Shown here piece by piece: positions 1 to 64,000 of a stretch of 64,000 nt of DNA. This stretch comes from Brooklawnia cerclae (GTDB lineage Bacteria; Actinomycetota; Actinomycetes; Propionibacteriales; Propionibacteriaceae). Each line of letters opens with the position of its first letter. The stretch's first letter is position 1. The DNA is taken from contig NZ_JAAMOZ010000003.1 of the NCBI RefSeq assembly GCF_011758645.1, positions 173,725 through 237,724 of the forward strand, written 5' to 3'. The notes beneath the pieces are model-generated. The model saw only the letters and a list, made by a program, of their open reading frames with translations, did no database searches and was not told the DNA's origin. The translations under genes were made by a program, and so were the position numbers.

Positions 1-506
1 AGGTGACCGCCCGCGTCCAGGCTCATGCCCATCAGGCGCTGGTTGCCGAGATCGTGGCGCAGCTTGTCCCAATCGGCCTGGTCGAGGTCGTTGACGGTCT
101 TCGCGCCCAGGGTCTTCAGTGCGGGGGTCTCGACGAAGTGGCTGAGGATCGCCCAGTAGGCGACGAGGTTGGCGTCGATGCCCGAGTGCGGCTGCACGTA
201 GGCGTACTCGGCGCCGAACAGGGCACGAGCGTGCTCGGCCGCCACGGACTCGACGGTGTCGATGTTCTGGCAACCCGCGTAGAAGCGGTGACCGATCGTT
301 CCTTCCGCGTACTTGTCAGACAACCAGGTTCCCATGCCGAGCAGCGCGGGCAGGGACGCGTAGTTCTCCGAGGCGATCAGCTTCAGCGAGTGCCGTTGGT
401 CATGCAACTCGGCTGTGATGGCCTCGGCGATCCGGGGCTCGACACCCTGGACGAGCTGAAGGATGGCCTGGTAGGCGACGGTGGCGGTGGCGGCAGGATC
501 TGACAC
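1..506 (-). CDS. glyA: serine hydroxymethyltransferase, 3' end cut by window
   Basis: The gene starts with GTG at 506 and runs off the left edge, so only about 168 N-terminal residues are seen. The protein contains the family hallmarks [27 protein letters not shown] and [15 protein letters not shown], which lie around the pyridoxal-phosphate and folate site. The enzyme interconverts serine and glycine and feeds one-carbon units into tetrahydrofolate in the cytosol. A GGGAGTG Shine-Dalgarno sequence lies about eight bases before the GTG. The extended N-terminus ([12 protein letters not shown]) and the AYWAIL segment fit the long actinobacterial form of about 480 residues. The identity is firm; the C-terminal half, including the PLP lysine, is outside the window. 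Confidence 0.93.
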
Positions 507-556
507 GTATTCACTCCCGTAGATCGATTGGCGAGATGCCGCCCACCACTCTATCG

Positions 557-1258
557 TCAGCTGCTCGCCTCATCCCTCATGGAGCGTTCCTTCACTCCGT
601 TCAGATGCGCGTGCAGGGCTGCCTTCGCGGCCTCCGCGTCGTTGTTCTGCACCGCCTCCAGCACGGCTGTGTGCTCGGCCATCGTGGCGATGGAGTCGTT
701 GACGCCGCGGGTGACCGACTGGCGCAGCCGGTGCAGGTGTGCGGGCAGCCCCTCGGCCTGCTGGATCAGGTAGTCGTTGCGCGAGTACCGGAAGATCGTG
801 CGGTGGAATGCCCAGTCGGCGGCCATGTAGTCGCGGTAGGCGTCCATGTGCGCGCGATCCGGCACCACCCCGGCAACCGCGAGGGCGGTTTTCTCGTGCT
901 TGACATGGGCCTTGGCCAGGTCGGCGGCCAGATGCGGCTGCTCGCTGAAGGCCAGGTTGAGTGCCCCCAGTTCGAGGACGATCCGGGCGTCGAGCAACTG
1001 CGAGATCTGGTCGGTGCTGAGCGGCGGAGCCACGTGATAGCCGCGCAGCGGCGCCCGCAGGACGAGCCCGGTGCGCTCGAGGTGGACGAGGGCCTCTCTC
1101 ACGGGCGTGGGGGAGACCTGCAGATCGTGGGCGAGCCCATCGATGCTCAGAGCGGCGCCCGGTGGCAGGGCGCCGGACATGAGCATGTCCACCAAGGACT
1201 CGTATACGGTGTCGCGCAGGACTTTGCGCTCCAGTGGCTTGATCCTGGTCTGTGCCAC
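557..1258 (-). CDS. GntR-family transcriptional regulator, FCD type
   Basis: This 233-residue protein has an N-terminal winged helix-turn-helix (about residues 15-75, with [20 protein letters not shown] as recognition region) and an all-helical C-terminal FCD effector domain (about 85-220). FCD regulators usually bind small organic acids or sugar acids and repress nearby catabolic genes. It lies just downstream of the altronate dehydratase gene on the same strand, 55 bases away, so control of that gene in response to a hexonate is a reasonable inference. The ligand cannot be read from the sequence. Confidence 0.88.
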
Positions 1259-1313
1259 GGTCCCTCCTCGTTGACGGTCGCGGATGCCTGCTCGTGCCCG
1301 GTGCCTCAGCGGC

Positions 1314-2849
1314 TCACATCACGGCGCCGATGTGCCACGGGACGAACTCGTTCGACCCGTATCCCAGGGCCTCGCTGTTGGATGGCTTGCCCGACGCGAG
1401 GTCGAGCAGGGCGTTGTAGATCTCGGTGCCCTTCTCCTCGAGGGAGGCACCACCCGTGAACACCGGTCCGCAGTCGACGTCCATGTCGTCCGGCATGCGC
1501 TGGTAGAGGTCGGTGTTCGTGGCGAGCTTGAGGGTGGGGGCCGGACGCGTCCCCAGCGCGGAGCCGCGTCCCGTCGTGAAGCACACGAGGTTCGCGCCGC
1601 CGGCGATCAGGCCGGTGACCGACACGGGATCGTAGCCGGGGGTGTCCATGAAGCCCAGGCCGTCGGTGTCGATCGGCTTCGCATAGTCGTAGACGGCCGA
1701 CAGCGGTGCCTGGCCGGCCTTGGCGACGGCTCCGAGCGACTTCTCGAGGATGGTGGTGATGCCGCCGGCCTTGTTGCCGGGCGACGGGTTCGCGTCCATC
1801 GTCGTCCCGGAACTCGCGGTGTAGTCCTCCCACCAGTCGATCATGTCGAGCAGGCCGGACGCGACGCTGCGCGAGGTCGCCCGCCGGACGAGCATGCTCT
1901 CGGCCCCGTAGATCTCGGGGGTCTCGGCGAGCACGGAGCGTCCGCCCTGCGCCACGATCAGGTCGGACGCGTAGCCGAGCGCCGGATTGGCGGTGAGCCC
2001 CGAGAACGCGTCGCTGCCGCCGCAGTTGAGCCCGAGCACGAGTTCACTGACCGGCCGCTCCTCACGGACGAACGAGGCGTTCACCTCCGGCAGCATCTCA
2101 GCGATGGCCGCCAGGGCGGAGTCCACCGTGGCCCGGGAGCCTCCGCTGAACTGGATGTTCATGCGTGCGATCGGGGTGCCGGGGCGAAGGACGATGTGCT
2201 TGACCATCTGGTCGATCTGGTTGCCCTCGCAGCCGAGCCCGATGACGAGCAGGCCGGCGACGTTCGGGTGGGCGGCGTAGCCGGCCAGGGTGCGCCGCAG
2301 GATGTCGGTGCCGCGGCCGACAGGCATCGCGCAGCCCAGCGTGTGCGTGACCGCCATGACGCCGTCGACGTTGGGGTAGTCGCGCAGCAGGTCGCGGCGG
2401 CGTGCCTCGTCCTCGATCATCCGGCACACGGTGGCCGAGCAGTTCACCGTCGAGACGACCGCGATGTAGTTGCGGGTGGCGGTGCGGCCGTCGCTGCGCC
2501 GGGCGCCGAGGAAGGTGGTGCGTGCGGGGAGGCCGGGCAGCTCGTGGCTGCGCGTGCCGAAGTCGTCGGGGCTCGGCTTGGTGTGGCTGCTGAACTGCAC
2601 GTTGTGGGTGTGCAGGTAGTCGCCGGCCTTGATCTGCTCGCTGGCCACGCCGATCTGGTACCCGTACTTGAAGACGGGGGCCTGGGTCTCGATGTCGCTG
2701 ATGGCCACCTTGTGACCGGCGGGCACGTCGCCGTGGATCGTCAGCCGTCGGTCACCGACGGTGACGATGGTGCCGTCGGCAAGCGGGGCCCTCGCGACCG
2801 CCACATTGTCGGTTTCCTTGAGGACGAGGAGCGAATCTGCGCTCGGCAT
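1314..2849 (-). CDS. uxaA: altronate dehydratase, UxaA family, full length
   Basis: The 511-residue protein has an N-terminal SAF domain (about residues 1-95) and the D-galactarate/altronate dehydratase domain (about 110-505), with STVNCSATV, GLGCEGNQI and GLNCGGSDAFSG as conserved cysteine- and glycine-rich segments. The family converts D-altronate to 2-keto-3-deoxygluconate in hexuronate breakdown. Its length matches single-chain UxaA proteins, so it is not the split GarD form. The ATG at 2849 is preceded by GGAAGG. Galactarate or another hexarate could be the true substrate. The adjacent GntR gene suggests an inducible catabolic unit. Confidence 0.9.
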   Translation of the reverse strand: MPSADSLLVLKETDNVAVARAPLADGTIVTVGDRRLTIHGDVPAGHKVAISDIETQAPVFKYGYQIGVASEQIKAGDYLHTHNVQFSSHTKPSPDDFGTRSHELPGLPARTTFLGARRSDGRTATRNYIAVVSTVNCSATVCRMIEDEARRRDLLRDYPNVDGVMAVTHTLGCAMPVGRGTDILRRTLAGYAAHPNVAGLLVIGLGCEGNQIDQMVKHIVLRPGTPIARMNIQFSGGSRATVDSALAAIAEMLPEVNASFVREERPVSELVLGLNCGGSDAFSGLTANPALGYASDLIVAQGGRSVLAETPEIYGAESMLVRRATSRSVASGLLDMIDWWEDYTASSGTTMDANPSPGNKAGGITTILEKSLGAVAKAGQAPLSAVYDYAKPIDTDGLGFMDTPGYDPVSVTGLIAGGANLVCFTTGRGSALGTRPAPTLKLATNTDLYQRMPDDMDVDCGPVFTGGASLEEKGTEIYNALLDLASGKPSNSEALGYGSNEFVPWHIGAVM

Positions 2850-2960
2850 CGCTGGTACCTTCCGGGGTTGAGGACGGCATCTCTGGCGTCCATCAGAGTC
2901 GTCTTCCGAACAAGCGAATCCTATCAGATATTGTATGTTGCTCGGTCGGCGGTTCGCTGT
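2850..2960 (-). promoter_or_regulatory. probable uxaA promoter region
   Basis: This spacer between rlmB and uxaA is locally AT-rich (ATACAATATCTGATAGGAT on the minus strand, near 2915-2937) in an otherwise GC-rich setting. TACAAT and TAGGAT are both plausible -10 hexamers, and the tract would be a natural place for the GntR regulator to bind. No good -35 box or perfect palindrome is seen, so this is a positional inference. Confidence 0.35.
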
Positions 2961-3845
2961 TCAACCTCGATTCCGTGCGATCTCGTAGAGGGCGACCGAT
3001 GCGGCCACCGATGCGTTCAGGCTCTCGACGGTGCTGGCGATCGGAATCCTCGCCAGCACGTCGCAGTGCTCCCGCGTGAGCCGCGACAGTCCGTCGCCCT
3101 CCGAGCCGACGACGAGCACGACAGGGCCGTCGAGAGCGGGGGCCTCGGCGATGTCGGTGTCGCCCTCGCCCGCGAGGCCGACGACGGTGAAGCCCGCCTT
3201 GGCGAAGTCGCCCAGCGTCCGGTTCAGGTTGGTGGCCCGGGCCACGGGGACGCGTGCGATGGCACCGGCGGACGATTTCCAGGCCACCGCGGTGACCGAT
3301 GCGCTGCGCCGCTCGGGAATCACCACGCCATGGGCGCCGAAGGCCGCGGCCGACCGGACGATCGCGCCGAGATTGTGCGGGTCGGTGATCCCGTCGAGCG
3401 CCACGACGAGGGCCTCACGGCTGTCGTCGTCCAGCGCAGCGGCCAGGAGGTCGTCGGGATGAATGTAGTCGTAGCCGGGCAATTGCATGGCCACGCCCTG
3501 GTGGACCGCGCCGCCCGTGAGGCGGTCCAGCTCGCCGCGGGTGGCCTGGAGAAGCGAGATGGAGTGCTCGGCCGCGTACTTGAAGATCTCGCGCAGCCGG
3601 TCGTCCCGCTCACTTCCCTCGGCCACGTAGGCGGCCTTGACGGGCAGCCCGGCCTGCAACGCCTCCAGCACAGGGTTGCGCCCGACCACCCAGTCGGGCC
3701 CCGCGCCCTGCCCGTGCGAGGTCGCACGGGCCTGTGCGGGCTTGCTCGTCTTGCTGTTCTTCGCCTTGTACGCCTTGTGGTAGACGCGATCCTCGGCCTT
3801 CGGTGTCGGGCCGCGGCCCTCCAGCTTGCGACGGTGCTGTGCCAT
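2961..3845 (-). CDS. rlmB: 23S rRNA (guanosine-2'-O)-methyltransferase RlmB
   Basis: The 294-residue protein shows the three SPOUT (TrmH-type) motifs: DPHNLGAIVRSAAAFGAHGV, VVLVVGSEGDGLSRL and ESLNASVAASVALYE. It has an extra basic, low-complexity N-terminus (about 45 residues, rich in K, R and Q) followed by an L30-like substrate-binding domain (about 50-125). The family methylates G2251 of 23S rRNA with S-adenosylmethionine. The gene lies nine bases downstream of cysS on the same strand, the usual cysS-rlmB pairing of actinobacteria, so the two are probably co-transcribed. Confidence 0.93.
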   Translation of the reverse strand: MAQHRRKLEGRGPTPKAEDRVYHKAYKAKNSKTSKPAQARATSHGQGAGPDWVVGRNPVLEALQAGLPVKAAYVAEGSERDDRLREIFKYAAEHSISLLQATRGELDRLTGGAVHQGVAMQLPGYDYIHPDDLLAAALDDDSREALVVALDGITDPHNLGAIVRSAAAFGAHGVVIPERRSASVTAVAWKSSAGAIARVPVARATNLNRTLGDFAKAGFTVVGLAGEGDTDIAEAPALDGPVVLVVGSEGDGLSRLTREHCDVLARIPIASTVESLNASVAASVALYEIARNRG

Positions 3846-3854
3846 GGTTTTCTC

Positions 3855-5255
3855 CTAGAGGCTCCAGCGGACGCCGTCCGCGGTGTCGGCGACGGTGATG
3901 CCGAGCGACGACAGGGTGTCGCGGATCGCGTCGGCGCTCGCCCAGTCCTTGCGCGCACGGGCCTGCGCGCGCTGATCGAGGACGAGGGTGACCAGGCCGT
4001 CGAGGACGCTGCCCAGGTCTTCGGTGGCGGTTCCCTGCCATTCTGGGTCGTGCGGGTCGAGGCCGAAGACGTGCAGCATGGCCCGCACCTGTCGCAGCGC
4101 GTCCGAGGCGGCGCTCGCGTCCCCGCAGTCCAGCGCACGGTTGCCGGCCTTGACGGTGTCGAAGACGGCAGCCATCGCCTGGGGTGTGCCCAGGTCGTCG
4201 TCCATGGCCTGGACGAAGGCCTCCGGCAGGTCGCCGAAGTCGAAGCCGACCCGTCCGGACGCCCCGGCGCGCTCCAGGAACGAGTCGATGCGCGCGAGCT
4301 GAGCGGACGCCTCGCTCAGCGAATCGTCCGAGAACTCGATGGCCGAACGATAGTGCGGCACCGCCAGGTACAGTCGCACGGCCCGCGGGGCGTACTGCTT
4401 GGTGACCTCGGTGACGATCGTGCCGTTGCCCAGTGACTTGCTCATCTTCTCGCCGGCCATGGTGACGAACGCGTTGTGCATCCAGTAGCGGGCGAAGCCG
4501 TGGCCGGCGGCGCGCGACTGGGCCAGCTCGTTCTCGTGGTGCGGGAAACGCAGGTCGAGCCCGCCGCCGTGGATGTCGAACTCGTCGCCGAGGTACTTGA
4601 GGCTCATCGCGGAGCACTCCAGGTGCCAGCCCGGTCGTCCCGGGCCCCAGGGGCTGTCCCACGACGCTGTCGCGGGCTCGGTCGGCTTGGTGCCCTTCCA
4701 CAGTGCGAAGTCGCGGGGGTCGCGTTTGCCCCGTGGGTCGGCGTCGGCGGCCGGGGCCATGTCCTCGATGCGCTGGCGCGAGAGTTCGCCGTAGTCGGGC
4801 CACGACCGGACGTCGAAGTAGACATCGCCGGAGCCGTCGGCGGCCGGGTAGGCGTGGCCGGCCTCGATGAGGTCGGTGATCAGGGCCCACATCTCAGGGA
4901 TGTGACCGGTCGCCCGGGGCTCGTAGTCGGGTGGGCGGCAGCCGAGGGCCGCGTAGGCGCGGTGCAACTCGAGCTCCATCGCATAGGCGAGCTCGTACCA
5001 CTCGATGCCCTGGGCAGCCGATTTGGAGAGGATCTTGTCGTCGATGTCGGTGATGTTCGCGACCACCTTGACCTGATGGCCGGTGACGGTCAGCCAGCGG
5101 CGCAGCACGTCGAAGACGACTTCCTTGCGGATGTGGCCGAGATGGGGAGGAGCCTGTACGGTGAGGCCGCAGTGGTAGATGGAGACTTTCCCGGGCACGA
5201 GGGGATGGAACTCGGTTACAGCCCCGAGTCGTTCGTCGTACAGATGGAAGCTCAC
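3855..5255 (-). CDS. cysS: cysteinyl-tRNA synthetase
   Basis: A class I aminoacyl-tRNA synthetase of 466 residues. The HIGH-type motif is [10 protein letters not shown] (about residues 36-45) and the KMSKS loop is [13 protein letters not shown] near residue 29, the ECSAMS segment and [15 protein letters not shown] carry the zinc- and cysteine-binding residues typical of CysS. It charges tRNA-Cys with cysteine in the cytosol. The paralogue MshC, which makes mycothiol, was considered, but the full C-terminal anticodon-binding region and the PPHLGH context favour CysS. Confidence 0.94.
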
Positions 5256-5316
5256 TCGTCGCAGTCTAGTGGCACTGCACTACAATCAGGACGCCGTCAC
5301 CCACTCGGAGGTTCGC

Positions 5317-5622
5317 ATGGCCGAGATCCGCAAGCATCGTCCCCGCACGAGCGCCATCGGCGACGTGGTGCGGGCCAGCGTCGGGGCCGTCCCACGTCCG
5401 GTGACCCCGGGCGAACCCCAGCCGTCGGCGACCGATGACGATCCGTTCTTCGTCGAGGACGCCCCGGGGGCCGCGGATTCCTCGTCGGTGACCGATGCGC
5501 CTCCCGTGAGCGCCGCGATCCTGGCGAGCGAGGGCTGGTTCAGCCTCGCGGCGGACGCGGTCCAGGCGCTGGCCGAGGCCTCGCGTCCGCACCCGGACGC
5601 CCCCACCGACCAGGACGAGTAG
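5317..5622 (+). CDS. hypothetical Ala/Pro/Asp-rich protein
   Basis: This 101-residue ORF starts with ATG at 5317 behind a CGGAGG ribosome-binding site. A possible -10 box, TACAAT, lies at 5281-5286 in the spacer it shares with the divergent cysS. The N-terminus is basic (MAEIRKHRPRTSAIGDVVR), the middle is acidic and disordered, and the C-terminus has a short helix (AAILASEGWFSLAADAVQAL). No domain was recognised and no signal peptide is seen. It is separated from the next gene by a block of repeats. Confidence 0.6.
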   Translation: MAEIRKHRPRTSAIGDVVRASVGAVPRPVTPGEPQPSATDDDPFFVEDAPGAADSSSVTDAPPVSAAILASEGWFSLAADAVQALAEASRPHPDAPTDQDE

Positions 5623-5639
5623 GCGCCGCGCACCGCTCG

Positions 5640-5800
5640 TCCCACCGTCGCGGGCGCCGCGGACTGATCGCCCATTGTTGCGGACGCCGCGGACCGATCG
5701 CCCCCTTGTTGCGGACGCCGCGGACCGATCACCCCATATGTTGCGGACGCGCGGACCGATCGCCCCCTTGTTGCGGACGCCGCGGACAGATCGCCCCATT
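5640..5800. repeat. tandem repeat, unit about 30-33 bp
   Basis: Five to six imperfect copies of a unit containing TTGTTGCGGACGCCGCGG followed by ACCGATCGCCCC are strung together between the convergent genes ending at 5622 and 5915. The copies differ by small changes (ATATGTTGCGGACGCGCGGA in one). The repeat carries no ORF of coding character. It resembles a decayed intergenic repeat rather than a CRISPR array because there are no unique spacers. Confidence 0.75.
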
Positions 5801-5803
5801 GTT

Positions 5804-5861
5804 GCGGATGGAATCTGTTGTTGCGGACGAGATCTTGCCCGCAACAACAGATTCCATCCGC
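5804..5861. repeat. 23-bp perfect inverted repeat plus direct copies
   Basis: The left arm (5804-5826, starting GCGGATGGAATC) is the exact reverse complement of the right arm (5839-5861, ending GATTCCATCCGC), with a 12-base loop containing AGATCT. The right arm runs on into GGAATGTGGGGG and this piece is repeated once more at about 5877-5902. The structure could end transcription for both converging genes, or could be a small palindromic mobile-type repeat. Confidence 0.75.
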
Positions 5862-5914
5862 GGAATGTGGGGGGAGCAGATTCCATCCGCGGAATGTGGG
5901 GGAGCCGGGTGCGT

Positions 5915-7309
5915 TCAGCGCCTTCCGGCCGCCTTCTTCCGTAGCGCCGCGATGTCCAGGACGCCCGCGCCCGCCGGGTCCTCGGACTCCGCGGCCTCCT
6001 CCCACGGGTCGACGACGGCGGGCAGCCCCTCGGTCACGGTGTCGTCGAGGTAGCCCAGCGAGGGGTCGTAGGGATTGACCGGGACCCGGGCGTCGGGTGC
6101 CGCCGCGGTCAGGCTCGACATCTCCTCGTCCGGAAGCGTGCGCAGCACGTCACGGATGTAGCCCGCTGTGGCCTCGGGCGTCGGCACAGGGCGATGCTCG
6201 CGCTCGGACTGGTACCACCGGTAGTCGAGTATCTCGTGGTACAGCTGCGCCGGGTCGCGCTTGCGGACCAGGTCGGGCGGGATCATGTGGACGACGGGCT
6301 CGAAGCACTCGGTGAGCCAGCGGTGGGCGGCGACGGCCTCGTCCACCTGCTGCAGGTCGTGGCGGGCCACGAACGTGTCGAGGTCGTTGAGCAACCTGCG
6401 GGCCTGGTTCTCCTCGGTGTCGAGGCCGGTGAGGCGCAACAGGCGACGGGAGTGATGACCCGCGTCCACGACCTTGGGTTGGATCTTGATCATCTTGCCG
6501 TCCAGCGAGGTCGAGATGTCGAGCTCGGCGATGTCGAAGCCGAGCGCGTTGAGGCGCCGGACGCGTCCCTCGATGCGATCGAGCTGGCTCCCGCTGAACT
6601 CCTCGACGCCGGTCAGCTCGTCCCACAGCTCCTCGTAGCGCGACTCGATCGTCTGGACCATCGTCAGCGGCTCGAGCGACTCGGCCAGCAGGCCGCCGGC
6701 TTCCAGGTCGCAGAAATCGCCGAAGATGTTGACGCGCGCGATCTGCAGGTCGCTGGCGCGCTGGCCGTCGGTGAGCCGGTCGTGCAGTTCGCCGGTCTCG
6801 GCGTCGACCAGGTACGCGGCGAACTCCCCGGCGTCGCGTCGGAACAGGATGTTCGACAGCGAGACATCGCCCCACATGAAGCCGCTCAGGTGGAGCCGGG
6901 CGATCAGGACGACCATCGCGTCCAGCAGGCGCAGCACGGTCTCGTTGCGGACGCCGGGGGTGAACAGAGAGCGGTAGGGCAGTGCGAACTCGAGATGCCG
7001 GGTGAGCAGTATCGGGTCGAGCGGTGTGCCGTCGGCGGCCTGCCTGCCGCTGACCACTCCTATCGGCTCGACCGACGGGGTGCGCAGACGGCGCAGGTCG
7101 TGCAGCAGCCGGTACTCGTGGATGGCCAGCGACTCGTTGACCTCCTTGGCCGCGAACACGTCGCCACCCACCCGGATGAACCGCACGACGTGGCGGGAGA
7201 TGCCACGCGGCAGCGCGACGAGGTACTGCTCGGGCCACTCCGCCAGCGGTTGCGCCCAGGGTAGGGGCAGCAACCGGGAGTCAGGCGTGGCGGACAGGAA
7301 TCGTGGCAC
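5915..7309 (-). CDS. DUF4032 kinase-fold protein
   Basis: The 464-residue protein matches the architecture of actinobacterial DUF4032 proteins: an N-terminal kinase-like fold with FIRVGGDVFAAKEVNE (lysine site) and HLSGFMWGDVSLSNILFRRD (catalytic-loop-like, with D and N), then a C-terminal DUF4032 helical domain with WYQSEREHRP. The family resembles the lipopolysaccharide kinase and ABC1 groups, but its substrate is not established. It is a common stand-alone cytosolic gene in this phylum. The start at 7309 is the furthest upstream ATG; MPRFLSATPDSRLLPLP is a plausible N-terminus. Confidence 0.82.
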   Translation of the reverse strand: MPRFLSATPDSRLLPLPWAQPLAEWPEQYLVALPRGISRHVVRFIRVGGDVFAAKEVNESLAIHEYRLLHDLRRLRTPSVEPIGVVSGRQAADGTPLDPILLTRHLEFALPYRSLFTPGVRNETVLRLLDAMVVLIARLHLSGFMWGDVSLSNILFRRDAGEFAAYLVDAETGELHDRLTDGQRASDLQIARVNIFGDFCDLEAGGLLAESLEPLTMVQTIESRYEELWDELTGVEEFSGSQLDRIEGRVRRLNALGFDIAELDISTSLDGKMIKIQPKVVDAGHHSRRLLRLTGLDTEENQARRLLNDLDTFVARHDLQQVDEAVAAHRWLTECFEPVVHMIPPDLVRKRDPAQLYHEILDYRWYQSEREHRPVPTPEATAGYIRDVLRTLPDEEMSSLTAAAPDARVPVNPYDPSLGYLDDTVTEGLPAVVDPWEEAAESEDPAGAGVLDIAALRKKAAGRR

Positions 7310-7369
7310 GGATCCAGTCTGCCATCGCCGGTGGGGTGCAGGCCTTGACGGGCCCGACCTGCGTTTCTG

Positions 7370-7725
7370 TTGGGTCCCTGAGCCTGTCGAGGGGACGGTG
7401 GCTTCGACAGGCTTGTGGTCGGTCCTTGAACTTGTCGAAAGGATGGTGGCTTCGACAGGCTCAGCCGGCGTTTTCGGGCTCGGCCAGCGCTCTCGGGCTC
7501 AGCCAGCGTCTTGGTCGGTCCTTGAGCTTGTCGAAAGGAGGGTGGCTTCGACAGGCTCAGCCGGCGTTTTCGGGCTCGGCCAGCGCTCTCGGGCTCAACC
7601 GGCGTTTCTGGTCGGTCCTTGAGCTTGTCGAAAGGAGGGTGGCTTCGACAGGCTCAGCCGGCGTTCTTAGGCTCAGCCGGCGTTTTCGGGCTCGGCCGGC
7701 GTTCTTGGGCTCGGCCGACGACCTT
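7370..7725. repeat. block of TTCGACAGGCTCA-type interspersed palindromes
   Basis: At least three near-identical units of about 105-115 bp follow each other. Each carries the dyad made by CTTGAGCTTGTCGAAAGG and GGCTTCGACAGGCTCAGCCG plus spacers GGCGTTTTCGGGCTCGGCC. The same TTCGACAGGCTCA core recurs at 10673-10800, so this is an interspersed family in this genome, as in many actinobacteria. It fills the 420-bp gap between the DUF4032 gene and metB. No transposase is present. Confidence 0.85.
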
Positions 7726-7729
7726 GGGC

Positions 7730-8899
7730 TCAGCCGACGCTCGCGGCGCGCTCCAGGCCATCGGCGATGTCGGTCACGAGGTCGACCGAGGGCTCGATGC
7801 CGACCGACAGCCTCAGGAGCCCGGGCGTGATCCCTGCGGCGAGCTGGGCCTCCGGCGTCATCGCCGCGTGGGTCATCGACGCCGGATGGGCGACCAGCGA
7901 CTCCACACCACCAAGGGATTCCGCGATGTCGAAGATACGCAGCCCGCGGCAGAACGCCTCGGCCGCCGGACGCCCGCCCGTCAACTCGAAGCTGATCATC
8001 GACCCGAAACCGTGCTGCTGGCGCACGGCGATGTCGTGACCGGGGTGGTCGGGCAGGCCGGGGTAGTGGACGCGGGACACCGCCGCGTGGCCGCTCAGCA
8101 GGGCGACGATGTCGGCTGCGTTCGCGTCGTGCACGCGGACGCGGGCATCGATCGTCCGCAGGCCGCGGAGCACCAGCCACGAATCGAGCGGGCTCGCCGT
8201 CACGCCGAGCACGTTGGCCCAGTGGGCAAGATCGGCGGCACGCTGCTCGTCGGAGGCGACCACGGCGCCCCCTACGACGTCGGAGTGCCCGTTGATGAAC
8301 TTCGTCGTCGAGTGCAGGACGACGTCACAGCCGAACTCCAGGGGGCGCTGGCGCACGGGGGAGCAGAAGGTGTTGTCGGCCACCACGACGGCGCCGGCGG
8401 CGTGTCCCAGGTCGGCGGCGTGCCGCAGGTCGACCAGTCGGAGAAGGGGATTCGACGGCGTCTCGACGAGCAGCAGGTCGCAGGGCCGGTCGAGGGACGC
8501 CCGGAACGCGTCCTCGTCGGTCTGGTCGACGAAGTCGACGCTGAACGAGCCCTTGCCGCTCAGGTGCATCAACAGGCGCCAGGTGCCGCCGTAGCAGTCG
8601 TGCGGGGCGACGATTCGTCCGTTCGCGGGCACGAGCGCGGCGAAGACGGTGGTGAGCGCCGCGAGCCCGGAGGCCGTTATCACGCCCTTGACCCCACCCT
8701 CGAGGGTGGCGACGGCCTCACCCAACAGGTCGCGTGTCGGGTTGCCCGACCGCGAGTAGTCGTACTGGGGCCGCAACTCGATCGACTCGAACGAGAAGTT
8801 GGTGCCCGGGTAGATGGGAGGCACGATCGAACGGAACGCCTGATCGGCGTCCAGGCCGGCGCGCAGCCCGCGCCCGAGTTGGGAGATGTCACCGCTCAC
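7730..8899 (-). CDS. metB: cystathionine gamma-synthase / PLP-dependent Cys-Met enzyme
   Basis: A 389-residue member of the Cys/Met metabolism PLP family. YSRSGNPTRDLLGEAVATLEG, ASGLAALTTV and VVADNTFCSPVRQRPLEFGC are conserved, and HSTTKFINGHSD holds the PLP lysine. Such enzymes join an activated homoserine with cysteine to form cystathionine; cystathionine gamma-lyase or O-acetylhomoserine sulfhydrylase activity cannot be excluded. The GTG start at 8899 lies at the edge of a hairpin that probably terminates the upstream gene. The gene is monocistronic by position. Confidence 0.87.
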   Translation of the reverse strand: MSGDISQLGRGLRAGLDADQAFRSIVPPIYPGTNFSFESIELRPQYDYSRSGNPTRDLLGEAVATLEGGVKGVITASGLAALTTVFAALVPANGRIVAPHDCYGGTWRLLMHLSGKGSFSVDFVDQTDEDAFRASLDRPCDLLLVETPSNPLLRLVDLRHAADLGHAAGAVVVADNTFCSPVRQRPLEFGCDVVLHSTTKFINGHSDVVGGAVVASDEQRAADLAHWANVLGVTASPLDSWLVLRGLRTIDARVRVHDANAADIVALLSGHAAVSRVHYPGLPDHPGHDIAVRQQHGFGSMISFELTGGRPAAEAFCRGLRIFDIAESLGGVESLVAHPASMTHAAMTPEAQLAAGITPGLLRLSVGIEPSVDLVTDIADGLERAASVG

Positions 8900-8938
8900 G
8901 CCGTCACCCTACCCCGAAGACGAGGTGGGGTGACGGCG
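8899..8938 (-). terminator. hairpin between ABC ATPase gene and metB
   Basis: CGCCGTCACCC at 8899-8909 pairs with GGGTGACGGCG at 8928-8938, an 11-bp stem with an 18-base loop. It follows the stop of the minus-strand ABC ATPase gene at 8956. There is no T-run, as is usual in this GC-rich group. Confidence 0.6.
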
Positions 8939-8955
8939 TGGACGAGGCGGGACGG

Positions 8956-10056
<1,101 letters not shown>

Positions 10057-10233
10057 GAGCCACCCATCCTTTCCATGGGCAGGAACGTGCCCAACGATCC
10101 GTGGTAGAAGGACGAAGGGACAACCTCGTCCGCACCCTATCTTGCCATGCCGGGGGCCGACGCCCAAGACGACGGCCGAAGTCGGTCGCCGGAGGCGCGG
10201 TCCGTGTGCTGGTGACGGCGGTGGTGCCCCCGG

Positions 10234-10605
10234 TCAGCAGGGCTCGGCGAGCCAGGTGAGGAGCTGCCAGCGTCCACCCTCGTGGATGAAGACCCGCAGG
10301 TTGTCGAACGACTGGACGGCCTCGGGCTCGGCCAGGGTCCACTTGTCCACCCGGCACCGCGCCGTGGCCCGGTGGCTGCCGTGGAGTTCCAGCGCGAGCA
10401 TGGTCGTCCGGCGATGGGCACCGACCGTGAGGCCAGCCACGAACTCGTCACGCGACGACAGCGCACCGCCCGGTCGGCGCATGGTGAACCGCTCATGCAG
10501 AAGCGAGCGGAAGAACCCCTTGTCGGCAGCCGATTCCGCGTCCCCGAGGCGCTGGTTGATCTCCAACAGCTCCGCCAACGCGGTCGTGGTCTGGTTCATG
10601 GGCAC
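10234..10605 (-). CDS. SnoaL/DUF4440-like small protein
   Basis: The 123-residue protein has the pattern of the NTF2-like superfamily: an N-terminal helix pair (ALAELLEINQRLGDAESAADKGFFRSLL), a strand-rich middle and a closing strand GGRWQLLTWL. DUF4440-type proteins often serve as small-molecule binding or isomerase folds, but no function can be assigned. Starts at 10605 (MPMNQ) or 10599 (MNQ) are both possible. It stands alone between two non-coding spacers. Confidence 0.7.
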   Translation of the reverse strand: MPMNQTTTALAELLEINQRLGDAESAADKGFFRSLLHERFTMRRPGGALSSRDEFVAGLTVGAHRRTTMLALELHGSHRATARCRVDKWTLAEPEAVQSFDNLRVFIHEGGRWQLLTWLAEPC

Positions 10606-10672
10606 AGCCTAGGCGTGCCGCTCGTCGCGGTGGCGGCCGCCGGGGCATTCCCGGACAGGCCGGCCCGCAGGC

Positions 10673-10800
10673 GGCCCGCGCGAGGACGGGCGACCCCTCG
10701 TTTCGACAGGCTCAACGAGCATCCAGCCCGTGTGGCCCGCGCGAGGACGGGTGGCCCTTCGTTTCGACAGGCTCAACGAGCATCCAGCCCGTTGCGGCAC
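10673..10800. repeat. 61-bp tandem duplication with TTCGACAGGCTCA palindrome
   Basis: Two copies (about 10673-10733 and 10734-10794) share GGCCCGCGCGAGGACGGG, then CTCGTTTCGACAGGCTCAAC and GAGCATCCAGCCCG. CGTTTCGACAGGCTCAACG is a partial palindrome of the same family seen at 7370-7725. The block lies between the divergent genes at 10605 and 10861. Confidence 0.8.
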
Positions 10801-10860
10801 GGGCCGAGGCGGGCGCATGCGGCGATTGGGGCGATTGCGGCGCCGGAGTAGAGTCGGCCC

Positions 10861-11622
10861 GTGGCTGCCGAACCCCCGAGCGACGGGAACCTCGTGCCCG
10901 ATCCGGGCAGGGACGAGCCCGACAAGGACAAGGAGTGGTGGGATGATCCCGCCATGCCCTGGCGCCACAAGCCGGCCCGGGCCGACATCGCCTGTATGTC
11001 GTGGATCGGCTTCCTCGGCGTGTTCAGCCTGGCCATGCTGCCGGTTCGCGCCTGGTTGCTGGGTGCCCCGGAGCGGTTGCCCTGGCTGGTCGCCCTCATG
11101 GGCTCCCGTTCGGGAACCGCGGGCCTGGGCTCGTTCGTCCGTGTCGGCATGGACGTGCCGTTCGTGTGGCCGATCCTGCTCGGCACGCTGATGAGCATCA
11201 AGCTCGACTGGGTCTACTGGTGGGCCGGGAAGCTCTGGGGACGCGGCATCATCGAGGTCTGGGCAGGGCAGTCGGCGCGTGCCGCCCGCAACTACGCTCG
11301 CGCGGAACGATGGGCGACCAAGCTCGGCTGGGTGGGCATGTTCGTGGCCTACGTGCCGATCCCGCTGCCCGTCATGCCTGTCGTGTTCGTCCTCACGGGA
11401 GCCCATGGCATGAGCTGGAGGAAGTTCGTCCTGCTCGATGCCCTGTCGTGCTTCGTGTGGCTCGTGGGCTTCTTCCTGTTCGGCTTCGTGGTGGGCACAC
11501 CGGCGGTCGAACTCCTCACGCTGTACGGCCGCGTGGCCAACTACATCGTCATCGCGCTGGTGGTCGTCATCGTGGTGTCGTCGATCATGCGTGGAGCGAA
11601 GCAGACCAAGCAGTCGGCCTGA
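10861..11622 (+). CDS. DedA/VTT-family membrane protein
   Basis: A 253-residue integral membrane protein starting with GTG at 10861. It has a hydrophilic, acidic N-terminus (about 45 residues) and then several membrane segments, including IGFLGVFSLAMLPVRAWLL, GMFVAYVPIPLPVMPVVFVL and FVWLVGFFLFGFVVG. The reentrant region with PIPLPVMP and the following G-rich helix fit the SNARE-associated/VTT fold. DedA-like proteins are linked to lipid-carrier flipping and membrane homeostasis. The exact substrate is unknown. Confidence 0.78.
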   Translation: MAAEPPSDGNLVPDPGRDEPDKDKEWWDDPAMPWRHKPARADIACMSWIGFLGVFSLAMLPVRAWLLGAPERLPWLVALMGSRSGTAGLGSFVRVGMDVPFVWPILLGTLMSIKLDWVYWWAGKLWGRGIIEVWAGQSARAARNYARAERWATKLGWVGMFVAYVPIPLPVMPVVFVLTGAHGMSWRKFVLLDALSCFVWLVGFFLFGFVVGTPAVELLTLYGRVANYIVIALVVVIVVSSIMRGAKQTKQSA

Positions 11623-11721
11623 GCGGACGCCCCCTGAGCGGCATGGGGGTCGTTCCCCAACCCGCCCCCAACCCGGGTGCCACGGGGTTGTCCCGGCCGG
11701 ATCGCGGCCTACGTTGGCCGC

Positions 11722-12111
11722 ATGTCCACGACGCAGCAGCCCCCGCGAACCGCATCGCGGTTGCCGGTGACCGCTGCCGTGCGCATCGCCGCCCTGTTGA
11801 TCGGGCTGCCGCTGCTCCTCCACGTCGTCTGGGCGCTGACGCCGACGCGGCTCGGCGTGTGGCCGGCCGTCGTCGTTACCCTCGGCATGGGAATCGGACT
11901 GTCGGTCGTCTTCACCCGCCCGCGGTGCTCGTCAGTGGTTGATCCCGAATCTCTCGTGGAGGACGCGCAGGGGTTTGGGCGCCCACCAGTTCCACTTCCC
12001 GAGGACCGTCATCGTGGCGGGGACGAGCAGCATGCGGACCAGGGTCGCGTCGGCGGCCACCATGATCGCCAGCGCGACGCCGATCTGCTTGATGGCCTGC
12101 ATCTGTCCTGA
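11722..12111 (+). CDS. doubtful small membrane ORF overlapping MMPL gene
   Basis: The first 70 residues from ATG 11722 look protein-like, with two membrane segments (AAVRIAALLIGLPLLLHVVW and AVVVTLGMGIGLSVVFT). From about 11932 onward the ORF runs antisense through the 3' end of the MMPL gene and becomes low-quality sequence. It may be a truncated or decayed gene, or a short gene that lost its stop. No function can be given. Confidence 0.3.
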   Translation: MSTTQQPPRTASRLPVTAAVRIAALLIGLPLLLHVVWALTPTRLGVWPAVVVTLGMGIGLSVVFTRPRCSSVVDPESLVEDAQGFGRPPVPLPEDRHRGGDEQHADQGRVGGHHDRQRDADLLDGLHLS

Positions 12112-14208
12112 GACGAATCCGATGAAGACGGCCACGATGATGGCCGCCGCCGAGGTGATGATGCGGCCGGAGCGCTGGAGCCCGCGTGCGACCGCCTCGT
12201 CGTTGTCGAGCCCGGCGTCCCAGTACTCCTTGATGCGGGCGACCAGGAAGACCTCGTAGTCCATCGACAGCCCGAAGCCGAACGCGACCATGCAGGCGAC
12301 GATGAACGTCTCGAGGCCGTTGGTGCGGGGCATGCCCAGGTGGCCGCCCTCGAAGATCCACACCGTGGCGCCCAGCGATGCCGCCAGCGAGAACAGGTTG
12401 ATGAGGAGCGCCTTGAGCGGCACGATGAGGGAGCCGGTCATGAGGAACAGCAGGACCATGACGGCGACCACGACGATCGCGAGCGCCGCCGGCGCACCGT
12501 TGATCAGCGACCTGCTGAAGTCTTCCTGCATGGCTGCGTCGCCGCCCACGAGGAAGCCGTACCCCGGGTCGTAGTCGCGCAACTCGTCCACGAGCGAGAC
12601 GACCGACTCCGAGACGCGGTCGTCGGTGTCCACATGGATCCCGAGTTCGGTCTGCCCGTCGTCGGAGGGCAGAGCGACGGCGGTGACGTAGGTGATGGCG
12701 TCCAGCCCTTCGATGTGCTCCACCAGCGCCGCCGACTCCGCCACCGGGACGTCGGCGACCGCGACGATCTCGGGCGAGGCGAGGGCAGGGTAGTCGTCCT
12801 GGATGGTGGTGTAGGCGGCCAGCGCCACCGATTCCGAGGGCAGGTACTCGACGAAGCTGCTGCGCATCTTGAGGCCCCCGAGCGGGTGGGCCATCACCGC
12901 GAGGATCGCGACGACCACCACGATGACCACCCACGGGATGCGCTGGACGAACCGGGCGAGTCGCGAGAACCCGCCCTCGTCGGACGATGCGTCGCCCACC
13001 GCGCGGGTGAGCGAGCGGAGGCCCGGGATGCGGTTGAGCAGCGAGGGATGGAGGAGCGCCGGGCCGAGCAGGACGATCACGGCCGGGACCAGGGTGACGG
13101 CAGTCAGTACCGCGAGCAGGGTGACGATGATGCCGCCCAGTGCGATGGCTCGCAGCACGGGCGAGCTGAAGACCAGCAGGCCGGCGATCGACAGGGCGAT
13201 CGTCAGGGCGGAGAACGTGACCGTGCGGCCGGCGGTCGCGACAGTGCGCTGCGCGGCCCCCGCGACAATCTCCAGCGACGTCCGCCGGTCGGGCAGCCGC
13301 GACCCGTTGGCGGGGTAGCCGGCCGATGTCAGTCGCGTCGTGACCTCCTCGCGGTAGCGGCTCACCACGAGCAGGCCGTAGTCGATCGACAGCGCGAGGC
13401 CGATGATCGAGATCACGTTGAGGATGAAGCTGTTGATGTCCATGACGAAGGTCAGCAGCCAGATGCCGCCCAGACCGATCACGATGGACACGACGGCGCC
13501 GACGAGCGGGAGACCGGCGGCGAGGAGCCCGCCGAAGACGATGACCATCAGGAGCAGGGCGACCGGCAGGCCGACGGACTCGCCGCGTACCAGGTCGTCC
13601 TGCACCAGGGTCGTGATGTCGTCCCCGATGATCTTGTCGGACAGGGGGAGCACCTGCGCGTCGGGGAAGTCCTGGACGAGGTCGGTCGCGAACTCGCCGG
13701 CGGCCGCGGAGACGTCGTCGTGTGCGCGGGTGCTCGCGTCCTCGTCGAGGCCGGACGCGAGGTTGACCACGACCACGAAGCCGTCCTGCTCGGTGCTGAT
13801 CAATGCCTGGATGCTGGGATCCTGGAGACCGGCCAGGGGATTGGTGGGATCGACGACCACCAGAGGATCGGTGACGGAGTCAACACCGGGGATGTCGGTG
13901 AACAGGGTTCTCTGGTCGGGCATGATCTGCATCAGCTCGGGGACGTCGTCCGGGATGACCACGCCCGTGACGACCAGGGTTATGGCATCGCCCGTGTCGC
14001 TGGTGGCGGTGAGGTCGGCGACCTCCTCCGACTCGGACCCGGGGACGTGGGCGGCCGTCGTCGCCATGCGGTCGAACAACCCGCCCTGGCCGAAGCCCTG
14101 GAACGTGGCGGTGAGCCCCAGTGTCAGGAGCACGAGCCAGCCGGCCAGGACCAGCCATGGACGTCGTGCGATCCCATGACCCAAGCGTTCGAACATTGAT
14201 CCGCCCAT
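11932..14208 (-). CDS. MMPL/RND-family transporter
   Basis: The 758-residue protein has the duplicated RND layout: one N-terminal membrane helix (RPWLVLAGWLVLLTLGLTAT), an extracytoplasmic domain, five helices containing ISIIGLALSIDYGLLVVSRY, a second large domain and five more helices with MVAFGFGLSMDYEVFLVARI. The two DYG/DYE motifs carry the proton-relay aspartates. MMPL proteins export lipids, siderophores or drugs. Start may be 14208 (MGGSMFERL) or the internal ATG at 14196. It is not in an operon with biosynthetic genes, so the substrate is open. Confidence 0.9.
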   Translation of the reverse strand: MGGSMFERLGHGIARRPWLVLAGWLVLLTLGLTATFQGFGQGGLFDRMATTAAHVPGSESEEVADLTATSDTGDAITLVVTGVVIPDDVPELMQIMPDQRTLFTDIPGVDSVTDPLVVVDPTNPLAGLQDPSIQALISTEQDGFVVVVNLASGLDEDASTRAHDDVSAAAGEFATDLVQDFPDAQVLPLSDKIIGDDITTLVQDDLVRGESVGLPVALLLMVIVFGGLLAAGLPLVGAVVSIVIGLGGIWLLTFVMDINSFILNVISIIGLALSIDYGLLVVSRYREEVTTRLTSAGYPANGSRLPDRRTSLEIVAGAAQRTVATAGRTVTFSALTIALSIAGLLVFSSPVLRAIALGGIIVTLLAVLTAVTLVPAVIVLLGPALLHPSLLNRIPGLRSLTRAVGDASSDEGGFSRLARFVQRIPWVVIVVVVAILAVMAHPLGGLKMRSSFVEYLPSESVALAAYTTIQDDYPALASPEIVAVADVPVAESAALVEHIEGLDAITYVTAVALPSDDGQTELGIHVDTDDRVSESVVSLVDELRDYDPGYGFLVGGDAAMQEDFSRSLINGAPAALAIVVVAVMVLLFLMTGSLIVPLKALLINLFSLAASLGATVWIFEGGHLGMPRTNGLETFIVACMVAFGFGLSMDYEVFLVARIKEYWDAGLDNDEAVARGLQRSGRIITSAAAIIVAVFIGFVSGQMQAIKQIGVALAIMVAADATLVRMLLVPATMTVLGKWNWWAPKPLRVLHERFGINH

Positions 14209-14296
14209 CTTCCCGAAGACGAGTGAACTCTACAGGCGCGTGCACAGCGGCAGCGTCCTGCCATGGCGACCCCGCCCGGCGCCGGGCGTCGGGCGG

Positions 14297-14821
14297 TCAC
14301 GCGTGGTATTCCTCGAACTCCAGGGTGGCCAGCAGGGAATCCACTGCGTCGGTGCTCACCTGCTCACCGCTGAGGCTCAGTGCGGCAGTGGCTGGGTACG
14401 GCCACTGCGAGGCGACGATCCAGACGGCCTGGCGCGGATCCCCTTCCGTGGTGTAGCTGAACTGTTGGACCAGCGCGTCGTAGGCTCCCGGCACCTCGAT
14501 CTCGTCGATCCCGGCCACGTCGTAGTCGGTGAGGCTGATCGTGGCGGGGACGCTGAGCTTGGCCAGGGCCGACCGGGAGCCGATGTCGTCGCTGAACTCA
14601 CCGGCCACCTGCAGCAGCAGGCCCTCGGTCTCGTAGGCGGCGGTCCATGCCTCCCCCACAGGCTCGGCGGCGGTCCAGGTGTCGTCGAGCCGGAACCGCC
14701 AGTGCCCGGCCTCCACGGCGGTTCCGGACTGCCGCGTGCAGCCGGTCACCACCAGCACGGCTGTGGTCGTGGCCAGCGCCACCAGGGTTCGGACGAGTCT
14801 GTTGCCGCGTCTGTCCCACAT
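14297..14821 (-). CDS. hypothetical lipoprotein
   Basis: This 174-residue protein begins with a basic N-region and a hydrophobic stretch (LVRTLVALATTTAVLVVTGC) that ends in a lipobox with Cys28, so it is probably anchored to the outer face of the membrane. The remainder resembles substrate-binding lipoproteins of the LpqN/PsbP-like kind (WRFRLDDTWTAAEPVGEAW near residue 42), though no family is certain. It follows the MMPL gene in the opposite direction of transport genes only by position; a functional link is not shown. Confidence 0.75.
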   Translation of the reverse strand: MWDRRGNRLVRTLVALATTTAVLVVTGCTRQSGTAVEAGHWRFRLDDTWTAAEPVGEAWTAAYETEGLLLQVAGEFSDDIGSRSALAKLSVPATISLTDYDVAGIDEIEVPGAYDALVQQFSYTTEGDPRQAVWIVASQWPYPATAALSLSGEQVSTDAVDSLLATLEFEEYHA

Positions 14822-15048
14822 TGTCGAAGCCTCCTCACCGAACGCGGGCAGTATGGGGAGCCGACGTCCGCTTCGGCGCCGGCGTGTTCGGCGCGTCCAT
14901 GTAGTGTGCCCCGGGCGGGGTGCAGCCCGAGCCGATCACACCGGAGTCGGGGCCGGGGCATCCTGCCCTGGCCGGGGTGGGATGGGTTTCGCACCCCGGC
15001 CGTGCGTCCTGCACAATGGTTGGCGAAGCCGGGTCGTGTTCACGGCAC

Positions 15049-15121
15049 GCCTCCGTAGCTCAGCGGCCAGAGCATTCGCCTTGTAAGCGAAGGGTCGAGG
15101 GTTCGACTCCCTCCGGGGGCT
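15049..15121 (+). tRNA. tRNA-Thr (anticodon TGT)
   Basis: All four arms can be drawn. The acceptor GCCTCCG pairs with CGGGGGC, the D arm is GCTCAGCGGCCAGAGC, the anticodon stem TTCGC/GCGAA closes the loop CTTGTAA (anticodon TGT), and the T arm is GAGGGTTCGACTCCCTC. CCA is not encoded. The tRNA sits exactly where chromosomal genes give way to phage genes, so its 3' end is the probable attachment site of the prophage. Confidence 0.96.
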
Positions 15122-15446
15122 CACCTAGTCAGAGCAGTCTATGGCCTTGCCGGCGGCAGTTCCGGGGCCGAGATTCGGTGCCATCTGATGGCGTGCGGTG
15201 GAGTCCGGTGGAGTCCGTCGGCTTTACCGGGTAAATGTCCGACTAGGCGAAACGCTGCGTCGCGGCGGCGGAGTTTTACCCAGGGTTTACCCGTCGTGCC
15301 CACCCGTCGTTCCGCATAGACCACGAGTATGTAACGGTTTGATAACACGTGTAGGTTTTCTAGCCTACGTGTAGCTTTTTACAGGGTGCGTGTATATAGT
15401 TGTTCTTGTCAGCGAGACCAAGGCCAATCAAAGAAGGAGTCCTGAC
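15122..15446 (+). promoter_or_regulatory. attachment-side leader with repeats and likely promoter
   Basis: This 325-bp gene-free stretch follows the tRNA. It holds two 13-base direct repeats ACGTGTAG(G/C)TTTT at 15347-15359 and 15367-15379, an overlapping inverted repeat (ACACG..TAGG with CCTACGTGT, 15345-15372), two TTTACC-type repeats near 15224-15296 and a possible -10 box TATAGT at 15395. It is AT-richer than its surroundings. It may combine integrase arm-type sites with the promoter of the plus-strand genes. AAGGAG lies before the ATG at 15447. Confidence 0.45.
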
Positions 15447-16523
15447 ATGACCACCAGCGAGATCACCGGAAACGCACAGAGCTTCCTGTTTCCCACCACG
15501 TCCGACTCGACGATCCGTGAGGGCATCATCGCCGCCCTGCGTCCGTACGCCGATGACTACGACCTTGACGCGATCGAGGAGGAGTTCGCGGCCGCGATCC
15601 AGGAGATCCTTCCCGAGGGATTCACGCTCAACGGGCAGTTCATTTTCGGGCCGACCGGCGCCGATGTCGACTGGGACGCGGTGCGTGAAGCCGCCGGGGA
15701 GATCGACCTGTACGGCATCGCGGCACGCCACGAGATCGAGACCGTCACGGCCCTGCTCGACGAGCTCAACGCCTACACCGGCGACGACGTCTGGGGAGAC
15801 GTCATCCTCGGCCGGGACGGATACGACGACGACACCACCACACTGCTCGACCCCAGCGGCCGCTCTGATGTCGCAGTGGTCGACGGGCACGTGCTCCGCT
15901 GGATCGAGGAGGATCACGAGTGGATCGACCGGGGCGGGCTGCGGATCGCCGAGGTGGCCGACGCCTACGCCGCCCGGCTGCCCGAGGGCTACCGGGCCCA
16001 TGCGATCGACAACGGCCAGGTCGGGGCGATCATCAAGGCCGAGCCGTGGGTCGACCAGAACGGCCGCCTCCGGTGGTCGGATTCGGTCGCGGGGTCCACC
16101 GACGACCGGGGCGACGTGCAGATCCTGTGGGATCAGGACGGAGACGGGTCGCTGCACGGCCCCGACATCGTGATCGAGACCGTCGACGCCGACGAGCTGC
16201 GCGCCGCAGCCGAGGCTCTGGTCGACGGCCCGAGCGTCGTCGACCAATACCGGGCCAAGGCCGAGGCCAGGGTCGCCGCGATCGCCGAGTTGGTCCGCGC
16301 CGAGATCGCGGCCGGTGACTACTCGAATGTGGGCCGCGAGGACCAGTTCGACGAGTTGGACGTGCAGGTGCTGGAGTCCGATCCGATCGGGAGCGTGTGG
16401 ATCGGGCAGACCGTGCCGTCGGCGATCGTCGACCCCTCCTGGGACTGGGTCGAGGAGACCATCCGGCTCACGCCGGAGGCCGCCGAGGCGCTGCACGCCC
16501 ACCTGTCCGCCGACGAGGACTGA
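15447..16523 (+). CDS. acidic prophage protein of unknown function
   Basis: The 358-residue product starts at ATG 15447 behind AAGAAGGAG. It is strongly acidic throughout, with clusters such as DDYDLDAIEEEF, TGDDVWGDV and DGYDDDTTT, and few lysines. No membrane segment or signal peptide is seen. The C-terminal third is helical (IAELVRAEIAAGDYS). I do not recognise the family. Such acidity in an accessory gene next to attL would suit a DNA-mimic or anti-defence protein, but nothing in the sequence proves that. A strong hairpin follows the stop. Confidence 0.75.
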   Translation: MTTSEITGNAQSFLFPTTSDSTIREGIIAALRPYADDYDLDAIEEEFAAAIQEILPEGFTLNGQFIFGPTGADVDWDAVREAAGEIDLYGIAARHEIETVTALLDELNAYTGDDVWGDVILGRDGYDDDTTTLLDPSGRSDVAVVDGHVLRWIEEDHEWIDRGGLRIAEVADAYAARLPEGYRAHAIDNGQVGAIIKAEPWVDQNGRLRWSDSVAGSTDDRGDVQILWDQDGDGSLHGPDIVIETVDADELRAAAEALVDGPSVVDQYRAKAEARVAAIAELVRAEIAAGDYSNVGREDQFDELDVQVLESDPIGSVWIGQTVPSAIVDPSWDWVEETIRLTPEAAEALHAHLSADED

Positions 16524-16533
16524 GATACCACAG

Positions 16534-16560
16534 CGGCCCCCGCCACGAGAGCGGGGGCCG
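16534..16560 (+). terminator. GC-rich hairpin after the first prophage gene
   Basis: CGGCCCCCGC at 16534-16543 and GCGGGGGCCG at 16551-16560 form a 10-bp stem with a seven-base loop. It lies 11 bases after the stop at 16523 and before the next gene at 16623. There is no T-run; partial termination is likely. Confidence 0.6.
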
Positions 16561-16622
16561 CGCCGGGTGACCAAGGCCAATTGGAGCCCGGGACCCACAC
16601 ACTACCCCGAGAGGACACGATC

Positions 16623-17108
16623 ATGACCGACAAGACCGAACCCCTGACCGACGCCGACGTGGCGCACGTGCGCCTGTCCGACGACCTGCGATCCTGGCTG
16701 CTGCATCGCGCCGAACTGCACGCTGCGCCGCCGCGCTACGCCACCCGCGTGCGCACCGAGCTGGTGCTGTGGCGGGCCGTGCTGGCCGCCGAGCTGGCAC
16801 GCGTCCGCCTGACCCTGCCGGAGATCGGCCTGATCGCCGACGTCTGCAACGGCACCATGGCCGACGACGCGATCGGCACGACCATCGGCACGGTCGCCAC
16901 CCAGATCATCGACGCCACCTACACCGACCCCGGCATCTGGGGCACCAAATGGGACGTCGACGAATCCGGGCTGCGGGACAAGCTCGCCGCGCTCGGCCCG
17001 GCCGCCGACATCGCCCTGGCCGATGCTGTCGCGGACTGGTGGGAGCGCGGCCTCGACCACACGGTGGAGGGATGGGCCAACGTCGGGCTGCGGGTCACCG
17101 AGGGCTGA
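16623..17108 (+). CDS. hypothetical prophage protein
   Basis: A 161-residue, mostly helical and acidic protein (MTDKTEPLTDADVAHVRLSD). The middle has LPEIGLIADVCNGTMADDAIGTTIG and the C-terminus two tryptophan-rich turns (DWWERGLDHTVEGWANV). The family is not recognised. It is followed after three bases by the next gene, so the two are co-translated. GAGAGGACACGATC precedes the ATG. Confidence 0.7.
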   Translation: MTDKTEPLTDADVAHVRLSDDLRSWLLHRAELHAAPPRYATRVRTELVLWRAVLAAELARVRLTLPEIGLIADVCNGTMADDAIGTTIGTVATQIIDATYTDPGIWGTKWDVDESGLRDKLAALGPAADIALADAVADWWERGLDHTVEGWANVGLRVTEG

Positions 17109-17111
17109 GCG

Positions 17112-18062
17112 ATGGCAGGCAGGAGTACGCAGCAGTGGTCGGCACGCTCGGTGCCGGCGCTGCGCCGCGAGCTGGTCCAGGCGTATCAGGACCGCGCCGA
17201 CCGGATCCGCCACCTGATCCCCAGGGGCGGCGCTGTCGCCCCGCATCTGGTGCCGGGCGGATGGGACGCGGTCGAGCGTGACGAGCAGTCAGTGTTCGAG
17301 CTGCGCGGGATCGACCTGTTCTGGGTGACCGGCGACATGGGCAGGCTGGCCTTGGACGCGTCGCTGGACGTGCCCGAGTTCGATCCGGCCGAGATCCCCG
17401 TCCAGGCTGGGCTGATCGTGTTCCAGGACCCGATGCCGGCGTTGCAGACCCAGCCGCTGGCCGTCTGGGAGGGCAAGCAGGTGGTCGACTGGCAGGGCGA
17501 CGCCCGCGTGTGGGCGCTGTCGTGGCATCCCCGCGCCGGCGGTCTGGCGGTGACCGCCTACACCCGCCTGCACGAGCTCCCCGGCCCGCTGCTGCCCGGC
17601 ACCGACCTCCAGCCCGTGCTGTTCCTCGTCGCGACCAGGCGTGCCGTGTTCAGCGACTACAGCGAGCTGCGGACCGATCAGGGCACACCCGTCGACACCC
17701 GTGCACTCGGGGTGTTCGCACTGCTGGCGTCGGCGACGGTCATGATGATGACCCCGACCCTGGCCGAGCGCCGCACCCTGGACGCCCGGAGCGGCAGGGC
17801 GCCACACCCGGAACGCACACGGCCGAGCGACCTGGTCTCGACGATCGACCTGCGCCCGCTGCGCCACGTCCACACTCCTGACGACCAGGCCGGTGCGGGC
17901 CGCGAGTACACCCACCGGTGGATCGTGCGGGGACACTGGACCCACCAGCCCTACGGCCCAGGAAACTCGCTGCGGAAACTCCTCTACCGTGAGCCGTATA
18001 TCAAGGGACCCGAGGACGGCCCGCTGATCCTCAGCGAGAAAGTGATGGTGTGGAGACGGTGA
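17112..18062 (+). CDS. hypothetical prophage protein with conserved C-terminal motif
   Basis: The 316-residue protein starts with ATG at 17112. Its last 50 residues (EYTHRWIVRGHWTHQPYGPG, then KLLYREPYIKGPEDGPL and SEKVMVWRR) form a pattern seen in many actinobacterial phage and plasmid hypothetical proteins. The central part is strand-rich with a hydrophobic FALLASATVMMM stretch. The function is unknown. The stop overlaps the next start in GTGA at 18059, so expression is coupled. Confidence 0.75.
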   Translation: MAGRSTQQWSARSVPALRRELVQAYQDRADRIRHLIPRGGAVAPHLVPGGWDAVERDEQSVFELRGIDLFWVTGDMGRLALDASLDVPEFDPAEIPVQAGLIVFQDPMPALQTQPLAVWEGKQVVDWQGDARVWALSWHPRAGGLAVTAYTRLHELPGPLLPGTDLQPVLFLVATRRAVFSDYSELRTDQGTPVDTRALGVFALLASATVMMMTPTLAERRTLDARSGRAPHPERTRPSDLVSTIDLRPLRHVHTPDDQAGAGREYTHRWIVRGHWTHQPYGPGNSLRKLLYREPYIKGPEDGPLILSEKVMVWRR

Positions 18063-18955
18063 GCAAGATCCGGAAAACCCCTCCCGGAGACGAGATCCAG
18101 GCCCGCGTCGACGCCGGGGAGACTCTCACCGCGATCGCGGCCAGCGTCGGAGTCCGAATGTCGGTGGTGTCGCATGCCCTGTCGGCGTGGCGGGAGAGCC
18201 AGGGTCTGCCGCCACACACTCCCGGCAAACCGCGTGACGACCAGCGGTGGCGGGAGATGCTCGCCGCGACGCTCGCCTGGCACGAGCGGACCGGATGGTG
18301 GCCGCGCAACGTGGCGCCCGATCCAGAAGAGCGGCCGATCGGCACATGGCTGACACGCCAGCGCGCCGAGTGGGCGCACGGCACCATGCCGGAGGTGCGC
18401 CGCGACGAGATCGCCGCCGCCGGCGTCCAGATGCGTCCGGGCATACGGAACGGCCGCGCCACGAAGGGCAGCCGCCCCACAGCCGGGGACGCCGTCCGCA
18501 CGGTCGCCATCGCGATGTCGCCGGCGAGGCTCGCCGAGATCGACGCGGCCGCCATGCTGGCCGGTCTGAGCCGGGTGGCATGGCTGAGCCGCGCCATCGA
18601 TCAGGCCCTCGACGTCGAGCCACCCCCTCCTGACCGGGCACCCGCCAGGAGGAAGCGACGGCTGAATGTCGTCGCATTCGTCGACGACGCCACGATGGAT
18701 GGCCTGACGGCAGCCGCCGGAGAACCGGGCATGTCGATGAGCGCAGTCGTCCGAGAGGCATGCCAGGCGGCCATCGACGCGGGCGAAGTGTTCGCCGACC
18801 ACCTGGCGCACAGAGGGATGCGTGGCGCTGCCTCGATCTTCACCCCGGAGCTGCTGGCGGCCGTGGACGCCGCTGCCCTCGACGCGGGCATGAATCGCTC
18901 GACGTGGATGCGGTGCGCGTGTGTCCGGTGGCTGGAAGCCAGAGGCAGGGCATGA
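18059..18955 (+). CDS. DNA-binding protein with HTH and three RHH-like repeats
   Basis: Start GTG 18059 is chosen because it overlaps the preceding TGA (GTGA) with GGAG just upstream; GTG 18050 is also open. Of 298 residues, about 10-45 form a helix-turn-helix (LTAIAASVGVRMSVVSHALS), about 60-105 resemble a helicase-associated tryptophan domain (WREMLAATLAWHERTGWWPR). Then come three units of the form strand-helix-helix: VAIAMSPARLAEIDAAAMLA, VVAFVDDATMDGLTAAAGEP and ASIFTPELLAAVDAAALDAG, each followed by a second helix. These look like ribbon-helix-helix folds in tandem. A regulator or partition-type DNA binder is likely. Confidence 0.7.
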   Translation: MSKIRKTPPGDEIQARVDAGETLTAIAASVGVRMSVVSHALSAWRESQGLPPHTPGKPRDDQRWREMLAATLAWHERTGWWPRNVAPDPEERPIGTWLTRQRAEWAHGTMPEVRRDEIAAAGVQMRPGIRNGRATKGSRPTAGDAVRTVAIAMSPARLAEIDAAAMLAGLSRVAWLSRAIDQALDVEPPPPDRAPARRKRRLNVVAFVDDATMDGLTAAAGEPGMSMSAVVREACQAAIDAGEVFADHLAHRGMRGAASIFTPELLAAVDAAALDAGMNRSTWMRCACVRWLEARGRA

Positions 18956-18966
18956 CCCTTCCCACA

Positions 18967-18987
18967 TTCGAACGCGCGTTCTATTCT
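18967..18987 (+). promoter_or_regulatory. SOS-box-like operator overlapping a leaderless promoter
   Basis: TTCGAACGCGCGTTCTATTCT contains CGAAC-N4-GTTC, which matches the actinobacterial LexA box CGAAC-N4-GTTCG at nine of ten positions. It runs directly into a -10 hexamer TATTCT (18982-18987), six bases before the ATG at 18994. That spacing would give a leaderless transcript repressed by LexA. The site lies just past the end of the preceding gene. Confidence 0.6.
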
Positions 18988-18993
18988 CGTCGC

Positions 18994-19269
18994 ATGCCTG
19001 ACGAGTACCTCCGCCCGCCCCTGAACGCTGTCCGCCCGCCGGCGGGCATGCATCGTGGCCACGAGGGCACCTACGCCTCCGAGCTCGTCTTGGCCCGGCT
19101 GGTGTGGCGTGACTGCGTCGAGGTGGTGCCCGCACGCCTGTCATGGATCTGCGACGACCGGATCAGAGTCGAGTGGACCGACCACGGCAGGACGCGGAGG
19201 ACGTGGCTGCCGTTCGCCGACGTGCGGCGCAAAATGCGGTGGCGGGAAGGCCAAGGTGGCCCCGTCTGA
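18994..19269 (+). CDS. small protein with SOS-type promoter
   Basis: The ATG at 18994 lies six bases after a -10 box, so the mRNA is probably leaderless; an alternative ATG at 18952 overlaps the previous stop (ATGA) and adds 14 residues. The 91-residue product is basic with a strand-rich core (VEVVPARLSWICDDRIRVEW, then RTRRTWLPFADVRRKMRW). It may be a small nucleic-acid-binding or adaptor protein. The family is not recognised. The operator suggests induction by DNA damage, as for prophage genes active at induction. Confidence 0.65.
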   Translation: MPDEYLRPPLNAVRPPAGMHRGHEGTYASELVLARLVWRDCVEVVPARLSWICDDRIRVEWTDHGRTRRTWLPFADVRRKMRWREGQGGPV

Positions 19270-19272
19270 GCC

Positions 19273-19313
19273 TTGACACCCCACCCTATCTGTAGTAGAT
19301 TTATTACATCGGG
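19273..19313 (+). promoter_or_regulatory. sigma-70 promoter with palindromic operator
   Basis: TTGACA (19273-19278) is separated by 17 bases from TAGATT (19296-19301). An imperfect 18-bp palindrome, TGTAGTAGATTTATTACA (19291-19308), covers the -10 box, with seven of nine base pairs matching. The downstream XRE-type gene at 19584 is an obvious candidate repressor. Confidence 0.65.
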
Positions 19314-19359
19314 ACGGCATGAAGGCCAAGCCCGGAAGCCCACGGAAGGGGCTCACATC

Positions 19360-19584
19360 ATGAGCAGCATCGCTGATTACGCGGAAGACCAGATGGACCG
19401 AGAGCTTGCCCGGCTCGACAGGCTGAGCGACAAGCAGAAGGCTCGCGAGCTGGTCGACATGGCGTTCTCCCGCCGCACGCCGAAGGTCGCCCGGACCTGC
19501 GCCGCGATGACCGCGCTCGACCGCTTCAGCGAGCACCTGAGCGTCCGTCAGGCGGAGGTCCTCACCAAGATCGCTGGCCGCTGA
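19360..19584 (+). CDS. small helical protein in regulator operon
   Basis: ATG at 19360 is preceded by GGAAGGGG. The 74-residue product is helical and charged (MSSIADYAEDQMDRELARLD, then RLSDKQKARELVDMAF). It is the first gene after the operator-controlled promoter and its TGA overlaps the ATG of the XRE gene. It could be a partner or antagonist of that regulator. The layout resembles a toxin-antitoxin or immunity cassette, but no toxin fold is evident. Confidence 0.6.
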   Translation: MSSIADYAEDQMDRELARLDRLSDKQKARELVDMAFSRRTPKVARTCAAMTALDRFSEHLSVRQAEVLTKIAGR

Positions 19585-20282
19585 TGAACGGGGTGGAGCT
19601 GGCCGCAAGAAGGATCGCGCTCGGGTTGACGTCTCAAGGGAGGCTCGCCGACGTGCTCGGCGTCTCCCAGCCTGCGGTGTCGGCGTGGGAGAAGGGAACT
19701 CGGGGCATCCCGGAGGGGATCGACGGCGAGATCGAGCAGCTGGAGGAGGCCCGCGACATGATCACAGAGCGGATGCTCTACGCGCTGGAGCTTGACCCCG
19801 GCGCGCCGCTGATCGTGCATCTGTCGGATGAGACGTGGTGGGCAGCACATCCGGAGTGTGACGGGATCCCGCACGAAGTGCAGATGATCGCGGCAGCGCT
19901 GGCCGTGTGCGAGGCCGATCCGCGCCCGCCGATCGTCGGCGTCGAGGCTCTCGCCACCGTGTGGCGTGCCCCGTCCGCCGGCGAGATCCGCGCCTATCCG
20001 GGCGGTCCGCTGACCGACCTGGTCGCCGTCCGCGAGCACGGGACGCGGCTGGCACTGTGCTGGATGGAGTGGCGCGACGGAGAGCCGATCGTGACACTCG
20101 GCGTCACAAACCGGGGCGGCCGGGTGACGGCGACCACCGAGTCCACCGAGTCGTGGCCGGAGGCTGAGACGCTGGTGCCGCGTCAGGAATGGCCGGTCGA
20201 GATCCGGCGGCGCGGAGCGGATGGTGCGGCTCCGGAGCTGCGCCGCCTGCTCGACAAGGCGGCCGAGGAGCGGTCCGGCTAA
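19584..20282 (+). CDS. XRE-type helix-turn-helix regulator
   Basis: The 232-residue protein opens with a lambda-repressor-type HTH (residues 4-40, QGRLADVLGVSQPAVSAWEK) and then a larger domain of unknown fold (WWAAHPECDGIPHEVQMIAA, AVREHGTRLALCWMEW). No S24 peptidase motif is present, so it is not a LexA/CI-type cleavable repressor. It overlaps the preceding gene by one base (TGATG). It probably controls its own promoter at 19273. Whether it is the prophage repressor or a cargo regulator is open. Confidence 0.75.
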   Translation: MNGVELAARRIALGLTSQGRLADVLGVSQPAVSAWEKGTRGIPEGIDGEIEQLEEARDMITERMLYALELDPGAPLIVHLSDETWWAAHPECDGIPHEVQMIAAALAVCEADPRPPIVGVEALATVWRAPSAGEIRAYPGGPLTDLVAVREHGTRLALCWMEWRDGEPIVTLGVTNRGGRVTATTESTESWPEAETLVPRQEWPVEIRRRGADGAAPELRRLLDKAAEERSG

Positions 20283-20301
20283 CCCCCGCAGACGCCGATA
20301 G

Positions 20302-20330
20302 CGGCCCTCCACCGTGCTGGTGGAGGGCCG
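20302..20330. terminator. bidirectional terminator between converging operons
   Basis: CGGCCCTCCACC (20302-20313) and GGTGGAGGGCCG (20319-20330) form a perfect 12-bp stem with loop GTGCT. It lies between the plus-strand gene ending at 20282 and the minus-strand late operon ending at 20338. Confidence 0.8.
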
Positions 20331-20337
20331 CAGAGGC

Positions 20338-20883
20338 TCACAGTGGCCGTGGCCACACGATGGGTCCCGGGGTGGGGGCGGCGGGGGTGAGGTCGGGGAT
20401 GATGAGGCAGCCACACAGGTCGAGGGTGTCGCCCACCTCGACCGGCGCCCCTCCGACCGAGCTGGCGATGTAGCAGGTGACCGTCGTGGTCGTGACCGTG
20501 GTCAGCAGCGCGGCGAAGATCCTGCCGACCGGCGTCCAGACGCCTGCTGGCAGGTCGGTGCCGGTGTCAGCGGGACGGCCTGTGGTCCGCTCGGGTGTGA
20601 CCATGACCCGTGTGGTGCGGGAGGATCGGGCGAGGATCGACACCGCACCCGGCATGCCCTGCGGCCACGGAATGTTTTGCACGAAGAGCCCGCACGTGGC
20701 GCCCGCGGCCGGTGCGGTGGTCCAGGTGATGCGCCGTGTCTCGGCCGCGCTGTATCCGGCTGGGCGGTCCGCGACCGGCGCGTTGGTCGACGCGCCACCG
20801 GTGCCAGACAAGTAGCCGAAGCCTCTGCCGTAGGCGGGATTCGCACGTGGCTGCCATCTGGCATCCAGGTGTGCGGCCCTCAC
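20338..20883 (-). CDS. phage fibre-associated protein, last gene of late operon
   Basis: GTG at 20883 gives a 181-residue product beginning VRAAHLDARWQPRANPAYG. This resembles the N-termini of the two genes upstream (MRAAALDRRL, MRAALTDRRL). The body is strand-rich and threonine-rich (LLTTVTTTTVTCYIASSVGG) and resembles phage surface or fibre proteins with carbohydrate-binding folds. It lies 13 bases behind the preceding gene. The exact role is unknown. Confidence 0.65.
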   Translation of the reverse strand: MRAAHLDARWQPRANPAYGRGFGYLSGTGGASTNAPVADRPAGYSAAETRRITWTTAPAAGATCGLFVQNIPWPQGMPGAVSILARSSRTTRVMVTPERTTGRPADTGTDLPAGVWTPVGRIFAALLTTVTTTTVTCYIASSVGGAPVEVGDTLDLCGCLIIPDLTPAAPTPGPIVWPRPL

Positions 20884-20896
20884 CGGACCGCTCCCG

Positions 20897-21397
20897 TCAG
20901 GCGATGATCGCAGCCCGCAGCCCGGCGACCTCCATCGTGGGCCCGCCGACCGACCCGACGACCCGGAACGTCCACCAGGTGTCTGCGGTGGGCGTGGCCA
21001 CACCCACCAGATGCACCCAGCCCGTGCCCGAGATCGTGCGGGCGACGGCGTTCGCCGCGCCCGCCCGGGTGGCCAGCGTGAGGTAGACGGTCCGGGTCTC
21101 GGCCGACACGAGCCGGGCCCACGCCTCGGCGCGGACGCGTGCCGGAGGCTGACTGGTCCGCAGCGGCAGACTGATCGCCCGTGTGGCCAGCGGCGTGTAG
21201 GTGTCGGACGGGGCCAGCGTGATCCCCCCACCATGCTCGGTGCTGATCAGCAGCGACGGGTCGAGCAGAGGCCCCGTCCCCAGTTGTCCGGCCACCCACC
21301 CATCCGGTGAGGTGAGCAGTCCGGCCGCACCGAGCAGGTCGAGTCCCCACACCCCGCCGACATTGATCAGCCTGCGGTCCAGCGCTGCGGCCCTCAT
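20897..21397 (-). CDS. phage minor structural protein, MRAA-type N-terminus
   Basis: A 166-residue protein starting MRAAALDRRLINVGGVWGLD. The C-terminal half is a strand-rich jelly-roll-like region (RTVYLTLATRAGAAN, TADTWWTFRVVGSVGG) as in carbohydrate-binding modules of tail tips. Its ATG at 21397 overlaps the natural TGA of the upstream LamG-like gene in ATGA. Because that upstream gene is at present out of frame at its (CT)9 tract, translational coupling to this gene should also be altered. Confidence 0.65.
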   Translation of the reverse strand: MRAAALDRRLINVGGVWGLDLLGAAGLLTSPDGWVAGQLGTGPLLDPSLLISTEHGGGITLAPSDTYTPLATRAISLPLRTSQPPARVRAEAWARLVSAETRTVYLTLATRAGAANAVARTISGTGWVHLVGVATPTADTWWTFRVVGSVGGPTMEVAGLRAAIIA

Positions 21398-22001
21398 GCC
21401 GCCAGCTCCAGGACGGGCAGAGACGCGCTACGAGAGAGAGAGAGAGAGAGCTTGCCTCGTCCTGCCAGCGAGCCATCATCCACTGCGAGACCATGAGGAC
21501 CTCCCGATCCGTGAGCACACGCGGCCACACCGCAGCCGCCACCGTCTGCGACAGGCGCGCACCCGTCCTGTCCTGGCCGACGAAGATCCTCTGCACACCC
21601 GCCGTGCTCAGCCGCCAGCCATCGGCCGACGCCTGCCAGCGTGGCAGGCCATCCACCAGCAGACCGAGCGGCTGAGCAGTGCTCACGCGGGCGGTCAGCA
21701 CCCGGCGTCCAGCCGCCACACTCGACACCGTCGCTGACACACCCGTGCCGCCACCCTGCGAGAGGACCAGCCGAGACGACTGGGATGCGCCCGTCCACGA
21801 TATGAACACCCGATCGGCCGCGGCAGGATTCGTGTCGAGCAGCACGACCTCACTGGACACCTGCGCGTCGAGGTCGGCGACGACGACAGCCGTCACCGCC
21901 TGCCCCCACAGCGCAGACTCCTGCGACCCCCGCCCCTCGATCTGCCAGGCAGGCGGCCCAGCGATCGCCTCCAGACGACGATCCGTGAGCGCGGCCCTCA
22001 T
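21394..22001 (-). CDS. LamG-like tail protein, frameshifted at a (CT)9 tract
   Basis: The gene starts at ATG 22001 (ATGA overlap with the gene before). MRAALTDRRLEAIAGPPAWQ leads into a concanavalin/LamG-like fold (VFISWTGASQSSRLVLSQGG, LLVDGLPRWQASADGWRLST, VLTDREVLMVSQWMMARW). It then meets (CT)9C at 21432-21450. With nine CT units the frame runs on across the next gene to 20880. With eight units it would read on into SRSASLPVLELAA and stop at 21394, overlapping the next ATG, which is the normal arrangement here. With ten units it stops at TAG right after the tract. This is a candidate phase-variable fibre or receptor-binding accessory gene. Confidence 0.7.
21432..21450. repeat. dinucleotide tract (GA)9G / (CT)9
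   Basis: Nineteen bases of perfect GA repeat on the plus strand, inside the 3' end of the LamG-like gene. Such a tract is rare in DNA of this GC content. Gain or loss of one unit changes the reading frame. Confidence 0.95.
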
Positions 22002-22834
22002 CAGACAGCCCACCCGGACGGCACCGCGCCAGCCTGACCAGACACGAGCACCCACCAGCGGACGCCGTCCCATTCCAGCATCCACTTGTCGATCGCGCCC
22101 GCAGCCGACGAGAGCACCGGCGCAGCCGACGCTCCATAGGAGACCATCGCTCCCTGCACCGTCAGCGTGCGGCCACCCGTGCCGTCCTGCGTCGCGTTGA
22201 CCTCGACGGTGAATGCGGGCGTCCCGGCCGCGAGTGTCGGCAGCGTCAGGACGACATTGCCGGTCAGCGTGGCATGCAGCACACACCCAGTCCGCGCGGC
22301 ACCAGTCACCGCATCCAGGGCCACCGGCCCCGACCACGACAGGCCCGTGATCACCGTTCCATCAGGGCCAGGAGGGCCGATCGGGCCCTGCTCGCCGCGT
22401 ACTACCGGCGACGTGGGTGACGCGGCGGCCAGGGACAGGCAGTCCAGCAGGTCGACCGTGCCACCCTCGACCGGGCATGTCAGGACACCCGACAGAGTCA
22501 GGGCGGGCAGCTCGGCGGTGGCTGGCAGGGTGATGCGGATGCGGTACTGGGTGGCGTCGGTGTCCACGTCGGGGTCGGCGAGGTTGAGCACGTGGGCGCT
22601 GAATGGCCAGTCGTCGCCGTCGGGGCCGACGAGCCACGAGACGGGCTCGGGGACATACCCGATGCCGCCGTAGCGGATGACGGTCCCGGCCGCCACCAGC
22701 GGGGTGATGAGGATGGTGGCGGTCCGGGAGACGGCTGTGGGCTCGGTGCCCTCCGGCACCCCGCCGAGCACGGATGCGAGTCCGGCGAGCGTGACCGTGA
22801 GCGAGGGCCCCATCGGCTCCGGCAGGGTGGTCAT
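22001..22834 (-). CDS. minor tail protein with collagen-like segment
   Basis: The 277-residue protein has an N-terminal strand-rich domain (about 1-140), a short collagen-like Gly-X-Y stretch GEQGPIGPPGPDGT (about 165-178) and a C-terminal domain (LTLPTLAAGTPAFTVEVNAT, IDKWMLEWDGVRWWVLVSG) like those that cap phage fibres. It probably forms part of the tail tip or a side fibre. It ends in ATGA with the LamG-like gene downstream. Confidence 0.75.
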   Translation of the reverse strand: MTTLPEPMGPSLTVTLAGLASVLGGVPEGTEPTAVSRTATILITPLVAAGTVIRYGGIGYVPEPVSWLVGPDGDDWPFSAHVLNLADPDVDTDATQYRIRITLPATAELPALTLSGVLTCPVEGGTVDLLDCLSLAAASPTSPVVRGEQGPIGPPGPDGTVITGLSWSGPVALDAVTGAARTGCVLHATLTGNVVLTLPTLAAGTPAFTVEVNATQDGTGGRTLTVQGAMVSYGASAAPVLSSAAGAIDKWMLEWDGVRWWVLVSGQAGAVPSGWAV

Positions 22835-22837
22835 GGG

Positions 22838-23242
22838 CTACTCCTGGATGGTGGCGTCCACGGCGATGGGCGCGTTGACGACGGCCACGAATGCCTGGGC
22901 GGCAGTGAAGATCGCCGATATGACGGCGAGGACTCCGGCCACCTGCGCGTCAGATGCGATCGAGAATGCGACCAGTGCGACACCGACGCCACCAGCCAGG
23001 GTGTAGAGGGTGGCACGCAGCTGGGTGGCGAGCCAGGTGGCCTTCTGGGTGGCGTCGAGGTTGGCCAGCGCCAGGAGAGCGACCGCCGTGGACAGGATGC
23101 CTGCGGCGAGGTTGGTGACCGCGTCGCCCTGGGGGCTGGTGATCAGGCCGAGGCCCTGGAGAGCGACCACGATCGTGGCGACGGCGGCCTGGATCGCCTG
23201 ACGGCGGGCGGCGGTCAGCCATGCGGAGATGCGGGAGATCAT
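22838..23242 (-). CDS. putative holin
   Basis: The 134-residue protein has three to four hydrophobic helices (AIQAAVATIVVALQGLGLI, NLAAGILSTAVALLALANL, LYTLAGGVGVALVAFSIA, VLAVISAIFTAAQAFVAVV) and a basic start (MISRISAWLTAARRQ). Position directly after the endolysin gene, with ATGA overlap at 23239-23242, supports a holin that releases the amidase at lysis. Sequence alone cannot exclude an antiholin. Confidence 0.75.
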   Translation of the reverse strand: MISRISAWLTAARRQAIQAAVATIVVALQGLGLITSPQGDAVTNLAAGILSTAVALLALANLDATQKATWLATQLRATLYTLAGGVGVALVAFSIASDAQVAGVLAVISAIFTAAQAFVAVVNAPIAVDATIQE

Positions 23243-24210
23243 GACTGTGCCTCCTGTGTGGTGCTGAGGGTGACGGTCGCCGAGTCGATCTCGGCGTCGA
23301 TCGCATCGGACACGGCCTTGGTGACGGCCGCGACGATGGTGTCGGTGTCGACGGTTCCGCCGCCGACCTGCTTGAGGGCCTCCTCCAGCCCGGCAATCCG
23401 GGCCTGGAAGCCGTTGATGAGATCCCGGATCGAGTTGAGGTTGGCGTCCAGCCAGGCCACGGTCTGGTGCAAATTGGTGGTGCCAGTCGGCCCGCCCGCC
23501 CGGTCGAAGCTCCGCTCGAAGACCTCGGTGACGGCGTTGCCGATCGCGTTGAGGATGTACTCGCCGTCGCCGGTGTCGAGGACCCTGTTGGGGCTGCCGT
23601 CTGCGCTGTAGCGCTGCACGCCGAGACCCAAGACCCGGTCCCGGGTTTCCTTGATCCACGCCTTCGCTTCTGCGTCCATGTCGTCATCCTCCTGAGTGGT
23701 TGTTTGGGTGCCGTCGTAGTAGGCCTGCGCCCGGGCCATGTAGGCGGCGTTCTGTGCCCCGGCGATCGCGCCAGGGCACGAGGTGGAACTGAATTGCGAG
23801 TGGGGGAAGACGTTGACTCCCCACGCCGGGCGGCCCAGCCCGTAGTGGTGGCACAGTGCGGCCACCAGATGCGCGCCGTTGTCGAGGGTGGCCTCCGAGA
23901 TCGTCCAGCCCGGCGCCAGCGTCGCGTTGGCGTGCTCGATCCCGATCGACGTCAGGTTGGTCTCCCAGTCCCCGGAGTGCCAGGCGGTGTCGGAGTCGTT
24001 GACGAGCTGCCCGACACGGCCGGAGGTCTCGACCTGATAGTGCGCGGACGCCTCGCGGGTCTGCCACACGTCGTAGCACTGGTCGACGGTCAGGGTGCCA
24101 GCGTTGTGGTGCAGCACGATCTTGCTGATGCTGCGGCCCTCGCGGCCCGCGCTGTAGTGGACGCCGATGATCTTGTCGACGTCGGCGATGAGATTGTCCC
24201 AGTCTTTCAC
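23239..24210 (-). CDS. endolysin, N-acetylmuramoyl-L-alanine amidase
   Basis: A 323-residue lysin. The N-terminal amidase_2/PGRP domain (about 25-165) shows the zinc motif IVLHHNAGTL (His34/His35), ASAHYQVETSGRVGQLV, TSIGIEHAN and HSQFSSTSCPG. A linker rich in T, Q, E and D follows. The C-terminal region (about 180-323) is coiled and may bind the cell wall or oligomerise, rather than being a known SH3 or LysM repeat. It cleaves the stem peptide from muramic acid. It sits in a lysis cassette with the membrane proteins on both sides. Confidence 0.9.
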   Translation of the reverse strand: MKDWDNLIADVDKIIGVHYSAGREGRSISKIVLHHNAGTLTVDQCYDVWQTREASAHYQVETSGRVGQLVNDSDTAWHSGDWETNLTSIGIEHANATLAPGWTISEATLDNGAHLVAALCHHYGLGRPAWGVNVFPHSQFSSTSCPGAIAGAQNAAYMARAQAYYDGTQTTTQEDDDMDAEAKAWIKETRDRVLGLGVQRYSADGSPNRVLDTGDGEYILNAIGNAVTEVFERSFDRAGGPTGTTNLHQTVAWLDANLNSIRDLINGFQARIAGLEEALKQVGGGTVDTDTIVAAVTKAVSDAIDAEIDSATVTLSTTQEAQS

Positions 24211-24659
24211 TGCGTGCCCCCTGTGAGTCGGTGTTTCAGGTCGTCGACGTCGGCGCGGAGCTCGACGTGGACACGGTCGGCGGACTGCCGCAGGTCAGAG
24301 ATCTCGCCGCGCGTGCGTTCCTCCGATGACCGGACAGCCCTCATGAGGTCGTCGTAGGCGGACGTCCCGTGGTTCGGCTTGGAGTGGAAGGCTGCGTCGT
24401 CGGCTGCGGTCCGGGCTTCCACGGCGATGCCTTTGACCTCGTCAAGGTCGGTGCGCAGGGTGGAAAGCTGCTCCATCACGCCGGGCCGCCGTTCCACCCC
24501 GGGCCGCTCGTCCTGGCCGTTCCAGTCGTCGAGGAAATGCCGGATCGCCCGGCCGATCGGCCGTAGCCAGCGGAGTCCTGCCACAACGCCTCCTATCGCG
24601 ATCAGCATGCCGATCACGTCGGTGACGGTGATCGCATCCCCTACCTGCGCCAGATCCAT
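24207..24659 (-). CDS. membrane-anchored coiled-coil protein of lysis region
   Basis: The 150-residue protein has one N-terminal membrane helix (VTDVIGMLIAIGGVVAGLRW) followed by a long charged coiled-coil (about 55-150). This resembles the DUF2746-type proteins encoded next to mycobacteriophage lysins. It may act as a second holin-like or spanin-like factor. It overlaps the amidase start by four bases. Confidence 0.65.
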   Translation of the reverse strand: MDLAQVGDAITVTDVIGMLIAIGGVVAGLRWLRPIGRAIRHFLDDWNGQDERPGVERRPGVMEQLSTLRTDLDEVKGIAVEARTAADDAAFHSKPNHGTSAYDDLMRAVRSSEERTRGEISDLRQSADRVHVELRADVDDLKHRLTGGTQ

Positions 24660-24668
24660 GGAGTCTCC

Positions 24669-27299
24669 TCATGCGATCCACGTGAAGCTCAGTCCGAGCT
24701 TCCATCCGCTGCTGATGCTGTCGGTGACGGTGCGCCCCGAGCACCATATGGTTCCGTTCGCCGTGTCGATCGATGCTCCACCATGGACGGGGTTCGCTCC
24801 CTGGCCCTTGTAGGAGCCGGTGAACTCACCCAATGCCGCGTTTGGGATGTAGGCGGAAGCCAGGGTCCCGACGAGGTTCCCGACGTTCGCCGTGAACGTC
24901 ACGGCCGAGGTGGCGGTCAGGACGATGTTGAGGTGGTGCACGCCAGCCACGGCCGAGTAACGCTCCTGGGTGACCTGCCACCCCGATTGCGCTGTCAGGA
25001 TGCCACTCGTGACCACTTCCGGTGTCGCGGTGATCCCGGGTGCGACCAGGTCGATACGGGTGTCGCCTGCGATAGTGACAACGCCGTCCTTGTTGGCGGC
25101 GACAGAGGCGAGGACCTCGTTGGCTTCCGTGTTGACTGAGACAAGGTTGGCCTCATCGGCGGACACGTTGACGCGCTGCAACGGCTCGGATGTTGAGGCC
25201 CGTCCGGATTCCAGCGCAATTCCGGAGATCCCGGAATCAGGTATCTGGATGCGGCCTTGGAGCTCGCTATCCGCGTTGTACCACTGGATGCCAGGGAAGC
25301 CATCCACGGTGGCGATCTGGCAGACGGTTCCTTCGTTCGGCGTCAGTAGTTCGACCTCGTCGAGATACATGTCTCTGCTGCCGGTGTAACTACCTGGAAT
25401 GTAGGTGTTCACCCCAATCTGCAAGAAGTCAATCGGGGTGAATGTCGTGGCCGGGATCTCGACTTCAACTTGCTGCCAGCCGGACGGCCCAGGGTTGCCA
25501 GAACTTCCCATGAAGACGATTCGACTGCCATATATTGACGATCCGCCCACAGCGGCAGAGAACGAGTACGAGACGATTGTGTAGGCCATCTCCGTGGCCA
25601 GTAGGGTGCTGGGAACATACAGCCAGAACCGGAGGCGGATACGGCGGCCTTGGGCGATGAACGGGTAGGCCGTAGCAGCGATCCTGATAGAGGCCAACGC
25701 GTTCGTGGTGCTCTGCCCGAGTTCCAGCGAGTAGCTGCCCGCGTGTTTCTGGGCGGACGATTGGGTCGGTGCCGGTGCCCAGTTATTCCAGGCACCGATT
25801 CCCGACTCGAACCCCTCGCTGTATCCGGTGGTCCACTCGTTGAGTTGGGGAAACCGGAGAATGCCGCCTGTGAACGTGCCGCCGACTGCTGTGAGTTGGC
25901 CGTTGGGGAGGATCGCGACAGAGATCGCGCCGCCGGAGGCCCCGGCGGTAAGCCCAGATCCGGACAGCCTGAGTTGCCCAGATTCGTCGATAGCAGTGAT
26001 TCCGCTGTCGTCGATCAGGACGCCGGTACCCGAATCGTAGCCCGAGGTTTTGAAGATTTGCCCGGTGAGGATGGCGGCGACAAGGCTGACAACGTCGATC
26101 TCGGCGGCAGATAGTGTGCGCACAAGAATCTTCTGCAACAACGCCTCGGACGCCACAACAGTGCCAGCCGTGACCGTGTTGTCCTTCAACCGGATCGTGC
26201 CGCCCTCACCTGCGACCATGATGTCTTCAGCGATGATCACATACGGCGACCACGAACCGGTACCGGCGGCCGTGCTGTAGCGCATGCCGATGATGTTGCC
26301 GTCCGCGTTCACGGGGAACCATACGTCCCCGGCCTTCGTGGCGCTGGGGGCATCGACCTGGACGAATACCCGCGCGTTCGCCAGCGAGGTGTTGATGTTG
26401 GTGGCGATGGTGGATGCCGCCGTGCCACCCAACGATGCCGTGTCAGACGCCGAGAGCATCCGCCAGTAGGTGCCGTCGTAGGCGAACTGGACGGCCTGAT
26501 TTGCCGCCCAGTTGTAGGGAGAACCTGCAGCCAGGGCCGAGTTCGCCGGCGTGCGAATCGCCTTCGCCCCGGTGCTGTTGACGTTCAGGGTGGCGCTTGC
26601 AGCCGTGTTCGCGTTGCTGAACAACACGCTGATCGTGGCGCCGGCGAACAGGGCGAAATTGGCCAGGGTGACGACTTTCGCTGCCGTTGCTGCCGCAGTC
26701 GCGCATGTGCCGTACTGGGCGGTTGCCCTGCTTGAAGCCGCTGCGGCGGCGCTGAGGGCGTTGGTGGCATCCTGCTGGGCATCGCTAACCTGGGCTGCGA
26801 CGTCGGCGGCCACCTCGATGCTGATCGGAGCCGACGCAGGAGACGTGTTCGGGGCGGGGCTGCCGTCCCGGGCGTGGGCGTCGTCGGTGGCTGTCGCGGT
26901 CACCTGGACAGTGTCGCCAGGGGTGAGGCCGGTGACGGTCAGGCTCCCAGCCTTGACCAGACGGCCCCGCTCGATGCCGTCGACCAGGATCGTGACGTGG
27001 GAGAAGTCCGGTGGGACCCCGCCGTCGATGCTGCCGTCCCACCTCGCGTAGACCATGCCGTCGCGTGAGGTGACGGTGATCCCGGTCGGGACTCCGGGCG
27101 CTGTGGTGTCGCCGACCCATTGGGCGACGCCGGAGTCCCCAGCCGCCTTCCCGATGACCGTCGCCGTCCCGTCGGCGTTCGGGATCGAGATCGACCCGGC
27201 CTTGGCGGTCTGCTGCCTGCGGGCGGTCCGCAGCGCGGCTGCGGCCGTGCGGATGGCGATGGCGCGCGGATCGGGGATCAGCCGGTAGTGGTCGGCCAC
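24669..27299 (-). CDS. large minor tail protein / tail tip with FN3 and fibre domains
   Basis: GTG at 27299 follows AGGAGG by eight bases. The 876-residue product begins with a tail-attachment region and a fibronectin-III-like domain (PTGITVTSRDGMVYARWDGS, about 70-160). Next come an alanine-rich coiled-coil, a beta-rich segment (FALFAGATISVLFSNANTAA) and a carbohydrate-binding-like module (about 490-640, SYSLELGQSTTNALASIRIA). The C-terminus is a fibre-type beta domain. It is the probable host-recognition or baseplate hub protein. Confidence 0.8.
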   Translation of the reverse strand: MADHYRLIPDPRAIAIRTAAAALRTARRQQTAKAGSISIPNADGTATVIGKAAGDSGVAQWVGDTTAPGVPTGITVTSRDGMVYARWDGSIDGGVPPDFSHVTILVDGIERGRLVKAGSLTVTGLTPGDTVQVTATATDDAHARDGSPAPNTSPASAPISIEVAADVAAQVSDAQQDATNALSAAAAASSRATAQYGTCATAAATAAKVVTLANFALFAGATISVLFSNANTAASATLNVNSTGAKAIRTPANSALAAGSPYNWAANQAVQFAYDGTYWRMLSASDTASLGGTAASTIATNINTSLANARVFVQVDAPSATKAGDVWFPVNADGNIIGMRYSTAAGTGSWSPYVIIAEDIMVAGEGGTIRLKDNTVTAGTVVASEALLQKILVRTLSAAEIDVVSLVAAILTGQIFKTSGYDSGTGVLIDDSGITAIDESGQLRLSGSGLTAGASGGAISVAILPNGQLTAVGGTFTGGILRFPQLNEWTTGYSEGFESGIGAWNNWAPAPTQSSAQKHAGSYSLELGQSTTNALASIRIAATAYPFIAQGRRIRLRFWLYVPSTLLATEMAYTIVSYSFSAAVGGSSIYGSRIVFMGSSGNPGPSGWQQVEVEIPATTFTPIDFLQIGVNTYIPGSYTGSRDMYLDEVELLTPNEGTVCQIATVDGFPGIQWYNADSELQGRIQIPDSGISGIALESGRASTSEPLQRVNVSADEANLVSVNTEANEVLASVAANKDGVVTIAGDTRIDLVAPGITATPEVVTSGILTAQSGWQVTQERYSAVAGVHHLNIVLTATSAVTFTANVGNLVGTLASAYIPNAALGEFTGSYKGQGANPVHGGASIDTANGTIWCSGRTVTDSISSGWKLGLSFTWIA

Positions 27300-27312
27300 A
27301 GGAGGCCTCCTG

Positions 27313-28503
27313 TCAGTAGATCGGATCGTCGGTGGCGTCGAAGATCAGCGACACCCGCGATGTCTGGTCGCCGGACATCTCCATCAGCCGCATCGGATAC
27401 ACGCCGTCGGGCAGGCTCGGGAAACCGTCGATGGCGAGCTCGAACACCTCGCCAGGCCAGAACTCGCCCGGCTGCGGCGCGTGCTCGTCGGAGCAGTCCA
27501 GCGTCCCCGACAGCTGGATCAGCGGCCGCGAGTTGGCGGCCAGAACCGCGTCGGTGTCCCGGGTCAGCAGGTCGGTGCGGTCCTGGTCGGAGTCGGCGTA
27601 GGACGCCTCACGCAGCGGCCACGGATCACGCAGACGCGCCAGGGTGAGGTCCTCCGACAGGTGCGTGATCTGTGCCGCGTCGGTGCCCGACCCGGAGCCG
27701 TAGACCCGCATCACCGGGGACGCGTGATCGATGGTCACGCTCTGGAGGTCGCCGCCGCCCGGGAAGAGCCGCAGCGAGTGCACCGCGGTCTGGCCGAGGA
27801 ACACATCGGCGTCCGACCCGGCCACAAACGCGAGCCGCACGTGCTGCGAGTCGGCCATGTACGGCCTCCACTGCATGTCCGGGCCGCCGCTGGTAGCCGC
27901 GATCTTCTCCAGGATCGACTTGCCCGACAGGTTCGCCACGTTGAACGCCTCGTAGGTGCGTTCGTGGTCGCCTGCCTCGCCGCGGTAGGTCCAGTCTACC
28001 GGCAGGACACCGGCCGGTTTGGCGGCCGTGCACTGCCAGCCGACCTCGGAGGCGATTCCGCGCAGCGACAGTCCGGACAAGTAGATCTGGTCCGGGGACG
28101 TGGCGTTCGCCCCGGCGCCGTAGACGCCCTCCCGGACCATGTAGCGGTCGTCGAGGATCGTCAGCACCGAGTCGAGGTCGAAGGTCGTGTCCAGCCACGA
28201 GTCGCGGCGCGGGCCGATCATCCCCCACAGGATCGGCACCCCGGCCGTCCCATCGCCGAGATCCCGGCACAGCGTGATCGCCCGGCGACCCGACAGCGCA
28301 GACGACCTCGCCTGCGGCGTGCCACCCGGAACCGCCGTCCACGGCACCGTCAGCGACGACACCGTGTCCGCGCCGACGTTCTTGTCCCTGGTCGTCGACA
28401 TGGACGAGTCGGAGACGCTCACCGACCACGAGAAGTTCGGGATGTCGATCGGGCTCGCGAGCAGGCCCGTCATCGCATCCCCGAGGTAGGGCTGCCACCT
28501 CAC
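27313..28503 (-). CDS. minor tail protein
   Basis: GTG at 28503 overlaps the preceding TGA (GTGA). The 396-residue product (VRWQPYLGDAMTGLLASPID) is strand-rich with a conserved C-terminal part (QPGEFWPGEVFELAIDGFPS, YPMRLMEMSGDQTSRVSLIF). This pattern resembles the tail proteins that follow the distal tail protein in actinobacterial siphoviruses, which often carry a baseplate hub fold. The exact role is inferred from gene order. Confidence 0.7.
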   Translation of the reverse strand: MRWQPYLGDAMTGLLASPIDIPNFSWSVSVSDSSMSTTRDKNVGADTVSSLTVPWTAVPGGTPQARSSALSGRRAITLCRDLGDGTAGVPILWGMIGPRRDSWLDTTFDLDSVLTILDDRYMVREGVYGAGANATSPDQIYLSGLSLRGIASEVGWQCTAAKPAGVLPVDWTYRGEAGDHERTYEAFNVANLSGKSILEKIAATSGGPDMQWRPYMADSQHVRLAFVAGSDADVFLGQTAVHSLRLFPGGGDLQSVTIDHASPVMRVYGSGSGTDAAQITHLSEDLTLARLRDPWPLREASYADSDQDRTDLLTRDTDAVLAANSRPLIQLSGTLDCSDEHAPQPGEFWPGEVFELAIDGFPSLPDGVYPMRLMEMSGDQTSRVSLIFDATDDPIY

Positions 28504-29423
28504 TGCGCCACGCCCTGATCCCACACCCGGAACACGCGTCCGATGTACTGGGTGAGCGACTGGCCCTCAACGCTCCGCGCAGAGTAGTGGAAGACGGGTG
28601 CCGAGCCCCACGAGTTCGCCGACCGGATCTGCGCCGTGTGCTGACCTGCGGCCAGCGCCGTCGTGAACTCGTGCCGCTTGGTCTGCCACACGTTATCGAG
28701 CGAAAACTCGTTCCCCGAGCCCGCGAGATCGACGCCATCCACCCGGAAGTCGACAAACCAGCCGCCACGAGCCGACTCGCCGCCGTTCGCCGAGATGCAC
28801 CCGGAGAACTCGAACCGGACAAGCCGATCGGTCGGCAGATAGAAGGAGATCGGCTGCTCGATGTAGAAGTGCCATGGCGTGCCGTCGCCGGTGCCGTCCA
28901 TGGTCTGCACGTCCTCGCCGAGCAGTCCGAGCGACGATCCGTAGGGGATCGCGTAGTCGTAGGAGTCCAGCGCGACCGCCGAGGTTGTCGCCGTCGCACC
29001 GGCAGGCATCCGGAACGATCGCAGCCGCAGCGCACCCGGGACCGACGACAGGCTCGGCGCCACCGGCGAAGCGGCAGCCTGTCCTTGCAGCACACCGAGG
29101 GTCACATGATTGTCGGCGTCCCCCTGCGCGATGTCGTGGGCCACCAGATACACCACGTCGATGCGCGGGTTGGACGGGTCGCCAGCCGAGGTCGCCGGGG
29201 ACTGCCCGCCACCCCAGTAGGCGACCGTCTTCCCGTCGGCTACCGACCGGGAGCACACCGCCACACCAGCCGCGACCGCATACGTCAGATCCGAGCGCCC
29301 CGACACCTCAAGGCCGTCCATGATGCCGACGTTCGCGTACTGGGCAGCGATGATCTTGCGGTGCGACAGCGGGTCAAGTCCGTTGCCGTTGCTGTCGGGC
29401 TGAACGCCCATGGCCGTTGTCAT
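28500..29423 (-). CDS. minor tail protein
   Basis: The 307-residue protein begins MTTAMGVQPDSNGNGLDPLS. Its N-terminal part (HRKIIAAQYANVGIMDGLEV, TYAVAAGVAVCSRS) is typical of phage proteins upstream of fibre genes. The C-terminal part (about 160-307) is a jelly-roll-like fold (ISFYLPTDRLVRFEFSGCIS). It probably forms part of the baseplate. Confidence 0.7.
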   Translation of the reverse strand: MTTAMGVQPDSNGNGLDPLSHRKIIAAQYANVGIMDGLEVSGRSDLTYAVAAGVAVCSRSVADGKTVAYWGGGQSPATSAGDPSNPRIDVVYLVAHDIAQGDADNHVTLGVLQGQAAASPVAPSLSSVPGALRLRSFRMPAGATATTSAVALDSYDYAIPYGSSLGLLGEDVQTMDGTGDGTPWHFYIEQPISFYLPTDRLVRFEFSGCISANGGESARGGWFVDFRVDGVDLAGSGNEFSLDNVWQTKRHEFTTALAAGQHTAQIRSANSWGSAPVFHYSARSVEGQSLTQYIGRVFRVWDQGVAQ

Positions 29424-29433
29424 CGCCTGCTCC

Positions 29434-30312
29434 TCACATGTAGGTGTCGTGGGTCTCGCATGTCACCCAGCCAGACCCAGCCGATTGCAGCGAGATCCCA
29501 ACCGATCCGCCCGCCGGAACCACAGGGAATCCGCGCGCTGTCAGATACCGCGACACGTCCAGACCTGCCACACTGGCCGTCCGCGACCGTGCATCCAGCA
29601 CCAGCGGCACCTCCCCCACCGGCTGGGAGTACGCCAGGGCACCCGACCCGACCTGGAGCAGTACGCCATCAGGGAACGGGCCGGTCACCGTCAGTACCGG
29701 ATAGGCGGCCGATGTGCCGTTGTTCACCAGCGCCCCCGCATTCTGCGTCGGAGCCGCCAGACCATAACTGAGCGGATACACCAGCCCCGCAGTATCCGGG
29801 CCATACGACAAGCCCCCAGACCCGCCAGAGGCAGGCAGGAGCGTCACCCGATGCGCCAGGGTGGACAGGCGCTCAGGACGCGGGCAGACGACCGTCAGGG
29901 TGCCGGTCTGCTCGGTGCTGTCCCATGCCGCATCGGTCTGCGGACGCACGTAGCCGGTGACATAGGTGTCGCGGTCGGCATCCATAACTCGCAGCGTCAC
30001 CGTCTTGTGGGTGAGCTGGGACAGCCTGGCCGACGAGGCCAGTACCGCGGCACGGTTGACTCCGCGCGCCACCCACGACAGGGTGACGGTGCGGGCCGCG
30101 TAGTGGATGTTCGACTCGTCCACATCGTGAGCACCGTCGCCGGTCTGGCGTTCGGTCGTGTTCACCCGCAGTTCAGGGGCCGACCACCAGCCCTCCAAGC
30201 CGTCCTCGTCGATCCACAGGCCGTCCGAGGAGGGGTCACGGAGCCGCCCGGCCAGCGTGACCGTCTGCCCGCCAGCGGCGAGCGTGGCCCACACGACGGG
30301 AGGATCACTCAT
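29434..30312 (-). CDS. distal tail protein, Dit-like
   Basis: The 292-residue protein follows the tape-measure gene with ATGA overlap, which is the standard place of Dit. The N-terminus (WIDEDGLEGWWSAPELRVNT) and the middle DRDTYVTGYVRPQTDAAWDS fit the belt domain of Dit proteins. The C-terminus (LVLDARSRTASVAGLDVSRY) forms a galectin-like beta domain. Dit forms the hexameric ring joining the tail tube to the tip. Confidence 0.75.
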   Translation of the reverse strand: MSDPPVVWATLAAGGQTVTLAGRLRDPSSDGLWIDEDGLEGWWSAPELRVNTTERQTGDGAHDVDESNIHYAARTVTLSWVARGVNRAAVLASSARLSQLTHKTVTLRVMDADRDTYVTGYVRPQTDAAWDSTEQTGTLTVVCPRPERLSTLAHRVTLLPASGGSGGLSYGPDTAGLVYPLSYGLAAPTQNAGALVNNGTSAAYPVLTVTGPFPDGVLLQVGSGALAYSQPVGEVPLVLDARSRTASVAGLDVSRYLTARGFPVVPAGGSVGISLQSAGSGWVTCETHDTYM

Positions 30313-33206
30313 GATGTGCCCACCATCCTCAGCTCACGCGCCGACGCCCGGAAGAGGACCGGTGCGGCCGTGTAGATGTCGTCCTCGGTGCGGATGACCG
30401 TCATCTGGTTGTTCTGGACGATCGGCCTCAGCACCGGCCCGGCGGACGTCGATGGGGCGGACGTCCACACGCGAGGAGGCGCCTGCACAGGTCCGCCGTT
30501 GCGGTACTTCGGCATCTCCCCGGTCCGGTTCATGTAGTCGAGCTGGTCGTAGCCGATCCGCTCGGCAGCAGAGGTCCGCAGCACGTACTCGCCGTTGGAG
30601 ACCCGCGCGAGGATGCTGTCCGACGTGGCTGTGCCCGGACCCCAGACGGCGCCGCCACCTGCGCGCGTCGGCTGTCCGTATCCGGCCGTGGATGTCAAGC
30701 CCGCGGCGTTGTAGTAGTCCAGCCGGGCGGTGATCGATGCCGTACGCGGCCGGGCGAGATACTCCAGAGCCGAGGCCGCCGAGCTGTAGGCACCGGCGTC
30801 GATGAGCGCCTGGATCTCGGTGCGCTGGGTCGGAGGCAGCTTCTGGATCTTCTCGCGCAGGATGTCGACCTGCTGCTGGGAGTATTCGACTCCCGGGGTG
30901 GACACGCCTGTCGTGACCTGCTGCGGGATCAGCTTGTACTGGTCGGCGAGCCTCTCCGCCTCGTCGCGCGACATCCCCATCGACTCGGCCGTCTGGATGA
31001 ACGAGTCCCGCGCCGACTGGGTCTGCGCGTTGATCGTGTCGGTGGACTCGCCCATCTGGATCTGCGAGTCGCGGACCGCCAAGGCCGCCGATGCGATCCC
31101 GTCGAGGGCGTCCCAGTTGGCACGCCCCTGCTCAGTACCCCGGTCGAGGGTCGCCCCGTTCGCCTCGATCGCTGCGGTGGCGTCATCGAGGGCCGCCTGG
31201 TAGCCGGACAGGTTGCCGCTCATCTTGAGCGCCTGATTGGCTGCCTCGCTCATCTGGTCGTTGAGGGTGGACAGCGCGTCGGCCTGATCCTCGGCTGAGG
31301 CGCCAGCCTCGACATGGGCCACGCCGAGGCTGGCGATGGCGTCAGCGGCGATCACGGAGACGGGCTCGATACCCCCCATCCAGTCGACGAGCTCGCGGTT
31401 TGACACCGACATAACTCCGGCCGCCTGCGCAGTGGCCTTCAGCTCGGCGGCGTAGTTCGGGAGGGCCTCGACGATCTCGGCATCCGAGTAGCCCTCGAAG
31501 GAGTCTTTGAGATTGGTGAACGCCTTCGCGGCATCATCGGCATCCAAGCCCGTGAGGGCCTGGTCGAGCTTGTCCAGCTCTTCGCGGGCCATCTCGATAT
31601 TGCCCTTCATGCCCGCAAGGCCCATGATTCCGCCTTCGAGCCACTCGACGAAGCCGCCGCCGTCCTCGCGGACCATACGGAGAGCGGCCGCCATGTCGCG
31701 GGTGGCGTACGACGATCCGGACATCGTCTTGGCGAAGGAGTCGTCTAGCGCCGCCCGGTTGGCGGTAGACGCATACGAGCGGAGCTCGACCTCCATCTGG
31801 GCCACCGATAGGCGGGAGTCGTCCATGCGCTCCTGGATTTCGCCACCGATCAGCCCGATGACCGCCAGCCCGGCACTGAAGGCTGCTGCGCCCAGCGCCA
31901 GCCGCCCCAGCTTGCCCTTGAGGCCATCCGTGGAGACGCCCAGAGCTTCGAGATTGTCCCTGGCGTCGCGGACGGCCGCGACAGTCTTCATGACGCCACC
32001 AGCGGCCAGACCCAGCCCGCCGACGGCCCCCACGGTCAACAGGATTGCCTGGGCGACCGCAGGGCTCTGGCCTGCGAAGTTCACGATATCGGTGAGTCCG
32101 CCGACGAGCCCCCGCAGCGGCCCCTGCGCGCCCTCTCCGGCGGTGATCATCAGGGTTTCGAGTGAGCCCTTGAACTGCTCGATGTCGCCGGACAGGTTGT
32201 CCATGCGGGTCGCGGCGGCCTCGGAGGCGTACCCGGAGTCGTTGACCTGCGAGATCCAGTCCTCGATGCCGTCAGCGCCCTGCTCGTACAGCACGTTTGC
32301 GGCACGCACCGCGTCATTGCCGAAGATCATGGCCAGGGCGGCGTCACGCTCGGCCTGGGGGAGCCCGGACAGCTGGGTCTTGAGCTGCCCGGCAAGGTCG
32401 GTGATGCCGACGAAGTTGCCCTGGGCGTCGTAGGCGGCGATCCCCAGTTCGGCCATCTTCGTCTTGGCCTGCGACGACGGGTTGGCGAGCTGGAGCAGCA
32501 TCGACTTGAACGAGGTGCCCGCGTCGGAGCCGATCAGCCCGGCGCTCGCGAACGCGGCCAGGGTGCCGACCGTGTCCTCGATCGATAGCCCGAACTGCGA
32601 GGCGACCAGGCCGCCCTGGTTGAGGGCCTGGCTCATGTCGGAGACCTCGCCCTGGGCCTTCCCGGCACCGGCAGCGATCAGGTCGGCGATGTGCGGAACC
32701 TGCGACCCGGACAGCCCGAACTGGGTCATCGCGGTCGCAGCGGTCTCGGCGGAGTCGCCGACCGACTGGTTGCCGGACGCCGCGAGGTCCAGGGCGCCCT
32801 TCAGCCCGCCGCCGAGGACGTCGGTGGCCGACACGCCCGCCTTGAGGAGCGACTCGACACCGTCGGCCGCCTCGGTCGCAGAGAATGCGGTGTCGGCCCC
32901 GGCGGTGATCGCAGCGTCGCGCAGCGCCTCCAGATTGCTGGTGGCATCCGACCCGGTCGCGGCGACCTTCGACATCTGTGCATCGAAGTCTGCGGCGGAC
33001 TTGGTGGCGGCCACGAACGCGCCAGCGCCGGCGGCACCGAACACGAGCAGCGCGCTGGATGCTGCATCCCACGCCTGCCGTGAGGTGACCTTCTGAGTTG
33101 ATGTGAAGAGTTTCTCGGTCTGAGAACCGGCGGCGGCGATCTTCGAGATGTAGTCGGCGACGTTGGCTGCCAGGACGACCCGGACAGTCCTTGTGCCACC
33201 AGGCAT
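30309..33206 (-). CDS. tail tape measure protein
   Basis: At 965 residues this is the longest phage protein here. The TP901-type core (about 65-420) shows SKVAATGSDATSNLEALRDA and LAASGNQSVGDSAETAATAM. A hydrophobic stretch (AQAILLTVGAVGGLGLAAGG) and long helical repeats follow. It sets tail length; 965 residues correspond to a tail of roughly 140 nm by the usual 1.5 Å per residue rule. GGGAGG precedes the ATG. Confidence 0.92.
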   Translation of the reverse strand: MPGGTRTVRVVLAANVADYISKIAAAGSQTEKLFTSTQKVTSRQAWDAASSALLVFGAAGAGAFVAATKSAADFDAQMSKVAATGSDATSNLEALRDAAITAGADTAFSATEAADGVESLLKAGVSATDVLGGGLKGALDLAASGNQSVGDSAETAATAMTQFGLSGSQVPHIADLIAAGAGKAQGEVSDMSQALNQGGLVASQFGLSIEDTVGTLAAFASAGLIGSDAGTSFKSMLLQLANPSSQAKTKMAELGIAAYDAQGNFVGITDLAGQLKTQLSGLPQAERDAALAMIFGNDAVRAANVLYEQGADGIEDWISQVNDSGYASEAAATRMDNLSGDIEQFKGSLETLMITAGEGAQGPLRGLVGGLTDIVNFAGQSPAVAQAILLTVGAVGGLGLAAGGVMKTVAAVRDARDNLEALGVSTDGLKGKLGRLALGAAAFSAGLAVIGLIGGEIQERMDDSRLSVAQMEVELRSYASTANRAALDDSFAKTMSGSSYATRDMAAALRMVREDGGGFVEWLEGGIMGLAGMKGNIEMAREELDKLDQALTGLDADDAAKAFTNLKDSFEGYSDAEIVEALPNYAAELKATAQAAGVMSVSNRELVDWMGGIEPVSVIAADAIASLGVAHVEAGASAEDQADALSTLNDQMSEAANQALKMSGNLSGYQAALDDATAAIEANGATLDRGTEQGRANWDALDGIASAALAVRDSQIQMGESTDTINAQTQSARDSFIQTAESMGMSRDEAERLADQYKLIPQQVTTGVSTPGVEYSQQQVDILREKIQKLPPTQRTEIQALIDAGAYSSAASALEYLARPRTASITARLDYYNAAGLTSTAGYGQPTRAGGGAVWGPGTATSDSILARVSNGEYVLRTSAAERIGYDQLDYMNRTGEMPKYRNGGPVQAPPRVWTSAPSTSAGPVLRPIVQNNQMTVIRTEDDIYTAAPVLFRASARELRMVGTS

Positions 33207-33235
33207 GCCAGCACCTCCCGGGATCGTCTATGGAG

Positions 33236-34215
33236 TTATGTGGGCGGACCCTCGGCGTCGGTGTAGGTGATCCACCACCGTGCACGGTCGGGGTCGAGAC
33301 CGTTCTTGCGTGCCGCCTTGTCCGCCTGCCCTTCTGGGCCCTTGCGCCACTCGGCCTGGATCTGGTCGAGGGCGTCGATGGCGGTGCAGGTGACCGTGGC
33401 CGCGTGGTAGTCGGTGACGCTGTCGGTCTTATGAACCTCCAGCGGACGCCCGCAGCGGGGACACAGCCGCTCGTTGAGGGCCAGCCAGGCGGTGACGATC
33501 GCCTTGTCCACCCAGTCCCACCGGGGATGGGACGGCTCCTCACCGGCCCATTCCCTCGGTGGGATGCCCAGTTGCAGGCAGGCGGTCAGCTCGTGGCGGG
33601 CTGCCCAGAGCTCGCCCGGCCGAAAGGGATTGCCGCCGAGGCCCGGTTGAACAAGATCAGCCCGTTGCCGATGTTGTCGAAGTCGCCGGAGCCGATGAAG
33701 CCGTCCACAGCCTCGTCCCAGCCGATGCCGAGGTCGTTGCCCTCGGCATCCTCGGCGGCCGCGTAGCAGTGGGTGCGCAGTCGCTCCTTGAGGGCTTCGA
33801 GCTTGACGGCGTCACGGAGCTGCGCGGCCGCATCCTTGGCGGCCTCGCCGGCGGCGTCCCACGCCTCCTGGTATTCACTCGGCGTGAGGCGCCGGAACCT
33901 CAGCAGCACCGAGTCGGCCAGCGCGGCGTCCTCCGCTGCTGCGAGGGCTTCCTCGGCGGCCGGGATCCTTGCCTCAAGAGCGGCGATCTCCTTGTCGTGG
34001 CCCGGGGTGGCCGCCTCGCCGAGGGACCGCCGCTGGGTGGCCTCGGACTTGCCGCGGCGGTCTTTGGCCTCCTCGACGGCGGTGTGCAGGTCCTTGAGCG
34101 CCTTCTCGGCGTCCTTGATCGCCTGCCGCAAGTCGTCGTCGAGGCAGATGGGGTAGGTGAAGCGGATGGTGGCATTGTGGGCGAGCGCGCGGGCCCGCAG
34201 GTCGGCAACAGACAT
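33236..34215 (-). CDS. tail assembly chaperone, -1 frameshift product (GT)
   Basis: Translation starts at 34215 and slips back one base at CCCTTTC (33622-33628). The second frame then reads PFRPGELWAARHELTACLQL and continues to 33236 (GIPPREWAGEEP, WVDKAIVTAWLALNERLCPR). That frame has no good start of its own before 33511, and its sequence quality is clearly coding. The long product (about 326 residues) matches the G/GT pairs that sit between tail tube and tape measure in siphoviruses and load the tape measure. The tail part also has a CPRCGRP zinc-like pair. Confidence 0.85.
33586..34215 (-). CDS. tail assembly chaperone, short product (G)
   Basis: Zero-frame product of 209 residues, ATG 34215 behind GGAGGACC. 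It is helical and charged (DLRQAIKDAEKALKDLHTAV) and ends in FGRASSGQPATS. It is the abundant form of the chaperone pair; the frameshifted form shares its first ~195 residues. An ATG at 34251 would place the SD inside the gene and is less likely. Confidence 0.85.
   Translation of the reverse strand: MSVADLRARALAHNATIRFTYPICLDDDLRQAIKDAEKALKDLHTAVEEAKDRRGKSEATQRRSLGEAATPGHDKEIAALEARIPAAEEALAAAEDAALADSVLLRFRRLTPSEYQEAWDAAGEAAKDAAAQLRDAVKLEALKERLRTHCYAAAEDAEGNDLGIGWDEAVDGFIGSGDFDNIGNGLILFNRASAAIPFGRASSGQPATS
33622..33628 (-). promoter_or_regulatory. programmed -1 frameshift site CCCTTTC
   Basis: The zero frame reads atC CCT TTC, an X-XXY-YYZ slippery heptamer. After slipping, CCC TTT joins the second frame without a stop. 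It lies 14 codons before the zero-frame stop at 33586. Confidence 0.8.
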
Positions 34216-34256
34216 GTGAGGGTCCTCCAGGTGGATCGAGGGTCCGGGCATGGTGA

Positions 34257-34296
34257 GGCTCGGCCTGCGGGACCCTCACGAAGCGCAGGCCGAGCC
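34257..34296 (-). terminator. 13-bp hairpin after the major tail protein gene
   Basis: GGCTCGGCCTGCG (34257-34269) and CGCAGGCCGAGCC (34284-34296) are perfectly complementary. The hairpin lies between the tail tube gene (stop 34311) and the chaperone gene, where partial termination would favour the abundant tube protein. Confidence 0.65.
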
Positions 34297-34310
34297 GGTA
34301 TGTGGTGGTG

Positions 34311-34841
34311 TCAGGCGGCGGCGATGGTGCCGAACAGCTGGGTGCGCTCGACGACGCTCACCTTGAGGACGATGGCGAACTCGTCGCCGTCGCTGGTCGA
34401 GATGTCGCGCAGATCGACAGCCGCGACGATCGCACGGATCGCCACGTACTTCTGCCCGGACGCGACGGCCGCGACGCTGTCGGCGTCCGCCTGGAGACCC
34501 GGGCGGATCCAGAACACGAGTTCGGCGTCCAGTTCGAGCAGGTCGAGCACCTCGTTGGTGGCCGCCTGCGGGTCGCCGAGCATGATCGTGAGGTCGCCCA
34601 TGTTGTAGGTCCGGGTGCCGGGCTTGCTGGATGCGACCTTGTCGCCGATCATCTTGCGGCTCTGGTTCGCCACGTCGGTGGTGGCGGAGAATGCGTCGGT
34701 GGCGCCCTGCACCATGACCGAGCTGTTGGCTTCGGCGATCGTCATCGCATCGATGTCGGCGACAGCGGAGGCGATGCCGATCAGCGTGTTCCCGGCGGTC
34801 AGCGACGCGGCCGGGCGGTAGTCGTAGAGATTGACGGACAT
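34311..34841 (-). CDS. major tail protein (tail tube)
   Basis: The 176-residue protein (MSVNLYDYRPAASLTAGNTL) lies directly upstream of the chaperone pair and downstream of the connector genes. The profile of strands and the central GDLTIMLGDPQAATNEVLDL and LELDAELVFWIRPGL are typical of siphovirus tube subunits. It forms stacked hexameric rings. Its ATG overlaps the stop of the previous gene by one base. Confidence 0.82.
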   Translation of the reverse strand: MSVNLYDYRPAASLTAGNTLIGIASAVADIDAMTIAEANSSVMVQGATDAFSATTDVANQSRKMIGDKVASSKPGTRTYNMGDLTIMLGDPQAATNEVLDLLELDAELVFWIRPGLQADADSVAAVASGQKYVAIRAIVAAVDLRDISTSDGDEFAIVLKVSVVERTQLFGTIAAA

Positions 34842-35101
34842 TAGTTGGTCTCCTCCTGCTCGGGCGCCGTGTCCGCTTCGGGCTCGGCATCAGGCTTGGA
34901 TGGGGCGTAGACGGGCGGCAGCGGACGGCCGGAGCCATCCACGGCAGGTTCGTCGACGACCGCGTAGCGGCCCTTGCTGGCCTCTACGAGGCTCGCCTTG
35001 AGGGTGACGGCGTGGCCGGTGGCGGTGTCGCGGACGCGCAGGACAGGGGTTCCGTATGCGGTGGTCTGCAGCTTCGCCTTGACGGCTTTGGTTGCGGGCA
35101 T
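34841..35101 (-). CDS. small phage structural-region protein
   Basis: An 86-residue protein with a basic N-terminus (MPATKAVKAKLQTTAYGTPV), a strand pair and an acidic, proline-rich tail (PSKPDAEPEADTAPEQEETN). It sits between head-tail connector genes and the tube gene. No family is recognised; a tail-terminator helper or chaperone is possible. Confidence 0.65.
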   Translation of the reverse strand: MPATKAVKAKLQTTAYGTPVLRVRDTATGHAVTLKASLVEASKGRYAVVDEPAVDGSGRPLPPVYAPSKPDAEPEADTAPEQEETN

Positions 35102-35103
35102 GG

Positions 35104-35484
35104 TTATCGGGCTCCTTGCTGGGTGATGTCGACGGTGACCGTCCACAACTCGCCGTCGGGATCCGTGGTGTCCTTGAGTGGCGAGGAGGCGAACGGCGTG
35201 TAGGTGAGGACGCCGCCGATCCGGTGGCCGTCGATGGCGGACATGAGTGCGGCAGCGATCAGGGCCGCGCCGGAGACTGTGTTCTGCACCACGACGGCCT
35301 GCCACATCGCCGAGGACTGCCGGGAGCGGCCGGACACCGCGCGGGTGCCAGGCGTGGCAGGAGTGGTCCACAGGGCGACGTAGGGGACGGTGGCGGTCGG
35401 CGGCACACCGTCGGAGTACACGGTCAGGCCGGTGACCCCGACAGCCTCGATGGCGGACTGGACTTGTGCGGTGGTGGCGGTCAC
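35104..35484 (-). CDS. tail terminator / head-tail joining protein
   Basis: GTG at 35484 overlaps the preceding TGA. The 126-residue protein (VTATTAQVQSAIEAVGVTGL) has a helix followed by strands and the segment VPYVALWTTPATPG, then ELWTVTVDITQQG at the end. Position and fold pattern fit tail terminator proteins of the DUF3168/gpU type that close the tube. Confidence 0.68.
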   Translation of the reverse strand: MTATTAQVQSAIEAVGVTGLTVYSDGVPPTATVPYVALWTTPATPGTRAVSGRSRQSSAMWQAVVVQNTVSGAALIAAALMSAIDGHRIGGVLTYTPFASSPLKDTTDPDGELWTVTVDITQQGAR

Positions 35485-35840
35485 AGGATGTCGCCTCCCA
35501 GCCGGGCCATGGCCTCCACGAAGCCGGGCTCGACGCGGTCGATGGTCCGCACATCGTAGGGGTTCGGCTCCGGGTGATGGCCGGTGCCGTAGGCGACATA
35601 TCCCGCATACTCGACGGTCGGCCCGATCTCGGCGGTCATGCCGTCCGAGGTGGACGAGAAGTCCAGCGACACCGAGTTCTTGAGGGCGCCGGTGTCCACC
35701 GGCACCTCCTCCTTCATGACCGCCTCGGCGTCGTATCCGACCTTCCTGACCACCTGTGTTGCCGCGATCTGGGTGCGTCTCGACGTGGCGCGCAGGTCGG
35801 CGGCAAGCTTGCGGATCTCCGAGAAGTCGCTGTCTGCCAT
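35481..35840 (-). CDS. HK97 gp10-like tail completion protein
   Basis: The 119-residue protein shows the gp10 pattern: an N-terminal helix (ADLRATSRRTQIAATQVVRK), then DTGALKNSVSLDF and EYAGYVAYGTGHHPEPNPY, and a final helix. Gp10-family proteins join head and tail. Start is ATG 35840. Confidence 0.78.
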   Translation of the reverse strand: MADSDFSEIRKLAADLRATSRRTQIAATQVVRKVGYDAEAVMKEEVPVDTGALKNSVSLDFSSTSDGMTAEIGPTVEYAGYVAYGTGHHPEPNPYDVRTIDRVEPGFVEAMARLGGDIL

Positions 35841-36229
35841 CACGACCTCGCAAGGTGGATGCGGCGGCACGTCTCCAAGCCCTGGGACTCGCCGGCGATG
35901 ACCGCATAGGTGCCGACGTTGCCGGGATCGGCCGACGCGGTGACCCGCAGCCGGTACTCGGTGCGGTCGTCGATGACGACCGTCCACGGCAGCTTCCCGA
36001 CGACCTGCTTGATGATGATCGCGCGGCCCGCAGAATCGGCCTGGGACGGTTGCAGGGTGCTGGCCTGCACCAGACCCGGGCCGCCGTACACCTTGGTCCA
36101 GGTCGGTGTGGCCGTTTTCCATGCGTCGAGCGTGTCGCCGTCGTGGCGCTCCAGCACCACGGTGTCGATCATCAGGGATTCCTGGAGGGTGCGGGCCTCG
36201 GCCAGCAGGGCGGCGTCCATCAGCGCCAT
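35840..36229 (-). CDS. head-tail connector protein
   Basis: A 129-residue protein (MALMDAALLAEARTLQESLM) with the strand-rich body common to DUF6093-type head completion proteins of actinophages (DTVVLERHDGDTLDAW, VVIDDRTEYRLRVTAS). ATG 36229 overlaps the previous gene by ten bases and has GGGAGA upstream; ATG 36220 is an alternative. Confidence 0.7.
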   Translation of the reverse strand: MALMDAALLAEARTLQESLMIDTVVLERHDGDTLDAWKTATPTWTKVYGGPGLVQASTLQPSQADSAGRAIIIKQVVGKLPWTVVIDDRTEYRLRVTASADPGNVGTYAVIAGESQGLETCRRIHLARS

Positions 36230-36666
36230 GGCGTCTCCCAGTCGTGCCACTCGGGAAGATCGCCGTCCCATGTCACATAGCCGTCGCCCGACAGGCTTCC
36301 CGCCTTCCGCATGCCGGTGTCGACGGTGATGATGCCGACTCCGCCAGGCTTCGACGACTTCGCCCGGATCGCTGCGGCCATTCCGAAGAAGTCGGCCGCC
36401 CGCTTCCGGAAGGTGCTGCCCTCCGAGGTGAACGACAAGATCCCGTCGTGGCCCTGGGCGCGCAGGCCGAGAAGGTCGGCCAGCTCGGCGGCGAGAAGGA
36501 ACGGGTCGTAGGTGGGTATCCAGCCGTCGTCGTCGGGCATGTAGCCGTTGGAGTCGCGGATCGCGGCGCGGTCTGCGACAAGGCCGGGATCGTCCCCGCC
36601 GATCATCGCGGAAATGTCGGCTCCGAGGATGGATTCGGCCTTCTCTGTTGCCTCATACAGGTCCAT
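36220..36666 (-). CDS. head-tail connector protein
   Basis: The 148-residue protein begins MDLYEATEKAESILGADISA. It carries aromatic and acidic turns (NGYMPDDDGWIPTYDPFLLA) and ends with WDGDLPEWHDWETPWR. It lies immediately after the capsid gene, where head-tail adaptors are expected. No close family is recognised. Confidence 0.65.
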   Translation of the reverse strand: MDLYEATEKAESILGADISAMIGGDDPGLVADRAAIRDSNGYMPDDDGWIPTYDPFLLAAELADLLGLRAQGHDGILSFTSEGSTFRKRAADFFGMAAAIRAKSSKPGGVGIITVDTGMRKAGSLSGDGYVTWDGDLPEWHDWETPWR

Positions 36667-36690
36667 GGCGCGCTCCCGTCAGGGGTTGAG

Positions 36691-36722
36691 GGGCCGGGCG
36701 ATCGGAGGGGACCGCCCGGCCC
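36691..36722 (-). terminator. hairpin after the major capsid gene
   Basis: GGGCCGGGCG (36691-36700) pairs with CGCCCGGCCC (36713-36722), a 10-bp stem with a 12-base loop, placed eight bases after the capsid stop at 36730. It could raise capsid message over the connector genes that follow. Confidence 0.65.
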
Positions 36723-36729
36723 GCACGGA

Positions 36730-37902
36730 TCACAGCGCGGTCACGGAAACCGAACCGGCGCCGGCGAAGGTGCCAGTGGCCGAGACCACCGCCGGAGCGG
36801 ACAGCGTGATGGTCTTCGTGACAGTGCCGGTGACGCTCGCCGTCACCCCGGACAGTGCGTTCAGGGCGGTCTCGATGGCCTCCGCGGACGCGTTGTAGGC
36901 GATCGCCGCGGTGGTGGCCGCACCGACCGTCAGGGTGAAGGTGTCACCCGACGCCCCGCCGGAGACGACGAGATCCCAGGTGCGTGCGGCGCCATCGGCG
37001 TCCTTGAACACCACGAAGGCGTTGACGTCGAGGATCGCCCAGCCGAAGATGACCTCAGCCAGGTAGGCGACGCTGTTGCGGCGCTGGAGGTCTCCGTTGC
37101 CGAACGGGTCGCCGTACTCGATCTTCTTGACCGGGATGTTCAGCGCGTACCCGTACTTGAGGGCGCTGAAGTCTCCGGCGATCGCACGGACCTTGGTGTC
37201 GGCGACAGCATCAACCTGCCCGGACACCGTCTTCGACACGGCGGTGGTCAGCCCGTTGAACGAGTCGATCTGGTTCGAGAAGCCCAGTTCCGGGTAGTAG
37301 CGCTGGCCGTTCTTCTGGTTGACGGCCTGGCGCAGTCGGGCGACGAACTTCGGATCCATGGCGAATCCGGTGAAGTCGTACCCGGCATCGGTGACCACAC
37401 CGTACCCGGCCTCGATCTCGGCGTCGATGTTGTTGATGTCGACCAGCTCGTAGCTGGGCGCGGTGTCCAGCGCCACGTCGCCCTGTTCGATCGCGGTGCC
37501 CGAGGCTGCGACGAGCTTGTGGAACACTGCCAGGTCGATCTGCCGGGCGAGAGCCTCGGACAGTTCGGTCTGGAGCAGGCCGAGTACCCCGGACGGGTTC
37601 TGCTCGATCGACTCGATGGTGAACTCCAGGCCGACCTGGGCCTTGATCGGGCGGATGACCTTCGCGCCGAGCTCAAGCTGGCTGTCGGTCTTGTTTCCGC
37701 CCTCACCGACGATCGTCGCGGCAGGGCGGGCGGTCAGGGTCGGGAAGATGTTGTCGCCGAGGATGACCGGGGACGACTGCGCGAGCCTGGGGACGATGGA
37801 AGCGGCGGTCGCCTTCTTCCAGATCTCGTCAGAGACGCGGCGGGGGAGGAGGTTGGTGCCTCCCGTGCCGCCGACGAGGGTGGTGGTAGTCAGAGTGGCC
37901 AT
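36730..37902 (-). CDS. major capsid protein, HK97 fold
   Basis: The 390-residue protein has a typical HK97 course: N-arm (NLLPRRVSDEIWKKATAASI), E-loop region (KVIRPIKAQVGLEFTIESIE), P-domain helix (ELSEALARQIDLAVFHKLVA) and A-domain strand region. About 90 extra C-terminal residues (VVSGGASGDTFTLTVGAATT to GAGSVSVTAL) look like an Ig-like decoration domain. Scaffold and portal genes lie upstream in normal order. Confidence 0.88.
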   Translation of the reverse strand: MATLTTTTLVGGTGGTNLLPRRVSDEIWKKATAASIVPRLAQSSPVILGDNIFPTLTARPAATIVGEGGNKTDSQLELGAKVIRPIKAQVGLEFTIESIEQNPSGVLGLLQTELSEALARQIDLAVFHKLVAASGTAIEQGDVALDTAPSYELVDINNIDAEIEAGYGVVTDAGYDFTGFAMDPKFVARLRQAVNQKNGQRYYPELGFSNQIDSFNGLTTAVSKTVSGQVDAVADTKVRAIAGDFSALKYGYALNIPVKKIEYGDPFGNGDLQRRNSVAYLAEVIFGWAILDVNAFVVFKDADGAARTWDLVVSGGASGDTFTLTVGAATTAAIAYNASAEAIETALNALSGVTASVTGTVTKTITLSAPAVVSATGTFAGAGSVSVTAL

Positions 37903-37929
37903 GGCTGGTCACGTCCTTCCTGGCCTCAG

Positions 37930-38544
37930 TCAGAAGCCGAGAATGCGCAGCGCTTCAGCGTCTGCGTCGGTGGATTGCGTGGTTCCGCCTGCGGTGACAT
38001 CCCGCCATCCGGCGCCGGGTGCCTGTGCGGGCCCCGAGGCGTACTGGGGATGGGCGGCAACTGCCTTCTTGATCGCCTCGGACAGCGCCTGAATGTCGTC
38101 CGGGTCGATCTGGCCGACCGAACGGAGGAACGAGGCGGAGTCTGTGAGCGCATCGGGATTGGCACCGTTGGCGGCGGCGAGACGCAGCACTGCCGACTCG
38201 CGCCGTGCGGCGGAGGCCTGCTGCTGTGATGTGGCCAGCTGTGCAGCCAGCTCCTTGGGATCTGCGGGGGCCTGCTCGATTCCGAGAGCCTGGCCGATCG
38301 CGGTCTTGAACGCCCCGAACTCGTCCTTGAGGGACTTGAGATCGTTGAAGTTCTGGCGGCTCCGGCTCTCCCACTTGCGAGCCTCACCCTTCCAGTCGGT
38401 GCCGTCGTCTGGCTGGCGTGTGCCGTTGTCAGACGGCGTGTCGCCGTTGGCTGGGGGGGTGGTGGTCTGGGCCGCTTGGGCCTGTTGCCCGGCGTCGTTG
38501 GCAACAGGGGCCAGAGGGGTTGGTTCAATCGCGGATTCGGACAT
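37930..38544 (-). CDS. capsid scaffold protein
   Basis: A 204-residue, low-complexity, helical protein (MSESAIEPTPLAPVANDAGQ) with a coiled-coil (DEFGAFKTAIGQALGIEQAP, AAQLATSQQQASAARRESAV) and a conserved C-terminal tip (DAEALRILGF). It sits directly before the capsid gene, the standard place for a scaffold that guides procapsid assembly. Confidence 0.8.
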   Translation of the reverse strand: MSESAIEPTPLAPVANDAGQQAQAAQTTTPPANGDTPSDNGTRQPDDGTDWKGEARKWESRSRQNFNDLKSLKDEFGAFKTAIGQALGIEQAPADPKELAAQLATSQQQASAARRESAVLRLAAANGANPDALTDSASFLRSVGQIDPDDIQALSEAIKKAVAAHPQYASGPAQAPGAGWRDVTAGGTTQSTDADAEALRILGF

Positions 38545-38618
38545 GAGTTTCGTCTCCTGTGCAGGGGATTGGGTTGACCCGCTGGCGCCGTGCGGCGGCA
38601 TGCGGGAGACTGGTGGTT

Positions 38619-38846
38619 ATGTGCGCACACGACGAGACCCCGACGGCTGGCGAGTCATCGGGGCCTGTGCTGTGTACGGACGGCCTGGACCACGTGTGGA
38701 CCGGGCTGGAGATTGTGGCGGCCGGGAAGGGGCTGGCGTTCCTTCACACGTGCAAGCTGTGCGGGGCGCAGTGGTACGAGCCGTCGATCAGGGATTCGGG
38801 GTATCTGGATCGGGTGCGGGGCGCTGAGAGGCGCAGGCCCGACTAG
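38619..38846 (+). CDS. small zinc-ribbon-like protein on the opposite strand
   Basis: ATG at 38619 gives 75 residues (MCAHDETPTAGESSGPVLCT) with CKLCGAQWYEPS, one half of a zinc knuckle; C2 and C19 could complete the site. It is a plus-strand gene inside the minus-strand late operon, ending four bases into the immunity gene. It probably has its own promoter. No function is recognised. Confidence 0.55.
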   Translation: MCAHDETPTAGESSGPVLCTDGLDHVWTGLEIVAAGKGLAFLHTCKLCGAQWYEPSIRDSGYLDRVRGAERRRPD

Positions 38847-39085
38847 ACCTCGCGCATCCCGTCGAGCATCGGCAGGATGCTGGTGAACAGCACGCGCTCT
38901 GCGGTGCCCTTGGTGCGGTCGACGAGGATCGTCGTTGCACCCATGACGGACCGGTCAGGATCGGTGTTCACGAACACCACGTGCGTGCCCGACTCGTATT
39001 CGGCCGTGAGCCTCCACGATGGCGGGTCGGTGCCTGGGACAGCCGTACGCGCCACCTCGTATGCCTGGTCGAGCGAGATGGTCAT
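38843..39085 (-). CDS. probable immunity protein (YrhB/Imm35-like)
   Basis: ATG 39085 overlaps the stop of the MuF-toxin gene (ATGA), so the two are coupled. The 80-residue product (MTISLDQAYEVARTAVPGTD) has an N-terminal helix, WRLTAEYESGTHVVFVNTDP and TTILVDRTKGTAERVLF. This pattern fits the YrhB-type immunity proteins, which often follow papain-fold toxins. It would protect the lysogen from the toxin domain. Family assignment by eye is moderate; the coupled position strengthens it. Confidence 0.68.
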   Translation of the reverse strand: MTISLDQAYEVARTAVPGTDPPSWRLTAEYESGTHVVFVNTDPDRSVMGATTILVDRTKGTAERVLFTSILPMLDGMREV

Positions 39086-40650
39086 GATGCCATCCATTCT
39101 TTCACCGTTCCGTGGAATTGCGCATTGTCTGTGCGAATCGCTTGCACCGTTCCAGATCTCACATGGTCGAGGTAGTGTGCCACATCATCCTGGCCGTTCT
39201 GCGGATCTGACAGGACGATCTTTCCGCCACGCTTCTCCCATGACCAGACGTGCCCCCACCCGTTGCCTCTCTTCCACATTGCTTGGATCGAACCGCGGGC
39301 GCCGTCTGGGATCGAGGCGTCGGAGGCCATCGCGGCCAGACCATTCTTGCCGGTTCCGGGAAGCTTCCAGATCTGCGGCTTCCCGCCACCGGCCAACTCC
39401 CATGCGTCCGCTATGGCACCGGCCGGTCGTCCGGTGAAATTTGGCGCGGCTGTCACCTCGAAACCCCGGAGCCGATGCTCGAAAGCGACGACACAGTTTG
39501 TGCAGTTGGCCTGGTAGCCGTTCTTGCTGTTCATCAGCGGGTTTGTGCGTGCCAGCGACTCCAGTTTGGTCTCGGAGGTTTTCTGGCGTGGAAGGCTGTA
39601 CGGATTCGGGTGGACCGCCGGCGCTTTGGCCGCCTGATACGAGTCCCTCCACCCCGGGTTCTGGCGCTTCTGCGACCATGCTGACGACGGCCATGAGCCG
39701 CTGCGCCACGCATCGGCGCCCTGCTTGCCCAGGATGTGCTCCTGCACCTCAGCGGACTGCTTGGCGAGCCACGCCTCGCCGTCACCGGGGGCAAGACGCG
39801 GACGCGGCTCGCTCATCCCAGCCAGGCGGGGGTCGATGTCGCCCCAGTCCTTCGTCTCCGGGACGCGGGCGCACCGGCCGTTCGGGTGATCCTGCGGCCC
39901 AGGCTCGTCGAGATCGTGCAGGGTGCCGTGCTGAGCGAGGCAGGAGCGGCACGTGCGCGGTCCGAGTGTCGCGTGCCAGCGCCAGCCGACCAGCATGTCG
40001 GAGTTGGCGAGTTCGAAGGCCTGGGCAGCGTTACGGTAGGCGTCGAGCTGCTCGGTGCGGGCGATCGTCATGGCGCGCACCAGGCCGCCGTTGAAGACTC
40101 CTCCGACCGCGGCAACCATGCGGCGTGCCGTGTCGCGCGGGTTCACGCCGGTTGCCAGTCCGCGGGCGAGCTCGCGGCGCATCGCCTCGGCGGCTTCCTC
40201 CTGGAGGAAGTAGCCGCGTGCGGTGATCTGCTCGGTGCTGCGGCGCACTATCGCATCGATCTGCCCGGGGTCGACGCGGTTGAGGTTGATGCCCATCCCC
40301 GAGGCGCCGTCGGGTAGCTGGGTGGAGATCAGCTCCTCAGCGTCACCGATCGCCTGCTGGATCAGCCGTTCGGCCTGAGGGGTGATCGCCGCCCCCAGTG
40401 TGGCCACCGCCTGCCGCATGGCCGAGGCGGCGACCCTGAGTGCCTGTGACTGCTTGCGGCGGCGCACCAGGCGGGAGACCATGCCGTTGCCGGACGCGAT
40501 GTCGGCGGTCACCTCGTCGAGTTCGGCGGACAACTGGTCCCACAGCCGGGCCCATGCCGCGATCAGCTCCTGATCGCCGGCGGCCAGCGCCTGGTCGACG
40601 AGACTGCGCTGCTGCGACAGTGCGCGCAGGGTGTCGCGGTTGACCGCCAT
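39082..40650 (-). CDS. MuF-type capsid protein fused to papain-fold toxin
   Basis: The first about 300 of 522 residues are a phage Mu gpF-like head protein (MTIARTEQLDAYRNAAQAFE, WRWHATLGPRTCRSCLAQHG, DHPNGRCARVP). After a linker comes a C-terminal domain (about 370-522) with NCTNCVVAFEHRLRG (Cys383/Cys386), GWGHVWSWEKRGG (His467) and IVLSDPQNGQ (Asp482). These form the Cys-His-Asp triad pattern of papain-fold toxin 1 (Tox-PL), a deamidase or protease fold of polymorphic toxins. MuF proteins are packaged in the head, so the toxin could be carried in virions. The immunity gene follows. Confidence 0.83.
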   Translation of the reverse strand: MAVNRDTLRALSQQRSLVDQALAAGDQELIAAWARLWDQLSAELDEVTADIASGNGMVSRLVRRRKQSQALRVAASAMRQAVATLGAAITPQAERLIQQAIGDAEELISTQLPDGASGMGINLNRVDPGQIDAIVRRSTEQITARGYFLQEEAAEAMRRELARGLATGVNPRDTARRMVAAVGGVFNGGLVRAMTIARTEQLDAYRNAAQAFELANSDMLVGWRWHATLGPRTCRSCLAQHGTLHDLDEPGPQDHPNGRCARVPETKDWGDIDPRLAGMSEPRPRLAPGDGEAWLAKQSAEVQEHILGKQGADAWRSGSWPSSAWSQKRQNPGWRDSYQAAKAPAVHPNPYSLPRQKTSETKLESLARTNPLMNSKNGYQANCTNCVVAFEHRLRGFEVTAAPNFTGRPAGAIADAWELAGGGKPQIWKLPGTGKNGLAAMASDASIPDGARGSIQAMWKRGNGWGHVWSWEKRGGKIVLSDPQNGQDDVAHYLDHVRSGTVQAIRTDNAQFHGTVKEWMAS

Positions 40651-40682
40651 GGCTCACCCCCGCACCGGTACCGTCACATGCC

Positions 40683-40895
40683 ATGAGCGACGAGGATCGG
40701 CGACCAGTGACCATCGACGATGTCCGCGGCCGTGCCACCATCCGGGTGTGGCCCGAGGCTGCCGAACTGCTGGGGATCAGCAAGGACGCCGCCTACCGGG
40801 CCGCTGCGGCCGGGCAGATACCCACGCTGAGGCTCGGGCGGCGCCTGCTCGTCCCGGTGCCGAAGCTGCTGGAGATGCTCGGCTACCCCGTGTAG
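40683..40895 (+). CDS. excisionase-like HTH protein on the opposite strand
   Basis: The 70-residue protein (MSDEDRRPVTIDDVRGRATI) has the MerR/Xis-type motif AAELLGISKDAAYRAAAAGQ followed by LRLGRRLLVPVPKLLEMLG, as in HTH_17 excisionase-family proteins. It lies in plus orientation between the MuF and portal genes and its end overlaps the portal 3' end by 13 bases. TACCGT at 40668-40673, nine bases before the ATG, is a possible leaderless -10 box. It may be a regulator or excision factor. Confidence 0.72.
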   Translation: MSDEDRRPVTIDDVRGRATIRVWPEAAELLGISKDAAYRAAAAGQIPTLRLGRRLLVPVPKLLEMLGYPV

Positions 40896-42238
40896 GAAGC
40901 GCCAGCCGCACCCTGGCCGTCGAGGAACGCCTGGGCCATCGCGGTCGCGCTGCTCGCAGCCTCGGCGCGCACCCGGTCAGCGAGGCTCACGCCGCCCTCG
41001 TCGGTGGCTGCCGGATCGTAGCCTGCCGTCCGCAGCCAGATCTCGGGCGGCATGCCCAGGTCCTTCTCGGCCTGCGCCTGTGTCAGTTGCTCGCTCGCGT
41101 CGTGCGGGGTTGGGTCGTCCCAGATCGGCCGCATTCCGGGGTGCCCGAGCAACTCCATCTGGCCGCGCCAGCATGGTGTCGCGTCGGCCTCGAATGTGCG
41201 GACCGCAGACGTGCGGGACTCGTTGATGATACGCAGCGCCACACCTGAGGGCACGTCGCCACGGTTCTTGGAGAACACGTAGGGCGGGATACCTGTTGCC
41301 AGGCAGATGTCCTGCTGGGCGGCAGCCCGCAACGCGAGGAGCTTGTCCGAATCCGGCCCCGGGAACTCGCCGGCGGTCTTCGCGACCAGCGCCAGGATCG
41401 ACTCCTTGGTCGGATCGAACTCTGCGCTCATCTCCCCGTTGAGGCCGACGCTGTCGGCCAGGGCGTACCGGATCGGCAACGCGATGCGCTCAGAGGCGAC
41501 GATCGTGGAGGCCACGTAGTAGTTGAGTTCGTCCTGGGTCTGGATCACGCGTTCGAGGATCGAGCGGCCCCGCTTGTCCGGATCGTCGGAGTCGCGCTTC
41601 CACCACACCACAGGAACAACCCCGAAGCCGTGGGTCAGCACCGGGCCGCCGTCGTCGCCGTCGTACGGCATCCAGCCGATCGCGACCTTCGGGATGTCGC
41701 GCAGCTTGGCGCCGTCCTTCTCGACCACCGGAAGCCGTGAGATGTAGCGTTCGCAGCGGTCGGCGTAATAGATGTTCACCCGGGCATGCCGGGTGGTGCT
41801 GTCGACCCACACGCGGGCGGCCCGGTCGAGGACCTCCTGGTTGTCGGGGTCGACGTGCGGGACGATCGCGTTCGCAGGCTGGCGTGCGGCGCGCAGCTTG
41901 CCGTTGGGGAGCTGCCAGGTGATCGTGAAGGCGTCACCGTCACGCCACGCACCACGATGCACCATGCCAGCGAGGCGTTCGATGGCATTCGCCTCTGCCT
42001 CGTCGATGCCGTCCTGCGAGGTCCACGAGTCGATGGAGATGCGGTCGGTGAACGCCGACACGGTCGCCGGCATCAGGTTCATGCGGGCGCGTTCGGTGAT
42101 CCACCGGTAGCGTTGCCTGAACTTCCAGGAGGCGAACGGGAAGGCGTGCCTGCCCTCGTAGTAGCGCGTGAACAGGTCGTAGTGAGGCTGCTGGGAGATC
42201 CAGGACTCGATGATGGCAGGCAGGTCATCGCGGGACAT
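40883..42238 (-). CDS. portal protein
   Basis: ATG 42238 is chosen because AGGAGG lies five bases upstream; an ATG at 42253 overlaps the terminase stop but would place that SD inside the gene. The 451-residue product has a portal pattern typical of actinophages: FTRYYEGRHAFPFASWKFRQ, VVPVVWWKRDSDDPDKRGRS, IQTQDELNYYVASTIVASER and TGIPPYVFSKNRGDVPSGVA. It forms the dodecameric ring for DNA entry. Confidence 0.88.
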   Translation of the reverse strand: MSRDDLPAIIESWISQQPHYDLFTRYYEGRHAFPFASWKFRQRYRWITERARMNLMPATVSAFTDRISIDSWTSQDGIDEAEANAIERLAGMVHRGAWRDGDAFTITWQLPNGKLRAARQPANAIVPHVDPDNQEVLDRAARVWVDSTTRHARVNIYYADRCERYISRLPVVEKDGAKLRDIPKVAIGWMPYDGDDGGPVLTHGFGVVPVVWWKRDSDDPDKRGRSILERVIQTQDELNYYVASTIVASERIALPIRYALADSVGLNGEMSAEFDPTKESILALVAKTAGEFPGPDSDKLLALRAAAQQDICLATGIPPYVFSKNRGDVPSGVALRIINESRTSAVRTFEADATPCWRGQMELLGHPGMRPIWDDPTPHDASEQLTQAQAEKDLGMPPEIWLRTAGYDPAATDEGGVSLADRVRAEAASSATAMAQAFLDGQGAAGASYTG

Positions 42239-42249
42239 GCGTCCTCCTG

Positions 42250-43665
42250 TCATCCGATGTGGAACCTCTGGAATGCCGCGGTGGCACCGTTCAGGCAGTT
42301 GAGTGCTTGGGTGAGGGCGTCGACGACGTCGTCGTGTGAGGCGTTCGGGAATCCGGCCAGTTCCTCGACCGCGTCGTCCGCCCAACTGGCGACCGAGTTG
42401 GCCGGCAGGTGCACGTTGCCTGCTGCGCACAAGGGGGTGACGGCGTTCGCCCTGGCCACCTTCGATTCGTGCGGGGTGACCGGGATGATGCCGGGCAGCT
42501 TCTTGTTCAGCGAGTCGATGACCGCCGGGCCGTTCGCCTTGTCCTCGATCAGCTTGGCGGTGGCCTGTGGCCAGCGGCGCGACATGTCCACGATCTGCTC
42601 GATCGTCTCGGTGAACGACCACCGGCCGCGCACCTGGTCGAGGAGCCAGAAGTCGGCACCTTGGCGCATCCACACCTGCCCGACGACGAAGTCCGAGCTG
42701 TCGGTTCCCTTGAAGGTGAGATCCCAGGACTGGATGAATGTGCCGGTCAGTTGCGGGACGCGCGTCCAGCGCTTCCACCAGTCGCGTTTGAAGATCCCGC
42801 CCTCGGCGGGAGAGGGATGGCCTTGGTACATCGCGTTCCACACGCGCGGGCCGACGGTGCGCTTCCTGCTCTCCCACTGCTCGCGGGTGCGGGGCGTGCC
42901 GTCCCTGTTGCGCCGGGCGGAGATCATGTACTCGCCCGCCTGGCGTCCGAGCGGGTCGGTGGCCGGGTCCTCGCACTGGGCGGGGATGTTGACGATGCGC
43001 CAGCCCGCGTGCGTGTCGCGCTCGACCAGGCGGCCGATGAGGTCGTCCTCATGCCAGCGGGTCATGATGACGACGACGGGTGCGCCGGGTGCGAGGCGGG
43101 CGGACAGCGACTCGGTCCACCAGTCCCAGCAGTCGTCGCGGGCCAGCTCCGAGTCGGCCTCGGTGCGGTTCACCGGATCGTCGATGACGATCATGTCGGC
43201 TGGCCGACCGTCGACACCGGCGCCGCGTCCGACAGACAGGACGCCGCCGCGATGGCCCTCCAGCTCCCACTCGTGCTTGGAGCCGTTGTCGCGGGAGATC
43301 GCGAGTCCGAGTTGAGGCACCGAGCTGATAGCACGGCGGATCATCAGGCCGTTGCGGTTGGCGAGGCTCTGGTTGTAGGCGCCGGCGACGACGCGGGTGT
43401 CGGGGTTGCGCTCCAGTGCGCGGATGACGAAGTCGCGGACGACGCGAGTTGTCTTGCCTTCCTGCGGCGGCATCGAGATCCCGAGCCGCCCGTCAGGTGT
43501 GGCGAGCAGCCGATCCAGCTCGGCGTCGATGAGGTCGAGTGCCGGAGTCTGCACGGTGCGGGGGTCGATGAGCGTGGCGATCTGACCGGGGGTGAGGGCG
43601 TCGGCGTGCTGGGCCGCGTCGAGCATGCCGAGCATGGCGTCGGCGGTGGCCGAGGGGATCGACAC
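42250..43665 (-). CDS. terminase large subunit
   Basis: The 471-residue packaging motor has a Walker A variant MPPQEGKTTR (about 65-74), Walker B DMIVIDDPV, a coupling segment VVVIMTRWHEDDLIGRLVE and a C-terminal RNase H-like nuclease (IQSWDLTFKGTDSSDFVVGQ, LIEDKANGPAVID, NASHDDVVDAL). It cuts and packages concatemeric DNA into the procapsid. Confidence 0.93.
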   Translation of the reverse strand: MSIPSATADAMLGMLDAAQHADALTPGQIATLIDPRTVQTPALDLIDAELDRLLATPDGRLGISMPPQEGKTTRVVRDFVIRALERNPDTRVVAGAYNQSLANRNGLMIRRAISSVPQLGLAISRDNGSKHEWELEGHRGGVLSVGRGAGVDGRPADMIVIDDPVNRTEADSELARDDCWDWWTESLSARLAPGAPVVVIMTRWHEDDLIGRLVERDTHAGWRIVNIPAQCEDPATDPLGRQAGEYMISARRNRDGTPRTREQWESRKRTVGPRVWNAMYQGHPSPAEGGIFKRDWWKRWTRVPQLTGTFIQSWDLTFKGTDSSDFVVGQVWMRQGADFWLLDQVRGRWSFTETIEQIVDMSRRWPQATAKLIEDKANGPAVIDSLNKKLPGIIPVTPHESKVARANAVTPLCAAGNVHLPANSVASWADDAVEELAGFPNASHDDVVDALTQALNCLNGATAAFQRFHIG

Positions 43666-43831
43666 GGGTCACCTCCCGGCTGGTGCTCCTCCCGCTGTCG
43701 CATGTGTGGCTGACCGGCGCAGGAGGCCGTTGGCGGGGGCGAAAGGACGGGCGTGAAACCCCCTGGGCAGCCTTCGGGCATTTGTTCGGTTGGTGCCTTG
43801 CCCGCGCCCGTTGACGCCGGTCAGCCAAGCT

Positions 43832-44014
43832 CTAGTCCCAGTCCCTCGATGCCTCGCACATCGGGCACCGCCAGGGCCTGCCGACCATGGGACAGCCGCA
43901 TCGTGGGCAATCGGGCACGGGTTCGCGGTTGGTGGGGATCACGCAGTCGGGTGTCACGTGCTCCTCGAAGGTCGCGAGGTGTGCGAGCAGTGCGTCGAGG
44001 GTGACGAAGCGCAC
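43832..44014 (-). CDS. small zinc-ribbon protein
   Basis: The 60-residue product (MRFVTLDALLAHLATFEEHV) ends in a double CxxC zinc ribbon: CPRCGCPMVGRPWRCPMCEA. Such proteins are common near terminase genes in actinophages. The role is unknown. Confidence 0.6.
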   Translation of the reverse strand: MRFVTLDALLAHLATFEEHVTPDCVIPTNREPVPDCPRCGCPMVGRPWRCPMCEASRDWD

Positions 44015-44020
44015 CGCACG

Positions 44021-44269
44021 TCAGTCGTCCGGGTCGTCGTATGCCCAGTCGGACGCGATGATGTCGTGGTACGCCTCGACCAGCCCGCGCACGGCGAACC
44101 GGTTTCCGTCACTGACGGCGAACACCAAGTTGTTGCCGTGGTCGATGTCGTCGAAGTCGGTGTTGTCGGCGAGGACGACGTAGGCGCCGACGATGGCCCG
44201 CTCGCCGTTCTCGTCGGCGATGTGGGCCTCGATGGCGTCGTGCAGCGCCTGCTTGGTCTCAGCGCTCAC
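44021..44269 (-). CDS. small acidic phage protein
   Basis: 82 residues, acidic (ENGERAIVGAYVVLADNTDF, ending ASDWAYDDPDD), with a helix-strand-strand-helix layout. It lies six bases upstream of the zinc-ribbon gene. No family recognised. Confidence 0.6.
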   Translation of the reverse strand: MSAETKQALHDAIEAHIADENGERAIVGAYVVLADNTDFDDIDHGNNLVFAVSDGNRFAVRGLVEAYHDIIASDWAYDDPDD

Positions 44270-44289
44270 GTGGCCTCCTGAAGTCGAGC

Positions 44290-44350
44290 CCCGCCCGGGG
44301 ATTCTGCACTCGCGCCGACCCCGATGCGGCGCGTGATCGACCCGGGCGGG
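44290..44350. other. nested hairpin element
   Basis: CCCGCCCGGG (44290-44299) pairs with CCCGGGCGGG (44341-44350) and encloses a second stem, CGCGCC with GGCGCG (44311-44316 and 44328-44333). It fills the gap between two small genes and could be a terminator or an RNA-processing structure. Confidence 0.5.
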
Positions 44351-44362
44351 ACGTGTGTGGGG

Positions 44363-44683
44363 TTAGCTGGTGACGCCGTCGCCGCAGGTGACGACGCCGA
44401 CCGCTCGCCGGATGGACTCCTCGACGTGGCGGGCGTCGACGTTCACGTGGGCGACGTTGACGACCGGCTGAGGTTCGCTCACCCCGAACGCCTGCCGCTT
44501 GGCTCGGCGTAGCGCTTCGATGAGCGCGTCCACCTGGTCGGCGCTGGTCGCCTGCCACATGGCCATGGCGGGCACGGTCTGGACGGTCTCGGTCTCGTCG
44601 ATCCTGACGGTGACGAGCTGGCCGTCCTTGGCCCATCCGACCTCGACGGACTGGCCGTTGTCGTACTGGCGTTCCTTCGGCAT
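44363..44683 (-). CDS. hypothetical phage protein
   Basis: The 106-residue protein begins MPKERQYDNGQSVEVGWAKD at ATG 44683. An N-terminal beta sheet (QLVTVRIDETETVQTVP) is followed by a helix (ADQVDALIEALRRAKRQAFG) and VVNVAHVNVDARHVEESIRR. No domain recognised. It is followed by the nested hairpin. Confidence 0.6.
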   Translation of the reverse strand: MPKERQYDNGQSVEVGWAKDGQLVTVRIDETETVQTVPAMAMWQATSADQVDALIEALRRAKRQAFGVSEPQPVVNVAHVNVDARHVEESIRRAVGVVTCGDGVTS

Positions 44684-45095
44684 CACGCGCTCCCTGTCTG
44701 CCCATCGCGGGCGGGTTGGCTTGGGGTGGTCGATCGGTTCCGCGCCGATCACCGCGTCCGGCCTGCACCGTCGGCTGTGCGTACCGGCTCGTTGCTGCCG
44801 CGAGGGATCAGCTCGCTCCGACGTGGGTGGACCGCCCGCGAGTCGAACGCGGATGACGCCAGCCTCTCGGCCAGCCGAATGCCCATGCGGCCCGTGTGCC
44901 GCAGCCTCCCGGCACTGCTCGCCGTGGCCAGCGGTGAGTCAGTGCCGGGGTGCTGCGCGCTATGACGCCCGATCCACGCTTGACGTGGCGGCGTGTTTGT
45001 GCCCGGCGCGATCGTCGCCAGGCCGCTATTGTGGGTAGCTTTTGCCTCCGCCGCTGAACCTCGTTTGCCCCAAGGGCGGCGGGGGGCATGAGAAA
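44684..45095. other. gene-free spacer between early and late modules
   Basis: About 410 bases carry no convincing ORF. The only structures seen are a tRNA-like remnant (44828-44893) and the GCTA/TAGC repeat near 45031-45046. The spacer lies between the terminator at 45096 and the first late-side gene, so a promoter for the minus-strand operon probably lies here, but no clear -35/-10 pair was found. Confidence 0.5.
44828..44893 (-). other. tRNA-like remnant lacking an anticodon arm
   Basis: On the minus strand GGGCCGC and GCGGTCC can form a seven-pair acceptor (one G-U). CCGCG-TTCGACT-CGCGG is a perfect T arm, and TGGCCGAGAGGC resembles a serine-type D arm. Only 66 nt separate the ends and no anticodon stem can be drawn, so this is probably a deleted tRNA gene. 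Confidence 0.4.
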
Positions 45096-45126
45096 AGCCG
45101 GTCCCGTGGGTTCCACAGTTCCGGCT
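45096..45126 (-). terminator. Rho-independent terminator
   Basis: AGCCGG and CCGGCT form the outer stem and GTGG/CCAC an inner one. On the minus strand it is followed by TTTTCT. It ends the early-side transcript 40 bases after the HTH gene stop at 45167. Confidence 0.75.
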
Positions 45127-45166
45127 AGACGCCGATAGCGTAGCACACCCTGGTGCGACAGGCGTG

Positions 45167-46108
45167 TCAAGCACCCTCGCGTGTCGCGGCGAGGTAGTCG
45201 GCCACGGCGTAGATGGCGACCGTCCGGCCCTCGACCTCGACGCGTCCGGACGGCACGAGCCCGGCGCGGTCGATGCGCTTGCGGACGGTCTTGGGCTTGG
45301 CGCCTGTGACCGCCGCGATCTCGCTGATGGTCAGCACCTTGTCGGCTGCCCATGCGGTGATGCGCCCGGCGCGGTCGGCCTCCAGCTGCTCGGTGTCGTA
45401 CCACGCGTCGCACGAGCATCGCCAGTAGCGCAGGCCGTGAGGGATGAGCACCGGTGAGCCGCACTCGGCGCACGGTCCCCAGTCGGTGCGCTCGGCGGCG
45501 TTGTCGATCAGGCGGATGGCCCGGTCGTGGACGCCGACGATGTCGTGGACGATGTCGGGTCCGGCGGGGCTGAGGGGCACCGAGGCGGCGGTGGCGAGCA
45601 GCCAGCGGGACATGCCGACGGTGGACGGGTCGCCGTCGTAGGTTTTCCCGATGGGGTCCAGGAGGGCCAAAATGGCCCCTGTGAGGCTCGCATGGAGCTG
45701 GGCTAGTACTTGTGCCGCCCTGGGGTTGTCGGGCCGTCCTGAGGCCAGAATTGAGGCTGTGCGGCGACGTATGGCCTCGGCGGCCGGTACGTCCTGCGCG
45801 TCGGCGGGCCAGCGCCACCAGTGCGGCTCGGCGTCCAGCAGGTGCGGGGAGTCTCTCCGCACGGTGCGCGGCGGGGCCGCGATCGTCACCCTCGCGCGTC
45901 TCTGGGCCGCGACCTCCAGGTCCTCGACCAGCGCGGGCACGTCACCCAGGCAGCGCTCCAGGTCGTCGGCGCACCTGGGGCAGCAGAACGCGTCCCCGGC
46001 GAAACGTCCGCACGCACACACCGTCCCCGAGTCCAGGACAGGCACGTCGGCCCGCCCGAAGTAGTGCAGGTCCTGGTAGTCCCACGGCTCACGCCTGCGG
46101 TCGCTCAC
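45167..46108 (-). CDS. zinc and helix-turn-helix protein, terminase-region
   Basis: GTG 46108 overlaps the preceding TGA. The 313-residue protein has an N-terminal zinc cluster (CACGRFAGDAFCCPRCADDL, about 24-43), a helical middle, a second zinc ribbon (CAECGSPVLIPHG to WRCSCDAWY, about 225-250) and a C-terminal MerR-like HTH (LTISEIAAVTGAKPKTVRKR). Similar proteins lie before the terminase of many actinophages and may act as DNA-recognition or small-terminase partners. Confidence 0.72.
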   Translation of the reverse strand: MSDRRREPWDYQDLHYFGRADVPVLDSGTVCACGRFAGDAFCCPRCADDLERCLGDVPALVEDLEVAAQRRARVTIAAPPRTVRRDSPHLLDAEPHWWRWPADAQDVPAAEAIRRRTASILASGRPDNPRAAQVLAQLHASLTGAILALLDPIGKTYDGDPSTVGMSRWLLATAASVPLSPAGPDIVHDIVGVHDRAIRLIDNAAERTDWGPCAECGSPVLIPHGLRYWRCSCDAWYDTEQLEADRAGRITAWAADKVLTISEIAAVTGAKPKTVRKRIDRAGLVPSGRVEVEGRTVAIYAVADYLAATREGA

Positions 46109-46692
46109 CCCTGCCTCCCGTCCTCGATGGCCATCCGCACGATCGTCTGCTCGTCGGCATCCGGGTGCAGCCGCGCCAGCCGGGCCACGCGCAGGCTGTG
46201 CGGGATCAGCCACGCCGCCTGCATTGTCGCGATCTGCACCATGGCCTCGTCGACCCCGGCACGGATCGCGGCGGCAGCGTAGGCGGCCAGCTGGTCCTGC
46301 GCCTTGTGGAGCATCGCCACGAACACGTGCGGGCCGGTCTTGCTCGTCGTCGTATCCACCGGACCCATCGGCCCGGACCCCCTGTCGGTCTGCGCGACCA
46401 GCAGGCCCGCGCGCTCGTCGTCGTCGAGCAGGGACACCCGCTGGTCCCAGTAGGCGACCTCCGCCGCCTTCGTCTGCACCAGCTCCAGCAGCGCCTCAGG
46501 AGCCGTCACATCCAGGCGGCCACCGAACGCCGTCACGTCACGCTCGGCCTGGGCGAGGAGTACACGCTGCCTCGCCTTCGCCATGACCGCCGGAGCGGCA
46601 CCGCCGTGGATGCGGCACACCGTCGCACCCGGAATCGCATGATTCTTACACCGTTCCCCGGACTGCTTGCTCGTTGCTGCGCACTGGCTCAT
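46105..46692 (-). CDS. HGG zinc-motif protein, possible small terminase
   Basis: The 195-residue protein has an N-terminal CAATSKQSGERCKNHAIPGA and VCRIHGG zinc motif (about 4-31), then long helices. This motif is widespread in actinobacterial phage and prophage proteins sometimes annotated as terminase small subunit. ATG 46692 overlaps the 26-residue gene upstream; its stop overlaps the next GTG. Confidence 0.68.
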   Translation of the reverse strand: MSQCAATSKQSGERCKNHAIPGATVCRIHGGAAPAVMAKARQRVLLAQAERDVTAFGGRLDVTAPEALLELVQTKAAEVAYWDQRVSLLDDDERAGLLVAQTDRGSGPMGPVDTTTSKTGPHVFVAMLHKAQDQLAAYAAAAIRAGVDEAMVQIATMQAAWLIPHSLRVARLARLHPDADEQTIVRMAIEDGRQG

Positions 46693-46769
46693 CGCCCCAA
46701 CCTCCCGCTCTGGCTACCCTGTTTGCCGGTCATCATCCATGAGGTTTCCATCGCCTCGGCACGTCTCAT
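46689..46769 (-). CDS. 26-residue micro-ORF joined by ATGA on both sides
   Basis: ATG 46769 overlaps the helicase TGA and its own TGA overlaps the ATG at 46692. The product is MRRAEAMETSWMMTGKQGSQ plus SGRLGR. It fills the gap exactly and may be a real small protein or a translation relay between its neighbours. No family recognised. Confidence 0.45.
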   Translation of the reverse strand: MRRAEAMETSWMMTGKQGSQSGRLGR

Positions 46770-48130
46770 GAGGGCTGGCCCTCCTGCTCGTCGTCGCCGG
46801 CTTCCCCGCGCGTCTCCCACGGGTTCGCCGGTGTGTCGATCGCCGCGACCCAGCCGCGCTGGAGCAGGGTGAGGGCCCCGCGTCTGCCTGCCCGGTTCTT
46901 CTCGACGAGCAGGTCGAGGCGTGACGGGTCGTCGCGCGGGTCGGGGTGGTGCATGAGCATCACGACGTCGGCGTCCTGCTCGATCGCCCCGGACTCGCGC
47001 AGATCGCTCATGGTTGGCTTCTTGTCGGACCGTGAGACCAGCGCCCGGTTGAGCTGCGACAGGGCGACGACCGGGACGGCGAGGTCCTTTGCGGTCAGCT
47101 TGAGGATGCGGCTCATCTCGGCGACCTCCTGCTCGCGAGATCGCGATGACGCCCGGCCTCCGAGCGGTGTGAGGAGCTGGAGGTAGTCGACGACGAGCAG
47201 GCCGAGCCCTCCGCGGCGTTGGAGGTCGCGGGCGGTGGCCTTGATGGTCGTGACGGTCTGGGCGGGGCTGTCGTCGATGTGGATGCGATCGGCGTAGGTG
47301 AGCATGCGTGCGACTCCGGTGTTGATCTGGCGCCAGTCGGTCTCGGACTGGTGCGTGCCGCTGATGGTGGCGAGGTTGACCCCCGAGGCGTGGGCGAGCA
47401 TCCGGGTGCGGATCTCGTCGGCGGTCATCTCGACGGTCGACAGGAGGACGCGTTCCCCGTGCCTGGCTGCGTGTTCGGCGAGGTTCTGGCCGATGAGGCT
47501 CTTGCCCTCGGCCGGTCTGCCTCCGACGATGTAGAGCCGTCCGGGCCTCAGGCCGCCGATGAGGTCGTTGAGCTTGGCCCACGGGGTGGGGATCCCGGCT
47601 GCCTGTGGTGCGCCGATGGCGTCGACGAGCGCTTCGAGTCCGTCGGCGGCGGTCGCGGTGGTGTGCCGGACTGCCGGGTCGATCCGGTCGAGGGTGCGCT
47701 GGGCTTCGTCGACGAGCTCGGAGGGCCCGAGGCTTCCCTGGAGTGCCATCTGCTGGATGCGGGTGGCGGCGTCGGCGGTGCGGCGCCTGACGGCCTTCTC
47801 GTGGACGATCTCGGCCCATGCGGGGGCGTTGGCGACCACGGTGACCGCCGAGACGCAGTCGGCCAGTCCGGTGGAGCCTCCGAGCGCGGCGAGTGTGTCG
47901 GCTGGCAGGACGTCGGCGACGGTGATCGGGTCGATGACCTGGCCGGTCTCGTGGCGTGCGACCAGGACGCGCCAGGTCTGCTCGTGTGCGGGCTGGTACA
48001 GGTCGTCGGGGGTGATGATCCCGGTCAGCTCGTCGATGACGCGCGGGTCGATCATGGCGGCGCCGAGGATGGCCTTCTCGGCGTCTGGGTCGTAGGGGGC
48101 TGGCCGGTCGAGGGCGGCCGGGACGGTCAT
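46766..48130 (-). CDS. dnaB: replicative DNA helicase, DnaB type
   Basis: The 454-residue protein has the DnaB N-terminal domain (about 10-120, PYDPDAEKAILGAAMIDPRV) and a RecA-type C-terminal ATPase with Walker A IVGGRPAEGKS (about 201-211), Walker B LLVVDYLQLL, and SQLNRALVSRSDKKPTMSDL. It unwinds the fork ahead of the polymerase. ATGA coupling to the initiator gene suggests that the initiator loads it. Confidence 0.92.
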   Translation of the reverse strand: MTVPAALDRPAPYDPDAEKAILGAAMIDPRVIDELTGIITPDDLYQPAHEQTWRVLVARHETGQVIDPITVADVLPADTLAALGGSTGLADCVSAVTVVANAPAWAEIVHEKAVRRRTADAATRIQQMALQGSLGPSELVDEAQRTLDRIDPAVRHTTATAADGLEALVDAIGAPQAAGIPTPWAKLNDLIGGLRPGRLYIVGGRPAEGKSLIGQNLAEHAARHGERVLLSTVEMTADEIRTRMLAHASGVNLATISGTHQSETDWRQINTGVARMLTYADRIHIDDSPAQTVTTIKATARDLQRRGGLGLLVVDYLQLLTPLGGRASSRSREQEVAEMSRILKLTAKDLAVPVVALSQLNRALVSRSDKKPTMSDLRESGAIEQDADVVMLMHHPDPRDDPSRLDLLVEKNRAGRRGALTLLQRGWVAAIDTPANPWETRGEAGDDEQEGQPS

Positions 48131-48882
48131 TGGTCATCGCCTCCTGGCTGGTAATGCGGGGGCGGGGTGGACGGGATGACCCAGCCGGGGCCCTCGGGGT
48201 CGGTCCACCCGCCGTACTCGGGGTGCTGGGGGTCGAGTGGCCAGCCGTTGAGGTGCTGGTCGCGCCAGTCCGCTTCGGTGAGTTCGACGAGGTTGAGGTG
48301 GTGCTTTGGTGAGGTGCGCACCGGCGTAGGGTCGGCCCCTTCCGAGGGGCCGATCCCGTAGCCGCCCCCGTCCCTTTCCCTCCCCTGTCCCTTATCGGGA
48401 CGGGTCGGGACGGGACGGGTCGGGACGGGGTACTGTGACTCACGCGTGATGTCACGCGTGACGTCACGGTGGTTGTCACGCGTGACATCGGCGCGGATTG
48501 CCGAGCATCTGTCGCACATTGAGTGATCACCGGCGGCATGCCTTGACTTGCGTTCGCGCGATCTTCTCTGCCGTTCGCGGGCGCTCTCGCGGTCGCGCTC
48601 AATCTCGTCTGACGTGGGCTGATAGTCGTCCCAGTCGTGGAACTGGTAGCCGGGTTCGCCGTCTCGCTCGGTCTCGTTCCATAGGCCGACGGCGACGAGT
48701 TTGCGGGCGGCGGTTGTTCCCGTCTTCCCCCACCCGGACACCCACCATGAAGGTATGAATCCGTCCGTCTTGTAGGCGCTCGAAAAACTCCCCGCCGTCG
48801 CCCATACGCCTACCGCTGCGGCGCCCGCGCGGCGTACTTTCGGGTGGTCATGCAGGCTGTCATCTATCTTGAACCATGCCAT
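48127..48882 (-). CDS. replication initiator with internal iterons
   Basis: The 251-residue protein (MAWFKIDDSLHDHPKVRRAG) begins with the winged-helix domain of phage replication proteins (about 1-90, SSAYKTDGFIPSWWVSGWGK). A basic linker and a repetitive segment follow (VTRDNHRDVTRDITRESQ, then PTRPVPTRPDK) encoded by DNA repeats. The C-terminus is acidic and proline-rich and may contact the helicase. The layout resembles lambda O, whose gene contains the origin. Confidence 0.8.
   Translation of the reverse strand: MAWFKIDDSLHDHPKVRRAGAAAVGVWATAGSFSSAYKTDGFIPSWWVSGWGKTGTTAARKLVAVGLWNETERDGEPGYQFHDWDDYQPTSDEIERDRESARERQRRSRERKSRHAAGDHSMCDRCSAIRADVTRDNHRDVTRDITRESQYPVPTRPVPTRPDKGQGRERDGGGYGIGPSEGADPTPVRTSPKHHLNLVELTEADWRDQHLNGWPLDPQHPEYGGWTDPEGPGWVIPSTPPPHYQPGGDDQ
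48396..48487. other. probable replication origin: four 12-bp iterons
   Basis: TCACGCGTGA begins at 48440, 48452 and 48476, with a degenerate copy (TCACGGTGGT) at 48464, all spaced exactly 12 bp. The core is itself palindromic. Next to it lies a CGGGACGGG(T/A) repeat (48396-48430). The repeats lie inside the initiator gene, as in lambdoid origins. Confidence 0.68.
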
Positions 48883-48894
48883 AGATCGCTCCTT

Positions 48895-49053
48895 TCACCC
48901 GTTTCGCCCCTGCCTCCACGCCCGTCTGACCCGCCGCCAGTACCTGCGTTTGACCGCCCGCACCGTCCCTCTGCGCATTCGTGTGACCCGCCGTGCCCGG
49001 GTCAGCGCGGCATATTCGTCGCCGCCTTTGAGTGGCACGTGATCGGCTCTCAC
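48895..49053 (-). CDS. small basic protein, RxDHVPLK family copy 1
   Basis: GTG 49053 overlaps the upstream stop. The 52-residue product (VRADHVPLKGGDEYAALTRA) is strongly basic with TVRAVKRRYWRRVRRAWRQG at its end. A paralogue is at 57549-57713 (MRSDHVPLKSGDEYDVLTGW). Probably binds nucleic acid; role unknown. Confidence 0.62.
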   Translation of the reverse strand: MRADHVPLKGGDEYAALTRARRVTRMRRGTVRAVKRRYWRRVRRAWRQGRNG

Positions 49054-49241
49054 GACTCCTCCTTCTCGTCTTGCTCGCACGCCCAGACCCGCCCGGCAGC
49101 CCTGTCGAGCCGCTCGGCGAGCCGGGCCATGCGTTGATTGCCCGTGACGCGCGCCCGCTCGCCGAGGACCACGGCGGCCACCGTGAGGTCGGCTGCGGTG
49201 ATGGACAGCAGCACGGGGTGCGGGGCTCGGGTGGCGGTCAT
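49050..49241 (-). CDS. small helical phage protein
   Basis: 63 residues (MTATRAPHPVLLSITAADLT), helical and ending in a charged tail (EQDEKEES). Coupled by ATGA to the gene upstream and GTGA to the one downstream. No family recognised. Confidence 0.58.
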   Translation of the reverse strand: MTATRAPHPVLLSITAADLTVAAVVLGERARVTGNQRMARLAERLDRAAGRVWACEQDEKEES

Positions 49242-49489
49242 AGCCACCTCACTCCGACTGCGTCCCAGACGGGCCAGTGGTTGTGGCGGATCTGCCACCA
49301 GACACGCCACATACGGCGGCTGATCTGGGCCTCGGTGACCCGATCGGCGCGGCGGGTCGAGGGGGCGTGGCGGCCGGTGCGGTGCACGGGCAAGACGGGC
49401 CAGCCGATGATGTCGAGATCCATGGCAAGTTCCAGCCCGTACATGTCCGGGTAGGTGGCTCTGCTCATAGTCCTGCCCTTGCTGCTCAT
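49238..49489 (-). CDS. small Trp/Arg-rich phage protein
   Basis: The longest reading starts at ATG 49489 (TAATG overlap); ATG 49468, behind AAGGGCAGG, is as likely. The product (MSRATYPDMYGLELAMDLDI) ends with RRMWRVWWQIRHNHWPVW. Unknown function. Confidence 0.58.
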   Translation of the reverse strand: MSSKGRTMSRATYPDMYGLELAMDLDIIGWPVLPVHRTGRHAPSTRRADRVTEAQISRRMWRVWWQIRHNHWPVWDAVGVRWL

Positions 49490-50028
49490 TACCCAGCATC
49501 CATCCCGATGAGTGGCACCTGTCCGGCCGCCTCGGGCTCCCAGTCCCAGATCTCCACGGGCGTGTAGTGCTCGCCGGCGTAGGCGATCTCGCTTTTCGTC
49601 GATTCCCCGATGTACCCACCTGGTGCGACCACGACGACGCGATCGGCCATGTCGATCTTGCGCTTGTGCAGATCGTCGAGGCGCTGCTTGTCGGCGTCGG
49701 TGATCGGATCTCCGTCGTGGCCGAATACGCCGCAGCCGAGCACGATGGCGCCATGCAGTGTGAGTATCCGGTTGACCTCGTCCTGCTCCGTGTGGAACCG
49801 GGTTGATCCACAGACACAGACGATCTCGGGGGCGGACCTGGATGGCAGCGGCATGACACATAGTGGGAGGGGCAGGCGATCCCACGGAAACGGGTGCCCG
49901 ACCCCGAAGACGACGCCAGCTCCGCTGGAGTGGCGACAGGCGACAGTGCCATCAGCGGAGTACACGATGGTCCCAGCAGGCAGTGCATCCCGCTCTTTCT
50001 CGGTAGTGATTATCCTAGCCATCGCCAT
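49489..50028 (-). CDS. nucleoside deoxyribosyltransferase-like (DUF4406/SLOG) protein
   Basis: ATG 50028 has AAGGAG upstream. The N-terminal about 60 residues are a small beta domain. The rest has IVCVCGSTRFHTEQDEVNRI, DLHKRKIDMADRVVVVAPGG and GESTKSEIAYAGEH, which fit the Rossmann-like fold of nucleoside 2-deoxyribosyltransferases and DUF4406. Such phage proteins may edit or sense nucleotides. The C-terminus AAGQVPLI recurs in the next gene. Confidence 0.72.
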   Translation of the reverse strand: MAMARIITTEKERDALPAGTIVYSADGTVACRHSSGAGVVFGVGHPFPWDRLPLPLCVMPLPSRSAPEIVCVCGSTRFHTEQDEVNRILTLHGAIVLGCGVFGHDGDPITDADKQRLDDLHKRKIDMADRVVVVAPGGYIGESTKSEIAYAGEHYTPVEIWDWEPEAAGQVPLIGMDAG

Positions 50029-50434
50029 CTTTCTCCTTCTCTGCTGTGTCGATAGATACGCCGAGGGGTATGAGCGGCACCTGTCCGGCTGCCTCGGTCG
50101 CCGCGAGCCGGGTCGCTCTGGCTGTCTCGGCGTGATGCTCGCGGTCGTAGTGCAGATGGCACCCCTGGCACATGGCGCGCAGGTTGTCGTCGTCGCAGTG
50201 CTCCGGCGCGTGGTCGAGGTGAGCAACCGTCAGGACGACGCGAGACCCCGTCCCGAAGGCGGCCTGACCGTTGCGATTGCGGCATCGGCCGTCGGCATCC
50301 AGATGGTCACCGGAACGCCCACACTCTCCCGTGCACTCACACCTCAACTCGGCCCGCTCGACGCGGATGCGATGGCTGATCGCCTTCCAGTCGCCCGGAT
50401 AGCGGCCGAGATTCTCCGGGCGGATAGGGCTCAC
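50015..50434 (-). CDS. HNH endonuclease
   Basis: GTG 50434 overlaps the upstream TGA. The 139-residue protein has ELRCECTGECG, VAHLDHAPEHCDDDNLRAMC and QGCHLHYDREHHAE, the H-N-H fold with two zinc CxxC pairs. It could be a free-standing nuclease or a recombination enzyme. It ends in AAGQVPLIPLG. Confidence 0.85.
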   Translation of the reverse strand: MSPIRPENLGRYPGDWKAISHRIRVERAELRCECTGECGRSGDHLDADGRCRNRNGQAAFGTGSRVVLTVAHLDHAPEHCDDDNLRAMCQGCHLHYDREHHAETARATRLAATEAAGQVPLIPLGVSIDTAEKEKDGDG

Positions 50435-50814
50435 GTGTCGGCCCCTCTCATGACCCCGACGGTGCGGGCGTATCTGGCCGCCGACAGCAGCGCTGCGGCG
50501 TAGTCGCGGATGTGGCTGGGGCTCATCGCGACCATGTCGCTGTCGTCGATCACCAGCTGTGAGCAGGTGAGGAAGACGAATCCTGGCTCCTCGTCGATGG
50601 TGACGACCTTGCCCATCGCGCCGTCGTACCAGCAGCGCCGATGCTCGTCGCCGACCTCGCCGAAGCCCTTGACGGTGTAGGTCTCGATCGGCCTGCAGGC
50701 GTCGAGGGGGCCGAGCATGTCGGCGATCTCCTCGACCTGGACGCGCAGTTCGCGGACGGAGTCCGCCCATGGCTGGCTGTCCGCGCTTTTGCGCCTACAT
50801 GTCGATTTGGTCAT
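50431..50814 (-). CDS. hypothetical phage protein
   Basis: The 127-residue protein (MTKSTCRRKSADSQPWADSV) has an N-terminal helix followed by a small beta region (RCWYDGAMGKVVTIDEEPGF) and a helix at the end (HIRDYAAALLSAARYARTVG). ATGA-coupled on its start. Not recognised. Confidence 0.6.
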   Translation of the reverse strand: MTKSTCRRKSADSQPWADSVRELRVQVEEIADMLGPLDACRPIETYTVKGFGEVGDEHRRCWYDGAMGKVVTIDEEPGFVFLTCSQLVIDDSDMVAMSPSHIRDYAAALLSAARYARTVGVMRGADT

Positions 50815-51173
50815 GACGTCCTCTCTCGGTGCTTGCTGGCCGAGTGCTGCGGGACCACACGGTCGGCCTCCGTCTTGCCCGGGCAGGCCGTCCAGTTGTG
50901 CTCCCGGGGGCATCCGTCGTTGAGGCGCGGCAGCCACGCACCGCAGCGGGCGCATGGGGCGTGGCCGTTGCGGGCGCACACCTCTTCCCACTCGCCCGTG
51001 AATGGATGGCGCCGTACGAATGGGGCATTGTTTGTGCCGGGAACTTTCTTGCCGCACCACACGCACGCCCACCACGCCCACTTTCGGTCCTGCCCGTACG
51101 GGCCACCCCAGCCGCGGTCCGGGCTGACCATGCGGTAGACGGTCTTGCCGCGCACCACGGCGCGGGCTCTCAC
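50811..51173 (-). CDS. zinc-finger phage protein
   Basis: GTG 51173 overlaps the upstream TGA. The 120-residue product has ACVWCGKKVPG, APCARCGAWLPRLNDGC and TACPGK, indicating one or two zinc ribbons. The N-terminus is basic (VRARAVVRGKTVYRMVSPDR). Probably a nucleic-acid binder. Confidence 0.62.
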   Translation of the reverse strand: MRARAVVRGKTVYRMVSPDRGWGGPYGQDRKWAWWACVWCGKKVPGTNNAPFVRRHPFTGEWEEVCARNGHAPCARCGAWLPRLNDGCPREHNWTACPGKTEADRVVPQHSASKHRERTS

Positions 51174-51517
51174 AATCCCGCCCTCCATTGCTCTCCGCGC
51201 CACCAGTTGTCGTCGGCTTTCCCGAGCTGGTGGATGGTGTCCGCCAGCTCGGGGTGACCGTTGTGGCGGAGTCTCGCTTCCAGGGATTCCCAGTGCCGGT
51301 ATCCGGTGGCCTGCGTGATGCGGGTGATCGGCTCGCCGCAGTCGAGGAGGAACTCGACGTCCTCGAGGAGGGCGGCGATCGGGTGCCGCTTCGGTTCGTC
51401 GTGTCGGTGCCCGGTCCGGCGCAGGCGCAGGTAGTGCTTGTTGCACACGCCGCGCCTTTCGGCGCGTTCATTGCAGGCGTGGAACGAGCACGTTTTCTCT
51501 GCTGTTGTGGTGGTCAT
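51170..51517 (-). CDS. zinc/HTH-like protein, paralogue of 51888-52250
   Basis: 115 residues: CSFHACNERAERRGVCNKHY is a zinc knuckle and TRITQATGYRHWESLEARLR an HTH-like helix pair. The gene two positions upstream encodes the same layout (CVVKGCGRARYRHGWCIVHW, GYRSWLCLRQRL). They probably arose by duplication and are DNA-binding. Confidence 0.65.
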   Translation of the reverse strand: MTTTTAEKTCSFHACNERAERRGVCNKHYLRLRRTGHRHDEPKRHPIAALLEDVEFLLDCGEPITRITQATGYRHWESLEARLRHNGHPELADTIHQLGKADDNWWRGEQWRAGL

Positions 51518-51891
51518 TCGTCCTCCAGGTGGTCTCGGTTCCCGGCGATAAGTGCCACGAACTCGCCGAGGGTGGTCGTCACCCACTGGTCTTCTGGTCG
51601 GCCTTTCCCGTGACGTTTATGGACGATCAGCGCGACATCCCCGTCGTCGTTTCCGCGCTCTGTCTGGGCTTCTGTCATCCACTCGGCGAGCGCCTGCCGG
51701 GTGGTGTCCTTGCATTCGATGGTGAGCTTTTGTCCAAGGTGGCGGACCCCGGCTATGTCGCCTTTGTCTTTCGCCCCGGACTTGATCTTCCGGTCGATCC
51801 GGTCATCGGAAAGGGCCGCTGCCAGATAGTCGGCAACGGCCCTCTCGAATCGGGTTCCAGCAGATTTCGCGCTGGTTCTTGAGCGTGTCAT
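51514..51891 (-). CDS. Holliday-junction resolvase-like nuclease
   Basis: The 125-residue protein shows the PD-(D/E)xK pattern of actinophage resolvases: GTRFERAVADYLAAAL, RIDRKIKSGAKDKGDIAG (Asp45) and LTIECKD (Glu59, Lys61), then ALIVHKRHGKGRPEDQWVTT. It would resolve branched DNA during phage replication or recombination, in keeping with RecT and the exonuclease upstream. Confidence 0.78.
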   Translation of the reverse strand: MTRSRTSAKSAGTRFERAVADYLAAALSDDRIDRKIKSGAKDKGDIAGVRHLGQKLTIECKDTTRQALAEWMTEAQTERGNDDGDVALIVHKRHGKGRPEDQWVTTTLGEFVALIAGNRDHLEDE

Positions 51892-52250
51892 GCGGCTACT
51901 GCTTCCTCTCGTCTTTCGTGCCATTCGGCGTGGCAGTTCCCGGCGGCGTCGATGTATCTCGGTAGCTCGATCTGGTACCAGATCGCGTCGGCGAGGAGGG
52001 GCTCACCGATCTGGTGGAGCCGTTGGCGCAGGCAGAGCCACGACCGGTAGCCGAGACGGTGGGCGATGGATTCGGCGGTGTCGGTCCCGGCGAGCCATGC
52101 GGCGTCCTCGGTAAGGGTGCTCGCTGTGGGGCTCTGGGCGCGGACCTTTCCCCAGTGGACGATGCACCAGCCGTGGCGGTAGCGGGCTCGTCCGCAGCCC
52201 TTGACGACGCAGTCCGGGGAGGTGCGTCTGGTGCTCCAGCTGACCCTCAT
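51888..52250 (-). CDS. zinc/HTH-like protein, paralogue of 51170-51517
   Basis: The 120-residue protein has the knuckle CVVKGCGRARYRHGWCIVHW and the helix pair AESIAHRLGYRSWLCLRQRL. ATG 52250 overlaps the CysH stop (ATGA), which shows that the CRISPR-like operon continues directly into phage genes. Confidence 0.65.
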   Translation of the reverse strand: MRVSWSTRRTSPDCVVKGCGRARYRHGWCIVHWGKVRAQSPTASTLTEDAAWLAGTDTAESIAHRLGYRSWLCLRQRLHQIGEPLLADAIWYQIELPRYIDAAGNCHAEWHERREEAVAA

Positions 52251-53014
52251 CTTGCGCCGCCGATCTCATCAGGGGTGTGCCTGACGATGTCGGGGTAGTA
52301 GTGAGCTTCCCAGTCGGCGCGCTGTTTGTGGGCGTTGCTGATTCCGCCGATCGGGGAGACGCGCAGCCACCGGCGGTCGAGCTTCCCGCCGTAACTCATG
52401 GCGTAAGCGGGGTGGATGGGCAGATCGTGTCGGTGGAGATAGGCGTACACGTCGATCGCTGTCCAGCGGGCGATTGGGCGGCAGGCATTCGGCCCAGCCT
52501 CGCCCCACTGCCCGACGACGATGCGGCGCATGCGTGACTCCTCGGCACGGATGCCGGTGATGTGGCGGGAGCCGTGGTGTCGTTCCGCTTCGGCGAACTG
52601 TGATCCGACGTGCGAGCCTTTGCGCTGGAGGCGGTCTATGTCTGCGTTGTCCCACCAGCGCAGGCCGCCGTCGACGAAGTACTCGTGGTAGTCGACGAGG
52701 TGGCCGTAGCGTTCCAGGAACGCGTCTCTGACCAGCAGGCACTCTGGGGACTCCCATATGCGCATCCGGACGTAGACCAGCGGCAGGACGACGCCGCTGG
52801 TGGCAACCAGGTGGGCGACGCAGGTGGAGTCCTTTCCCCACGACGTGGACGCATAGCATACTCCTGCCCCAGCGAACTCATTGATCACGCGGTGGGCCCT
52901 GGCCTCCTTGGCTGGCCAATCTGCCCGTTTGGCGAACGCCGTGTCGTAGCGCTCCAGGTTGGCCCATGCGCGCTTGTCCTGCGGGCTGAGCCGTGGCGAG
53001 TCGATCAGTCCCAC
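52247..53014 (-). CDS. CysH-like PP-loop protein of type IV-B CRISPR locus
   Basis: GTG 53014 overlaps the winged-helix gene stop. The 255-residue protein has the PP-loop STSWGKDSTCVAHL (about 55-68) and ends of the PAPS-reductase fold (HITGIRAEESRMRRIVVGQW, CRPIARWTAIDVYAYLHRHD). It lacks the C-terminal redox cysteine region of true PAPS reductase. CysH-like proteins are a hallmark neighbour of type IV-B CRISPR-Cas loci, where their role is unknown; adenylation or nucleotide modification is a guess. A DndC-like role was considered but no dnd genes are present. Confidence 0.82.
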   Translation of the reverse strand: MGLIDSPRLSPQDKRAWANLERYDTAFAKRADWPAKEARAHRVINEFAGAGVCYASTSWGKDSTCVAHLVATSGVVLPLVYVRMRIWESPECLLVRDAFLERYGHLVDYHEYFVDGGLRWWDNADIDRLQRKGSHVGSQFAEAERHHGSRHITGIRAEESRMRRIVVGQWGEAGPNACRPIARWTAIDVYAYLHRHDLPIHPAYAMSYGGKLDRRWLRVSPIGGISNAHKQRADWEAHYYPDIVRHTPDEIGGAR

Positions 53015-53247
53015 AGTCCCTCCTCGGTGCTGCCTGGCGTCTCCTGGCCGCGTGTGAGTGGTATGCCGCGGTGCCAGGAGCCGCGGTGGTCGTGGACGGC
53101 GTGGCCGCCACGCTCCATGTCGAGGAGCGTGGCGGCCACGGTGGCGACGGGGATGCCGAGTTCGGCGGCGATGACTGGCGGCACGGTGGTGCGCCGCCGG
53201 TCTCGTCTGGCCGGGAGCCAGTCCCAGATGGCCTGGGCCGTGGTCAT
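53005..53247 (-). CDS. small winged-helix protein between csf3 and cysH
   Basis: ATG 53247 overlaps the csf3 stop (ATGA). The 80-residue product (MTTAQAIWDWLPARRDRRRT) has PPVIAAELGIPVATVAATLL and then ERGGHAVHDHRGSWHRG, a winged-helix pattern. It may regulate the operon or be a phage gene caught inside it. Confidence 0.65.
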   Translation of the reverse strand: MTTAQAIWDWLPARRDRRRTTVPPVIAAELGIPVATVAATLLDMERGGHAVHDHRGSWHRGIPLTRGQETPGSTEEGLWD

Positions 53248-53873
53248 GCCGCCGACCATGCTGAGCAGGGCGCCCATGTGGTGCGGTGCCAGTACGGTGG
53301 CCGGACGGGGGTCATCTCCCCGCCGGGGGCCGGGAGCGGCCGGTCTCGCCAGCCATCCGGCTCGTGGGACGGCTCGACCACCCACCGGGCGACGTGCCCG
53401 AATCCGTTGCGCCAGCGTGCCGACACGCTGGTCGTCGCTGCGAGGAGCCGGCACAACTCATCGGGGTCGGTGACCAGGGCGTTCCAGCGCATTGCCGACA
53501 CGATCCGGGCCGACAGGGTGGTGTTGCGGGCCTTGGTGGGCCCGAGTCCGGCGTGATGCTTGGGCAGCACGGTGAACAGGGCCATCGCCTCGGTGGCAGG
53601 CTTGCGGCGGACCTCGACAGCGGTCCACTTGAGGATGCGCTCGTGCGCCTTGGAGCAGCACCATCCCCATGTCCCATCGATCTCCCACCGCTGGAACGGC
53701 ATGGGGATCGGGAACACGAAGTCGTCGCGGATCGGCGGGAGGACGCGCCCTTGCTGGGTGGCCAGGGCTGCCCATGTGAACGACAGCGGGCCGTCGAGGA
53801 TGACGCCGCGCTCCAGGGCCACCACCGCGCTCGTGAGGAACGCGGTGATGGCCATCGGCTGGGCCTCGCTCAT
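53244..53873 (-). CDS. csf3: Csf3-like (Cas5) subunit
   Basis: The 209-residue RAMP has an N-terminal ferredoxin-like strand with ALERGVILDGPLSFTWAALA (about 18-38). The glycine-rich region SARWRNGFGHVARWVVEPS (about 160-178) closes it, with a helical insertion between. This matches Csf3 of type IV effector complexes, which caps the 5' handle of the guide RNA. ATGA overlaps link it to csf2 and the winged-helix gene. Assignment rests on motif and order. Confidence 0.78.
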   Translation of the reverse strand: MSEAQPMAITAFLTSAVVALERGVILDGPLSFTWAALATQQGRVLPPIRDDFVFPIPMPFQRWEIDGTWGWCCSKAHERILKWTAVEVRRKPATEAMALFTVLPKHHAGLGPTKARNTTLSARIVSAMRWNALVTDPDELCRLLAATTSVSARWRNGFGHVARWVVEPSHEPDGWRDRPLPAPGGEMTPVRPPYWHRTTWAPCSAWSAA

Positions 53874-54748
53874 TTCGTGAGGTCCTCGACCAGCTGGAGG
53901 ATGTCGTCACGCCGGTCGGCGATGTGGGCGGTCCACGCCGCCAGGTCGGCGCTGGTATCGGGCAGCCCGGCGATGGCAGCCCGGCCGTATCCCTGGGCGG
54001 TCTTGGCGCCGAGGAGCGCCTCGCCGCCGGGGGCCCACAGTGCGAGCGCGGCACCCAGGACCGTGCGGTGTGCGGCGGTGGCTCCGTGCTGGAGGGCGAG
54101 TTGTCCCGACAGCGACGCCCCGGCGATGAGCACCTGGGTGTCGAAGATCATCTGGGTGGTCTTCACGGTGGAGCCGAGCAGGGTGTCGGCCTGCTCCAGC
54201 AGGGTGGCGACGGGCGTGGATGCCACGTCGTGGCGGGTGCCGAACTCCTCGCCCCGCCATGCTGCGGCGGGCTTGGTGTCCGGCGCTCCAGGGATCCGCC
54301 ACTGGTTTTCCCGGCACACCAGGATGGCGTCGGAGGCCCGCAGCGTCCCGGACACGATGTCGGAGTGCGCCGAGTACCCGAACAGGGCGAGCGCCGGGAA
54401 GACCTCCTCAACACGCCGGGCCATGCCGAGGTCGACCTCAGCGCCGGTGGAGGTGACTGACCCGCCGGTCCACAGCAGATCGACGCCGAGCTTCGACCAC
54501 ACGACCGCCGGCGGGCGCAGGTCGAGGGTGGACACGAGATGCCAGGCGATCCGGTCGCGCAGGGCGTGGCGGATGGAGGCGGCCGACAGGAACGGCACCT
54601 GGGCGACCGTCCCGTCGGGCTGGGCGACGTCCTGGGTGCGCAGAAGGGCGGTGTTTCCGGAGTTCCCGGCACCGTGGTGGAACGGCGACAGCAGTGTGGC
54701 GGTGTAGTTGATGGTCTCCTGCTGGGCAGGGATGATGGTGGTGGTCAT
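53870..54748 (-). CDS. csf2: Csf2-like (Cas7) backbone subunit
   Basis: The 292-residue protein begins with a RAMP strand INYTATLLSPFHHGAGNSGN and has TALLRTQDV, QVPFLSAASIRHALRDRIAW and a helical middle, then GAKTAQGYGRAAI near its C-terminus. Csf2 subunits polymerise along the RNA to form the backbone of type IV complexes. The start overlaps the Cas11-like stop by one base (TGATG). Confidence 0.85.
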   Translation of the reverse strand: MTTTIIPAQQETINYTATLLSPFHHGAGNSGNTALLRTQDVAQPDGTVAQVPFLSAASIRHALRDRIAWHLVSTLDLRPPAVVWSKLGVDLLWTGGSVTSTGAEVDLGMARRVEEVFPALALFGYSAHSDIVSGTLRASDAILVCRENQWRIPGAPDTKPAAAWRGEEFGTRHDVASTPVATLLEQADTLLGSTVKTTQMIFDTQVLIAGASLSGQLALQHGATAAHRTVLGAALALWAPGGEALLGAKTAQGYGRAAIAGLPDTSADLAAWTAHIADRRDDILQLVEDLTK

Positions 54749-55152
54749 CAGAAGATTGCCTCTTCGGTGTCGGTGGTCGGTTCGGGGTCGGGCTTGGGGG
54801 TTTTGCGGCTGGTGTTCTCGACTCTGGCCAGGGCGACGATGTAGACGAGGTTGCGGGCAACGTGGGCCTGCCACTGGCTGTAGTGGCCCTCGATGCGCCC
54901 GCCGAGCTTGGTGATGGTCTTGGATGCCTCCAGCGCGAGCTGGGGGATCTGGAGCTTGCGGGCGGCGATCGTGACAGCCTGGGGCCACGCCTCTCCACCG
55001 GCGGCTGCGGTCTCGATGGCGGTGGCTGCGCGTCCCTGCCAGAAGTCGAGGCGGGACACATCCTCGGTGAGGGAGTCGCGCAGGGCAAAGACCAGGTCGA
55101 CGGTGATGTCGTCGAGGTCGTCAGCGGTCAGCAGGGTAAGTGGCTGTGTCAT
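54748..55152 (-). CDS. Cas11-like small subunit
   Basis: The 134-residue protein is almost all helix (LDDITVDLVFALRDSLTEDV, AVTIAARKLQIPQLALEASK, HYSQWQAHVARNLVYIVALA) and ends in an acidic, proline-rich tail. Length, fold and place between csf1 and csf2 fit Cas11 of type IV-B complexes. It overlaps csf1 by 32 bases. Sequence of this family is poorly conserved, so the call rests mainly on context. Confidence 0.72.
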   Translation of the reverse strand: MTQPLTLLTADDLDDITVDLVFALRDSLTEDVSRLDFWQGRAATAIETAAAGGEAWPQAVTIAARKLQIPQLALEASKTITKLGGRIEGHYSQWQAHVARNLVYIVALARVENTSRKTPKPDPEPTTDTEEAIF

Positions 55153-55882
55153 TGGTGATGTCCTTCGTGATCGTCCAGAGCGCGAGCTCCAGGAGTGGTG
55201 AGCCGAGCCACGGCAGCAGCCCGGCGTTGAGGTCCCGCCATGCGGCGAGCTGGTCGGGGGTCTTGACGTACTGGGGTTCCCCGGCCATGACGGCCTCGGC
55301 TGGGACGCCGAGTCTGCGCAGGCCGAGGGTGCAGGCGTGGACCTGGCGCCATTGGGCCGGGTTGGCGGTGACGCTGTGGTCCTCGGCCCGCACCGTCCAC
55401 TGTCCGCTGCCGTGGTTGACCGCAGCGAACGGCAGCACATGCTTCTGCCCGGACAGCGCCACAGAGACGAGCCAGTCCCCGGACGGCGGGTCGGCCAGTA
55501 TGTCGATGACCGGCCGCGTGCTGGCCCGTGAGGTGAGGCACAGCCCGGGAGTGTCCTGGAGGAACGCCTTGGGCTGCGAGTCCGGGAGATCGGCTCCAGG
55601 TGAGGCGACGATCGTCCACATCCGAAGCGTGTTCGGCGGCTTGCCAGATGCGCACCACAGGCATGCCGGGCAGATGTCCGGGCTGTCGTGGCGCTGGAGA
55701 TGCCCCTGGTCGGGGAAATTCTTCCCGAGCGCCCGGTCCGCGTTCGCTGTGACCGGCGAGTCGTGGCCGCACATCGCGCACACGCCCGGGGAGTCCTTGA
55801 GGTGTGCGGCCGTCCCCGGTGCGGTGATCCGCGGTCGCCCGGCCAGATCCCAGACGAGCCGTGTGGACGAGGTCTCGGTCAT
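55121..55882 (-). CDS. csf1: Csf1-like (Cas8-type) subunit
   Basis: The 253-residue protein carries the Csf1 zinc-binding pairs VCAMCGHDS (Cys35/Cys38) and ICPACLWCASG (Cys71/Cys74/Cys77). A conserved segment PNTLRMWTIVASPGADLPDS follows. The C-terminal half is helical (AQWRQVHACTLGLRRLGVPA, AGLLPWLGSPLLELALWTIT). Csf1 is the signature large-subunit-like protein of type IV. ATG 55882 overlaps the Cas6e-like stop (ATGA). Confidence 0.82.
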   Translation of the reverse strand: MTETSSTRLVWDLAGRPRITAPGTAAHLKDSPGVCAMCGHDSPVTANADRALGKNFPDQGHLQRHDSPDICPACLWCASGKPPNTLRMWTIVASPGADLPDSQPKAFLQDTPGLCLTSRASTRPVIDILADPPSGDWLVSVALSGQKHVLPFAAVNHGSGQWTVRAEDHSVTANPAQWRQVHACTLGLRRLGVPAEAVMAGEPQYVKTPDQLAAWRDLNAGLLPWLGSPLLELALWTITKDITNDTATYPADR

Positions 55883-56475
55883 GGCGTCACCCCGTCGACC
55901 AGGATCAGGCCGCACCCGTATGCCTTCTCCTTGCCGATACCGGCGCGGATCAGGCGGCCGAGGACGACCGGGTCATCCACGGTGGCGGTGCCGCTGAACG
56001 CCATCCTGGCCATGGTGATGACGTGGCCCGGCTTGACGGCCCGCACCGTGGGCAGTCGCTGGCAGGTGACGTCGAGCCCGGACAGTGCCCCATCGAGACG
56101 AGCAGCAACCCACTCGGGCCACTCACTCTCGGGAACCAGCCCGCGCGCCATCTTCACCCGGACGCGCTCGTCGTTGTATACCCACTTCGTCTTCGTCGGG
56201 TTGAGGAGCCCGGACACCCGCACCCTAGTCCCGGCCGGGAACGCGGTGCGGCGCGGCCCGCTGGCTGTGACGGTCGCCAGGCCGGTGAGCATGTCGGTGA
56301 GCATGCCCGGCGCCGGGGATTGCACGAGGATGGTGGCCCGGTCGGGCCACGCCCACAGTGCTCTGTCCCCGGACGTGTTCTTCGATGAGGTGGCGATGAC
56401 GGTGTGCCATTCCCTGATCGGCACGCGCATGCCTTGTGGCGTGAGGGACAGTCTTGTCAGGACGATACCGTCCAC
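55879..56475 (-). CDS. Cas6e-like CRISPR RNA-processing RAMP
   Basis: GTG 56475 is preceded by AAAGGAGA. The 198-residue product has the Cas6e course: VLTRLSLTPQ strand, REWHTVIATS with a candidate catalytic His24, the typical ATILVQSPAP strand, and the glycine-rich loop GIGKEKAYGCGLILV (about 179-193). Cas6e cleaves repeat hairpins and stays bound to the guide. Type IV-B loci usually lack Cas6, so its presence is unusual. An upstream ATG at 56565 in the same frame would add a DUF4406-like leader of 30 residues. Confidence 0.82.
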   Translation of the reverse strand: MDGIVLTRLSLTPQGMRVPIREWHTVIATSSKNTSGDRALWAWPDRATILVQSPAPGMLTDMLTGLATVTASGPRRTAFPAGTRVRVSGLLNPTKTKWVYNDERVRVKMARGLVPESEWPEWVAARLDGALSGLDVTCQRLPTVRAVKPGHVITMARMAFSGTATVDDPVVLGRLIRAGIGKEKAYGCGLILVDGVTP

Positions 56476-56565
56476 GCTTGTCTCCTTTCTCTGGTCGGCC
56501 ACGAAAAAGGCCTCCCGGTTGAGGTCCGGGAGGCCTGTCATTGGTCCTGCGACGTAGGTGATCAT
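56476..56565 (-). pseudogene. truncated DUF4406 N-terminus fused in frame upstream of cas6e
   Basis: From ATG 56565, which overlaps the upstream stop (ATGA), the frame reads MITYVAGPMTGLPDLNREAF and FVADQRKETS before the cas6e start. YVAGPMTGLPDLNREAFF is the opening signature of DUF4406 proteins, but the remainder of that domain is missing. It looks like the 5' remnant of a displaced gene, left in frame with Cas6e. Confidence 0.6.
56508..56536 (-). terminator. 11-bp hairpin with T-run just before cas6e
   Basis: AGGCCTCCCGG (56508-56518) pairs with CCGGGAGGCCT (56526-56536), and the minus strand continues with TTTTTCG. It sits inside the DUF4406 remnant, 33 bases before the cas6e GTG. It may attenuate entry into the CRISPR-like operon. 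Confidence 0.65.
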
Positions 56566-56807
56566 GTGGTCGGCGGCTCACCTCGTGCGATGGTGGCGGC
56601 CTCGGCGATCGCGTCCCGATAGCCCACACTCCAGTCGTCGTTCATGGTCACATGGATAGCCTCGCCAGTGATCCTCATGGCGATCTCCTCGCGCAGCGCG
56701 GTGTCATGGTTCGCCAGCCACCGGTCGTAGGTATCCCCGCTCCATGCGCCGAGCCGTGTCGCGGACGCCCGGATCTCATCGTCGGTCGGCACGTAGTAGT
56801 CACTCAT
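56562..56807 (-). CDS. MSDxxxPTDDE family protein, copy 1
   Basis: 81 residues beginning MSDYYVPTDDEIRASATRLG. The first 35 are nearly identical to copy 2 inside 57676-58095 (TPTDDEIRASATRIGAWSED). The C-terminal parts differ. Function unknown; part of a duplicated module. Confidence 0.65.
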   Translation of the reverse strand: MSDYYVPTDDEIRASATRLGAWSGDTYDRWLANHDTALREEIAMRITGEAIHVTMNDDWSVGYRDAIAEAATIARGEPPTT

Positions 56808-56955
56808 CGCGTCGCCCCTCCTCCTCTCGCTTGTGGCACTCGCACCCGCAGTCCGCTGTGGGCGCGCCGAGTGTGACCACACGCCCTCCGCAAACGTGGT
56901 GCTGGCGGGAGCGGCACCAGAATGTGGTGGGCTGCTCAGGGGTCGCGTCGCTCAT
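56800..56955 (-). CDS. small Cys/His-rich protein, copy 1
   Basis: 51 residues with TFWCRSRQHHVCGGRVVTLG and DCGCECHKREEE, a zinc-binding pattern. Copy 2 is the N-terminus of the fused gene 57676-58095. It overlaps the next gene by eight bases. Confidence 0.65.
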   Translation of the reverse strand: MSDATPEQPTTFWCRSRQHHVCGGRVVTLGAPTADCGCECHKREEEGRRDE

Positions 56956-56957
56956 CT

Positions 56958-57266
56958 CTAGGCCCCCCTTCCGCGATAGCTGACGCTGATGGGTGCGGGC
57001 ACCAGGTAGCCGCGCGAGAACGCCAGGCGCACCGGCTGCCCCTGCGTCATGCGCCACCTCGTCCAGGGACCAAGGTCCTCAATCCCCCGATCAAGAGCCT
57101 GCGAATAGGGACACTCGCGCAGGTCGATGCCGGAGTCGAGGCATGCCTGGGAGTGCAGGATGTAGACGGTCTGATCGGCGGACACGGCTCGTCCCCAGTG
57201 GTCGGTCGGGTGCCGCTTGGCGCCGACGATCTGCTCGATCTGGGAGTGGTCTACAAGGTCACTCAT
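56958..57266 (-). CDS. hypothetical phage protein
   Basis: The 102-residue protein (MSDLVDHSQIEQIVGAKRHP) has a central LHSQACLDSGIDLRECPYSQ and a C-terminal strand region (QPVRLAFSRGYLVPAPISVS). No counterpart is found in the second copy of the module. Not recognised. Confidence 0.6.
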   Translation of the reverse strand: MSDLVDHSQIEQIVGAKRHPTDHWGRAVSADQTVYILHSQACLDSGIDLRECPYSQALDRGIEDLGPWTRWRMTQGQPVRLAFSRGYLVPAPISVSYRGRGA

Positions 57267-57552
57267 GCTCGTCCTCTCCTTTCCACGGCATCCCCCACTC
57301 GCGTGCGATCGCAGACGCCAGGAGCTCATAGTCGGCTGCCGCCTGCTGGACGTATTTGGGCAAGTAGTCGCCGCTGGCCCAGAAGAGCGCTCCTCCGAGC
57401 GAGTCCATGGACTCCTTGCCTTTGATGAGGCCGCACCGTTTGGCGGCTGCGACCTCGGCGTGGGTGTAGGTGCGCGGCGATCTGAGGCCGTGGTCGATGG
57501 GGCCGCTACGGAGCCGCTCGTTACGTGGAACGTTTGATCGTTCAGTCATCAT
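57259..57552 (-). CDS. KESMDSLGG family protein, copy 1
   Basis: 97 residues (MMTERSNVPRNERLRSGPID). RTYTHAEVAAAKRCGLIKGK and ESMDSLGGALFWASGDYL match the C-terminus of the gene at 58083-58766 closely. Its ATG overlaps the stop of the small basic gene upstream. Confidence 0.65.
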   Translation of the reverse strand: MMTERSNVPRNERLRSGPIDHGLRSPRTYTHAEVAAAKRCGLIKGKESMDSLGGALFWASGDYLPKYVQQAAADYELLASAIAREWGMPWKGEDEHE

Positions 57553-57713
57553 TTCTCCTTGTCAGCATGTTGTTTCCATGTCCTCCGGAAGCGGCGCCAG
57601 TACCGGCGCTTGACGGCCCGCGTCTCGCCACGGCTGTGGCGGGTGACCTTGCGCCACCCGGTCAGCACGTCGTACTCATCGCCGCTCTTGAGCGGCACGT
57701 GATCGGATCTCAT
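57549..57713 (-). CDS. small basic protein, RxDHVPLK family copy 2
   Basis: The 54-residue product reads MRSDHVPLKSGDEYDVLTGW, then RKVTRHSRGETRAVKRRYWR and RFRRTWKQHADKEK. It is about half identical to the 52-residue protein at 48895-49053. ATG 57713 lies inside the end of the preceding gene; the TGA overlaps the next ATG. Probably nucleic-acid binding. Confidence 0.65.
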   Translation of the reverse strand: MRSDHVPLKSGDEYDVLTGWRKVTRHSRGETRAVKRRYWRRFRRTWKQHADKEK

Positions 57714-58095
57714 CTGACCTATCTCGGAGGTAGTTAGTGATCTGCACGTAGGCGGCGCGTAGCGACTCGTGGTCGAAGCCGTCGTAGAGATCTATCGGGA
57801 AGGGAATATTGGCGACCGCGTTGGCTAGCGCTTTTTGGGCGACCTTGTTGTCATGGTCGGCAAGCCACCGGTCGTAGGCGTCCTCACTCCATGCGCCGAT
57901 CCGTGTCGCGGACGCCCGGATCTCATCGTCGGTAGGCGTGCAGCAGTCGCTCATGTGCTTCCCCTCTTGTCTCTTGTGGCATGCGCATGCGCAGTCCGCC
58001 GGCGGCGCGCCGAGCTGCACGCACCGTCCGCCGCAGACGTGGTGCTGGCGGGAGCGGCACCAGAACGTGGTGGGCTCGTGGGTTACGTCGGCCAC
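57676..58095 (-). CDS. fusion of Cys/His-rich protein and MSDxxxPTDDE protein
   Basis: From GTG 58095 the first 47 residues (VADVTHEPTTFWCRSRQHHV, CVQLGAPPADCACACHKRQE) equal the separate small gene 56800-56955. They run without a stop into MSDCCTPTDDEIRASATRIG, equal to the separate gene 56562-56807. ATG 57954 has AGGGGA upstream, so the second half may also be made alone. The last 60 residues are unique. A gene fusion or loss of a stop after duplication is evident. Confidence 0.65.
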   Translation of the reverse strand: MADVTHEPTTFWCRSRQHHVCGGRCVQLGAPPADCACACHKRQEGKHMSDCCTPTDDEIRASATRIGAWSEDAYDRWLADHDNKVAQKALANAVANIPFPIDLYDGFDHESLRAAYVQITNYLRDRSDEIRSRAAQERR

Positions 58096-58766
58096 GGCCC
58101 GCCCCATTCGCGTTTGATGGCCTCCGCCAGGAGCGCGTAGTCGGCGGCCGCCTGGGCGACTTCGCTGGAGTAGTAGTCTCCTGCGGCCCAGAACAGGGGC
58201 CCGCCGAGGGAGTCCATGGACTCCTTGCCACGCACGAGTCCTCTGCGCTTCCCAGCTGCGATCTCGGCTCGGGTGTAGGTGTGCGGCGACCTGAGGCCGT
58301 CCGCGCCCGGCCCGCTGCGGATGCGTTCGGGTGTCTCACTCATCCCTGAGTCTCCTCTCGCGATCTGTTCCGCCGAGATGATGAGGTCCGCGACCCCTGC
58401 CGCATGCACCGTCGAGCCCGGCTCGATCTGCTCCAGCAGGCCGTGGATCTCGGCGGCGATCCGCTCCCTGATGCCGCGCTCCAGCACGTCGGCGCGAACG
58501 AAGTCTGCCGATACCTCCCGCTTCGACCGTTCGATCCTGCTGGCGTCGTATCCCGCTCTGACTTCCGGGTCGGCCAGGCGGCGGTGAAGCGCGTCATCGA
58601 AACCGCGCCGTGCGTGCAGCCGCTCGATCTCGTCCAGCAGCAGCGGCACGTCACATACGCTGTCGGTCAGTGCCGCGATGCCGTCAGCGGTGTATGCGCC
58701 CTTGCTGGGCTTGGCGTCCAGGGCTCGCTGGTAGCGGGCGCGGGCGGCGTCAATGACGCTTGTCAT
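58083..58766 (-). CDS. hypothetical protein with KESMDSLGG C-terminus
   Basis: ATG 58766 behind AAGGAG gives 227 residues. The first 140 (MTSVIDAARARYQRALDAKP, VADLIISAEQIARGDSG) are helical and acidic. From Met142 the sequence (MSETPERIRSGPGADGLRSP, KESMDSLGGPLFWAAGDYYS) matches the gene at 57259-57552. An internal ATG at 58343 with GAGGAG upstream could start the second part separately. Function unknown. Confidence 0.65.
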   Translation of the reverse strand: MTSVIDAARARYQRALDAKPSKGAYTADGIAALTDSVCDVPLLLDEIERLHARRGFDDALHRRLADPEVRAGYDASRIERSKREVSADFVRADVLERGIRERIAAEIHGLLEQIEPGSTVHAAGVADLIISAEQIARGDSGMSETPERIRSGPGADGLRSPHTYTRAEIAAGKRRGLVRGKESMDSLGGPLFWAAGDYYSSEVAQAAADYALLAEAIKREWGGPWPT

Positions 58767-59128
58767 CGGTGCTCCTTCCGTTGTTTGCGTCTTTTCTCCG
58801 AGACCAGCTCGACGGCACCGAGCGGAACGTCTGTCCCGGCGGCCTGGCGGCCGTTGTTCGGCTGGATGGCCGACAATGCACATGCCAGGGAGAACATCTC
58901 CATCCGACCGCTGCTGATCGGGACCTCGCGCTGAAGGTCCATGAGCACCGCCCGGATCGGCGTCTCCAGTGAGGATGTGTACTCGTCCGGAGCGCCGAAC
59001 ACGTGGACGGCGTGGTCCCAGTGGTTCGAGCTTCCCGAGTCGCGCGAGTACACGCCGTTGCTGTTGGGGATGCCGTAGTGGAACTCCCAGCAGTCGATGC
59101 ACAGGGCGAATGTCTGCTTCGCGCTCAC
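58763..59128 (-). CDS. hypothetical phage protein
   Basis: GTG 59128 overlaps the upstream stop. The 121-residue protein (VSAKQTFALCIDCWEFHYGI) has one CxxC pair, an aromatic-rich middle (SNHWDHAVHVFGAPDEYTSS) and a basic end (VSEKRRKQRKEHR). Not recognised. Confidence 0.6.
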   Translation of the reverse strand: MSAKQTFALCIDCWEFHYGIPNSNGVYSRDSGSSNHWDHAVHVFGAPDEYTSSLETPIRAVLMDLQREVPISSGRMEMFSLACALSAIQPNNGRQAAGTDVPLGAVELVSEKRRKQRKEHR

Positions 59129-59364
59129 GCTGCGGCCCTCCGTCCCGCCATGGCTGCCCTGGCATCCTCGACCCTGGCCGCAGCGATGCCGAGCTCGGTC
59201 TCGTCGAGGGTGTCGCGGAGCAGCCGCAGCTCCTCGATCTCGCGGACCCCGGCCAGCTTGGTGCCCCAGCGGGCTTGCAGGACGCTCACGTCGATGACGC
59301 CAACCTTCCGCCAATCCTGGACGGTGACGAGCGCCGTCGGCGGCTTGACTCCGATAGGTTTCAT
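59125..59364 (-). CDS. small coiled-coil phage protein
   Basis: 79 residues (MKPIGVKPPTALVTVQDWRK) with a C-terminal coiled coil (REIEELRLLRDTLDETELGI). It resembles the short helical proteins near phage nucleases. Coupled by ATGA overlaps on its upstream side. Confidence 0.58.
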   Translation of the reverse strand: MKPIGVKPPTALVTVQDWRKVGVIDVSVLQARWGTKLAGVREIEELRLLRDTLDETELGIAAARVEDARAAMAGRRAAA

Positions 59365-59624
59365 CGCGCCACGCTCGTGCCGCTCTTGGTGACGCGGAAG
59401 ACCAGGCCGCTGCCCTGGCGTCTCTGCGCCCGGGCCTTGTCGGCCACGTCTTTGCAGACCAGGCAATCCCGCTCCCAGCCGGAGCCGTGCCGCCCGCCTC
59501 GCGTGCGGAGACGCCACCGGGTGGTCTCGGGCCGCCACGGATGCCCGTTGCCGCACGTGGCGGCCCCCTCGATGTGGTGCGGCTCAGGGTCAGGCCTGCG
59601 CAGTGTGTGCGCTGTCGCGCTCAT
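59361..59624 (-). CDS. zinc-binding HNH-like protein
   Basis: 87 residues (MSATAHTLRRPDPEPHHIEG). ATCGNGHPW and DCLVCKDVADKARAQRRQG give two Cys pairs with an H, a treble-clef-like layout. The full HNH triad is not clear. It may be a small zinc-finger nucleic-acid binder. Confidence 0.58.
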   Translation of the reverse strand: MSATAHTLRRPDPEPHHIEGAATCGNGHPWRPETTRWRLRTRGGRHGSGWERDCLVCKDVADKARAQRRQGSGLVFRVTKSGTSVAR

Positions 59625-59719
59625 TGATGTTCCTTCCGTGTGGCCGCGACGCTCGCCACGGCGATGATGAGGGCCCCGGCTGCGATGAGCAGCGAGGAGG
59701 TGAGGATGGGGTCAGTCAT
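59621..59719 (-). CDS. 32-residue membrane peptide
   Basis: MTDPILTSSLLIAAGALIIA is followed by VASVAATRKEHQ, one membrane helix with a basic end. ATG 59719 has the G8 run as a Shine-Dalgarno-like sequence. In the sequence as given it is in frame with the methylase, so it may be made alone or as a tail of that protein. Confidence 0.5.
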   Translation of the reverse strand: MTDPILTSSLLIAAGALIIAVASVAATRKEHQ

Positions 59720-60583
59720 CAATCCCCCCCCGCTGATGAGCGGTGCCTGCCTGATGTGGGTTGACAGGCGGGTGGCAAGCGCGAGGTCGAGGTAGTCCGC
59801 ACTCAGGTCGACCCCGACGAAGCGCCTGCCGAGTTGCACCGCTGCGAGCCCGGTGGTGCCCGATCCGCAGAACGGGTCCAGCACCCTGCCGCCAGGCTTG
59901 CAGCCCGCAGCGATGCAGCGGCGCGGGATCTCCACCGGGAACGCCGCGAAGTGCGCGCCAGGGAACGGCTGAGTCGTGATCGTCCACACGTCGCCCGGAT
60001 TACGGGTCTTGTGGACACTGAGGAGCGTCGAGCCGGGATTGCCGCCGAACCGCCGCCGCCCCTTCTCGGTTCCCGTCGCACCGCCATACGCGGCGAAAGA
60101 CTCCGGGCTGTTCCCCGACACTTCGCCCTTCGCGGCGACCTTGATCGGCTCAAGGTCGAACCAATACCGGCGCGACTTGGTCAGCAGGAACAGGTGCTCG
60201 TGCCTGCTGGACAGCCGGTCGCTGACCGACTCGGGCATCGCGTTCGGCTTGTGCCACACGATGTCGTTCCGCAGGATCCAGCCGTCGTCCTGCAACGCCA
60301 GCGCGACACGCGCCGGGATCATCAGCAACGACTTCTCTGGCCGCCCGTAGTCCTCGACACCGACACCGACTTGGGCGTGCCGGATCGACCTGCGGTCGAA
60401 CATGCTCGTCTGCCCGCGTCCCCATGCGGGATGCGAAGCGTACGAATCGCCCAGCGCCTCGGCGCAGACACGCGTCCACGTCTTGCAGTCCACTCCTTCG
60501 GGTGGCGGACCAGACTCGACGGGCTCGAACGCCTGCGGGTTGATCGCACGCGCGATCACGTACAGCCTGCTCTCCTCTTCCAC
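59621..60583 (-). CDS. DNA N4/N6 methylase, C-terminally fused to a membrane peptide
   Basis: GTG 60583 is chosen because AAAGGA lies seven bases upstream and the ATG at 60604 falls inside a terminator T-run. The 320-residue protein has LMIPARVALALQDDGWILRN, DIVWHKPNAMPESVSDR and the AdoMet motif DPFCGSGTTGLAAVQLG. The N-terminal SPPY/DPPY catalytic motif is not found; ESGPPPEG stands where it might have been, so activity is doubtful. After a G8 run (59724-59731) the frame continues into a 32-residue membrane peptide. With seven G the methylase would stop there. Confidence 0.75.
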   Translation of the reverse strand: MEEESRLYVIARAINPQAFEPVESGPPPEGVDCKTWTRVCAEALGDSYASHPAWGRGQTSMFDRRSIRHAQVGVGVEDYGRPEKSLLMIPARVALALQDDGWILRNDIVWHKPNAMPESVSDRLSSRHEHLFLLTKSRRYWFDLEPIKVAAKGEVSGNSPESFAAYGGATGTEKGRRRFGGNPGSTLLSVHKTRNPGDVWTITTQPFPGAHFAAFPVEIPRRCIAAGCKPGGRVLDPFCGSGTTGLAAVQLGRRFVGVDLSADYLDLALATRLSTHIRQAPLISGGGLMTDPILTSSLLIAAGALIIAVASVAATRKEHQ

Positions 60584-60604
60584 GGATGATTCCTTTCTGG
60601 GCAT

Positions 60605-60630
60605 GAAAAAACCGGCCCATGAAGGCCGGT
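60605..60630 (-). terminator. Rho-independent terminator upstream of the methylase
   Basis: ACCGGCC (60611-60617) pairs with GGCCGGT (60624-60630); on the minus strand the stem is followed by TTTTTT. It separates the early genes above from the methylase unit. Confidence 0.85.
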
Positions 60631-60674
60631 GTGGATGGTGGCGGCTCAGGCGGCCAGTGCGTCGATGGCGATCG

Positions 60675-60857
60675 TCACGAGGTCGCGCTCGATGGGTGGC
60701 GGTCCGTGTTGTGGATCGCCGCGTTCTCCTTCGCCAGCCGCTCGTCGTAGGTGGCTGGGCCGCACCAGGAGCACGACTCGCAAACCGGCTCGTACAGCCA
60801 CTTGGTGTCGCCGCCGACAAGGGCGGTGACGATTGCCCGGGGCCGCTCACCTCCCAT
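60675..60857 (-). CDS. small zinc-finger protein
   Basis: ATG 60857 lies behind AGGAGATGGGG. The 60-residue product (MGGERPRAIVTALVGGDTKW) has CESCSWCGPATYDERLAKEN and AAIHNTDRH, a CCCHH zinc pattern. It overlaps the preceding gene by 11 bases. Confidence 0.6.
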   Translation of the reverse strand: MGGERPRAIVTALVGGDTKWLYEPVCESCSWCGPATYDERLAKENAAIHNTDRHPSSATS

Positions 60858-61020
60858 ATCCCCATCTCCTGTCTGCCGCCTGCGGCTGGCAGTGGCGGCA
60901 TCTGCCGTCGTCGTCTGGTGCGTGTGTGGGCCACTGGTCGCGTCCCTGGTCGTCGCGGCCCATGAGGCCGTTGAGCTGGTGCAGCGCCGGGCATGCCTGC
61001 GCGGGGTCGGGGGTGGGCAC
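60847..61020 (-). CDS. small Cys/His phage protein
   Basis: GTG 61020 gives 57 residues (VPTPDPAQACPALHQLNGLM) with RCRHCQPQAADRRWGYGR. The frame was chosen over the GTG at 61025 because its composition is protein-like and the ends join neighbouring genes. Unknown function. Confidence 0.55.
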   Translation of the reverse strand: MPTPDPAQACPALHQLNGLMGRDDQGRDQWPTHAPDDDGRCRHCQPQAADRRWGYGR

Positions 61021-61021
61021 G

Positions 61022-61501
61022 TCACACCTCCGCGTTCTTCTCGGCCGCCAGCGCCTCGGACGGCAGACACTCGGTCCACTGCCCACCCAGCCGGGTCGCC
61101 TCGTCATCGCTCGGGCGTCCCATGACGAACCAGCCGAGGCCGCCAGAGACGAAGATGTGCGGGAAGAGCCAGTAACCGGTGGTCTCGACGAGATGCGGAG
61201 CGCTGGGGATCTCCGGCCTGGAGAACCAGAGGCGATCCCACTCGACGCAGAGCGGGTTGTCCCTGCGCGGGACGTAGACCCCCTTCTTGAAGCCGTTGCG
61301 CCACCCATCGGGCTTGGCCGGGAACTCGACTCCGCCGAGTCGGACACTCCACGACGTGCGGCGGATCAACCCGTTCGTCCCGCCCACCCGGCCAACGAAT
61401 TCGTTGCACTGGTCCACGAACGCGTGATAGGTGCGGGTTTCGGACCTGATCGCCTCGATAGTGGCGGGGTCGGCGGTCTTCGCGTACTGATAGACGGGCA
61501 T
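61022..61501 (-). CDS. hypothetical phage protein
   Basis: 159 residues (MPVYQYAKTADPATIEAIRS) with an aromatic-rich core (NGFKKGVYVPRRDNPLCVEW, GYWLFPHIFVSGGLGWFVMG). Compact globular protein without known motif. ATG directly follows the previous stop. Confidence 0.65.
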   Translation of the reverse strand: MPVYQYAKTADPATIEAIRSETRTYHAFVDQCNEFVGRVGGTNGLIRRTSWSVRLGGVEFPAKPDGWRNGFKKGVYVPRRDNPLCVEWDRLWFSRPEIPSAPHLVETTGYWLFPHIFVSGGLGWFVMGRPSDDEATRLGGQWTECLPSEALAAEKNAEV

Positions 61502-61594
61502 TCAGTCGCCCTCCAGGGCGGCGATGTCGGTGTCGTCCTGCACGCCAGCCGCGACGCGGGCCTCAATCTCAGCGAGACGGTCAGCGGCGCTCAT
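61502..61594 (-). CDS. 30-residue micro-ORF
   Basis: ATG 61594 overlaps the upstream TGA, and the stop abuts the next ATG. The product is MSAADRLAEIEARVAAGVQD plus DTDIAALEGD, an acidic helix. It may be a genuine microprotein. Confidence 0.5.
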   Translation of the reverse strand: MSAADRLAEIEARVAAGVQDDTDIAALEGD

Positions 61595-62112
61595 CGCACA
61601 CCCGCCTCGTGGGCAGCTGTCAGGGCGACGCGGGCGGCGTCCAGCCAGTAGTCGTGCCACGCGAGAGGTCCGGCAGGATCGAGTGGGTTCGGCCTGTCCC
61701 ACCGGAACGCGTTCCGGTGGGGCTCCTCAATGGCGAACAGCGCCTTGGCGACGGACTCCAGCACCAGATCGTCATGCTGGCCCGAGATTTCGACAGGCTC
61801 ATAGGTGGCCAAGAAGATGTCTGGCTTGCAGGGATAGAACTCGCCTGCCACGCCCCGGATGATCCAGTCGCCGTAGTCGGCCCAGTGCAGTCCTTCCAGC
61901 GTCGAGATGACGAAGCGTCCATCTCGCGGGTCGATGCTGATACCGCTGGCGGGCAGCGGCGTGCGGCCCTCGATGACGTCCAGCACGTCGAACGAGCCGA
62001 GCGTGTTCGCCTCGACCCATTGGTAGACGGCGTGGATGTCGGCGTTCGAGCCGATCAACTGCATGGCTTCGATCGCGACGGGCTTCTTGCGGAAGCTTGC
62101 CGGTGCGTTCAT
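61591..62112 (-). CDS. conserved phage protein, PGDYG type
   Basis: The 173-residue protein (MNAPASFRKKPVAIEAMQLI) has ASGISIDPRDGRFVISTLEG, then YGDWIIRGVAGEFYPCKPDI, a common conserved pattern in phage early regions. The extra C-terminal 50 residues include a helix with WHDYWLDAARVALTAA. The function is not known. Confidence 0.72.
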   Translation of the reverse strand: MNAPASFRKKPVAIEAMQLIGSNADIHAVYQWVEANTLGSFDVLDVIEGRTPLPASGISIDPRDGRFVISTLEGLHWADYGDWIIRGVAGEFYPCKPDIFLATYEPVEISGQHDDLVLESVAKALFAIEEPHRNAFRWDRPNPLDPAGPLAWHDYWLDAARVALTAAHEAGVR

Positions 62113-62261
62113 CGGGCACCTGCCTGGGATGGCGACTGCGCATCTGGAGCACAGGTCCGGGCCGACCCACCAGATGTGATGAGGATGGCGATGTCGGCGT
62201 CGTGCTGGTGGGCGGCGATCGCGGCGTCGAGTTCGGCTTGTGTTGTGACGGTGATTCTCAC
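62109..62261 (-). CDS. 50-residue phage protein
   Basis: GTG 62261 overlaps the upstream TGA and the stop overlaps the next ATG. The product begins VRITVTTQAELDAAIAAHQH, then DADIAILITSGG, a strand-helix-strand unit, and ends in a disordered tail. Unknown function. Confidence 0.52.
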   Translation of the reverse strand: MRITVTTQAELDAAIAAHQHDADIAILITSGGSARTCAPDAQSPSQAGAR

Positions 62262-62521
62262 TGGTATGATCCCTTCTGAAGTGGTTGTTTCCGGCGTCCG
62301 TCTGTTGCCAAGGCTGCACGCGCACGAGCCGCCTCGGCTGCCGCGCTGGCCCTGGCTTCGGCGGCCCGGGCACGCGCCCGGCTGACCGCAGCCACATCGG
62401 CGGCGACCTGGTAGTGCTCGGACGCTGCCAGCGGGGCCATGTGCCGGGTGTCGCTGATCAGGGCGTCCACGATGCGCTGGACGGTTGTGGTGACGGGCGG
62501 GACGGTGTAGTTCTCGCTCAT
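62258..62521 (-). CDS. small Ala/Arg-rich helical protein
   Basis: ATG 62521 follows AAAGGAC. The 87-residue product (MSENYTVPPVTTTVQRIVDA) has a long helix AADVAAVSRARARAAEARAS. Unknown function. Confidence 0.6.
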   Translation of the reverse strand: MSENYTVPPVTTTVQRIVDALISDTRHMAPLAASEHYQVAADVAAVSRARARAAEARASAAAEAARARAALATDGRRKQPLQKGSYQ

Positions 62522-62532
62522 TGCTTGTCCTT

Positions 62533-62787
62533 TCATCTTTCGATCTCGCTCCATGCCCGGCACAGCGGATGTGAGCACATCCACATCGGGCCGGGCACCG
62601 GAGCGTGGGTGTCGTGCTCGGCGCGGACGGCTGAGCGCAGGGCGGTAGTTGTCGCGGCGGTCATGATGGTCGCGTCGCAGCGGTCGGCGACGACGTCCAC
62701 GAGGTCCTCGATGTCGATCTGGTCGACGATGTCGTCGAGCCTGACGTCGACGTCGGCGGTCACAGTGATGGTCTGGCCGGGGATCAT
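62533..62787 (-). CDS. hypothetical phage protein
   Basis: 84 residues (MIPGQTITVTADVDVRLDDI) with an acidic N-terminal half and a C-terminal CSHPLCRAWSEIER. ATGA overlap with the membrane-protein gene upstream. Unknown function. Confidence 0.6.
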   Translation of the reverse strand: MIPGQTITVTADVDVRLDDIVDQIDIEDLVDVVADRCDATIMTAATTTALRSAVRAEHDTHAPVPGPMWMCSHPLCRAWSEIER

Positions 62788-62969
62788 GACCGCTCCTTTC
62801 CTGCCGCCAGCCCGTGCAGGGTGACGGCGATGATGAGAGCGGCGCAGGCGGCCACGGTCAGGCCGTGCAGGCCGAGGGTGGCGGCGAGGATGGGGAGGGC
62901 GGACAGAAACAAGAAGCCCCGCACCGGGATGGGTGCGGGGCGATGGGGGCGGGGATCGGGTGGGGTCAT
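62784..62969 (-). CDS. small membrane protein
   Basis: 61 residues: a proline-rich start (MTPPDPRPHRPAPIPVRG) and two hydrophobic helices (FLFLSALPILAATLGLHGLT, VAACAALIIAVTLHGLAAG). The mRNA around residues 8-20 forms a strong hairpin. Possibly a superinfection-exclusion or membrane-acting peptide; unknown. Confidence 0.6.
   Translation of the reverse strand: MTPPDPRPHRPAPIPVRGFLFLSALPILAATLGLHGLTVAACAALIIAVTLHGLAAGKERS
62916..62941 (-). other. intragenic 10-bp hairpin
   Basis: GCCCCGCACC (62916-62925) and GGTGCGGGGC (62932-62941) pair perfectly with loop GGGATG. On the minus strand TTCTTGTTTCT follows. It lies in the start of the small membrane protein gene and could attenuate transcription. 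Confidence 0.55.
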
Positions 62970-63715
62970 GCGACAAGTCCTTCCTGTGCGCTCCACGTCC
63001 GCAGTGGCCATCCGGCTTCGGCTTCGGCCTCGATGTTCGCGGCGGTCTGCTCGTCGCCCTTCTTGGTGCGGAAGTACTTGGCGAGGCTGAGCTTCTGCTG
63101 CTGGTGCCATTCCCGCTGACGGTCGAGGCCGAGGTCAGCCGATGCGGCTTGGTCGCCGGGCACGACCGGGAGGTTGGGCGCGAGCTTCCAGGCGAGGCGG
63201 GCGGCGGCGTGTGCGTCGGCTCCGGCGTCGTGGGCGTTGTCCAGCAGGATGTCGTAGTGGCGGCACACGTCGGCGAGCTTGCGGGAGCCTCGCCTGAACG
63301 GATCGATGCCCTTGTCGATGACGAACGGATCGATGACCATCCCGTCGACCTTGAGCGGTTCGAGCCCCAGCCGCCGGAGTTCGCGGTCCAGGATCGTGAT
63401 ATCGAAGGATGCGTTGAAGGCGACGAGGGAGGCCCCGGCGAGCCAGGCCGCGTTGATGTGCCCGGCTATCTCGGCGATGGCCTCGGCGCGGTCCTGGCCC
63501 TCCTGGGTGGCCCGCTCGGTGGTGACGCCGTGGATGCGTGAGGCTTGCTCGGGGATCGGGCGTTCGGGCTTGAGTATCCAGCTCGTCGTCTGCCACCGCC
63601 TGCCCTCGGCGATTCCGACGGTGGCGGTGATGATGTGCGCGTCCTCCGGGTCCGCCGAGTCGGTCTCGGTGTCGAATCCCGCGATGGGGGAGTCGCGCCA
63701 GCCTGTCCAGGTCAT
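62966..63715 (-). CDS. DnaQ-like 3'-5' exonuclease
   Basis: The 249-residue protein has the DEDD exonuclease motifs: IAGFDTETDS (Asp15, Glu17), VAFNASFDITILDRELRRLG and HDAGADAHAAARL (Exo III). The C-terminal 60 residues (QREWHQQQKLSLAKYFRTKK) are basic. It may process DNA ends for RecT, or proofread. It overlaps recT by four bases. Confidence 0.85.
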   Translation of the reverse strand: MTWTGWRDSPIAGFDTETDSADPEDAHIITATVGIAEGRRWQTTSWILKPERPIPEQASRIHGVTTERATQEGQDRAEAIAEIAGHINAAWLAGASLVAFNASFDITILDRELRRLGLEPLKVDGMVIDPFVIDKGIDPFRRGSRKLADVCRHYDILLDNAHDAGADAHAAARLAWKLAPNLPVVPGDQAASADLGLDRQREWHQQQKLSLAKYFRTKKGDEQTAANIEAEAEAGWPLRTWSAQEGLVA

Positions 63716-64000
63716 CGGGACTCCTGCGGGAACATCGCTCCGCCGCTCGGTTCGACAACTTCGGCGTCGACGGGTTTTGAGGTGAAGACCTCTCCGGTGA
63801 CCTCGTCGACGTACTCGCCTTCGGCTGTCTCGTGCGGCGCCGCCTGCTGCTCCAGCCGCGTCGGCGCTGTCCGGCCAGCGTTCTCAGCGATGACATCCTG
63901 GGCGGCGCGGAGCTGCTCGCGGCGATACTCGGCTGAGGTGGGGACCCACTTTGCGAGCTGCCGGACCGCCGACTTGAGCCACATCGCGGCAGGGGTTGGT
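63712..64000 (-). CDS. recT: RecT-like recombinase, C-terminal part only
   Basis: The frame enters from the right edge and ends at 63712; 96 residues are seen. PTPAAMWLKSAVRQLAKWVP matches the C-terminal region of RecT single-strand annealing proteins, where a W..M..K(T/S)AVR..AKW.P pattern is conserved, and the tail is acidic and disordered. RecT anneals single strands; with the exonuclease downstream and the resolvase at 51514 it makes a recombination set. Confidence 0.78.
   Translation of the reverse strand, partial: PTPAAMWLKSAVRQLAKWVPTSAEYRREQLRAAQDVIAENAGRTAPTRLEQQAAPHETAEGEYVDEVTGEVFTSKPVDAEVVEPSGGAMFPQESR

What the first reader, a model, noticed from the sequence alone, without database searches (positions are those of the whole stretch)
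52247..56475. Type IV-B-like CRISPR-Cas operon carried inside a prophage early operon
Seen: consecutive, mostly ATGA-coupled genes with Csf1 zinc pairs, a small helical subunit, Csf2 and Csf3 RAMP motifs and a CysH-like PP-loop protein. Known: this gene set defines type IV-B, described mainly from actinobacterial plasmids, without adaptation genes or arrays. Inference: here a temperate phage carries it in the same transcript as its replication genes, so it may act during infection or induction against rival elements.
Basis: partly seen in the sequence, partly recalled or inferred. Interest (0 to 1): 0.95.

Follow-up and report, generated by a model that had tools for sequence, protein, structure and literature searches.

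The report
Prophage Cas complex likely steals crRNAs
Viruses resident in bacterial chromosomes carry a CRISPR-like gene set with its own guide-RNA-cutting type of enzyme, and although most of the checked hosts hold exact CRISPR matches to their resident virus and keep unbroken CRISPR genes, the virus persists, so the gene set likely takes over the host's guide RNAs and would thereby blunt its immunity.

Summary
In detail: window 56475-52247 (-) encodes Cas6e, Csf1, Cas11, Cas7, Cas5, a small winged-helix-like protein and a CysH-like protein, overlapping head to tail in a siphophage-like prophage. There is more. The Cas6e, which type IV-B is said to lack, has the CasE fold and occurs in all 21 loci of one Cas7 clade (100/100 support). 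A second copy sits in a complete prophage of the same genome. Nine of 10 host genomes checked have type I-E (0 of 4 with cas6-less IV-B; backgrounds 43/198 and 80/201). In 8 of those 9 the host I-E array holds perfect spacers against its own IV-B prophage region, 74 of 599 spacers in all, including 12 AA-PAM spacers among the first 21 in the window's host. Of 20 I-E genomes without IV-B, one has perfect self-matches in its first 8 spacers. No array or I-E repeat was found in the prophages. Best reading: a phage-borne IV-B variant whose Cas6e would process host I-E crRNAs into Csf complexes and so block interference. Guide theft itself is untested; a separate Acr, or guided use of stolen crRNAs, is not excluded.

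The parts
55879..56475 (-). cas6e-like crRNA endoribonuclease (198 aa, GTG start), His24 nearly invariant
   Evidence: PF08798 1.5e-17, PADLOC Cas6e 4e-21; AF2 pLDDT 93; best fold match E. coli Cascade 4tvx_A, E 4.6e-13, TM 0.78; 19-row alignment
55121..55882 (-). csf1 (Cas8-like large subunit, two CxxC pairs)
   Evidence: PADLOC Csf1_0_IV 1.7e-35; TIGR03114 4.3e-6, below its cut-off
54748..55152 (-). cas11-like small subunit
   Evidence: PADLOC typeIV_Cas11 2.5e-44
53870..54748 (-). cas7/csf2 backbone subunit
   Evidence: PADLOC typeIV_Cas7 1.3e-93; profile A1 finds the solved IV-B Csf2 7jhy, 2.8e-15
53244..53873 (-). cas5/csf3
   Evidence: PADLOC Csf3_0_IV 5.9e-24; TIGR03116 3.3e-11, below its cut-off
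53005..53259 (-). small winged-helix-like protein (84 aa); matched by its own HMM in 7 of 21 clade loci; a similar-looking stretch ends the CysH-like frame in L034 and L039
   Evidence: weak DprA_WH match 0.018, below cut-off; own HMM; frame ends read by eye
52247..53014 (-). CysH-like PP-loop protein, STSWGKDS loop
   Evidence: PF01507 7.3e-10; AF2 pLDDT 89.8; best fold matches PAPS reductases
56508..56536 (-). terminator-like hairpin with a T run just before cas6e
   Evidence: 11-pair stem; -29 kcal/mol, z -4.4
56476..56565 (-). in-frame start of a DUF4406-like gene, remnant at the operon's 5' edge
   Evidence: PF14359 3.6e-5, over its cut-off, residues 2-45 of the longer frame
46766..48130 (-). 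phage DnaB-like helicase downstream
   Evidence: PHROG 19, 4.2e-92
42250..43665 (-). phage terminase large subunit
   Evidence: PHROG 38, 8.9e-107
36730..37902 (-). phage major head protein
   Evidence: PHROG 10, 2.4e-42

Best explanation
This is a temperate-phage type IV-B-like operon with its own Cas6e, which is predicted to cut and hold the host's type I-E pre-crRNA and hand it to a Csf1/Cas11/Cas7/Cas5 complex, a step that would starve host Cascade and let the prophage live despite matching spacers. Shown: the genes, the predicted Cas6e fold and its conserved histidine, the fixed clade, the I-E hosts, the perfect self-targeting spacers beside unbroken I-E effector genes, and no array or I-E repeat found in the prophages. 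Inferred: that the phage Cas6e accepts host repeats, that the Csf complex forms on host crRNAs, that this blocks interference, and that the CysH-like protein modifies or locks the captured complex.
For: Cas6e in 21 of 21 clade loci and in none of 5 other IV-B-like loci; the Cas7 tree splits by it. The Cas6e model matches I-E CasE/Cse3; His24 is conserved in at least 90% of 19 rows. Cse1 in 9 of 10 carriers against 0 of 4 cas6-less IV-B genomes (p 0.005), stratified p 0.016 against two backgrounds. Perfect self-spacers 74 of 599; at least one in the first 8 spacers in 7 of 9 lysogens against 1 of 20 controls (p 1.7e-4). In the window's host all 19 C1 matches of up to 4 mismatches lie between the 49-bp att repeats of a 49.2-kb prophage, and the 12 perfect ones all have AA before the protospacer. 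No spacer of 8 arrays matched another genome's prophage region at 80% or more. I-E effector genes each lie in a single long open frame in 8 of 8 lysogens whose locus was covered. No I-E repeat in the prophage regions above the best of 10 shuffles, 8 of 8 genomes. By BLASTP no gene outside the operon is common to all nine prophages compared.
Against: The prophages were picked for carrying IV-B, so the shared-gene result is partly circular, and small unrelated Acr genes would not show in it. The Mycobacterium JS623 IV-B complex did not enrich co-expressed I-E crRNAs (PMC7937560, passages and Discussion), though that operon has no Cas6 of its own. Corynebacterium phocae (G200) carries the clade without Cse1. 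N. farcinica (G199) has 0 of 5 matches, with array and prophage only partly covered; G065 1 of 21; G204 has no perfect match in its first 8. One control, G053, has 8 of 8 perfect self-spacers without IV-B. Controls are not matched for prophage content: 4 of 20 have a PF03354 TerL hit, a marker that also missed all but one of the IV-B prophages. Within Corynebacterium alone the I-E link is not significant (3 of 4 against 77 of 197, p 0.17); carriers are related, so not independent. In the window's own prophage only 1 spacer matches perfectly.
Confidence: 0.5

Rival explanations
1. Guide hijack: the Csf complex loads host I-E crRNAs and uses them as guides, to silence or modify (through CysH) matching DNA or RNA of rival phages or of the prophage itself. 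Host immune memory would be reused rather than just removed.
For: A full effector gene set with Csf1, Cas5 and an invariant SWG[KR]DS PP-loop (16 of 16), more than a sponge seems to need; host arrays rich in spacers matching the prophage. CAST systems can use host crRNAs through Cas6 (PMC11656645, passage).
Against: No test of target strand or target gene was made here; a guided effector programmed by self-matching spacers would act on its own prophage, which needs a non-lethal action. No nuclease gene was recognised in the operon.
Confidence: 0.25
2. A separate, unrecognised anti-CRISPR protein, or silenced I-E expression, explains survival; the IV-B operon acts elsewhere, for example in inter-phage competition or on non-specific RNA.
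For: Known Acrs are diverse in sequence (PMC6990116, passages); small early genes near the operon have no NCBIfam family (0 of 10) and only unknown-function PHROGs or none, save one weak pyrophosphohydrolase match. JS623 IV-B bound heterogeneous RNA (PMC7937560). G053 shows self-spacers without IV-B.
Against: It must recur in eight genomes whose prophages share little besides the operon by BLASTP, and does not explain the Cas6e or the I-E link.
Confidence: 0.2
3. The matches are past immunity: spacers were acquired from related infecting phages and the lysogen is tolerated only because targeting is weak or the repressed prophage escapes.
For: In the window prophage 1 match is perfect and the others have 1-5 mismatches, as expected for old spacers; the strand imbalance of hits in G000 (22 to 9) and G198 (9 to 21) could reflect primed adaptation.
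Against: Perfect, AA-PAM matches inside a resident prophage with unbroken I-E effector genes; two controls with TerL genes had 0 of 80 and 1 of 190.
Confidence: 0.05

Closest known systems
Type IV-B CRISPR-Cas (Mycobacterium sp. JS623 Csf complex, 7JHY)
   Same: csf1, cas11, csf2, csf3 and, as a rule in IV-B, a cysH-like gene; no adaptation genes, no array; its Csf2 is the best sequence match among solved chains
   Different: Here a Cas6e starts the operon, the carrier is a prophage and most hosts checked have type I-E. The JS623 operon is on a megaplasmid, has no Cas6, and its complex did not enrich I-E crRNAs (PMC7937560)
Type I-E Cas6e (CasE/Cse3)
   Same: Predicted fold and a conserved histidine near the N terminus
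   Different: Sits in a phage operon without a repeat of its own; identity to the I-E structures in the fold search about 18-25%
Type IV-A with Cas6/Cas6e
   Same: Type IV effector with a Cas6-family enzyme (PMC8175902)
   Different: No DinG and no array here; Cas11 and CysH present
Fuxivirus atypical IV-B (Bathyarchaeia virus, PMC10848311)
   Same: Virus-encoded IV-B with CysH, proposed to interfere with host immunity
   Different: It has a mini-array; the term Cas6 does not occur in the paper's main text; passages report one host spacer on its cas7, not a series on a resident provirus
Skermania phage SPI1 orfs 40-44 (KR011061)
   Same: Phage-borne csf1, cas7, cas5 and cysH relatives
   Different: No cas6e match; lies in the cas6-less Cas7 group
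Anti-CRISPR proteins and Racr RNAs
   Same: Would let a prophage coexist with matching spacers
   Different: Here a multi-subunit Cas complex is the candidate; PMC11656645 (passage) calls it an enigma that viruses widely recruited CRISPR RNAs as inhibitors but, with few exceptions, not Cas proteins

Membership tests
Type IV-B CRISPR-Cas | csf1, csf2 (cas7), csf3 (cas5) | tested here: met
   curated NCBIfam cut-offs for TIGR03114, 03115 and 03116 not reached
Type IV-B CRISPR-Cas | cas11-like small subunit | tested here: met
   2.5e-44
Type IV-B CRISPR-Cas | cysH-like accessory gene | tested here: met
Type IV-B CRISPR-Cas | no CRISPR array | tested here: met
   screen of the window found only two small clusters, at 5.7 and 10.7 kb, outside the recognised prophage genes and not examined, no I-E repeat in 8 genomes' prophage regions
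Type IV-B CRISPR-Cas | no crRNA-processing enzyme | tested here: not met
   Cas6e present; so filed as a variant, not a plain member
Type IV-B CRISPR-Cas | carried mainly on plasmids (a tendency, not strict) | tested here: not met
   phage genes around it; type IV in some prophages is known (PMC11656645)
Type IV-A | DinG helicase and own array | tested here: not met
   no such gene among the nine proteins from 51.5 to 56.6 kb; no array
Type IV-C | cas10-like large subunit in place of csf1 | tested here: not met
   csf1 present
Cas6e (type I-E crRNA endonuclease) | Cas6e fold and catalytic histidine | tested here: met
Cas6e (type I-E crRNA endonuclease) | cuts the host I-E repeat hairpin | not testable with these tools
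   needs biochemistry
Anti-CRISPR | blocks a CRISPR system in cells | not testable with these tools
   only self-targeting counts here

The most novel reading that the evidence does not exclude
Temperate phages use a multi-subunit Cas complex to steal the host's type I-E crRNAs and then act with them: the phage Cas6e loads host guides into Csf complexes, and the CysH-like enzyme, guided by them, marks or silences the very sequences the host has memorised, so each new host spacer against the prophage protects it rather than kills it.
Probability: 0.15. Interest if true: 0.97.

Novelty: new variant of a known kind. Interest (0 to 1): 0.87.

Why it matters
What type IV-B systems do is an open question, and crRNA scavenging and guide sponging have both been proposed (PMC8175902, PMC7937560, passages). 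This clade supplies what was missing: its own Cas6e, hosts with type I-E, and a footprint that can be read in genomes, host arrays with many exact spacers against the resident IV-B prophage. That makes the question directly testable with one operon, one host array and an interference assay. If true, phages use Cas protein complexes, not only RNA mimics or small Acrs, to disarm CRISPR.

Tried and rejected
A repeat cluster in the second prophage (C1:2091699-2092091) looked like an array in the first screen but is a coding-type tandem repeat. The search of genome contigs with the single Cas7 found nothing; with the alignment it found 7 loci. TerL PF03354 as a prophage marker was too narrow: 7 of 30 genomes, and only one hit (G204) lies by an IV-B operon. 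The homologue search with Cas6e returned 2 proteins, so loci supplied most of the Cas6e alignment. Looking for a known Acr among small early genes gave none. A lone I-E-like hairpin in G204, 24 kb from the operon, scores 19 of 28, under its best shuffle of 20, and was not pursued. Rows dropped before counts: two odd array intervals of 17 and 94 nt (against 48); loci L038, L041, L043, L045 and L053, taken as the same prophages as L031, L035, L036, L033 and L047 because all HMM scores are equal, left out of the tree; L017, L049 and L051 left out of the Cas6e alignment. Hosts of the other viral contigs were not looked for. Csf1, Cas11, Cas7 and Cas5 were not folded.
Full report
What is in the window. 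On the - strand, 56475 to 52247, seven overlapping genes encode Cas6e, Csf1, Cas11, Cas7/Csf2, Cas5/Csf3, an 84-aa winged-helix-like protein and a CysH-like PP-loop protein. The curated NCBIfam cut-offs for Csf1-3 and CasE are not reached, so these are distant members; PADLOC's broader models match strongly. The neighbours are phage genes: endolysin, tape measure, head, portal and TerL on the low side, DnaB-like helicase, replication initiator and RusA nearer, exonuclease on the high side. The window ends at the end of contig C3, so the rest of this prophage is not seen, and no integrase was recognised in it.

A second copy. The same genome holds a second operon at C1:2093.7-2098.2 kb. That prophage has both ends: a 49-bp direct repeat at 2081990 and 2131184, the latter in tRNA-Pro, an integrase just inside, portal, head protease and lysis genes. 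Between the two copies Cas6e, Csf1, Cas11 and Cas7 are 98.5-100% identical, but Cas5, the small protein and CysH only 74-81%, a mosaic break between the presumed RNA-capture half and the rest.

A clade with Cas6e. Alignment-based searches gave 16 viral contigs and 7 genome loci. Four are duplicates by equal scores; with the two own copies there are 21 distinct loci (G065 is one of the viral contigs; G321 was found later). HMM searches find cas6e, csf1, cas11, cas7, cas5 and cysH in that order in all 21 (L051's cas6e match is split over two frames and its cysH match is lower). Five other loci with csf1, cas7, cas5 and cysH matches, four contigs of the host's family and Skermania phage SPI1, have no cas6e match, and no cas11 match to this clade's model. 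The Cas7 tree separates the two groups with 100/100 support. The Cas6e model (pLDDT 93) best fits CasE/Cse3 of Cascade. The CysH-like protein keeps SWG[KR]DS in 16 of 16 rows; its predicted fold is closest to PAPS reductases and related PP-loop enzymes.

Hosts. Cse1, the I-E marker, is in 9 of the 10 genomes with the clade that could be searched: own, G065, G198, G199, G201, G202, G203, G204, G321; not G200, C. phocae. The four genomes with cas6-less IV-B have none. Backgrounds: 43 of 198 in the host's family, 80 of 201 in Corynebacterium (several of the 80 are weak or partial). Stratified p is 0.016; Corynebacterium alone 0.17. Five of the ten are Corynebacterium, so they are not independent. 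PMC7937560 (Discussion) cites a negative co-occurrence of IV-B with other CRISPR systems; the cas6-less group fits that, the phage clade does not.

Self-targeting. The window's host has a full I-E operon and a 169-repeat array at C1:2496461-2506778. Among its first 21 spacers 12 match the C1 prophage perfectly, all 12 with AA before the protospacer. All 19 C1 matches of up to 4 mismatches, in 100 kb searched, lie between the att repeats. Perfect matches to the own IV-B prophage region, of all usable spacers of the array: own 13 of 166 (12 on C1, 1 on the window's prophage), G065 1 of 21, G198 19 of 99, G199 0 of 5, G201 2 of 48, G202 16 of 75, G203 3 of 43, G204 3 of 28, G321 17 of 114 (two of the 17 hit one site): 74 of 599. 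Searched targets were 60 to 204 kb around the operon (11 kb for G199), not whole genomes. In G198 the prophage limits taken by hand from the matching viral contig are 8660-51143 of the 80-kb stretch; 30 of 30 matches lie in 8500-51143, two of them at or just outside the lower edge. No spacer of the eight arrays matched another genome's region. AA precedes 50 of 57 perfect matches; the two G201 ones were read with a 29-nt repeat, and one of them reads AA when shifted by a base. In G321, so shifted, A precedes 16 of 17 but AA only 4, so its PAM may differ.

Controls. The first 8 leader-side spacers of 20 I-E genomes without IV-B (12 Corynebacterium, 8 of the host's family) were searched over their whole genomes: 19 had no perfect match outside the array (two had one match at 91%), G053 had 8 of 8, seven at 1.20-1.37 Mb and one at 0.45 Mb of its chromosome; all five perfect matches known for the own spacers in the query were recovered. 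At most 14 candidates per genome were scored. Lysogens: 7 of 9 have a perfect match in the first 8; p 1.7e-4; for them only the prophage region was searched. Two controls with TerL genes, whole fetched arrays: G320 0 of 80, G393 1 of 190 (in G393 40 of 87 candidates were scored).

I-E genes. Cas3, Cse1, Cse2, Cas7e, Cas5e and Cas6e each lie in one long open frame in 8 of 8 lysogens whose locus was covered; G201's cas1 is split, and G199's contig holds only cas3 and cse1. Broken effector genes are therefore not the reason for survival; silenced expression or point changes are not excluded.

How it would work. Exact, PAM-bearing matches beside unbroken effector genes suggest that interference is blocked or bypassed in the lysogen. 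The operon has a Cas6 of the I-E kind but nothing was found in the prophage for it to process: no repeat above the best of 10 shuffles in 8 genomes. The simplest substrate is the host's pre-crRNA. Cas6e would cut it and keep the hairpin, Cas7 and Cas11 would coat the spacer, Cas5 and Csf1 would cap it, and Cascade would lose its guides. Each of these steps is inference. CysH's role is unknown; modification of RNA, DNA or protein is a guess from its fold class.

What is in print. Carriage of type IV by some phages and prophages is reported (PMC11656645, PMC10848311, passages). IV-B is described as lacking a crRNA-processing enzyme, with scavenging and sponge hypotheses (PMC8175902 passages; PMC7937560 passages and Discussion). 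The 2025 classification shows IV-B without arrays (PMC12669027, passages). The ten paper searches listed no title or abstract start joining IV-B, Cas6e and self-targeted prophages; I read passages of seven papers (PMC8175902, PMC12669027, PMC7937560, PMC11656645, PMC9071438, PMC6990116, PMC10848311) and no others. PADLOC holds generic type IV Cas6 models that match this Cas6e, so a Cas6 beside type IV is not unknown to database makers. Pinilla-Redondo et al. 2020 could not be read here.

Limits. Prophages were chosen by IV-B, so the finding that only operon genes are shared by all nine prophages compared (five operon genes in 9 of 9, Cas11 in 8 by BLASTP; otherwise at most 8, a 1,754-aa frame of G202, probably a tape measure) is partly circular. 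Controls are not matched for phage type. Nothing here shows RNA binding or inhibition.

Noticed in passing
window 56476-56565: The operon's 5' edge lies in the start of a DUF4406-like gene, in frame with cas6e, with a terminator-like hairpin; the same edge is seen in the second prophage (L017 about 6905-7000). It may mark where the module entered a phage gene.
   Followed up: partly
window 52247-53873 against L017 9563-11216: The two resident copies are nearly identical in cas6e to cas7 but 74-81% identical in cas5, the small gene and cysH, a mosaic break in the operon.
   Followed up: partly
L034, L039: A stretch resembling the 84-aa winged-helix-like protein ends the CysH-like frame, so the two may work together (read by eye).
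   Followed up: no
G053 array (L128): An I-E genome of the same genus without IV-B has 8 of 8 leader-side spacers matching its own chromosome perfectly, seven of them at 1.20-1.37 Mb, near the array at about 1.175 Mb.
   Followed up: no
L017 4700-5190: A coding-type tandem repeat in the second prophage mimics a CRISPR array in a simple screen.
   Followed up: yes
G204 C55 about 113906: A lone I-E-like hairpin with a handle-like tail, 24 kb from the IV-B operon; not above shuffles by identity.
   Followed up: no
Csf1 of L005, L031-L035, L039, L040: Eight of 19 clade Csf1 frames examined have no CxxC pair, so zinc binding is not a constant of this clade.
   Followed up: no
window 52877, 55119, 55565; array C1:2496461-2506778: Three host spacers match the IV-B operon itself (cysH, the csf1/cas11 border, csf1) with 2-3 mismatches, as if hosts had met the module before.
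   Followed up: no
window 5688-5770 and 10673-10775: Two small spaced-repeat clusters outside the recognised prophage genes in the first array screen.
   Followed up: no
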